Shown here piece after piece: positions 1 to 34,159 of a stretch of DNA of 34,159 bases (positions within the stretch are counted from its first letter, which is position 1; the number at the start of each line of letters is the position of its first letter). The DNA comes from Deltaproteobacteria bacterium. GTDB taxonomy: Bacteria; Desulfobacterota; Binatia; Binatales; Binataceae. Both the position numbers and the translations under genes were made by a program. Under the pieces are notes generated by a model. The model was given only the letters and a program-made list of their open reading frames with translations, was not told the origin of the DNA and ran no database searches. The stretch spans positions 1-34,159 of the forward strand of contig JAJYYI010000149.1 of the NCBI GenBank assembly GCA_021801125.1, read 5' to 3'.

Positions 1-193
1 TAGCCGCTGCTAAGTCAGCGGTGCGGACAGCAAAGCCGTCCATCGCAGAGTTATCGAAGCCAGGAATGTCGCGAGGGGAGCGGATTGGCTCGGCAAGGAT
101 TCGCCCGAGCGCCTGCCGAATGAAGACCCGTTCGATCCCCAACTCGCGCACGCTATCTACGACTTTCTTGAAGGCCTGGTCAGCGCTTATCAT
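1..193 (-). CDS. moeA: Molybdopterin molybdotransferase MoeA, N-terminal part (runs off left edge)
   Basis: Reading the minus strand from an ATG at 193 gives 64 codons with no stop before the window edge. The peptide starts [15 protein letters not shown] and contains [19 protein letters not shown] and then [14 protein letters not shown]. This is the highly conserved N-terminal block of MoeA, where the [12 protein letters not shown] segment lies by the active site. MoeA inserts molybdate into adenylylated molybdopterin in the cytoplasm to finish molybdenum cofactor. An in-frame TGA lies just upstream of the ATG, so the start is well bounded, although no strong Shine-Dalgarno is visible. Only about the first sixth of a typical protein of roughly 400 residues is present, so the catalytic domain cannot be judged. 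The family call rests on recognised motifs. Confidence 0.88.
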
Positions 194-250
194 CGTTCAA
201 AAGTAACCGCCGCGCCAGCTCCATGTGGCGGCTGGTTCGTCGGGTGATTC

Positions 251-264
251 CCGCAAGCTTGCGG
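251..264. repeat. Perfect 14-bp palindrome upstream of moeA
   Basis: The 14 bases CCGCAAGCTTGCGG equal their own reverse complement. They lie 57 bp upstream of the moeA start in the 256-bp gap between the transglycosylase stop and moeA. It could be an operator or a small hairpin (5-bp stem, AGCT loop). No T-tract follows on either strand, so it is not a clear terminator. Its function is unknown. Confidence 0.35.
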
Positions 265-449
265 CCCGCGCAGTTTCGGACGGGACAACGCACCGTGTCA
301 AGGGGCGCAGAGGGCCTAGCTGCGAACCTCGCTGAGATCGCGTCTTAACTAACGAAATTCTCGCTGTGAAGCGACGTCGGACGGACGCGCCCGCACATCT
401 TTATGCTTTAGAGGATAAAACTAACAGAGGGCGCGGCGCGTGCGAAAGT

Positions 450-1538
450 CTAGAAGGCTGCAGCCCTCGACTTCCCGCCTACGGTGTCGACAGGTACACG
501 CAAGCGGTAGCTTTCATACGGTGGGACGCGGTCGCGTAGCAAAGCCGGGTTTAGCGCGCGAATCACGCCGACAGTTGTATGGGCCATCCTGGCCGCCTCT
601 TTGAGAGAGGTCGCCGCAGGCACCGTCATCATGCAATGCGCTGAAGGACCGCCGTCCTCGGTGAAAGCCGCAAGGTTCACGCCGATCATGTCGGGATGAT
701 GCGCAATGAAGGCTACCGCCATAAAGCGATCCAGCAGAGTCCGCGTTCTACGCGGTAAAATCTCGGATAGCTCGCTGTAGTCGGCGTGCTTCAAGTCTTC
801 AAGCGGCAAGCCGGAGTTTTCGCCCGTGTTCCAAGCGATCACGGTTAGGCGCCAATCCGCGAGCAGGTCATGCAGCGAGGCCAAGTACTCGGCCGCGGCC
901 TGCGTTGATTTCAACGGATCGAGGCGTTCGTCGACCCATTTGTTCACCTGCAGCCCGAAGCTGCGTGCCGTCGCTTTGGTAAGCTGCCAGGGTCCTTGGC
1001 TATAACCGACGAAAGAGCTTTCCGCAAAGGCAAGATAGATGAAATCAGTCGGCACACCGTAACTTGTCAGCACTCGCGCCATGTCGCGAAAAAACGGGTA
1101 CATGGCGAAGAAATGCCCTCTGAGGTCGCGGATGTTTCTGGTATACTCGTCGATATAACGCTGTACCGAGCGATTGAGGACGATCGGGAACGGCGCCACC
1201 TGGCGCGCCGGACTCAGGACGAACTCGCTGCCAGCTGACCCAAGCGATCTCACGGGCAAGGGTTTTGACACTGATTGCGCGCTCGGCGACGTCCAGGGCG
1301 CGCTTGGACCAATTGGCGAGGTCGGCACCTGCAACATGCGGGCGGTACCGCCGGACATACCTGGCGTACCGGGTCCAGCGCTAACTGTGAGGCTGCCAGG
1401 ATCGGAGGCGGGAACGTATAGAGGCGAAACATTCGCCGGCTGGGCTATCGCGTAGCCCAAATCGAGGCCTACGATCAAGCCCGCAAGGGCTAGAAATCCC
1501 TGAAAAAGCTTGAATAAACTGACGCCGCGGAAAGTCAT
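450..1538 (-). CDS. Secreted lytic transglycosylase (SLT/MltD-like) with C-terminal LysM-like segment
   Basis: This 362-residue protein begins with a hydrophobic signal segment (about residues 8-32, likely cut after AIA). A Pro/Ser-rich linker runs to about residue 115. The transglycosylase-like domain (about 125-290) has the conserved Glu in FAESSF (E173), then GPWQLTKATA, and later AWNTGEN and LLDRFMAVAFIA. This order is typical of MltD-type enzymes that cleave the glycan strand of peptidoglycan to 1,6-anhydro products. The last 60 residues resemble a LysM peptidoglycan-binding repeat (AARMAHTTVGVIRALNPAL). The loop between the catalytic Glu and the GxWQ motif is about six residues shorter than usual. 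The start ATG has GGGAG four bases upstream. It is divergent from the kinase gene and 256 bp from moeA on the same strand. The family call is firm. Activity is less certain because of the short loop. Confidence 0.82.
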   Translation of the reverse strand: MTFRGVSLFKLFQGFLALAGLIVGLDLGYAIAQPANVSPLYVPASDPGSLTVSAGPGTPGMSGGTARMLQVPTSPIGPSAPWTSPSAQSVSKPLPVRSLGSAGSEFVLSPARQVAPFPIVLNRSVQRYIDEYTRNIRDLRGHFFAMYPFFRDMARVLTSYGVPTDFIYLAFAESSFVGYSQGPWQLTKATARSFGLQVNKWVDERLDPLKSTQAAAEYLASLHDLLADWRLTVIAWNTGENSGLPLEDLKHADYSELSEILPRRTRTLLDRFMAVAFIAHHPDMIGVNLAAFTEDGGPSAHCMMTVPAATSLKEAARMAHTTVGVIRALNPALLRDRVPPYESYRLRVPVDTVGGKSRAAAF

Positions 1539-1600
1539 CCTGCTCCCAGGTTTTCTGGCAGGATAGTAGCCCAGGCGGCGAAAGGCAACTCTCAGGGCCG

Positions 1601-1613
1601 TTAGAAATTCTAA
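1601..1613. repeat. AT-rich inverted repeat in a divergent promoter region
   Basis: TTAGAA and TTCTAA are perfect inverted arms around a single A, in the roughly 190-bp gap between the divergent transglycosylase and histidine kinase genes. It stands out as an AT-rich island in GC-rich DNA. It could be a regulator binding site acting on either gene. This is inference from symmetry and location only. Confidence 0.3.
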
Positions 1614-1726
1614 TGCCTGAGTATCCGTTAAAGTAGGCGCCCTCGCCGCTGTGTCGAAGGCGGCTATGTGCTACTATTCCTCTCCAAAAGCCTCCCGCTT
1701 TTCTCGACCGATTGAGCAGAGGGCGA

Positions 1727-2941
1727 ATGAGCGTTTGGCGCGACATTTTTGACAGTTTATTTGAAGCGCTTCTGCTTGTATCGCCTAAGCTACAGCTTAA
1801 AGCGGTTAATCCAGCGGCACAAACTATGCTGGGTATATCGAAGCCCACGCGCAAGGCGTTGGCCGCCCTTATAGCGCACAACCCATGGTTGCGCCTGATG
1901 GTGGAAACGAGTATCAGCGGCGCGCAAACACTGCATGACAACGAGGCGCGGTTGCGTCTCGCAAATCGCTTATCGCTGGACGTGAGCGTTCGCGTATCGC
2001 CTCTAATGAATCCGCATGGGGAGGTTCGTGGCGCGCTTGTTCTACTGAATGATCGCAGTCGCCAACGTGAAGTCGAGCGTGCGCTGGAAGGCAGCAATGC
2101 CAACCTGGGGCTGTCAGTCGTCGGCCTGGCGCACGAAATTAAAAACCCGCTTACGGGGATCAAGGGAGCTACCGAGCTATTGGCTGGGATGCTTCCTGCG
2201 GAACCTCGCGCGCGTCAGTATTGTGACGTAATTCTGAGCGGAGTTAGCCGCCTGACGGCGCTTGTCGAGCAGGTTATGGGTCTTAGCGGGCCTGAGCCAA
2301 TCAGGCCGATGCGTGTGAACGTCCACAAAGTGTTGCATCAGGCGCTTGCCCTCGCCGGACTTTGGCCGACAACACCACCCTCGGTTAAGTTGGAGGTGGC
2401 GTTCGACCCGAGTCTGCCGCCAATAGAGGCAGATCCCGCCGCTCTCGAGCGTGTCTTCCTGAACCTGCTCATGAACGCGCGCGACGCGATAGGAGAGCAG
2501 GGCACGATACGCTTGGCCACGCGGATGGAGACCGAATTCCATCTCACGGCCCGCGGCCGGCGGCGCCGCTTCATGCGAGTCGACGTTAGCGACAGCGGCA
2601 AAGGGGCCAGCAAAGAGCAGATGGCCCAGTTATTCACACCATTTTTCACTACGAAGCCGGGAGGAACCGGTCTCGGTTTGGTGCTTAGCAAGCATATCGT
2701 GACATTGCACGGCGGCCGACTTTGGGCGGAGGCCAAGAGTCCGTATGACGAGCTCCCGACCAACGTCGACGGCGAAGGTTACGGCTCGCGAGTGGCGCTA
2801 TCGGGACTTACCTTTAAGGTTCTACTGCCGGTGGTTGAACCGGACGCGGAGGGTTTGTCGGAGCCGGACCAAAGTTGCTCCGTCCAGACCATGCAGGATG
2901 AGATGCGCCTGCGCGTTGCTTCGTCGAAGGTCGGTGCTTAG
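1727..2941 (+). CDS. Soluble PAS-domain sensor histidine kinase, NtrB-like
   Basis: This 404-residue kinase has no membrane helix, so it should sense a cytoplasmic signal. A PAS-like region covers about residues 5-115. The H box LAHEIKNPLTGIKGA carries phospho-acceptor His136. The N box is NLLMNARDAIGE (N250), the G1 box DSGKG (289-293), the F box FFTTKPGGTGLGL. This set and the NPLTGIKGA wording match the NtrB (GlnL) subfamily, which phosphorylates sigma54-dependent regulators. After the GGRLWAEA strand there is an extra stretch of about 25 residues before the usual LTFKVLLPV end, and then a polar tail of about 35 residues. An upstream in-frame TTG at 1712 would add five residues. The ATG at 1727 is preferred because AGAGGG precedes it, although the spacing is short. 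The likely partner is the NtrC-type regulator at 3692 on the same strand. Confidence 0.87.
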   Translation: MSVWRDIFDSLFEALLLVSPKLQLKAVNPAAQTMLGISKPTRKALAALIAHNPWLRLMVETSISGAQTLHDNEARLRLANRLSLDVSVRVSPLMNPHGEVRGALVLLNDRSRQREVERALEGSNANLGLSVVGLAHEIKNPLTGIKGATELLAGMLPAEPRARQYCDVILSGVSRLTALVEQVMGLSGPEPIRPMRVNVHKVLHQALALAGLWPTTPPSVKLEVAFDPSLPPIEADPAALERVFLNLLMNARDAIGEQGTIRLATRMETEFHLTARGRRRRFMRVDVSDSGKGASKEQMAQLFTPFFTTKPGGTGLGLVLSKHIVTLHGGRLWAEAKSPYDELPTNVDGEGYGSRVALSGLTFKVLLPVVEPDAEGLSEPDQSCSVQTMQDEMRLRVASSKVGA

Positions 2942-3020
2942 GTCGATGCCGAGCGCACCATCTCTTCTCAGAGGTCACCGACGCTTCACGGTGGCGAACA
3001 AGTGAAAAGTAGAAACTCAC

Positions 3021-3530
3021 GTGTTCTTCGTTATTTTTCCAGCCTTGAGTTTGCTTGCCACGGCGATCGATTTGTCGCGGCCTTCGCGGCGTCGCCAGGG
3101 ATGGCGAGTGGCAGCATGGGTTCTGCTGCGTTACCTCCTGGTCTTCAGCGTCGGTTTGCAAGGTTGGGCGGCGTTTTATGGTCACGCTTTCAGGTCGGAC
3201 TTGGTCGCGGCGTCGATAGGATGGGGACCGAGCCCGTTTGAGTTCGAAGTGGCGATAGCCAACCTGGCTTTCGGAACTGTTGGAATCCTATGCTTCTGGA
3301 TGGAAGGCAGCTTTTGGACTGCCGTGGTGATCGCCGCCTCGATATGGCTGTGGGGAGACGCAATCGGCCATATAAAGGAGCTTATCGTCGCGCACAATCA
3401 CGCGCCTAACAATGCCGGGCCCGCGCTTTACTCCGACCTGATACTGCCGGCAGCGCTGATAATCCTTTTCATCGTCGCCCGTCCCGCGTCTTCGGAACTT
3501 TCCGCAGCGAACACCGCGCGAAGTTTTTGA
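3021..3530 (+). CDS. Small integral membrane protein, DUF6790-like
   Basis: The 169-residue product has about four hydrophobic helices: residues 2-17, 28-48, 74-92 with 95-112, and 136-155. Conserved-looking pieces are IGWGPSPFEFEVAIANLAFG, SIWLWGDAIGH and APNNAGPALYSDL. From memory these match the layout of the DUF6790 membrane family, whose function is unknown. The start is GTG at 3021, because an in-frame TGA sits at 3003-3005 and no other start codon intervenes. No clear ribosome binding site is seen. It lies 80 bp after the kinase and 160 bp before the regulator, all on the plus strand. That placement makes it a possible signal input or output of the two-component pair, but this is inference. 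Confidence 0.72.
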   Translation: MFFVIFPALSLLATAIDLSRPSRRRQGWRVAAWVLLRYLLVFSVGLQGWAAFYGHAFRSDLVAASIGWGPSPFEFEVAIANLAFGTVGILCFWMEGSFWTAVVIAASIWLWGDAIGHIKELIVAHNHAPNNAGPALYSDLILPAALIILFIVARPASSELSAANTARSF

Positions 3531-3691
3531 TGGTGAATTTCCTTAGAAGCCACTCAAGTGGTTGAGTCAATGGTAGAGTTCCGGTCAGGTGCCTTGAGCG
3601 ATCGAAAAAGCCGTGGCGGGACTTGGTTGCCATCCCTTATCAAAATTTACCCCCGCTCGGGCGCGCGAGCGCAACGAATTAAGCTATTAAC

Positions 3692-5194
3692 ATGATGAAC
3701 GCAACAGGTTCAGCAATGGGACAAGAGTTGACCGACACTGCGCGCGCGCGGCTGTTGGTCGCCGACGACGATCTCGGCATCCGGCTTATCTTGCGCCATA
3801 GCCTAGAAGCCGCCGGTTATGAAGTTGATGAAGCGGCGGATAGCCAGAGCACGCTGCTTAAGCTGCGCATGGGCGGCTTTGACGCTGCGCTGGTGGATAT
3901 CATCATGCCCGGTACCGGCGGCCTCGAAGTTCTCTCAACAGCGCTTGGCGAAGGGATTCGCACGCCCATTGTAATCATCACCGCGGCCAGCACGATGAGC
4001 AACGCGGTCGAGGCAATGAAACGCGGCGCGTACGACTATCTCACTAAGCCTTTCGCCAACCTGGAGCATGTGGTCAGCGTTGTACAGCGGGCGGTCGGCG
4101 CGCGCAATAGGGAAAAGTCGGGCGCTGACGCGGTGGGCGGCATTTCGTCCCAGTTACCGGCTGGCGACCTGGTGGGACGCAGCCCGGCGATGCAGGAGGT
4201 GTACAAGCTGATCGGGCGCTTGGTCAACAACGACGCCAACGTGTTCATCGAGGGCGAGACCGGCACCGGCAAGGAGCTTGTGGCGCGGGCGATTCATTTT
4301 CGCTCACACAGGCGCAATGAACCTTTTGTCGCCGTTAACTGCTCGGCCATTCCCCAGGGATTGTTGGAAAGCGAGCTGTTTGGGCATGAGCGGGGCGCGT
4401 TCACCGGGGCTACCGAACGCCGGCTGGGAAAATTCGAACTGGCCGGGGCGGGCACGTTATTCCTGGACGAAATCGCGGACCTTCCCTTTGATTTGCAGCC
4501 GAAGCTGTTGCGAGTCCTCCAAGAGCGCGAGTTCTCGCGCGTGGGGAGCGCTGAAGTGCTCCGTCTGCGCGCCAGAGTAATCGCGGCGACCAACCAGCCG
4601 CTGGAAGGCGCGGTCGCAGCGCATCGCTTCCGCCAGGACCTCTACTATCGCCTGCGAGTGATCCCGATTTGGCTACCGCCGTTGCGCGAACGGCGCGAAG
4701 ATATCCCTGAGCTGACGGATTACTTTTTGGGCCAAGCCGCGCATGAGACGCGGACCAAACCACTGACGGTTAGTCCTCAGGCCCGCGCGCTCCTGGCGTC
4801 TTACAGATGGCCTGGCAACGTGCGCGAGCTTGAGAACTGCGTGATGCGCGCGGCCTTGCTCGCGCCGGCAGACACGATCCGCGCCGAGGATATTGTCTTT
4901 TCCAAGGACGCCGCGCCATCCAGTCCGCTTGGCGACGCGCCCGATGCGACCTCGCTGCGCGACCTAATCGCGCGCCGGATCCGCGACCAATTCGACGAGC
5001 TTAGCGACGACGAGCTGCGCGACCTCTACCCCAGGATGCTTGCCGACTTCGAGCACGCATTGATAGATCTCGTGCTCGAACGCGCTGGAGGCAACCAGGT
5101 CAAGACAGCGCGTATTCTGGGGCTCAATCGCAACACGCTGCGCAAAAAGATCATCGAGTATAAAATCGTGCCGCGTAAGGCGGGCCTTGGATGA
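3692..5194 (+). CDS. Sigma54-dependent response regulator, NtrC/AtoC family
   Basis: The 500-residue protein has a receiver domain with acidic pocket ADDD (25-27), phospho-acceptor Asp69 in LVDIIMPG, switch Thr97 and Lys119 in YLTKPF. A sigma54-activator AAA+ domain follows. It has Walker A GETGTGKE (188-195), the sigma54-contact loop GAFTGA (235-240), Walker B LFLDE (256-260) and GNVRELEN. The C-terminal Fis-type helix-turn-helix reads ARILGLNRNTLRKKI. It should remodel sigma54-RNA polymerase once phosphorylated, most likely by the PAS kinase at 1727. A second ATG lies eight codons in. Neither start has a strong ribosome binding site, so the exact N-terminus is open. Its stop overlaps the thiE start by ATGA, which implies translational coupling. 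I searched the 160 bp upstream for a -24/-12 promoter and found no correctly spaced GG-N10-GC. Confidence 0.93.
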   Translation: MMNATGSAMGQELTDTARARLLVADDDLGIRLILRHSLEAAGYEVDEAADSQSTLLKLRMGGFDAALVDIIMPGTGGLEVLSTALGEGIRTPIVIITAASTMSNAVEAMKRGAYDYLTKPFANLEHVVSVVQRAVGARNREKSGADAVGGISSQLPAGDLVGRSPAMQEVYKLIGRLVNNDANVFIEGETGTGKELVARAIHFRSHRRNEPFVAVNCSAIPQGLLESELFGHERGAFTGATERRLGKFELAGAGTLFLDEIADLPFDLQPKLLRVLQEREFSRVGSAEVLRLRARVIAATNQPLEGAVAAHRFRQDLYYRLRVIPIWLPPLRERREDIPELTDYFLGQAAHETRTKPLTVSPQARALLASYRWPGNVRELENCVMRAALLAPADTIRAEDIVFSKDAAPSSPLGDAPDATSLRDLIARRIRDQFDELSDDELRDLYPRMLADFEHALIDLVLERAGGNQVKTARILGLNRNTLRKKIIEYKIVPRKAGLG

Positions 5195-5817
5195 AATCGT
5201 TCGCGTTCGGTCCTTTTTATGGAATGGTAGATTCGGCCGCGCGCCAACCGCCGGTTGAGCTGGCGCGCCTTCTGCTCGAAGGCGGCGCGCGGGTGATCCA
5301 ACTGCGGCTCAAGGAAGCGTCGGCTCGGGACCAATTCGTGGCGGCCGTGGCGATCGCCGAGCTGTGTCATAAATCTGGGGCGTTGCTCCTGGTCAATGAT
5401 CGGCCTGATATCGCTCTGCTCGCCGGTGCTGATGGTGTTCATCTCGGGCAGGAAGACGTGCCGCTGAGGGCAGCGCGCCGGCTGCTTGGCACCCGAGCGA
5501 TCATTGGCGTCTCCACCCACAATCTGGAGCAGGCCGTAAAGGCCGAAAGCGAAGGCGCCGATTACATCGGATTCGGTCCCATGTACCCCGGCGGGTTAAA
5601 GAGAACCGTCACGCCCGTGGGCTTGGAAAGCCTGCGCGACGTGCGCGCCGCGGTGAAATTGCCCATCGTCGCGATCGGAGCTATTCGCCAGGCGAACGTG
5701 CGCGAAGTGCTCAACGCGGGCGCGAATTCGGTCGCTATAATCAGTGACGTGATTCAGGCCGAGAATATCCCGGCCAAGGTCCGCGCGGTGATCGCGGCTG
5801 CCGAACGTCGATCGTAA
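5191..5817 (+). CDS. thiE: Thiamine-phosphate synthase (ThiE/TenI superfamily)
   Basis: The 208-residue TIM-barrel protein carries most ThiE motifs: QLRLKEA (37-43), VNDRPD (68-73), DGVHLGQED (81-89), GVSTH and DYIGFGPMYP. ThiE joins the pyrimidine diphosphate and thiazole phosphate to make thiamine phosphate in the cytoplasm. Two parts differ from the canonical enzyme. The diphosphate loop normally reads like YPTxTK but is YPGGLK here (132-137). The phosphate-binding GIGGI is AIGAI (161-165). It could therefore be a divergent ThiE, or a TenI-like thiazole tautomerase. No other thiamine gene is in the window. The ATG overlaps the stop of the NtrC-type regulator by four bases, an unusual partner for thiE. 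Confidence 0.82.
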   Translation: MKSFAFGPFYGMVDSAARQPPVELARLLLEGGARVIQLRLKEASARDQFVAAVAIAELCHKSGALLLVNDRPDIALLAGADGVHLGQEDVPLRAARRLLGTRAIIGVSTHNLEQAVKAESEGADYIGFGPMYPGGLKRTVTPVGLESLRDVRAAVKLPIVAIGAIRQANVREVLNAGANSVAIISDVIQAENIPAKVRAVIAAAERRS

Positions 5818-5844
5818 GACCGGCCATCTATTGGTTCGGCCGTC
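5818..5844. terminator. Hairpin between convergent thiE and SH3 genes
   Basis: GACCGGCC and GGCCGTC form a stem of seven pairs with one bulged C and a 12-base loop, filling the 25-bp gap between two converging genes. There is no T-run on either side. A shared bidirectional terminator is plausible from position, but the sequence is not a classic intrinsic terminator. Confidence 0.35.
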
Positions 5845-6559
5845 AGTTCACGAATAGGTCGGTTTTCGGAACGCTTGCCGCTCCGCCTTCCAAGACAGAG
5901 TATGGAATGAATCCCTCAAGCCCGCTGCGCATGCGAATCTGCACGTAGCCTGGCGCCACGCCCACGACCTGAACATGATGGCCTTTGTTGACCTCGGCGA
6001 GCTGCTTGCCCCACTTGTTGGGGCGTTCGCGCACCGGGGAATCGTCGGCCAACGTCAGGATTTTGTCCACTGGCTGAACCAGCTTTACCACCTCCGGATC
6101 GACGTAGGCGGTCCTACCTTCTCTGAGCTCGACGCGCAAGTAATAGGGCGTGAGGGCGGTCACATGGACGTATCGGCCGGCGTGAATGCGCTTGATTCGC
6201 CGGCTGCGTTGGTTCGGCCGCTCGTACGCCCATGAGTTGCGCGTCACCTCCAATCGTACGTCGATCGGTTCGGTGGGGATTTTTTCGGCCGCGCGAACTT
6301 TACGGCGTCGAGTGCGACTCGTCTTAGGCTTGGCCGGCTGGGCCGCGGCCGGGTGCGACACCGGCGGTGCGGCTTCGGCGCCTGGGGCGGGGGCCGCCGT
6401 CTCACTCGCGCCTGGAACGGACGGCGCGGAGGTCGTGCCGCTCGGCGTCTCGTCCTCGATCACCGCCATGGGAGCCTTGTCCGGCGGACCGGCAGCGATA
6501 CTCCCCACAGGAGCGAGGAGCCACGATACTAGAGCGGCAGCAGAAACTAATTGGCGCAT
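5843..6559 (-). CDS. Secreted protein with two bacterial SH3 domains
   Basis: The 238-residue product starts with a Sec signal (hydrophobic residues 4-22, likely cleavage near SIAAG). A low-complexity Ala/Pro/Glu linker and a basic patch KTSRTRRRKVRA (about 78-90) follow. Two SH3b-like repeats come next, about 98-160 (YERPNQRSRRIKRIHAGRYVHV) and 165-230 (VRERPNKWGKQLAEVNKGHHVQV). Both show the usual pattern of short beta strands with Arg-Pro near the start. Such domains generally bind peptidoglycan or proteins in the periplasm, and no catalytic domain is present. The gene is separated from the radical SAM gene by 167 bp and has its own likely promoter. Its cellular role is unknown. The domain call comes from pattern recognition. 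Confidence 0.72.
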   Translation of the reverse strand: MRQLVSAAALVSWLLAPVGSIAAGPPDKAPMAVIEDETPSGTTSAPSVPGASETAAPAPGAEAAPPVSHPAAAQPAKPKTSRTRRRKVRAAEKIPTEPIDVRLEVTRNSWAYERPNQRSRRIKRIHAGRYVHVTALTPYYLRVELREGRTAYVDPEVVKLVQPVDKILTLADDSPVRERPNKWGKQLAEVNKGHHVQVVGVAPGYVQIRMRSGLEGFIPYSVLEGGAASVPKTDLFVN

Positions 6560-6586
6560 AGATAAAAGGGTTGCGCAACAAAAAAC

Positions 6587-6615
6587 ATTATTTCCAAGGC
6601 TAAGTTTTTGAGCAA
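6587..6615 (-). promoter_or_regulatory. Likely sigma70-type promoter for the SH3 gene
   Basis: On the minus strand TTGCTC (plus coordinates 6610-6615) and AATAAT (6587-6592) are separated by exactly 17 bases. The -10 lies about 28 bases upstream of the SH3-gene ATG. The hexamers match the consensus at 4/6 and 5/6. A TTGCGCAA palindrome (6571-6578) sits between the -10 and the ATG. Confidence 0.42.
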
Positions 6616-6726
6616 TAGCCGGGGCGCAAGTCTAACTGCCGCAGACCTAGGCGGCTGTGCCACCTGGGGATTCGGCCGGCGCGGTCGGTGGTTCAACCGT
6701 ATCTAAGCGTCGAGCGCGTCGACCGT

Positions 6727-8499
6727 TCAGCAAGCGCCGCACACCGTGCAGCGTAGGACGTTACAGGGTTTGGTCTGATGCTCGTAATGAGCTTTCTTCC
6801 GCTCCGAGAAAAGAAACCACTTGTGAACTTGATGGTCAATGAAATCCCAGGGCAAGGTTTCTTCGTAGCTGTAGCGCCGTCGCACGTAAAAGTCAGGGTC
6901 GGGCAGCTTTCGCGAGCCGTCGTTCGAAGCCTCATACTTGATCGCCCGCAGCTCCTGCCATATTTCCCCAGCCTCGTCACAGCGCCTCTCGTTTAGGCGC
7001 TCGAGAATTGCGCCGACTCTCCGATCTCCCCTCGACAGCAAAGTCTGAAAGTAAGCCTCGCGCGGTGATTCAGCGTCCAGCTCAACCCGCTTCACGGGCG
7101 TCAGCTCGCTTCTCAACTGCGCGATCTTGCGCTTGAGAACGCGGCTGTCTTCCATCGCGTCCCACTGGAACGGCGTCCAGGGCTTGGGCACGAAGGGATT
7201 GAGCGAGACGGTAACGCGTCCTACTCTGCTCGCCCCGTTATTTACGCAGTCGCAGATTTTGGCGGTCAGGCGGGCGATCTCCGACACGTCTTCATCGCGC
7301 TCCTCAGGCAAGCCAACCATAAAGTATAACTTTAGGTTTTCAACGCCATTGGCGGTGAGCATCTGCGCCGCGCGCAAGATCTCGGCCTCGCTTAAGTTTT
7401 TGTTGATAACCTTGCGCATCCGTTCGCTTCCGGCTTCCGGCGCCACGGTCACGCTGCGCGTTCCGCTGCGGGCCAGCGCTTGTGCAAGCTCGCTGGAAAT
7501 GCAGTCCGCCTTGAGCGAAGATGGTGAGAGTCGCGCGCCAGCGTCCGCCACGGCGCCGGCGATCTTCGCCACCGCCGGAACGCTCGCCATTTCGGCGCCG
7601 ACCAACCCAATGACGGAGCGTTCGGTCAGTCCCTGCTTGGCCTGCGCGAGCAATTTATCGGGACTGCGGTATCGAATCGGACGATACATGAAGCCCGCCG
7701 CGCAAAACCTGCAGCCCCATTGGCAGCCGCGGCTCGCCTCGACCAGGTACATGTCGCCGAATACGGATTCCTCGGTCAGGATAAGCGAGCTGGTCGTGAA
7801 GCGATCCAAATCCCGGACCAGCCTGCGCTTAACCTGAGGCGAGCCCTCGCCCTTGTATTGAACCGCGCGCAACAAGCCACTCTGGTCGTATATCGGCGTA
7901 TAATCCTCTGGAACATAGGCACCTTCGACCCGGGCCAGTTCGCGCAAGCGCGCGTGAGGGCCAAGATGGCGGTCACGGGCGTCGAGGTAGCGGTCCAGAA
8001 ATTCCGGAACCATTTCCTCGCCTTCGCCGACGAGGAAAAGGTCGATGAAATCGGCGACCGGTTCCGGATTAAGAAAAATCGCCGAGCCGCCGGCGACGAT
8101 GAGCGGATAGCCGGCATTCGCGCGCTGTTCACGCCTGGTGGGAATTCCCGCCAGTTCCAGCATCGCCAAGACATTCAGGTAATCGGTTTCGAAGGCTATC
8201 GAGAAAGCTACGATATCAAAGTCGGCCAAGGGACGGCCTCGCTCGAGCGACAGCAGCCGTTCCCGCCCGGCGCGGATGGACGGTCTTTCGTCAGGGTCAG
8301 GCAAAAAGGCGCGGTCGACCGCGACCCGCGACGAATCGCCGAAGATCTTGTGGATCGCCTGGAACCCCAGATTTGCCATCCCGAGCCGATAGACGTTCGG
8401 GTAGACGAGACACGCCTGTACTTCGCCGCCCTGGCGCCGCGGGTAAAGTGTTCGCTCTCGAGAAAGGCGCTCAAGCGCGCGCTTGCGTAAAGACAACAT
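6727..8499 (-). CDS. B12-binding-type radical SAM protein, TIGR03960-like
   Basis: The 590-residue protein has an N-terminal cobalamin-type Rossmann region (VQACLVYPNVYRLGMANLG at about 27-45). The radical SAM cluster follows: ASRGCQWGCRFCAAG with Cys259, Cys263 and Cys266 (CX3CX2C), the ligands of the SAM-binding 4Fe-4S. A C-terminal Cys group CNVLRCTVCGAC (CX4CX2CX2C) could hold a second cluster. This arrangement matches the TIGR03960 family, whose substrate I do not know. Those proteins are often fused or adjacent to a DUF2344/TIGR03936 domain, which is absent here. The ATG overlaps the stop of the upstream DUF151 gene by one base (TGATG), so the two are probably translated together in an operon with rlmE. 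Confidence 0.85.
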   Translation of the reverse strand: MLSLRKRALERLSRERTLYPRRQGGEVQACLVYPNVYRLGMANLGFQAIHKIFGDSSRVAVDRAFLPDPDERPSIRAGRERLLSLERGRPLADFDIVAFSIAFETDYLNVLAMLELAGIPTRREQRANAGYPLIVAGGSAIFLNPEPVADFIDLFLVGEGEEMVPEFLDRYLDARDRHLGPHARLRELARVEGAYVPEDYTPIYDQSGLLRAVQYKGEGSPQVKRRLVRDLDRFTTSSLILTEESVFGDMYLVEASRGCQWGCRFCAAGFMYRPIRYRSPDKLLAQAKQGLTERSVIGLVGAEMASVPAVAKIAGAVADAGARLSPSSLKADCISSELAQALARSGTRSVTVAPEAGSERMRKVINKNLSEAEILRAAQMLTANGVENLKLYFMVGLPEERDEDVSEIARLTAKICDCVNNGASRVGRVTVSLNPFVPKPWTPFQWDAMEDSRVLKRKIAQLRSELTPVKRVELDAESPREAYFQTLLSRGDRRVGAILERLNERRCDEAGEIWQELRAIKYEASNDGSRKLPDPDFYVRRRYSYEETLPWDFIDHQVHKWFLFSERKKAHYEHQTKPCNVLRCTVCGAC

Positions 8500-9185
8500 C
8501 AGGGTTGAAACTGAGCGTGGGCCTCGGGGAACATCAACGCGCTGCCGGAGCTTGTCCGCCGCGCGTTGGCGCCGTCTGCCGCGTCGTTGAAAAAAACCGC
8601 GGAGAACGCGCCGTCCGACGGGCCGCGTGTTTGTGGCAAGACCACGTTTGGGCTGCTGGGATGTTCGGGCGGCTCCTTCAAGAACAGTCGCGGAAGCACG
8701 AAAATGGGCACCTTGCAGGCGAGCGCGAGGGCGATCGCGTCGCTGGGTCGACTGTCAATGCGATAGCGCGCCTGATCCAGGTAGATAGTCGCGTAAAAGG
8801 TCTGATTGCGCAGATCGTTGATCACGACCCGGTCGACTCGGTTGCCGGTGGTAACGAGAACGGTCTTGAGCAGGTCACTGGTTAACGGGCGCAGCGGCTC
8901 GATGCCGTGAAGCTTTAGCAAGATGGCCTGCGCTTCCGATTCGCCGATCCAAATTGGGAGCATCCGCGTACCCGCCTTCTCTCGCAGGATAACCACTGGA
9001 GTCCCGGCCGCCTGGTCGAAGCCTAGGTGTAAGACTTCGACCTCCACGCCTGTTTCAGGATCGGCGCCGGTGCCTCCTCCATGGCAGCCGAGCGCAAGCG
9101 CCGCTACCGCGGTGGCCAACAGCAAACCGGAAGCAAAGGGAAACATTCTTATACGGTGGAGCGGATCACGTTCGAGCTTTGCCAT
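8499..9185 (-). CDS. Lipoprotein with bifunctional nuclease (BFN/DUF151) domain
   Basis: The 228-residue product begins with basic residues and a hydrophobic run (about 15-33) ending AALALGC. Cys34 fits a lipoprotein signal peptidase II site, so the mature protein is probably lipid-anchored outside the cytoplasm. The rest (about 45-175) is a typical DUF151 domain: VILREKAGTRMLPIWIGESEAQAI, then ATIYLD, RIDSRPSDAIALAL and VPIFV. Some members of that family are reported to have DNase/RNase activity. Most are predicted to be cytoplasmic, so the lipobox is odd. A GTG three bases upstream (9188) is an alternative start, and GGAG precedes both. It is 21 bp from rlmE and overlaps the radical SAM gene by one base. 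The domain call is strong. Export is an inference from the signal. Confidence 0.83.
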   Translation of the reverse strand: MAKLERDPLHRIRMFPFASGLLLATAVAALALGCHGGGTGADPETGVEVEVLHLGFDQAAGTPVVILREKAGTRMLPIWIGESEAQAILLKLHGIEPLRPLTSDLLKTVLVTTGNRVDRVVINDLRNQTFYATIYLDQARYRIDSRPSDAIALALACKVPIFVLPRLFLKEPPEHPSSPNVVLPQTRGPSDGAFSAVFFNDAADGANARRTSSGSALMFPEAHAQFQP

Positions 9186-9209
9186 CACACTGCGCTCCTA
9201 TCTCCCGGT

Positions 9210-9833
9210 TTATTTAGCACATCTGTCGCACAGTCCGTCAGCGGAAAAAAAGCCGCTTGCGACCACGTACATTTCCGACGACCCGCGCCGCGTGGCCTGC
9301 GGACGCACGAGGTTCACGGTCGAAAAAACCGTCTTAAGGCGCCCCACGACCGGCTTGAGGTCGGCGTTCATGAAAACTTTGACTACAAAGGCCCCGCCTG
9401 GCTTGAGAATCTCGTTTGCGCTTGTGAGCGCGAGTTCCAAAAGCTCGGTCATGGCTTGTTGGTCACGGTCGCGAACGCCGCTGAGTCGCGGCGCCATGTC
9501 GCAAGTGACAAGGCCGGCCCGCGCCCCGAGCACCTCGTAAGCCGCCGAGCGTATGTTTTCCTCCTTTAGGTCCCCGGTCAGCGTGGTGACCCATGGCGCC
9601 GGAGCGCGACATGGAGCCCGGTCAACTCCAACCACTCGTCCTTTTGGCCCCACTGCCTTTGCAAGAACGGCAAGCCATCCTCCCGGAGCGCATCCGAGAT
9701 CCAAGACTCGCGCACCGCGCCGGACCAGACGATGGCGCGCGAGCAACTCCTCTAACTTGAAAGCGGCTCGCGATGCCAGGCCTCTTTCGAGCGCCATTCG
9801 GTAAAATCGATCGTGTGGTTGATAATGGGGCAT
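9210..9833 (-). CDS. rlmE: 23S rRNA 2'-O-methyltransferase RlmE (RrmJ/FtsJ)
   Basis: The roughly 207-residue protein has all parts of the FtsJ family. These are the catalytic Lys in SRAAFKLEE, the SAM motif VLDLGCAPGGWLAVLA, Asp in VTCDMAPRLSG, Lys in FVVKVF and Glu in SSEMYVVASGF, making the K-D-K-E tetrad. RlmE methylates the 2'-hydroxyl of a uridine in helix 92 of 23S rRNA, a late 50S maturation step. The ATG at 9833 (MPHYQPHDRFYR) is chosen, and a GTG at 9842 would add three residues. It appears to be the first gene of the rlmE-DUF151-radical SAM operon and is divergent from the helicase. Family identity is clear. Confidence 0.93.
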   Translation of the reverse strand: MPHYQPHDRFYRMALERGLASRAAFKLEELLARHRLVRRGARVLDLGCAPGGWLAVLAKAVGPKGRVVGVDRAPCRAPAPWVTTLTGDLKEENIRSAAYEVLGARAGLVTCDMAPRLSGVRDRDQQAMTELLELALTSANEILKPGGAFVVKVFMNADLKPVVGRLKTVFSTVNLVRPQATRRGSSEMYVVASGFFSADGLCDRCAK

Positions 9834-9954
9834 TTTAAACACGAGCGCGGCGTCGCAAATCAGCTTCGCGCTTTGCCGGCCGTGCTGAAAGGGCTAAGGT
9901 TAAGGTCTTATTCCAAATAGGCCACTTCAATTTCCAAGTCTCAATTATACCCGA

Positions 9955-12147
9955 ATGGACGCAATAACACTCGACGACCTCAACCCGGCGCAGCGGGAGG
10001 CGGTGCTGGCGGTCGAAGGCCCGCTCTTGATACTGGCCGGCGCCGGCTCCGGCAAGACCCGCGTGCTTACCTATCGTATCGCCTACCTGCTCGCAGAACA
10101 CAAACTTCGGCCCGGACAGGTCCTCGCGGTCACTTTTACCAACAAGGCGGCCAACGAGATGCGCGAACGAGTGGCGAGACTGGTCGGCGCGGGGCTCGCA
10201 CCGCGCTGGATCGCCACTTTTCACTCCTTTTGCGCGCGCATACTGCGCCAAGAGGCCGAGTGTCTGGGCTACCGCGGAAACTTCGCGGTGTTTGACGAGA
10301 ACGACGCGCTAGCCGTGGCCCGCGAGATTATCGCTGCGGCGGACCTTGCCCATGCGCCCACCGCTGAGTTGGCGTACGCGCAAATCGAGCAAGCGAAGAA
10401 CGAGGCCCTCTGGCCATCCGACCTGGTGCGGACGGCGAGCAACCCCAGGCAATTGGCGGTTGCCGAAATATATCGCCGTTACCAGGAGCGGATGCAGTCG
10501 TTGAACGCGCTGGATTTCGGCGACCTGCTTATCCTGACGTACCGGTTATTCGCCGAGCATCCAGAGGCGCTTGCGCGATGGCAGGAGCGTTTCACCCACA
10601 TTCTGGTTGACGAATACCAGGACACCAACCGCGCGCAGTATTATCTGGTTCGCGCGCTTGCCGGCAAAAGCTTGAACCTCTGCGTCGTCGGGGACGAGGA
10701 TCAATCGATCTACCGCTGGCGGGGCGCCGATATTCGCAACATCCTCGACTTCGAGCGGGACTTCCCCAATGCGCGGGTGTTTAAGCTGGAGCAGAACTAT
10801 CGCTCCACCAAGACCATCCTGGCCGCCGCGCAAACGGTCGTCCGCAACAATCGCAACCGCAAGCCCAAAGAGCTTTGGACCACCAACGAAGTCGGCGAGC
10901 CTATAACGTACTACACGGGTTTCAGCGAGCGCGAAGAGGCCGAGTTTATCGTCAGCGAGATTCAGCGCCTCGGCGCGAGCGGTCGAGCCGCGCTCAACGA
11001 AATCGTGGTTTTTTATCGTGTCAACGCGCAGTCGCGCCCGCTTGAAGAGGCCTTGGTGCGCCGGCGCATTCCGTATCGTCTGGTCGGCGGTCTCCGTTTT
11101 TACGACCGGCGCGAAATCAAGGACCTGGTCGCATACCTACGCGTGATTGCCAACCCCGCCGATGAACTCAGCCTCGAGCGCATTTTGGGTGTTCCGCCGC
11201 GCGGAATCGGCGCGCGGACGATAGAGACGCTTAAGGCGCATGCCGGTCGGAGGGGAATCAGCTTTCTGGAAGCGCTCGGGGAGGCAGAAAGCCTGAGCGA
11301 GATCGCGCTCAGCATCGGCAAGAAGGCGAGCGCCTTCTATCAATGGATGCGCGAACTGGCAGTGCGGCCCAGCGCGATGACGGTGCGCGAAGTTTTAGAA
11401 GAGGTGCTTGCCGGAACGGAATTTCTGACCCATCTCGACGGGATGCCGGACGCCAGCGCGCGACGGGAGAATGTAGGTGAGTTGCTGTCGGCGGCCGCGA
11501 CTTTCGACGCGGCGCATGGTGCCGGTGGTCTGGTGCAATTTCTCGAATCGGTGGCGCTTTTGAGCGAATCCGACGAGGTTCGTGGCCAGGGTGGCGTCTC
11601 GCTTATGACGCTGCATACGTCCAAGGGACTGGAGTACCCCGTGGCGTTCATCGCCGGAATGGAGGAAGGGCTTTTTCCCCATAGTCGCTCACAAGACAGC
11701 GAGCCCGAACTCGAGGAAGAGCGCCGTTTGCTCTACGTTGGCATGACCCGCGCCCGCAAGCTCTTGTATCTTACCAACGCGCGGTCGCGGGAGATTTACG
11801 GCTCACGCCAAGAAGCCAGGCCGTCGCGGTTTCTGCTCGAGATCGATCCCGCCTTGATCCGCCGGCTTGGCGAGCCCGCTCAAAGCCAGCCGCCTCCGAC
11901 CTCGACAAACGGGACCTACGTCGATTATCGGGACGGCGACCCGGTCTTTGACGACGCCGACGAAGATCAGACTGGCAACGGGATGCTCCGCGTGGGCTCG
12001 CGCGTGTCCCATCCGAGTTTCGGCGCCGGCCGTGTGCGCCGCCTGGAAGGCCGTGGCGAGTCGGCCAAGGCCTGGGTAGATTTCGAGCGGGTAGGCGTCA
12101 AGCTCCTGGTCTTGAAGTACGCCAAGCTGCGCCCGATCGTGGGATGA
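9955..12147 (+). CDS. pcrA: ATP-dependent DNA helicase, PcrA/UvrD family (SF1A)
   Basis: This 730-residue 3'-5' helicase starts with the Q motif region LNPAQREAVLA and Walker A GAGSGKT (29-35). Further motifs follow in order: VTFTNKAANEMRERV, DEYQDTN (Walker B), GDEDQSIYRWRGAD, LEQNYRS, TLHTSKGLEYPVAFIAGMEEGLFP and YVGMTRAR. The last 50 residues (VGSRVSHPSFGAGRVRRLEG) form the Tudor-like C-terminal domain of PcrA/UvrD, which contacts RNA polymerase in characterised members. The expected roles are nucleotide excision and mismatch repair and clearing of protein roadblocks. Its length fits the family. The ATG at 9955 has no visible Shine-Dalgarno. uvrD would be an equally fair name. Confidence 0.94.
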   Translation: MDAITLDDLNPAQREAVLAVEGPLLILAGAGSGKTRVLTYRIAYLLAEHKLRPGQVLAVTFTNKAANEMRERVARLVGAGLAPRWIATFHSFCARILRQEAECLGYRGNFAVFDENDALAVAREIIAAADLAHAPTAELAYAQIEQAKNEALWPSDLVRTASNPRQLAVAEIYRRYQERMQSLNALDFGDLLILTYRLFAEHPEALARWQERFTHILVDEYQDTNRAQYYLVRALAGKSLNLCVVGDEDQSIYRWRGADIRNILDFERDFPNARVFKLEQNYRSTKTILAAAQTVVRNNRNRKPKELWTTNEVGEPITYYTGFSEREEAEFIVSEIQRLGASGRAALNEIVVFYRVNAQSRPLEEALVRRRIPYRLVGGLRFYDRREIKDLVAYLRVIANPADELSLERILGVPPRGIGARTIETLKAHAGRRGISFLEALGEAESLSEIALSIGKKASAFYQWMRELAVRPSAMTVREVLEEVLAGTEFLTHLDGMPDASARRENVGELLSAAATFDAAHGAGGLVQFLESVALLSESDEVRGQGGVSLMTLHTSKGLEYPVAFIAGMEEGLFPHSRSQDSEPELEEERRLLYVGMTRARKLLYLTNARSREIYGSRQEARPSRFLLEIDPALIRRLGEPAQSQPPPTSTNGTYVDYRDGDPVFDDADEDQTGNGMLRVGSRVSHPSFGAGRVRRLEGRGESAKAWVDFERVGVKLLVLKYAKLRPIVG

Positions 12148-12160
12148 CGGAGCAGCGCGG

Positions 12161-12180
12161 TTAGCGTTGTTCGACGCTAA
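12161..12180. terminator. Hairpin between convergent pcrA and gatB
   Basis: TTAGCGT and ACGCTAA form a perfect 7-bp stem around TGTTCG, 14 bases past the pcrA stop and 41 bases before the gatB stop. No T-run follows, so it is at best a weak or factor-assisted bidirectional terminator. Confidence 0.35.
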
Positions 12181-12221
12181 TTGGCCGATGGTTAGGTCGC
12201 TTGCAAGGCTGCACGGCTTGT

Positions 12222-13703
12222 TCAGGCGCCGCTTGACGGCAGATCCGATGGGCTGGGGCGTCCCGCCATAGCCAACTTACGCTTGAGCACTTCGTTGACG
12301 ACCTTGGGGTTCGCGTTGCCCTTCATCGCCTTTACTACCTGGCCGACGAAGAAACCGAACAGCTTTTCCCGCCCCGCATGGAACTGGGCAACTTTATCCG
12401 CCTCCGCGCTGAGAACCTGATCGCATACCTGGGAGATCGTCGCTTCGTCGGATACCTGCGCCAAGCCGAGCGCCTTCACGGTGGTGGCGGCGTCTTGTCC
12501 CGACTTGCACATTGCCGCGAAGGCCGTCTTGGCCGCGTTGAGGCTAATCTCGTTCTGCGCGACCAACTTGAGCAGCGCAGCGGTCTGCGCCGGGGGCGGC
12601 ACGGCGTTGGAGAACGTCTCTGTGCTCTCGTTGCTGGCGCGCAGGACTTCTGTCATCGTCCAGTTAGCCGCGGCTTTTGTTTCGATCCCCGCCGCGACCA
12701 TCGCCTCGAAGTAATCGCCTACTTCGCGCTCCTGCGTAAGAACGTCGATCTCATACGCCGAGAGCGAAAGATCGCGCGCGTACCGGGCGCGACGCGCCGC
12801 CGGGACCTCGGGCGCCTGAGCGCGGATTTGCTCTACCAACTCGGGCGGCACGTAAAGCTCGGGCAAATCGGGTTCGGGAAAATAGCGGTAATCGTGCGCG
12901 TATTCCTTGGAACGCATCGGACGCGTCTCGCCGCGTTCGGGATCCCACAGATGCGTTTCCTGCATGATCTTGCCGCCGGCTTTCAGCACTGCCGTCTGGC
13001 GCTCGATCTCATGCTTGATCGCCTTCTCGACGAACTTGAAGGAGTTGAGATTCTTGATCTCGGTCTTCGCGCCGAGCTCGGTTGCCCCGCACGGGCGCAC
13101 CGAGACGTTCGCGTCACATCGGAAGCTGCCTTCCTCCATGTTGCCGTCGGAAACTTCCAGATAGCGCAAGATCGACCGCAACTCGCGCAGATACGCGGTA
13201 GCCTCCTCGGCGCTGCGCAATTCCGGCTCGCTCACGATTTCCAGCAGCGGCGTGCCCGAGCGGTTGAAGTCAACCAGGCTTGCCGTGGGGCGATGAATAT
13301 TCTTGCCGGCGTCTTCTTCGAGATGAATTCGCGCGAGCTGGATCCTGCGGGGCGCGCCGTTACCGGTCGGCAGCTCGATATAGCCGCCCACGCATAGCGG
13401 GCGCTCGTACTGGCTAATCTGATATCCCTTGGGGAGGTCGGGGTAGAAGTAGTTTTTGCGCGCGAAAATCGAGCGCTCCGAAATCTGCGAATGGGTGGCC
13501 AGTCCGACCCTGATCGTTAGCTCCAGAACGCGCCGATTGAACACCGGCAGCACCCCCGGCATCCCCATGCATACCGGGCACACGTTATGGTTCGGAGCGG
13601 CGCCGAACTCGTTGGCGCATCCGCAAAAAATCTTCGAGCGGGTTAGAAGTTGCGTATGTACTTCCAGCCCGATTACCGCCTCGTAAGCATCGCTGATCGC
13701 CAT
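12222..13703 (-). CDS. gatB: Asp-tRNA(Asn)/Glu-tRNA(Gln) amidotransferase subunit B
   Basis: The 493-residue protein opens with YEAVIGLEVHTQLLT and carries the conserved zinc-type Cys pairs in FCGCANEF and NVCPVCMGMPG. YFYPDLPKGYQISQ, EEDAGK, DFNRSGTPLLEIVSEP, and SFRCDANVSVR follow. The C-terminal YqeY-like tail ends with NPKVVNEVLKRKL. GatB activates the mischarged tRNA by phosphorylation and receives ammonia from GatA. The ATG has a strong GGAGG seven bases upstream, which begins directly after the gatA stop TGA. That supports tight operon coupling. It is the last gene of gatC-gatA-gatB and converges on pcrA. Confidence 0.96.
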   Translation of the reverse strand: MAISDAYEAVIGLEVHTQLLTRSKIFCGCANEFGAAPNHNVCPVCMGMPGVLPVFNRRVLELTIRVGLATHSQISERSIFARKNYFYPDLPKGYQISQYERPLCVGGYIELPTGNGAPRRIQLARIHLEEDAGKNIHRPTASLVDFNRSGTPLLEIVSEPELRSAEEATAYLRELRSILRYLEVSDGNMEEGSFRCDANVSVRPCGATELGAKTEIKNLNSFKFVEKAIKHEIERQTAVLKAGGKIMQETHLWDPERGETRPMRSKEYAHDYRYFPEPDLPELYVPPELVEQIRAQAPEVPAARRARYARDLSLSAYEIDVLTQEREVGDYFEAMVAAGIETKAAANWTMTEVLRASNESTETFSNAVPPPAQTAALLKLVAQNEISLNAAKTAFAAMCKSGQDAATTVKALGLAQVSDEATISQVCDQVLSAEADKVAQFHAGREKLFGFFVGQVVKAMKGNANPKVVNEVLKRKLAMAGRPSPSDLPSSGA

Positions 13704-13715
13704 CGCTTGGCCTCC

Positions 13716-15182
13716 TCAGACCGCGCTCGGACGGCGACGCGCAATAGACCCGGAGCGTTCCAGCGCGTCAGCGGCCCGCAAAATCGTCTCCTCGCCGAAA
13801 GCGGGTCCGATAATTTGTAGCCCGATCGGCAGCCCATCGCTGTCGTATCCGCATGGCATCGAAAGCGCCGGCAATCCCGCCAGGTTAACCGAAATAGTAA
13901 AGATGTCGGAAAGATACATCTGCAGCGGGTCCTGCGTCTTCTCGCCGAGACGAAAGGCCGTGGTCGGCGACGTCGGCGTAACGATAACGTCGCAGGTGTT
14001 GAAGGCGGCCTCGAAATCTTTGCGGATCAACGTGCGCACTCTTTGCGCTTTGAGGTAATAGGCGTCGTAGTAGCCTGACGACAAGGCGAAGGTGCCGAGC
14101 ATGATGCGTCGCTTGACTTCCGGACCGAAGCCCAACGCTCGCGTGCGATGGTACAGTTCGTTCAGGTCTTCCGCCTCGGCGCGGAAGCCGTAGCGGATGC
14201 CGTCGTACCGGGCAAGGTTCGCGCTTGCCTCCGCCGTCGCAATCAGGTAGTAGGTCGCGACGGCGTATTGTGAATGGGGTAGGGAAATCTCGCGCGCCGT
14301 CGCACCCGCCGCCTCGAGATGCTTGAGCGTGGCCCGCACCGCGTCGTCGACCGCCGGTTGCATCCCCTCGACAAAGAATTCCTTGGGCACCCCGACGCGC
14401 AGATTGCGCAGCTCGCCGTTCAGTGCCGATTCGTAATCGGGCACCGGACGGGCCGAGCAGGTCGAGTCGCGCGGGTCGACGCCCGCCAGCGCATGCATCA
14501 TGATCGCACCGTCGCGCACGGTCTTGGTTAATGGTCCGACCTGGTCGAGTGACGAGGCGAAAGCGACAATCCCGTAGCGGCTGACTCGACTATAAGTGGG
14601 CTTGACCCCGACTATTCCACAAAGTGCGGCGGGCTGCCGGATCGAGCCGCCGGTGTCCGTGCCAAGCGAGGCCAGACATTCGTCAGCCGCAACCGCGGCC
14701 GCCGAACCGCCCGACGACCCGCCGGGCACGCGCGCGAGGTCGTAAGGATTGCGCGTCGGACCGAAAGCCGAATTCTCGGTTGACGAGCCCATCGCGAACT
14801 CATCCATGTTCAACTTGCCGAGAAACACCGCCCCGGCTTCGCGCAGCCGGACGATTACCGTCGCATCGAAGGGCGGAACGAAATTCTCTAGGATGCGCGA
14901 GGCGCACGTGGTGCGCATCCCGCGAACGCAGAAGATATCTTTTATTCCGAGTGGAATGCCGCACAGCGCCGGCGCCGGCTGCGTGCCAGCCAGTCGCTGG
15001 TCCGCGGCCTGGGCTTGTGTTAGTGCTTCGCTTTCGGCCACGGTCAAAAAGGCGTTGAGCTTCGGCTCGGTCGCCGAAATCCGCTCAAGGCAAGCGCGCG
15101 TCAACTCGACGGCCGAAATTTCGCGTTTGCGCAAGGCCGCGCGCGCGTCGTTGATAGTCAGGCGGAAAAGCTCATCGTTCAT
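13716..15182 (-). CDS. gatA: Asp-tRNA(Asn)/Glu-tRNA(Gln) amidotransferase subunit A
   Basis: This is an amidase-signature protein of about 488 residues. It shows the catalytic Lys in GIKDIFC, the Gly/Ser-rich block [14 protein letters not shown] with the cis-Ser, and nucleophile Ser in [28 protein letters not shown] lies near the C-terminus. It hydrolyses glutamine and channels ammonia to GatB. The ATG at 15182 is preferred ([13 protein letters not shown]). A GTG at 15194 would add four residues. It is 50 bp from gatC and 12 bp from gatB. Possession of GatCAB implies that Gln-tRNA and/or Asn-tRNA is made by the indirect route, but the synthetases are outside the window. Confidence 0.96.
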
Positions 15183-15232
15183 GAAATCTCGCACACCATG
15201 TCCACTGCTCGGCCGGAGCCTCGCAAACGACG

Positions 15233-15529
15233 CTACTCGATAATCTTGGGCACTTTGAACCAGAAGCCTTCGCGCGCAGGCGCGTTGGCCAGGACTGCAT
15301 CAGCGGCCGGCTCGTTCGTCACCACGTCGTCGCGCATGGGCGTTCCTGCGTCGCCGACCTGCGCGGTTGGCTCGACTCCGCTTAACTCCAGCTCGGTGAG
15401 CTTTTCGACATACTCCAGAATCGAGCTCAGGTCGTGCTGAAGCTTGGCCTCTTCCTGCGCATCAAGCGCAAGGCGCGCCAAGCGGGCGACATGGCGGACA
15501 CCGTCCAAACTGATTTTTGCTTCTGCCAT
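15233..15529 (-). CDS. gatC: Asp-tRNA(Asn)/Glu-tRNA(Gln) amidotransferase subunit C
   Basis: The 98-residue protein has the GatC pattern of a short N-terminal helix [12 protein letters not shown], then [27 protein letters not shown], and a C-terminal [10 protein letters not shown]. GatC is the small subunit that wraps around and stabilises GatA and GatB. The ATG at 15529 fits the usual GatC N-terminus. An ATG at 15541 would add four residues, and neither has an obvious ribosome binding site. It is the first gene of the operon, with an inverted repeat about 40 bp upstream. Confidence 0.93.
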
Positions 15530-15568
15530 ACGAAGGGGCATTCTAACACGCGCATCCCGAACACGTCA

Positions 15569-15591
15569 TCGCCGCGCATAATCCGCGGCGA
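15569..15591. repeat. 8-bp perfect inverted repeat upstream of gatC
   Basis: TCGCCGCG and CGCGGCGA are perfect arms around a 7-base CATAATC spacer, about 40 bp upstream of the gatC start. It lies in the 5' region of the gatCAB operon, so it may be an operator or a leader hairpin. No T-tract follows on the minus strand. The rest of the roughly 300-bp gap to yacG shows nothing I can name. Confidence 0.4.
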
Positions 15592-15831
15592 CTTCGAGTT
15601 TCACTTGACATGGCGGGTCGTCTGTCCGCTCGCCCTCAATGAGAGGAATGGTGCGGTCCGCCTTTGGGCGAGGCGTGCGGGATAACGTCGGGCGCAACGC
15701 GGGTTGCTCGTAGGCGACGTATCCGAGCCGCGCTGAAACCGACGCACGCGCGTAATTGAAGCCAGCGTGGCGATATGGCAGATTTCGTGGAGATGAAGCT
15801 TGCCGAAGATCGCTGGTAAAGAGGGCTAGCT

Positions 15832-16047
15832 GTGGCGCGCTGTCCAGTGTGCAAGACGCCGGTTGACTTGTCGTCGGCAAACCGATTCCGGCCCTTTTGC
15901 TCGGAGCGATGCCGGCTTCAGGATCTTGGCCGTTGGTCGCAGGAAGAATACCGTGTGCCGGGTGCGCCGGAAGATGATCAGATGCCCAGGAGCGAAGACT
16001 CGGTTAGCGAAGGCCGCAGCAACGGCAAGAGTCCCCGCGTGAATTGA
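15832..16047 (+). CDS. yacG: YacG-like zinc-finger protein (DUF329)
   Basis: The 71-residue protein has the YacG signature: CPVCKTPV at the N-terminus and RPFCSERCRLQDLGRW, giving a C-X2-C and C-X3-C zinc site, followed by a polar tail. In E. coli YacG inhibits DNA gyrase by binding GyrB. The start is GTG at 15832 with GAGGG six bases upstream, a good ribosome binding site. In proteobacteria yacG often sits next to coaE, but here it stands alone. About 290 bp of non-coding DNA separates it from lpxA. Confidence 0.88.
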   Translation: MARCPVCKTPVDLSSANRFRPFCSERCRLQDLGRWSQEEYRVPGAPEDDQMPRSEDSVSEGRSNGKSPRVN

Positions 16048-16340
16048 ACAGGATCACGCGCGTCTGGATGCAAAATCCTGGAATCGAAACAGCGGGTCCA
16101 AGACTTCGGGTCGATCTTCAAATCACGAAATCACGGCTCTCAGCGTCGCATCCGGGGGCGGGACCGGAGATGATGCTCCTTTTGTGCGGAAAAGCTCGTT
16201 TCCGACGGCCGCGCTACTTTGGACACCGCTGTCAAGAGGCATCCTTGGCCGGCGGCATGGACGGTCAGAGCCCAAACCATGAAAAGGTCAGTGCGGTCGG
16301 ACCGTCCCGAAACGTGGACCGATAACGTGAGAATGTAGCA

Positions 16341-17156
16341 GTGGCAGCGCATGTCCATCCGAGTGCGGTCGTGGGGCCCGGCGTCGAGCTGGGAGATCGC
16401 GTCGAGGTGGGGCCTTTCTGCGTGCTCGAAGGTCGAGTCAAAGTCGGCGACGGTACGCGGCTCATAAGCCACGTAGTGATTTTCGGCGACACGGAACTGG
16501 GTGAGCAAAACGTCCTGCATCCCCATGTAGTAATTGGCGATGAACCGCAGGATGTCGCCTACCGCGGCGACGAACGGCGGGTGCGTATCGGGCGCCGCAA
16601 CGTTTTTCGCGAGGGTGCCACCGTTCATCGCGGCAGCCAACGCGGCGACGTCACGATTCTTGGCGACGACAACTTTCTGATGCAGAACGCTCACGTCGGC
16701 CACGATTGCCGAATCGGAAACCGCACCATCATTGCAGGTGGAGCGCTGGTGGCTGGTTGGGCCGAAGTCGGGGACGGCGCGTTGATCTCGGGCAACTGCG
16801 TGGTGCATCAGTTCGTGCGCGTCGGACGGCTTGCCCTGATGCGCGGGTTAAGCCGCACGAGCCGCGACATTCCGCCGTTTTGTATCGCCGACGAGACCCA
16901 TATCGTGCGCGCCATAAACGTGATTGGGCTCAGGCGGGCCGGTTTCAGCGCGGAGGCTATAGGAGCGTTGCGCCGCGCGTTTGCCGTGCTGTTTGGCTCG
17001 CGGCGCAACTTACGGGTGGCGCTCACCGAGCTTTGCGCCGGCGCAAGTCTCGCGCCGGAAGTGCAGGAGATGGTTGATTTCATCCGCGCATCTAAGCGCG
17101 GCGTTGCCTTCGGAAGAAAGCAACCTGCGGCGACCGCCGGCGATTCATCCGAGTGA
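16341..17156 (+). CDS. lpxA: UDP-N-acetylglucosamine acyltransferase LpxA
   Basis: The 271-residue left-handed beta-helix protein has repeated hexapeptides from its start (VHPSAVVGPGVELGDRV). The catalytic His motif is NAHVGHDC, and VVHQFVRVGRLALM and DIPPFCIADE also match LpxA. The C-terminal helical part (VIGLRRAGFSAEAIGALRRAF) fits LpxA rather than LpxD. It transfers a 3-hydroxyacyl chain from ACP to UDP-GlcNAc, the first step of lipid A synthesis. It is good evidence for a lipopolysaccharide outer membrane. The start is GTG at 16341 with only a weak ribosome binding site. The usual neighbours (lpxD, fabZ, lpxB) are absent, so the gene is isolated. It converges on treZ. Confidence 0.93.
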   Translation: MAAHVHPSAVVGPGVELGDRVEVGPFCVLEGRVKVGDGTRLISHVVIFGDTELGEQNVLHPHVVIGDEPQDVAYRGDERRVRIGRRNVFREGATVHRGSQRGDVTILGDDNFLMQNAHVGHDCRIGNRTIIAGGALVAGWAEVGDGALISGNCVVHQFVRVGRLALMRGLSRTSRDIPPFCIADETHIVRAINVIGLRRAGFSAEAIGALRRAFAVLFGSRRNLRVALTELCAGASLAPEVQEMVDFIRASKRGVAFGRKQPAATAGDSSE

Positions 17157-17247
17157 GCATGCTGGCGGTGCCTTCGCCATGGACCGCGAGCTCGGCCATC
17201 GTGGCGGCAAAGGCGTGCGGGTGGAGCGAGAGCCTGGCGGGCGCGGC

Positions 17248-18987
17248 TTATGCGGGACGCGAAACGATCGCCACCGAGTCGGGCGGTAGCTCGATCTCAC
17301 CGTTGCCCGGCGCGATCGAGCGATCGGAGGCGAGCAGAAGCGTTGGCTGATCCGTGTAGCCCAGCGCGACGCGAGCGGGTCGCGAACCCAGGTTGATGGT
17401 AACCGTTATCGACCCGCGCGTAACGCGCAGCCATTTCGCGTCTTCGTCGAAGGCAGCCTCAATCCGATCCATACGTCCGTCAGTCAATTCCGAAGCGCAA
17501 CGGCGTAGCCGAATGAGGTCTTTCCACCACGCCAAAAGCTCGGCGTGCCAACCGCTATGAGCTTCTTTCCAATCGAGCTGAGAGCGCAAAAAGGTGTCCT
17601 CGGCTTGCGGGTCGGGGACTTCTTCGGCTTGCCAGCCGAAAGTCTCGAACTCGCGGCACCGGCCTTCACGTACGGCCGCGGCGAGCGTCGGTTCGCTGTG
17701 GTCGGTGAAAAATAGGAACGGCGATGACGCGCCCCATTCCTCTCCCTGAAAGATCAACGGGATGAACGGTCCTGTCATGACCAGCGCGGCGGCGGCCTTG
17801 AGCCTTCCCGGGGTCAGCAATGCGCTGGCGCGGTCGCCCTGCGCGCGATTACCCACCTGGTCATGGTTCTGGAAGAAACCGACGAAACGATGTCCCGACA
17901 GGCCGGTTGCGGGACGGCCGTGAAAGCGTCCGCGATGCTCGGAGTAGCAGCCGTCGTAAACGAAAGCGCCCTTGAGGGCCTTGGCGATGTGCGCGAGCAG
18001 GCCGAAGTCCTGGTAGTAGCCCTCGCGCTCGCCGGTGAACGCGGCGTGGAGCGCGTGATGGAAATCGTCGCTCCATTGCGCGTTTATGCCGTAACCGCCG
18101 TTTTCGCGCGGCCGCACAACTCTAGGATCGTTCAGATCGCTCTCGGCGATCAGCGCCAGGTGACGCCCGAGCTTTGCGCTCAACACCTCGACTTCGGACG
18201 CGAGTTGCTCGAGGAAGTGCGTTGCTGAAATGTCAAAAATCGCGTGCACCGCGTCGAGTCTCAGGCCGTCGATGTGGTAGTCGCGAAGCCACATCAGCGC
18301 GTTGTCGATAAAGAAGCGGCGAACTTGCTCGCTCCCTGGTCCGTCAAAGTTAATCGCCTCTCCCCAGGTGATGGAGTGGCTTCGGCTAAAGTACGGACCG
18401 AAGCGACCCAGGTAATTGCCGTCGGGGCCAAGATGGTTGTAAACCACGTCAAGCAAAACCGCCAACCCGCGAGCGTGACACGCGTCGACCAGCCGTTTGA
18501 GCCCGTCCGGCCCGCCGTAGGCGTGATGCGGCGCGTACAGATCGACTCCGTCGTAACCCCATCCGCGCTGCCCGGGAAACTCCACTACCGGCATCAACTC
18601 CGCGTGGGTTACGCCGAGTTCCGTCAGATGGTCAAGCCGCGCGATTGCTGAGTCGAAGGTGCCCTCGGGCGTGAAGGTGCCGACATGAAGCTCGTAAATA
18701 ACCGCGGAGCTTAGAGGCGGCGGCTGCCATCGCCGATCGCTCCATCGGAAAGCCGCGTGATCCACCAGCCGAGAGCGGCCGTGCACGCCCAACGGCTGAT
18801 AAGGCGAGCGAGGATCCGGCAGCGGCCCTTGGCCGTCCAGGAAGAACGCGTAGTCGTCGCCTGCTTTGGCTGTCGGTGCGTCGACCCGCCAGTAGCCGCG
18901 GGCGCCGGCCACCATCGGGATACGCGTGCCGGACAATTCCAGATCGACCGTTTTTGCGTTGGGTGCCCAAAGCAGAAATTGACTCAC
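17248..18987 (-). CDS. treZ: Malto-oligosyltrehalose trehalohydrolase
   Basis: The 579-residue GH13 enzyme has an N-terminal carbohydrate-binding-like domain (LLWAPNAKTVDLEL). The barrel follows, with LDVVYNHLGPDGNY, the nucleophile Asp in GLRLDAVHAIFD, acid/base Glu in LIAESDLNDPR and the third Asp in FFQNHDQVGNRAQGDR. A C-terminal beta domain ends in VAIVSRPA. TreZ releases trehalose from the end of maltooligosyl trehalose made by TreY. The start is GTG at 18987, three bases after the treY stop. Its GGAG ribosome binding site lies inside the last treY codons. It is the last gene of the glgX-treY-treZ operon. Confidence 0.95.
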   Translation of the reverse strand: MSQFLLWAPNAKTVDLELSGTRIPMVAGARGYWRVDAPTAKAGDDYAFFLDGQGPLPDPRSPYQPLGVHGRSRLVDHAAFRWSDRRWQPPPLSSAVIYELHVGTFTPEGTFDSAIARLDHLTELGVTHAELMPVVEFPGQRGWGYDGVDLYAPHHAYGGPDGLKRLVDACHARGLAVLLDVVYNHLGPDGNYLGRFGPYFSRSHSITWGEAINFDGPGSEQVRRFFIDNALMWLRDYHIDGLRLDAVHAIFDISATHFLEQLASEVEVLSAKLGRHLALIAESDLNDPRVVRPRENGGYGINAQWSDDFHHALHAAFTGEREGYYQDFGLLAHIAKALKGAFVYDGCYSEHRGRFHGRPATGLSGHRFVGFFQNHDQVGNRAQGDRASALLTPGRLKAAAALVMTGPFIPLIFQGEEWGASSPFLFFTDHSEPTLAAAVREGRCREFETFGWQAEEVPDPQAEDTFLRSQLDWKEAHSGWHAELLAWWKDLIRLRRCASELTDGRMDRIEAAFDEDAKWLRVTRGSITVTINLGSRPARVALGYTDQPTLLLASDRSIAPGNGEIELPPDSVAIVSRPA

Positions 18988-18990
18988 GGC

Positions 18991-21642
18991 TTAATTCTCC
19001 ATTGCCATGAGCAGGCACACGGGAAAGCGGTCGAAGAGCCGGGCGACGGGAATTGCCGGGCCTTCGAGCTGTTCTCCGGTCAACTCGTTTCGCCAATGAC
19101 TGCGCGGCAGAGTCAACGCGGTGTCATCCCAGAGCCCGCCGGTTCTGAGGCCCAAGCGCGGGACCGCGGCGACCAGTGCCTCGCCGCGCGAGAAAGCTAT
19201 CACGTTATCCGCGCACCTGCCTTCGGCATAAAGCGGCCGGTAACTGCTCGCCACACCGAAAAGCTCCGGATGACGGCGCCGCAGCGACAATGTCCGCTGA
19301 ATCAGCCATAGCTTGCAAAGTCCCTCCTCGCTGCGCTCTACGGCTTGATCTACCGTCATCAGCTTAAGCTCCCCTAGGAACCTGCGTCGAGCGTCAAAAT
19401 CCACCGGCCGGCGATTGTCCGGGTCGACTAAAGAAAGATCCCATAACTCCGAACCCTGATAAAAATCGGGAACGCCGGGAGCGGTAAGCTTAAGCAAAGT
19501 TTGCGCGAGCGAGTTAACTCTGCCCGCGTCGATGATCTCACGCACGAAAGACTCGAGGTCATCGACAAATTCGCGGTCGTCGAGCGCACCGCAAATAAAG
19601 TCTTTCAGGCCGGCTTCGTAAGCGACGGACGGGTGATGCCACGATGTATAGACGCTCGCCTCGCGCACCGCCTTCTCCATGTAGGCTAGCACTCGGTCAA
19701 GCGCGATTGGCCAGGCTCCCGCTAGCGTCTGGTAGAGCAGGTATTCCGCGTTGCGGTCTGGCTTTGCGGGCCAGTGCCGCTGATTGATTGAAGCCCAACG
19801 CCAGACCGCGTCTTGCCACCGCTCGGGAAGCTCCGACAGAACGTAAAGCCGCGCGCGAACGTCCTCGCTCCGTTTAGTGTCGTGAGTGGATGTAGTGAGG
19901 AGGGCGAAGGGCTGGCACTCCTGTCTTTCGGCCATCGAGCGGTGAAAGTCTTGCGGGCTTGTGGCAAAGCGGCCTGGGTCGCCGCCGACTTCATTGAGCG
20001 CGACGAAACGGTTGTAGCAGTAAAAAGCCGTGTCCTCCACGCTTTTTGCCATCACCGCCGGCGTGAATTGCTGAAAGCGCATAGCCAGTTCCGTCTCGCG
20101 CTGGCCGCGGATCTCGAGCGTCAGGATGCGCTGGAAAAAGTCGAAGGTCTCTCCGTCGAGGTCCGACCGCGCGCTTTTGGCGGCGCCGACAGCTTGTTCG
20201 ATATAATGGATGTCTCGCGATGGCGCGCGCTCGTCCTGCGCGCGCGCGTAGGTGCGATAAACGGGAAAATGCGCGCTCACGGCGCGCAGCGTCTCGTGCA
20301 GCTCATGGCGGGTGTAGTCGCGGTGGCGACGTCGATGCTCGCACACGTCGAGAAACAGCGCCGTGAGCCGGTTGAGGTCACTTCCCAAAAGTTCGTGTAG
20401 TACTTTAAGTTTGCTGTCGAGCACGATGGCATCGTAGGAGAGTGGCTCGCCGGTAAAGTCGTGATAGAGCTTGGTGAGCGCCGCCTCGCTCGCCGGATCG
20501 ATGAAGAGCCCGCCGACAAGGGTAAGAAAGTCGTAGCCCGTGGTTCCGGCAACCGGCCACGACGCGGGCATACGCTCGTCGCCTTCAAGGATTTTCTCGA
20601 CGACGACCCACGCATGTGGCGCTTGAGCTTTTAGGCGACCGAGGTATTGTTCGGGGTCACGCAAGCCGTCGATGTGGTCGACTCTCACGCCGTCGATGAT
20701 CTTTTCCTTGAGCCAGCGAAGGGGCAGCGCATGGAGATCGTCAAAAACCTTCATGTCCTCGGTTTTCAGCGCGACGAGTGAATTTACCGCGAAAAAGCGC
20801 CGATAACTGAGGTCGCGCTGCGCGGCGCGATAAAACGCAAGGCGATAGTTTTGACTTTCGAGGAGCGCGTCGAGCTTGTCGGGATTCGCGTTGATCTCGT
20901 CAACGACTGCGTTGATCGCCGCGATTACGCGAGGACGTTCGGCGAGCAAGCGCGCGAGCATCTCGCGCAATATTCTGACGCTGCGCCGCTGTCGCTGGGT
21001 CTCCTGAGCGTCGCCGCTGAGCGCCGCCGGTTGCGACTTGAGCGCTTCGGCAATGAACAACAGTTCGTCGGATTCGCAGCGCTCGGCTGCCACGACAAGA
21101 AGGCCGTGAAGCGTATGCGGAGCAAGCGGGAAGGACTGCGCTCCATAGACCACCCTGAACCAACCGTCCGTGCGCTCGAGCTTGAGATCCCCGCTTTCCA
21201 GCACGCACCCGTAGTGGCCGCCAAGCACCGGCATCAGAACCCGATTGCGCAGCTTGGGTTCGGGTGGATTCCATTCCACGTCGAAGTAGCCGGCGTACGG
21301 GCTGTGCCGTCCGTTTTCCAGGAGGTCCCACCACCAGGGATTCTCCGGTCCGGCGATCGCCATGTGGTTGGGCACTATGTCGAGCAGTTGTTTAAGTCCG
21401 CACTTGTCGAGCGCCGCACAAAGGGTCGAATAGCCTTGCGCGCCGCCAAGCTCCTGGCTCACGTGGTGGGGATTGACGACGTCGTAGCCGTGAGTACTGC
21501 CGGATGCGGCCTGCAGAATGGGCGAGAGGTAGACGTGACTTACGCCCAGCTCTGCCAGATAGGGCACCAGCGCCGCCGCCTCGTCGAAACCGAAGCCGGA
21601 CCGGAGTTGGATCCGATATGTCGCGCGCGGTTCAATCGACAC
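18991..21642 (-). CDS. treY: Malto-oligosyltrehalose synthase
   Basis: The 883-residue GH13 protein begins [20 protein letters not shown]. It shows TreY motifs: [27 protein letters not shown], nucleophile Asp in [13 protein letters not shown], Glu in [13 protein letters not shown], the substrate strand [10 protein letters not shown] and His-Asp in [15 protein letters not shown]. TreY turns the reducing-end alpha-1,4 bond of malto-oligosaccharides into an alpha,alpha-1,1 bond. The length is within the family's upper range. The GTG start at 21642 overlaps the end of glgX by 11 bases in another frame, consistent with coupled translation. Confidence 0.95.
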
Positions 21643-23755
21643 GGCGCATCACAACGACGGAGCGCGCGGCAACCTTGAGAGATTCGCCTGCTCTGCAGGT
21701 TTGCCCGGCAATCCAGCCCGTCGCGGTATTGGTATCCAGGATAAGCGACCAGCTTTTACCCCAGTCGCGCGCGGGCAAAGTGAACAACAGCGCCTCATGG
21801 TGGGCGTTGAAGAGCAGCAGGAAGCTGTGGTCTATGACTCGGTTGCCCATGGGGTCGGGACTAGGAATCCCTTCACCGTTGAGGTAAACGCCTAGTGACT
21901 TGGCGAAGCCGTTGTTCCAGTCTTCGTCGGACATTTCTTGCCCGTCGGGCTTGAACCATCCGATATCGCTGACGCCGACTCCGCGAAGCGGACGGCCCTG
22001 AAACCAGCGCCTGCGGCGGAAGACCGGATGCTCGCGGCGAAACGCGATCAGCCGGCGTGTGAACTCCAGCAGCTCGCGATCGACCTGTTTCCAATTGAGC
22101 CAGGATATCTCGTTGTCCTGGCAGTAAGCGTTGTTGTTGCCGTTTTGGGTTCGACCCAATTCGTCCCCGGCGAGCAACATGGGTATACCTTGCGACAGGA
22201 ACAGGGTGGCGAGCAAGTTGCGTTGCTGGCGCGACCGCAGCGCGTTAATCTCCGGATCATCGGAGGGTCCCTCCGCGCCGCAATTCCACGATCGGTTGTC
22301 GTTGGTCCCGTCCTGATTGCCGTCGCCGTTAGCGTCGTTGTGCTTGTCGTTGTACGAGACCAGATCGCGCAGAGTAAAGCCGTCGTGAGCGGTGATAAAG
22401 TTGATGCTCGCGATGGGCGAACGGCGCCCCGGTTTGTACAGGTCGGAGCTGCCGGTCAGGCGAGTGGCGAATTCGGCGAGCTTCTGATCAACTCCGCGCC
22501 AATAATCGCGCACCGTGTCGCGGTACTTTCCGTTCCACTCGGACCATTGCCTGGGGAAGTTGCCGACTTGATATCCTCCTTCGCCCAGGTCCCACGGCTC
22601 GGCTATCAACTTGACCTGCGAAAGTACCGGATCCTGGTGGACGATATCCAAAAAGGCGCCGAGTCGGTCGACCTCGTGCATCTCGCGAGCCAGCGCGGAG
22701 GCAAGATCGAACCGGAAGCCATCCACGTGCATCTCCAACACCCAGTAACGCAGGCTGTCCATGATTAGCTGGAGCGTATTGGGGTTGGTCATGTTCAAGG
22801 TGTTGCCGCATCCCGTGTAGTCCATGTAATAGCGCGGCTTGTCGGCGACCAGGCGGTAGTAAGCAGCGTTATCAACTCCCCGGAAGCACAGCGTCGGTCC
22901 CAGTTGGTTGCCCTCGCCGGTATGGTTGTAGACGACGTCGAGTATGACCTCCAAGCCGCCGGCGTGCAGCGCCTTGACCATCGCCTTGAACTCGCGCACC
23001 TGTTCGCCGAGACCTCCGCTGCTGGAGTAACGGACGTCCGGTGCGAAATAGCCGATAGAGTTGTAGCCCCAATAATTAGTCAGACCACGCTGCACGAGAT
23101 GACGGTCGGCAACAAACTGATGAACCGGCATCAGCTCCACCGCGGTCACGCCGAGCGACCGCAGATAGTCAATCACCGTCGGACAAGAGAGACCGGCGTA
23201 GGTGCCGCGCAGTTCTTCCGGCACTTCCGGATGCCGCTTGGTGAAGCCCTTGACGTGCAATTCATAGATTATCGTTTCGTGCCACGGAATGTTTAGCAGG
23301 CGATCTCCCTCCCAATCGAAGGACGGGTCGATAACGACGCTCTTCGGCATCGCCCGCGCGCTATCGCGGTCGTCCCTGCTGAGATCCGCTCGGTGATGGC
23401 CTACGCGATAACCGAACAGAGTGTCATCCCATAGGATAGGCCGATCGATAGCCTTTGCGTAAGGATCGAGCAGGAGTTTGCTCCGATTGAACCGGAGTCC
23501 CTTGGCGGGTTCGTAAGGGCCGTGCACGCGAAAGCCGTAGCGCTGCCCCGGTCCGATTCCAGGCACGTATATATGCCACACAAGGTCGGTAACCTCGGTC
23601 ATCGGATTGTTGGCGATCTGATGGTTCTCATCCGGCCCGTCGAACAGACACAATTCCACCCCGGTTGCGTTTTCGGAGGCGAGGGCGAAATTCACCCCCT
23701 CACCGTCCCAAACTGCCCCGAGCGGGTAGGGAGCACCAGGGCGCGGATTCGTCAC
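21632..23755 (-). CDS. glgX: Glycogen debranching enzyme GlgX/TreX
   Basis: This 707-residue isoamylase-type GH13 enzyme has an N-terminal domain [18 protein letters not shown]. The barrel motifs are [12 protein letters not shown], nucleophile Asp in [10 protein letters not shown], Glu in [19 protein letters not shown] and Asp in [41 protein letters not shown] is the typical signature of the GlgX/TreX group. It removes alpha-1,6 branches from glycogen, giving linear chains for TreY. The start is GTG at 23755 with a weak ribosome binding site. It is the first gene of the operon. No glycogen synthase or branching enzyme is in the window. Confidence 0.95.
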
Positions 23756-24115
23756 GGTCGGTCACCGAGCTGGGAACTGGAAGATTTCTTCAAACGAGAC
23801 GCCGACGCAGCGAAGATCAATTGGCAGAAGCGTCTGGCTCGAAACGTCTGAGGGGCGGGCAACAAGTTGCTCGCGAAGGGAGGAGCATCTTCTTTGCCAC
23901 CGCCCGATCCGGACCAATGCAAAGCCATCTACTCAGGTGGTGCGCCACGTGAGCCGTGACGGCAAGCAGACAATAGGGCTGTCATTGACACTCGGTCGCG
24001 TGGTACGACAATAATCGTTTGGGGGAGGGAAGGCCTGAGCTGAGCGCGTGCGTGGCGGTTCGCCGCGGTGGTCACGCATCGCGCTCCTTGATTTGGTCCC
24101 ATCCTTTCTGAGGCG
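23756..24115. other. Intergenic region between divergent glgX and acyl-CoA synthetase genes
   Basis: These 360 bp carry the promoters of both divergent units. Apart from one promoter-like pair for the synthetase I see no RNA gene or repeat. A short open stretch ending at 23851 encodes a plausible-looking tail (SWELEDFFKRDADAAKINWQ) but has no credible start codon outside glgX. Confidence 0.5.
23985..24015 (+). promoter_or_regulatory. Possible promoter for the acyl-CoA synthetase
   Basis: A perfect TTGACA (23985-23990) is followed after 19 bases by AATAAT (24010-24015, 5/6 to the -10 consensus), about 100 bp upstream of the synthetase ATG. The spacer is two bases longer than ideal. Confidence 0.33.
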
Positions 24116-25768
24116 ATGATCGGGCTTAAAGAACAAACTGTTGTCGGCGCGGCAAGCTACGCGGAAGCGTGCTCGCGTCATCGCTGGCATATTCCCCAGA
24201 ATTACAACGTTGCGGCCGATTGCCTCGATCGCCATCGCAGCGATCCGCGCAGAGTAGCCCTTTACTATGAGGATGACCAAGGCCCCAAAGGCACCTACAC
24301 CTTCGGCCAGATAATCGAGGCGAGCAACCGCGCCGCCAACGCCCTGCGCGGCATTGGCGTCAGGCGCGGCGACGTGGTCGCGCTCAATTTACCCCAGCGT
24401 CCGGAAACCGCGATCTTGCATATGGCGCTCTACCGGATCGGCGCCGTTGCGCTTCCGATCTCGCGCCTGTTCGGACCGGACGGGATTAGATACCGGGTCG
24501 AGCACGGTTCGGCCTGCGCAATTGCGATCGAAGCCTCGCAGGTGGACAAACTCGAGGAACTGCGCAAGCTGGGCTCGGACGCGCCTAAGATAATTGTCGT
24601 CGGAGGAGACAAGGGCGGGGTCGGCTTTGATGAACTTCTGCGCAATGGCTCGCCCGACTTCGCGATGGAGCCGGGCTCAGCCGAAGATCCGATTTTGTTG
24701 ATGTACACTTCCGGCACTACGGGGGATGCTAAGGGAGTATTACACGCGGCGCGCTTCGTGGCCGGCCACAACGGCGCTGACTACTCAGCCAACTTCTTCC
24801 GTAGCACGGACGTTTTTTACAGCCCGTCGGATTGGGCCTGGGTGGGCGGCCTGATGTTGAGCCTGCTCGCGTTGTGGCCGTACGGCGTCCCGATGGTCGT
24901 ATGGCGCAGCGACCAGAGGTTCGATCCCGAGCGGGCGCTCGACCTGATGGAGCGCTACGGGGTGACCATGAGCTTCCTCGCGCCAACGGCGCTCAAGGCT
25001 TTGCGCGAAGTCACGCAGCCGCGAAAAAAGCACCAACATCTCAAGCTGCGATGCGTGTCATGCGGCGCGGAATCAGTCAGTCCCGAACTCGCGCGCTGGA
25101 CCCTGGACGAGCTGGGGTGCGACTTCAACCAACTTTACGGGCAAACCGAAGCGATGATCTTCATCGGCAACTGCTCCGTGCTCGAGAAGCCGGACCCCGC
25201 CGCTTTGGGCAAGCCTTTCCCCGGCCATCGCGTTGCCATCCTCGACCCTGACGGCGTGCCGCTGCCCGTCGGCGAGACAGGGGAGATCGCCATCGGGCGC
25301 GAAAGCCCCATCGTGATGAAAGAGTACTGGAAGAGCCCGGAGGCGATGAAGGAAAAGTTCGTCGGTGAATGGTGCCGAACCGGGGACTTGGGTTGCGTGG
25401 ATGACCGCGGCGAGATCCATTTTCAGGGCCGCACCGACGATATAATCAAGACTTCCGGACTGAGAGTCGGCCCGGCCGAGGTAGAGGCCAAAATCATGGA
25501 GCATGAGGCGGTCGCCTCATGCGCGATAGTCGGCGTTCCCGACCGCGAACGCGGCGAGGCAATTAAAGCCTTTGTCAAGCTCATGCCAGGGTTTGAGCCC
25601 AGCGCCCGGATCGCCGGCGAGATTCAGCAGCACGTAAAGACCAGACTTGCCGCCCACGCCTATCCGCGCGAGGTGGAATTCGTCGAGTCGCTCCCGATGA
25701 CGGTCACGGGCAAGGTGCGCCGCCGCGAACTGCGGGAGCTTGAGCGCCAACGTAGGTCAGGCGCTTAA
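24116..25768 (+). CDS. Acyl-CoA synthetase (AMP-forming), medium-chain/ACSM-like
   Basis: The 550-residue adenylate-forming enzyme has the ATP loop YTSGTTGDAKG (197-207), YSPSDWAWVGG, YGQTEA, WCRTGDLG, GRTDDIIKTSGLRVGPAEVE and a C-terminal catalytic Lys in TVTGKVRRREL. The acetate-pocket and medium-chain subfamilies share the WxWVGG segment. I favour a medium-chain or short branched acyl substrate over acetate because the length is nearer 550 than 650 residues. It makes acyl-AMP and then acyl-CoA in the cytoplasm. The ATG at 24116 has TGAGG very close upstream. No beta-oxidation gene is adjacent, so the substrate cannot be inferred from context. It converges on the RND permease gene. Confidence 0.88.
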   Translation: MIGLKEQTVVGAASYAEACSRHRWHIPQNYNVAADCLDRHRSDPRRVALYYEDDQGPKGTYTFGQIIEASNRAANALRGIGVRRGDVVALNLPQRPETAILHMALYRIGAVALPISRLFGPDGIRYRVEHGSACAIAIEASQVDKLEELRKLGSDAPKIIVVGGDKGGVGFDELLRNGSPDFAMEPGSAEDPILLMYTSGTTGDAKGVLHAARFVAGHNGADYSANFFRSTDVFYSPSDWAWVGGLMLSLLALWPYGVPMVVWRSDQRFDPERALDLMERYGVTMSFLAPTALKALREVTQPRKKHQHLKLRCVSCGAESVSPELARWTLDELGCDFNQLYGQTEAMIFIGNCSVLEKPDPAALGKPFPGHRVAILDPDGVPLPVGETGEIAIGRESPIVMKEYWKSPEAMKEKFVGEWCRTGDLGCVDDRGEIHFQGRTDDIIKTSGLRVGPAEVEAKIMEHEAVASCAIVGVPDRERGEAIKAFVKLMPGFEPSARIAGEIQQHVKTRLAAHAYPREVEFVESLPMTVTGKVRRRELRELERQRRSGA

Positions 25769-25837
25769 CGCAGACTGCCGGCGCACCAGTGCTTTCGCCA
25801 AATTGGGTGCCTCGTTCTGGAGTAATAATAGTTCGCT

Positions 25838-28800
25838 TTAAGTTGCTGGCCTACCTTGCCGCCGGTTCTCCAGCCGTTGCTTCCAACCGTAGAATATCTC
25901 CCAGACGGCAGGCGCGAGAAAGAGCGTCATAAATGTGGAAACGGCAAGGCCGCCGATGACGGTTCGCGCCAGCGGAGCAGACGATTCTGAGCCCGACTCA
26001 AGCTTGACGGCCACCGGAATCAGCGCCGCTAGAGTTGCAAGTGTGGTCATCAGAATAGGTCGCATTCTAATTCGAGCGGCCTGGATCACCGCTTCCCGAA
26101 GCGGCATCCCCTCCTTGCGTCTTTCGTTGGCGAACTCGATGAGAAGAATCACGTTGGAGTGGACGATGCCGATCATGACGATGATCCCCATCATCGACTC
26201 GATGTTTAGTGTTGTGTTGGTAAAGTAAAGGATCCAGACCACGCCGATCAGCCCCATCGGAATTGAGAAAAGGAATATGAACGGGTCCAGCCACGACTTG
26301 CCCTGGGCGACGCCAATCAAATAAACGACGATTATGGTTAACACAAAGCCGCCGTAAAAGCTCTGGAAAGCCTTTTCCATGAGCTCGACCGACCCGCGAT
26401 AGAAAATCCTGATGCTCCTGCCATTACTCTGTTTGGGAGGAGGAAACTCTTGGACGACCTCCTTCACTGCATTCAGCGTGTGACCCCAATCTTTACCGCG
26501 CGGCTGAACAAGGATGTCCACGACGCGTTGGATGTTATAGTGATCGGCTTCCTCCGGATAGGTTCTGCGGTAGACCTGGGCGACCTCCCTCAGCAGCACC
26601 GGTCGAAAATGGCCGCCTTCGCCGCTGAAGCGCGAAGGGCGACCCGCCATAAAGGTGGGAGGAACGAGCCAACGGCTGTGGATCGGGAGATTTAGGATGG
26701 TCTCAAAACTGTTGATATGATCCTCGAAGTATTGCGCAGAAAAATAGTAATCGTCCCCCGACTCGGGATCGATCCAAATCGATTTTCTGATCATTTCGTT
26801 GTTATCTAACGCAGTAATTAGAGTATCGACGACATCCTTTTCAGTGACACCCAAACGCCCGGCTTTCTCCCGGTCAACGTCCACGAACAGCGTCGGATAA
26901 TCGGCGAGCTGCTTTATATACGTATGACCCACCTGCGGGAGGTGATTGAGTCGCCTCCGCAACTGGCGAGCATAAGCGAACATGTCTTCAAAGGGTTCGA
27001 TCATCGGTGAGGAGAGTTGCACGTCGATCGCTGACAGCGCGCCGAAGTTCAAGATCGCGTCGATAATGCTGCCCGAAGAGTAGAAGGCTTCGACTTCTGG
27101 AAGCTCCTTGTCTAGCGCGTCACGCACGCGTTCTTGGTAGTAATGTGTGGAATGCTTGTGCCCTCGTTTGAGATCCACATAGACCTGTCCATCATCTTCT
27201 GCTGCGTTAGTCGTGTATATGGCGGAAATCAGGGGCACTACGCCAAGGTTCTCGACGATAGTATTCAAATCAGAGGGAGGAATGACGCGGCGTATGATGC
27301 GGTCTATTTTTTGCCCGATAGCGGTGGTGATCTCCAGCCGCGTGCCTGGAGGCACTCGTATTGTGATGACGAACTTGCCCGCGTCAGTGCGTGGAAACAT
27401 CCGCGTGCCGAGACGCCCGAAGAAGCTCATCGAGAAAACGAAAATAACGATAATTATCGAGACGAGCCCGATTTTGTGGTCGAGCGTGAAATTGAGCCAG
27501 TGGGAGAAGCTCTCGTTGAAGCGTTGATAGGCGCGGTTGAAGCGGGCGATCACTCCTCCGCCTTTAGATTCCCCGCGTGCCATTGCCTCCATGCGGTGGG
27601 CGATCTCAGGGGTTAAGAACCTCGAACAGTAAAGGGGGATTATCGTCATCGAGTCGAGGTAAGACAGAAGCATGGCGTAGGTGAAGGAAACGGCAAGGGC
27701 GGTAAATAGGTGTTTTGACACTCCGTAGAGGAAAATCACCGGCAAGAAAACCACTATCGTCGTCGTGGTCGAGGCCAGGACGGCGTATGTTACCTCTTCG
27801 GTGCCCTCGAGCGCAGCGCGCAGCGGCGACTTGCCCATTAGCAGATGGCGGTTGATGTTTTCGAGCACGACGGTTGAATCGTCGATAAGACGCCCAATCG
27901 CCAGTGTGAGCCCGCCGAGAGTCATTATGTTGACCGTGTTGCCTGTCAGGTACAAAAGCACGAAGGCGCCACAGATAGAGATCGGAATCGAGGTGAAGAT
28001 CGCGAAAACGGAGCTCACGTTGCCGAGGAACAGAAGGATCATGATCGAAGAGAGGATCGCGCCCGAGAGCGCCTCATGCTCAAGGGACTCCACGGCGTCC
28101 GTGATAGTTCCCTTCTGGCTGAACAGCGTTCCCAGGCTCATGCCAGGACGTAAGCCCGTGACTCGAGGGATAGCGTCTTCGATGCCGTCAATGACCTCGA
28201 GAGTGTTGGCGCCGGTCTGCTTGAATATTGGAATATAGACAGAGGGTTCGCCGTCAATCAGAACCAGGTTGTACTGAATCTCTGCGGCGTCTTGTCCTTT
28301 GCCGATATCGCCGAAATAGACCGGGCTTTGGTCTTTCCCTGTAACGATTGGCACACTGTCGAGCGACTTAGGGGTCGGCAACTCCGCGTTGGCCATTATG
28401 AACCAGTCGTAGTTGCCAATTTTGGCGTCTCCGGCAGGCACGATCTGGTTGCTCGCGTTGATCTGGTCTACTACCCCCATAACGTCCAGCCCGCGCGCCT
28501 GAAGCTTCGACCCCTCCACATAGGCCATGATTTGGCGGACTTTCCCGCCGAAGGGGAATGGCACAGAGGCTCCGTGGACGGTCGCGAAGAAATTGCGCAC
28601 GTTGTACCGCGCGTTGTTCAGAAGCCGCGTTTGACTGTAGGGGCCCTTAATTGTCACCAGCACCACTGGCAGGGAGGACGAAGTGTTGTAGGGCAGGACG
28701 ATCGGCGGTAGCGTGCCGGGTGGCATCAGACTCAGATCGCCCATCGCCAGTGTCGCCATGCTGGCGGCGCCGGCAAAAATATCTACGTCTTCGTGGAAGT

Positions 28801-29224
28801 AAACGAAGATGATACTTGCGCCGTAAACGGAGCGAGACTCGATGTGTTCAATGCCGGCACCCAACGTGAAGAATCTTTCGTACCGGCTGGTGATGTTGGC
28901 TTCAATGGCCAGCGGTGCGAACCCAGGGTACAAAGTGGCGATAACCGCTGCCTTAATGTTCAGCCGTGGAAATACATCGACAGCCATCTGAAAAAAGGCC
29001 ACGACACCGAGTAAAATGATTAAGAGTGCGCCAACTATTCGGGTGTAAGGGAGCCGCAAAGACTGGCGAACAAGGGAACCACCCGATAAATCTAAATTGG
29101 CATCGTCGTGCTGATTGATTTGTTGATTTTCTCCGGGTTTGTGGTCGTTCTCCTTGCCGTGCTCAGCGCCCTCATTGCCAACGGCGCCCTCTGGGGCTTT
29201 TCCTCCGTCCTCAAACTCGGACAT
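25838..29224 (-). CDS. RND family efflux transporter permease (AcrB/HAE1-like)
   Basis: The 1128-residue inner-membrane protein has the two-fold RND layout: helix 1 at about 62-80, a large periplasmic loop, and a helix bundle around 385-560. The second half repeats this from about 585. The proton-relay pair Asp448-Asp449 is in LAIGRLIDDSTVVLENI, matching AcrB D407-D408. The last helices include GLIGVVWILYFTNTTLNIESMMG and FMTLFLAPAVWEIFYG. A hydrophilic N-terminal tail of about 55 residues, rich in Glu, Gly, Asp and His, precedes helix 1 and is unusual for the family. GGAG stands seven bases before the ATG. No membrane-fusion adaptor or TolC-type gene is in the window, so the pump partners must be elsewhere or outside the window. 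The substrate is unknown. Confidence 0.9.
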   Translation of the reverse strand: MSEFEDGGKAPEGAVGNEGAEHGKENDHKPGENQQINQHDDANLDLSGGSLVRQSLRLPYTRIVGALLIILLGVVAFFQMAVDVFPRLNIKAAVIATLYPGFAPLAIEANITSRYERFFTLGAGIEHIESRSVYGASIIFVYFHEDVDIFAGAASMATLAMGDLSLMPPGTLPPIVLPYNTSSSLPVVLVTIKGPYSQTRLLNNARYNVRNFFATVHGASVPFPFGGKVRQIMAYVEGSKLQARGLDVMGVVDQINASNQIVPAGDAKIGNYDWFIMANAELPTPKSLDSVPIVTGKDQSPVYFGDIGKGQDAAEIQYNLVLIDGEPSVYIPIFKQTGANTLEVIDGIEDAIPRVTGLRPGMSLGTLFSQKGTITDAVESLEHEALSGAILSSIMILLFLGNVSSVFAIFTSIPISICGAFVLLYLTGNTVNIMTLGGLTLAIGRLIDDSTVVLENINRHLLMGKSPLRAALEGTEEVTYAVLASTTTTIVVFLPVIFLYGVSKHLFTALAVSFTYAMLLSYLDSMTIIPLYCSRFLTPEIAHRMEAMARGESKGGGVIARFNRAYQRFNESFSHWLNFTLDHKIGLVSIIIVIFVFSMSFFGRLGTRMFPRTDAGKFVITIRVPPGTRLEITTAIGQKIDRIIRRVIPPSDLNTIVENLGVVPLISAIYTTNAAEDDGQVYVDLKRGHKHSTHYYQERVRDALDKELPEVEAFYSSGSIIDAILNFGALSAIDVQLSSPMIEPFEDMFAYARQLRRRLNHLPQVGHTYIKQLADYPTLFVDVDREKAGRLGVTEKDVVDTLITALDNNEMIRKSIWIDPESGDDYYFSAQYFEDHINSFETILNLPIHSRWLVPPTFMAGRPSRFSGEGGHFRPVLLREVAQVYRRTYPEEADHYNIQRVVDILVQPRGKDWGHTLNAVKEVVQEFPPPKQSNGRSIRIFYRGSVELMEKAFQSFYGGFVLTIIVVYLIGVAQGKSWLDPFIFLFSIPMGLIGVVWILYFTNTTLNIESMMGIIVMIGIVHSNVILLIEFANERRKEGMPLREAVIQAARIRMRPILMTTLATLAALIPVAVKLESGSESSAPLARTVIGGLAVSTFMTLFLAPAVWEIFYGWKQRLENRRQGRPAT

Positions 29225-29981
29225 CTCGCTTCTCCGCGCTCAGATAAACCAAAATAAAAGACTCAGTGACTGCTCAAAAGGTCAGCATCCGCGGCGACAG
29301 GCCTTCGTTCGTCGTAGGTGCTTTCAAAAGGGAGTCGAACTCTCTCGGTTTATTCCCCAATAATGTATATGTAAGGTGCTGTCCTGGTGATCTAGGGGAC
29401 GACAGACTCCTCATATCTTGCGAAACCCCGCCATGACAAACGTGTCTCGAGAGGCTTGTATTGCCCGCCAAGGTTTCACATGCAGCAAGTGAGGGGTTGT
29501 CCCTGTAAAACCATCTGCGGTAAACACCTGCTTGCCGGCATAGCTCCGTTACAACGCCCTCGCGATTCAGTGCATCATGATCCGCCGCGGCGTGCATTGC
29601 ATTTCCGCCCGCCACAAGCAGCCGTTTTCGCCTGCTCGTCGCTAGCAATTCGCATTTGAGGAGCCAGACCCCTCGTTCATCACAACGCAAGCCAAGTTCG
29701 CTGGACGCGACTCGGCCCGTCCACTTATCGTCGGGTATAACGCAAACCGATTTTAACCACCGGTTCAGCTTCTTCTCACGGATAATGCCTTAAGACGGGT
29801 TTTTGACCTCTCGCTTTTCGGGACTCAATCCCTGCATAAAATACTCCGCTTTAAGGGGATGCAACATCCGCCCCCGCTCGGCGCCGCGATTGAAACCCCG
29901 TATGCCAACGAAGGCCCGACGCAAGGCGTGCCGAGTTAGAGCGTTGCCGATCGGACCCGGGTGTACGCAACAACCGAGCTA

Positions 29982-30010
29982 ACCTTTGGGTTACCTGGGC
30001 CCACCTTTGG
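29982..30010. repeat. ACCTTTGG direct repeats spaced 21 bp
   Basis: ACCTTTGG occurs at 29982-29989 and 30003-30010, a 21-bp period (two helical turns). A TGGGCCCA palindrome (29996-30003) lies between them, and GGTTACC/GGTAAC form an inverted pair across the second half. This resembles a tandem operator, but no adjacent start codon identifies a target. Confidence 0.35.
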
Positions 30011-30159
30011 TAACATTACTACGCACGAAGTGACGAAGCCACGGATGAGGTTATTCAACGCCCCTATGAAAATTCGTTGAGAGCGCCACACGTCCTTTTG
30101 GTCCAATCCTTATATGATCTCTATAGGAGGGCACATTCCACGTAGGGCTAGCCCGTGGC

Positions 30160-30182
30160 CCGCCGCGAGGTGGCGGCTTTTT
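30160..30182 (+). terminator. Terminator-like hairpin 1 of a tandem pair
   Basis: CCGCC and GGCGG form a 5-bp GC stem around a 7-base loop, followed by C and TTTTT on the plus strand. The shape is that of a short intrinsic terminator. There is no recognised plus-strand gene upstream for it to end. Confidence 0.42.
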
Positions 30183-30223
30183 CTCCGCTCTCGCTCAGGC
30201 TGAAGAACTCAACAGGCTTGGCG

Positions 30224-30244
30224 TGGCGTGGTCCGCCATTTTTT
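30224..30244 (+). terminator. Terminator-like hairpin 2 of a tandem pair
   Basis: TGGCG and CGCCA form a 5-bp stem around TGGTC, followed immediately by six T on the plus strand, 64 bp after the first hairpin. Two consecutive hairpins of this type suggest a real transcript ending here, although no upstream gene is known. Confidence 0.45.
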
Positions 30245-30609
30245 CGTTTGGGCAGAGTTATCCGCACCGGCATGCGGAAGCGTGGGAAGTCCGGCGCGCT
30301 TGGTGGAAAGTCACCGTTGCGTTGCTCAGCGGATGCTCGTCCTGAAATCCGCGGAGCGCTCCCCTTTTCTTGACCGGCACACCCGATCATGCTTACGACA
30401 CAGCAGCCGCCTTCCCAAACCCGCACAGGCAGATCTGGCACATGGATAAATTCGCTAGCATAGGCCATCCGCGGCCATATCGGTCGATTAGCGCACGTCT
30501 CCCGCTAAGGAGCCGGCACACTGGTGAGCGGCGTGCCTATCAAAAGCATTAGCGCGACTTCAAACACTTACGCGAGCCCGGGCTCAGATCGCAACGCCGG
30601 GAAATGCGC

Positions 30610-30649
30610 TTGCCGAAAATTGCGCAAATTTCCAAACGGTTTTCGGCAA
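30610..30649. repeat. 10-bp perfect inverted repeat enclosing a TTGCGCAA palindrome
   Basis: TTGCCGAAAA (30610-30619) and TTTTCGGCAA (30640-30649) are exact inverted arms, 20 bases apart. The first 8 bases of the loop are the palindrome TTGCGCAA. It lies about 170 bp upstream of the membrane protein start. It can fold as a long hairpin or serve as a two-site operator with centres 30 bp apart. No T-run follows it on the plus strand. Confidence 0.5.
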
Positions 30650-30817
30650 CCAACGTCGACCACCAGTGTGTATGATTCAGCGTTGAAACACGTCTTATTT
30701 AAGTATTCGGCGCTGGGGCGGATAGCAACTAAGCTCCGGCGGTTCGCAGTTGCGTCAGTCGAGCGGTCTTGGCCCCTGCTTATAAAAGACCTTCGTCCGT
30801 TCCTGGAGGTGCACGTC

Positions 30818-31321
30818 ATGACCGGTGAGCATTTCCTGATAAAACTCGCTCAGATTGGACTTCAGTTCGCCGTGTTTACTGCCGTGCTTCCGCTCATGAC
30901 GCGGGGACGCCACTCGCTGACGCGCCATCAACTGGTGGGAATTAAGCTGATCCTCGACCATCAGTTTGCGCTCCTGTTTGCGGCAGTCTTCCCCTACTTG
31001 CTGTTCTATTGGCTGCTCGGGCGGTTTGAGCTATGGGTGTGGCGCTGCTCGAGTTTTCTGCTGGGCGCTTTCTTGGCCTTCGAAACCGCCGCCCAATTCC
31101 TGCGAATCAGGACGCTCGGTCCTTCGGACAGCGTGCCGACGCATTCGCGTAGGGCTGTGCTTTATATGTTGTGTATCCCGGCGCCCCTGATCTGCGCGCT
31201 GCAATTCTCGAACGTGTTTTTCGGCTCCTTTGCGGCTTATCTGACCGGCGCCATTTGGCTCTTGGTCCCCGCCGCGGTGCAGTTCTGGGGTCTGGTCGTG
31301 CATCTGACGCGCGATGATTAG
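30818..31321 (+). CDS. Unrecognised five-helix integral membrane protein
   Basis: I do not recognise a family for this 167-residue protein. About five hydrophobic helices are visible: residues 12-29 (QFAVFTAVLPLM), 50-68 (LLFAAVFPYLLFYWLLG), 74-95, 113-136 and 139-162. They are joined by short loops, one with THSRRAVLY. No catalytic motif is seen. The frame is open further upstream to a GTG at 30524, but that part does not look like protein. The ATG at 30818 has a near-perfect GGAGGT seven bases upstream, which decides the start. It follows the structured non-coding region and is 540 bp from the SLC13-type permease on the same strand. The predicted place is the inner membrane. Confidence 0.72.
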   Translation: MTGEHFLIKLAQIGLQFAVFTAVLPLMTRGRHSLTRHQLVGIKLILDHQFALLFAAVFPYLLFYWLLGRFELWVWRCSSFLLGAFLAFETAAQFLRIRTLGPSDSVPTHSRRAVLYMLCIPAPLICALQFSNVFFGSFAAYLTGAIWLLVPAAVQFWGLVVHLTRDD

Positions 31322-31863
31322 TCGAAACGAAACTCAAAGTTGAAAGCGATTTCGTCTGCGAGTGGCTCCTCGCTGCTCGCGATAGCGTCCACAACCGGCG
31401 AGCGGGGCGCTGCCGTCGGAAAAGCGTGCCTGTCGTTCGCCGCGGTCACCTTGGCGGAAAGTCTTGCGGCGGCCGGCATGAGCCGTGGCGGACGCATAGG
31501 GCCACGCCTGGGCTATCCTGCATACAGGAAAGGAACTTTTTCCCTGGTGTTATAAGAGGCGGCTGGCCTACGCTTCACCCTGGTTGGGGTGCAAATGCGA
31601 ATGCCTGGCGCGTCGTCACATGGCCAACCTCGGGTAAGGTTGCGGGTTTTCGCGCTGGTCGCCTCCCATGTGGGAGACAAGGAAGACTCTGTTGGTTCGG
31701 GCTTTTAGCCCGAGGATGGGCGCGCCCCGAACGAGAGGTGCCGTCCGCCGCGGTTAACTGGAGGGCGGATTCATACAATCGCGACTGTTTGATATCCTTT
31801 GCGCCCGATCAATGCATCGCGTCTCTGCTTTATGATGGTTGAAGCACGAGAACAAGGCCTTCG
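31322..31863. other. Intergenic region upstream of the SLC13-type gene
   Basis: No convincing gene is visible in these 540 bp. Two hairpins can be drawn: one at 31525-31546 (CAGG-AAA paired with TTT-C-CCTG) and a perfect 6-bp stem at 31697-31713 (TCGGGC/GCCCGA with loop TTTTA). Neither has a T-tract in the right place. A TATGAT at 31831-31836 could be a -10 box for the permease, but no matching -35 is seen. Confidence 0.4.
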
Positions 31864-33720
31864 ATGAATCTGACCACAGAGCAGTTGATCGTGTTCGCCA
31901 CGCTGCTTGCCTCGCTTGGGCTGTTTCTCACCGGGTGGTGGCGCTATGACTTGGTTGCGCTGGCCGCTTTGATGGTTCTTGCGCTCACGGGTGTGGTCAA
32001 ACCCAGAGCGGTATTCGCCGGTTTTAGCGACAGCGCCGTGATAAGCGTGGCGGCGGTGTTCGTGATGAGTCGCGGACTGCGCAACTCGGGTGTCGTCGAG
32101 GTGCTCGCGGAAAGGCTTTCGGCGCTTAGCGAGAGGCTAAACGATTCGCTCACGATCGGGCTGCTGGGTACGGTTGTCGCGTTTCTTTCCGCCTTTATCA
32201 ACGACGTCGGCACGCTTGCCCTGTTCATGCCCGTGGGGATACGCCTTTCGCGCAAGCAAGGAGCGCATACGGGACGAATCCTGATGCCGCTGGCGTACGC
32301 GACGTTGCTCGGCGGAATGACCACGCTGGTAGGCGCGCCGGTTAACCTGGTGATCTCGGCCTACCGGGCCAAGGTGTCTCACGTGCACTTCGGTATGTTC
32401 GACTTTACGCCCGTGGGCGTTGCAATCGCGGCCGCGGGGCTGTTTTTTATCGCCGCGCTGGGATGGCGTCTTTTGCCCGCGAGAGGGGGTGACGGCGGCG
32501 CGAGCGGCGAGCTTTTCAAGGTTGAGGATTACGAGACCGAACTGCGCGTGCCCGAGAAAAGCAAAGGTGTGGGTAAGACGATCGCCGAACTAGGAGCGGC
32601 GGTCGACGGCGAGGTAAACGTCCTCTCGTTCCTGCGCAACGGGTTGCGCGAGGTTGTCCCTCAGGGGTTCCAGCGCATCTATCCGAACGATCTCCTCGTG
32701 GTCAGCGGTCGGTCGGAGAGCCTTGAGGCGTTTATCGCGGAGACAGGCTTCGAACTGGAGTCGCAGCGCAAGGCCAGGGAGGAAAAAGCTGAGGAAGCTC
32801 ATAAGAACGGCGAGAAAGCTGAAACGCAGGAAAGGAATGAGCAAGGCCACGACGAGATACAAACGATGGAGGCCGTGGTGATGCCGAACGCGTGGATCGT
32901 CGGCCGCACCGCCCGCGAACTACGGCTTCGCAACCGCTACGCGGTAAACCTGCTTGCTGTCGCGCGCCGCACGGCTCCCTTGCGTGAACGCCTTCGTAAC
33001 CTTCGGCTTCAAGCGGGCGACGTGCTCCTGACTCAGGGGGGCGCCACGGCGCTGCGAGAGGCTTTCGCCGACCTCGGATGCGTGCCGCTGGCGTCGCGAG
33101 AGATACGCCTGGGACACCCGCGGCGGACGGTCTTGGGGCTTGCCGTATTCGCCAGCGCGCTGGCGCTTGCGGCACTCGATCTTCTCAGCGTCCCGGTCGC
33201 CCTGATCGCGGGCGCGGTGGCGATGGTTATTCTAGGGCTCGTCCGGCTTGACGACGCTTACGCGAGTCTCGAAGGCCCGGTGCTGGTCTTGATCGGCGGG
33301 ATGCTCACCGTGGCGGAAACTTTGCAAACTGTGAGCGGAAGCGCTCTCATCGCGCGGCCCCTGTTATGGTTGGCTCATTCGCTGCCCCCCGCCGGCACCG
33401 TGGCGCTGATCTATGTCGCGACGATGTTGCTCTCGAATGTTACTAATTATGTGGCGACGGCGGTTGTAATGGCGCCAATCGCGATCGAGGTCGCCGCCGG
33501 TCTACAAGCGTCTGTGGATCCGCTGCTCATGGCGGTAGCTTTCGGAAGCGTTTCGGCTTTTCTGACTCCGATCGGCCATCCTTCGAATACCCTCGTCATG
33601 GGGCCCGGCGGATACAAGTTTAGCGATTATACGCGGATGGGACTTCCGGTCTCGCTTTTGACCACCGCCGTAGCGTCCTTGCTCATTCCGCTGGTATGGC
33701 CGTTTAAAATTCATCAGTAG
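31864..33720 (+). CDS. SLC13/DASS-type permease with two RCK_C (TrkA-C) domains
   Basis: The 618-residue protein has an N-terminal half bundle (residues 7-205, including SAFINDVGTLALFMPV and GGMTTLVGAPVNLVI). Two soluble RCK_C-like domains follow, about 218-295 (VGKTIAELG, IYPNDLLVVSG) and 336-412 (IVGRTARELRLR, RLQAGDVLLTQGG). The second membrane half (420-613) contains SNVTNYVATAVVMAPIAI and FLTPIGHPSNTLVMGPGGY. This is the standard layout of prokaryotic SLC13/CitT-related permeases carrying TrkA-C domains. They move anions such as sulfate or dicarboxylates, and the substrate here is unknown. A charged Lys/Glu-rich linker (about 300-333) joins the two RCK_C domains. The ATG has AAGG six bases upstream. 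Confidence 0.88.
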   Translation: MNLTTEQLIVFATLLASLGLFLTGWWRYDLVALAALMVLALTGVVKPRAVFAGFSDSAVISVAAVFVMSRGLRNSGVVEVLAERLSALSERLNDSLTIGLLGTVVAFLSAFINDVGTLALFMPVGIRLSRKQGAHTGRILMPLAYATLLGGMTTLVGAPVNLVISAYRAKVSHVHFGMFDFTPVGVAIAAAGLFFIAALGWRLLPARGGDGGASGELFKVEDYETELRVPEKSKGVGKTIAELGAAVDGEVNVLSFLRNGLREVVPQGFQRIYPNDLLVVSGRSESLEAFIAETGFELESQRKAREEKAEEAHKNGEKAETQERNEQGHDEIQTMEAVVMPNAWIVGRTARELRLRNRYAVNLLAVARRTAPLRERLRNLRLQAGDVLLTQGGATALREAFADLGCVPLASREIRLGHPRRTVLGLAVFASALALAALDLLSVPVALIAGAVAMVILGLVRLDDAYASLEGPVLVLIGGMLTVAETLQTVSGSALIARPLLWLAHSLPPAGTVALIYVATMLLSNVTNYVATAVVMAPIAIEVAAGLQASVDPLLMAVAFGSVSAFLTPIGHPSNTLVMGPGGYKFSDYTRMGLPVSLLTTAVASLLIPLVWPFKIHQ

Positions 33721-33741
33721 CTCGAGCCGCAGCCCGCGCGA

Positions 33742-33762
33742 TGCGCGCTAGCGGCGCATTTT
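33742..33762 (+). terminator. Possible terminator of the SLC13-type gene
   Basis: TGCGC and GCGCA form a 5-bp stem around GCTAGCG, followed by four T, 21 bases past the permease stop. The stem is short, but position and strand fit an intrinsic terminator. Confidence 0.4.
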
Positions 33763-34032
33763 CGGCGCGAGCCCTTGCCTAACAAGCCGCTGGCGTCTCT
33801 CTTGGTCGGTTGCGATTCGCCGAGATTCGCTTGACTGCGATCGAGCAAGCTGTGAACACCGCGGCCAGTGATCCTTAAGCGATCCGTGAAAGACCGGTTC
33901 AGCGCTCACGGTCAGGCTGCGAGCGCCTGAAGGCCGAAGCGGGCGCCGGACCCGGACGGAAGCTTGCGGCCAGCACTAAACGCGTCGGCGAGGAATGATT
34001 GAATCAGAAGCTTCTTCCCGCCTAACATTAAA

Positions 34033-34050
34033 AAAGGGCGGAGCCTTTTT
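34033..34050. promoter_or_regulatory. AT-based hairpin in the leader of the edge gene
   Basis: AAAAAGG and CCTTTTT form a 7-bp perfect stem around a short G-rich loop, ending a few bases before the GGAGG ribosome binding site of the gene at 34070. It could be a bidirectional terminator or a leader element. Coordinates may be off by a base because an A-run flanks it. Confidence 0.35.
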
Positions 34051-34069
34051 GGCACGGAGGGATGCCAGG

Positions 34070-34159
34070 ATGCGCAAGGTAGTTGTTCCGCAGCAGGGCT
34101 TCGATCTGCCGCCGGCGATAGCACAACCGAATATTTTTCCAATCGAGTGGCGCGTAGAC
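34070..34159 (+). CDS. Start of an unidentified gene running off the right edge
   Basis: An ATG at 34070 opens 30 codons without a stop to the window edge, starting MRKVVVPQQGFDLPPAIAQP. A strong GGAGG (34057-34061) lies eight bases upstream, which is the main evidence that this is a real gene start. The fragment is too short to name a family. No signal peptide or membrane segment is visible. Confidence 0.5.
   Translation, partial: MRKVVVPQQGFDLPPAIAQPNIFPIEWRVD

Follow-up and report, generated by a model that had tools for sequence, protein, structure and literature searches.

A DUF151 gene with a lipoprotein-type signal

The window, which here means the whole analysed stretch of 34,159 nt, encodes on its minus strand an exported-type BFN (DUF151) protein of 228 residues (8499..9185), which reads from an ATG at 9185 to a TGA stop codon at 8501-8499. 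A candidate Shine-Dalgarno-like GGAG (9195..9198, minus strand) lies 9 nt before the ATG, and a GTG immediately 5' of the ATG would, if used as the start, add one residue. The first 34 residues, MAKLERDPLHRIR (9084..9185, minus strand), form a lipoprotein-type signal with Lys and Arg near the start, a hydrophobic run and then ALGC, ending in Cys34 (codon 9086-9084). Judged by eye and by a PROSITE-like lipobox pattern, to which Cys34 conforms, the protein has the charged start, the hydrophobic run and the lipobox Cys of a lipoprotein, and the description of this N-terminus in the earlier note is thus borne out. In E. coli, an Asp after the lipoprotein Cys leads to retention in the inner membrane; the residue that follows Cys34 is His, not Asp. 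Lgt, LspA and LolA are all encoded in the window genome, as is a second BFN protein, the product of a gene on another contig (L001, 177 residues), which has no signal. The window protein is very probably exported as a lipoprotein and lipid-anchored in the envelope, and the place outside the cytoplasm that the earlier note had given it is supported as likely.

The gene sits between two others on the same strand. Upstream lies a gene for an FtsJ/RlmE-like methyltransferase (9210..9842, minus strand; PF01728, E 4.6e-46), which stops at 9210, leaving 24 nt to the BFN ATG, and which scores 165 bits vs 300 with TIGR00438 (the rrmJ equivalog), the only strong match of three in the genome. Downstream, a B12-type radical SAM gene (6727..8499, minus strand; TIGR03960, 415.8 bits vs 462.3) begins with an ATG whose A is shared with the BFN stop codon TGA. 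A promoter scan found none, and the two terminator-like sites are no more than the shuffled mean of 2.1.

The tandem layout with the radical SAM and rlmE genes was confirmed, but its two sides differ in conservation. Below, family refers to the taxonomic family of the source genome (35 genomes) and classmates to 22 genomes of the same class outside it. Across 18 family loci, namely the window and 17 stretches longer than 10 kb, the FtsJ/RlmE-like gene is next upstream of the exported BFN gene on the same strand in all 18, with a divergent uvrD beyond it; neither gene was found in the five stretches (5/5) from outside the family. Among the same 18 loci, the radical SAM gene directly follows the BFN gene in just three (the window, L071 and L073), with the overlap of stop and start present in the window only (gaps of about 234 nt in L071 and about 435 nt in L073), and in L077 it lies about 3 kb from the BFN gene. 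Because of this difference (18/18 vs three loci), we regard linkage to rlmE as a trait of the family and linkage to the radical SAM gene as local, and neither tells the function of the protein; with direct adjacency in just 3/18 family loci, a partnership with the radical SAM protein was rejected as a clue of general value. At the loci read, no gene for a protease was noticed next to the exported BFN gene.

Several other frames were seen in these regions. After the radical SAM gene of the window, as in L071, L073 and L077, comes a gene for an SH3_3 protein with a signal-like start (5843-6559). Behind the PDZ-bearing BFN copies of L077, L080, L081 and L088, a convergent ORF of 569-592 residues on the opposite strand has the common stretch EKLEFLYGLPARQKRDLIL, which reads QKLEFLYGLPARQKRDLIL in L088. 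Further along the window, at 17248-23755, three long minus-strand ORFs nearly touch or overlap end to start and look by eye like trehalose/glycogen enzymes.

Conservation of the signal in the family

A BFN match was found in 56 of the 57 genomes searched, the source genome included, and among the 35 genomes of the family an exported BFN copy could be read in 31. Only BFN of the cytosolic type was obtained from the remaining four (G003, G008, G021 and G022), the G022 copy being cut by a contig end. The earlier note had named orthologs without the Cys and the hydrophobic segment as the sign of a wrong start. We looked for such orthologs, and all 31 exported family copies have both features just before the BFN domain; 28 of them fit the strict lipobox pattern and 31 a looser one, and neither form of the pattern occurs in any of the 27 cytosolic BFN copies fetched. 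For the exported copies, we set the start codons by eye, which biases the counts towards a signal, but the position of the Cys before the domain is independent of that choice.

Compared with the congener copy L004, the BFN domain of the window protein has a dN of 0.059 and a dS of 1.05, which shows that the domain is under purifying selection; against L005, synonymous change is saturated. The 34 codons of the signal region changed faster in the comparison with L004 (dN 0.54 vs 0.06 for the domain), with a dS of 1.75. Such a rate, as well as an in-frame GTG close to the start of the BFN domain, would suit a cytosolic BFN protein whose start had been mis-called and whose N-terminal stretch is untranslated. 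That reading is hardly tenable, given that an open frame with the hydrophobic run and the Cys is kept in 31/31 family copies, a finding on which a wrong start codon was rejected, that GGAG precedes the ATG, and that a cytosolic BFN is encoded separately in the window genome.

The BFN fold and a changed histidine

At an E-value threshold of 0.001, the sole Pfam family found in the window protein is BFN_dom (PF02577), which covers residues 65-167 (8685..8993, minus strand) with an E-value of 9.5e-37 and 125.7 bits vs a cut-off of 27, so that the domain is complete, as had been claimed. NCBIfam models gave no match to the protein at the same threshold. The AlphaFold model is confident over approximately residues 47-170 and matches the fold of TM0160 from Thermotoga maritima (1VJL, 1SJ5; Foldseek E 4.2e-14), to which the sequence is also related (phmmer E 2.5e-23). 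The two proteins have the same fold and share the RP and SRPSD motifs, and they differ in that the window protein has a signal and Cys in front and a Ser at the position of His58. The cytosolic paralog L001 shares the BFN domain and keeps RPMTHDL, with neither a signal nor a PDZ domain.

The available text of PMC7249048 relates that the structure of TM0160 suggested a putative triad of Asp115 and His58 from one subunit and Thr57 from the other. With TM0160 residue numbers mapped by our own reckoning, using an offset of 12 tag residues, the alignment to the PDB sequence places Ser103 of RPLTSDL (residues 99-105; 8871..8891, minus strand) at His58 and Asp149 of SRPSD (residues 145-149; 8739..8753, minus strand) at Asp115. 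The putative triad in the window protein therefore keeps Thr102 and Asp149 and has Ser103 in place of the His. Since the triad is itself only a proposal, this change leaves the protein inside the fold family.

The tree set comprises 93 BFN rows, 53 cytosolic and 40 exported. The position is His in 53/53 cytosolic vs 19/40 exported rows; cytosolic L061, one of the 27 fetched, was missed by the motif but reads RPQTHDL, with the His present. Exported family copies keep the His in 13 of 31 cases and lack it in 18; L123 and L154, from the named collection, have Tyr. At least six changes at this position are needed on the BFN tree. By comparison, Asp149 is kept in all 93 rows (40/40 exported, 53/53 cytosolic), and Arg99, Pro100, Ala132, Asp144, Arg146, Asp149 and Pro160 are invariant in the 40 exported rows. 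Because the exported copies of classmates (8/8) and of the phylum (12/12, by eye) keep the His, its change is mainly a trait of the family of the source genome. A general association of export with loss of the His found no support, as most of the exported copies from outside the family retain it; the independent-pairs test had too few pairs (one on starred branches, four on all).

The pattern of residues suggests that, in the family, the BFN domain is kept for something that is often done without that His, and that the window protein is probably not a His-dependent nuclease. The earlier note had spoken of a bifunctional nuclease domain: the BFN domain is present, and the nuclease role, for which the evidence comes from plant proteins, is weakened here.

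Other arrangements of BFN genes were observed among the sequences collected. Two adjacent BFN genes stand in tandem in L128 of Poribacteria and in seven Nitrospira-type loci (L106, L108, L134, L145, L148, L153 and L164), where the second BFN reads RPMSHD or RPLSHD, with Ser for the Thr of the triad. In genome G020, L067 and L068 are extra BFN frames of 219 and 98 residues that look partial.

A PDZ domain in relatives of the window protein

A C-terminal PDZ domain was detected by an in-house profile in 28 of the 31 exported family copies (E 1.5e-19 or better), most of which were also used to make the profile. It is missing from the window protein, L004 and L005; the genomes of the three copies are that of the window, G001 and G015. 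In the window protein, the position of the PDZ domain is taken by a tail (residues 171-228; 8502..8675, minus strand) that is modelled with low confidence (pLDDT). Frames 3' of the window BFN gene contain no PDZ remnant, the best match being noise (E 0.66; control locus 1.8e-34).

The PDZ domain of the relatives is of a recognizable kind. Pfam models run on 10 exported proteins at an E-value of 0.001 found PDZ in nine, seven of them above the curated cut-off; the matches of L026 and L035 are below it, and L034 has no PDZ. The PDZ domain of L093 matches 29 PDB sequences at an E-value of 0.001, all of them named as HtrA/Deg family members, with DegQ the best (2.1e-14). The best 50 structures matching the L093 model (pLDDT 82.9, pTM 0.61) are headed by TM0160, followed mainly by DegQ, HtrA and relatives, with MamP included. 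The PDZ domain of L093 thus resembles PDZ1 of DegQ/DegP (HtrA); unlike those proteases, the BFN-PDZ orthologs have no protease domain, and the window protein has no PDZ.

A quick BFN tree (93 rows, 125 columns) places the window BFN inside a family group of 29 rows with BFN-PDZ copies (SH-aLRT 93). The three PDZ-less family copies cluster together (support 95) beside 26 PDZ-bearing rows (support 91), two of which are named MAG copies. Most likely, the older family form was signal-Cys-BFN-PDZ, and the PDZ domain was probably then lost in the lineage of the window. A gain of PDZ elsewhere instead is a less simple reading, because most outgroup copies also have the domain.

With the PDZ domain absent and the His changed, the exported copy could be seen as a remnant, undergoing decay in the lineage of the window since both losses, and the fast-evolving C-terminal tail fits with this (dN 0.69, dS 1.15 against L004 over 43 codons). 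We consider decay very unlikely, as the BFN domain is constrained as described above (dN 0.059 vs dS 1.05) and the frame, the signal and the Cys are retained in three genomes.

Spread of exported BFN proteins

The earlier note had presented the protein as a lone departure from cytoplasmic and plastid members, and this view did not hold. Besides the 31 family genomes with an exported copy, 8 of the 22 classmates have a second BFN copy, and all eight of these look exported, L026 and L034 being lipoprotein-like and L035-L038, L042 and L043 having a plain signal (by eye). A single match spans BFN and PDZ in at least 13 of the 118 genomes of a phylum sample, which includes the source genome and three classmates, classmate G041 being one of the genomes with such a match. 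From the phylum, 14 loci were fetched, of which 12 look exported, L187 looks cytosolic and L181 has no frame; by eye, five of the 12 are lipoprotein-like, including L188, which is cut before any PDZ, and seven have a plain signal or an N-terminal anchor.

The named collection adds at least seven exported-looking copies among the 80 loci listed. The nearest of the matches listed come from the 'Deltaproteobacteria' MAGs FK5.bin86 (L093) and BP7.bin41 (L094), both lipoprotein BFN-PDZ proteins, and the BFN domain of L093 is identical to that of G011. The acidobacterial MAG copy L095 has the same lipoprotein BFN-PDZ plan, and L114, L123, L154 and L170 look exported and have no PDZ. A single origin of export was unsupported, as the exported label needs four changes on the BFN tree.

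Among the papers listed in the literature searched, mostly without subscription journals, there was no exported, lipoprotein or PDZ form of DUF151 or bifunctional nuclease, and where a bifunctional nuclease and a PDZ domain were mentioned together, these were two separate plant proteins. The BFN domain and the lipoprotein signal are known kinds; their combination and the BFN-PDZ plan are apparently undescribed, although the BFN-PDZ plan may be present in domain databases.

A binding module or a nuclease

Taken together, the best explanation overall is that the window protein is a lipid-anchored envelope protein in which BFN serves as a quality-control binding module and not as a nuclease, a reading to which we assign a probability of about 0.5. 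The protein would be exported by Sec, lipidated at Cys34 by Lgt and freed of its signal by LspA, and the mature form would sit in the envelope with the BFN domain facing the periplasm. There, BFN would act as a dimeric module that binds a ligand or client in envelope protein quality control. In the relatives, a PDZ domain of the DegQ/DegP kind may recruit a client or a partner protein; the shorter window protein would bind without it.

The quality-control reading draws on the relatives' PDZ, which is of an envelope-protease kind, and on a full DegP/HtrA protease encoded in the window genome (TIGR02037, 505 bits). It also draws on the plastid DUF151-UVR proteins UVR2, UVR3 and UVR4, which were enriched with trapped CLPC1; in the available text of PMC8889267, adaptors are among the roles that the authors consider for proteins of this type. 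In the accessible parts of PMC7249048 and PMC8889267, the plant BBD/UVR-DUF151 proteins likewise have the BFN domain fused to another module (UVR, HCR); they differ in being nuclear or plastid and in having UVR where the bacterial relatives have PDZ. NlpI-Prc, going by the listing of PMC5686067, pairs a lipoprotein adaptor with a PDZ protease, and the likeness is one of proposed role alone, in periplasmic proteolysis. As the window protein has no PDZ, the link to quality control rests on the relatives, and such an envelope role for the window protein itself is a tentative suggestion. The His kept in exported copies elsewhere (classmates, 8/8; phylum, 12/12), the failure to see a protease gene beside BFN, the status of the triad as a mere proposal drawn from a structure and the activity of plant BFN nucleases in vitro all speak against the best explanation.

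The same observations bear on the main rival, a lipid-anchored nuclease in the periplasm or on the cell surface that would work with the conserved Asp and Arg and no His, in nutrient recovery or defence. The BFN fold, Asp149, Arg146 and Arg99 are all retained, the His is present in the majority of exported copies read from outside the family, and plant members show nuclease activity: according to the consulted text of PMC7249048, AtBBD1 and AtBBD2 act as DNases and RNases in vitro, and metal enhances the DNase/RNase activity of plant members. We find a nuclease rather unlikely, however, with Ser at the His58 position here, the His absent from 18/31 family copies and a fused HtrA-type PDZ that is no obvious partner for a nuclease. 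Our preference stays with the lipid-anchored binding module. An extension to the whole of DUF151, as primarily a quality-control module that binds proteins and is coupled to different protease systems in each compartment, is unlikely on present grounds; if true, it would link DUF151 via UVR to ClpC in plastids and, in bacteria, to proteolysis in the envelope via the HtrA-type PDZ.

Significance

The exact molecular function of DUF151 is given as unknown in the available text of a 2020 paper (PMC7249048). The domain is widespread, and the exported subfamily has switched compartment and often has a protease-type PDZ. It amounts to a natural experiment in which Arg99, Pro100, Asp144, Arg146 and Asp149 are kept while the supposed catalytic His drifts in the family, and it makes the question of nuclease versus binding module directly testable. 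If the quality-control reading is true, exported BFN lipoproteins would form a class of quality-control factors of the envelope that has so far gone unrecognised, and of which the lineage of the window would have a stripped-down form.
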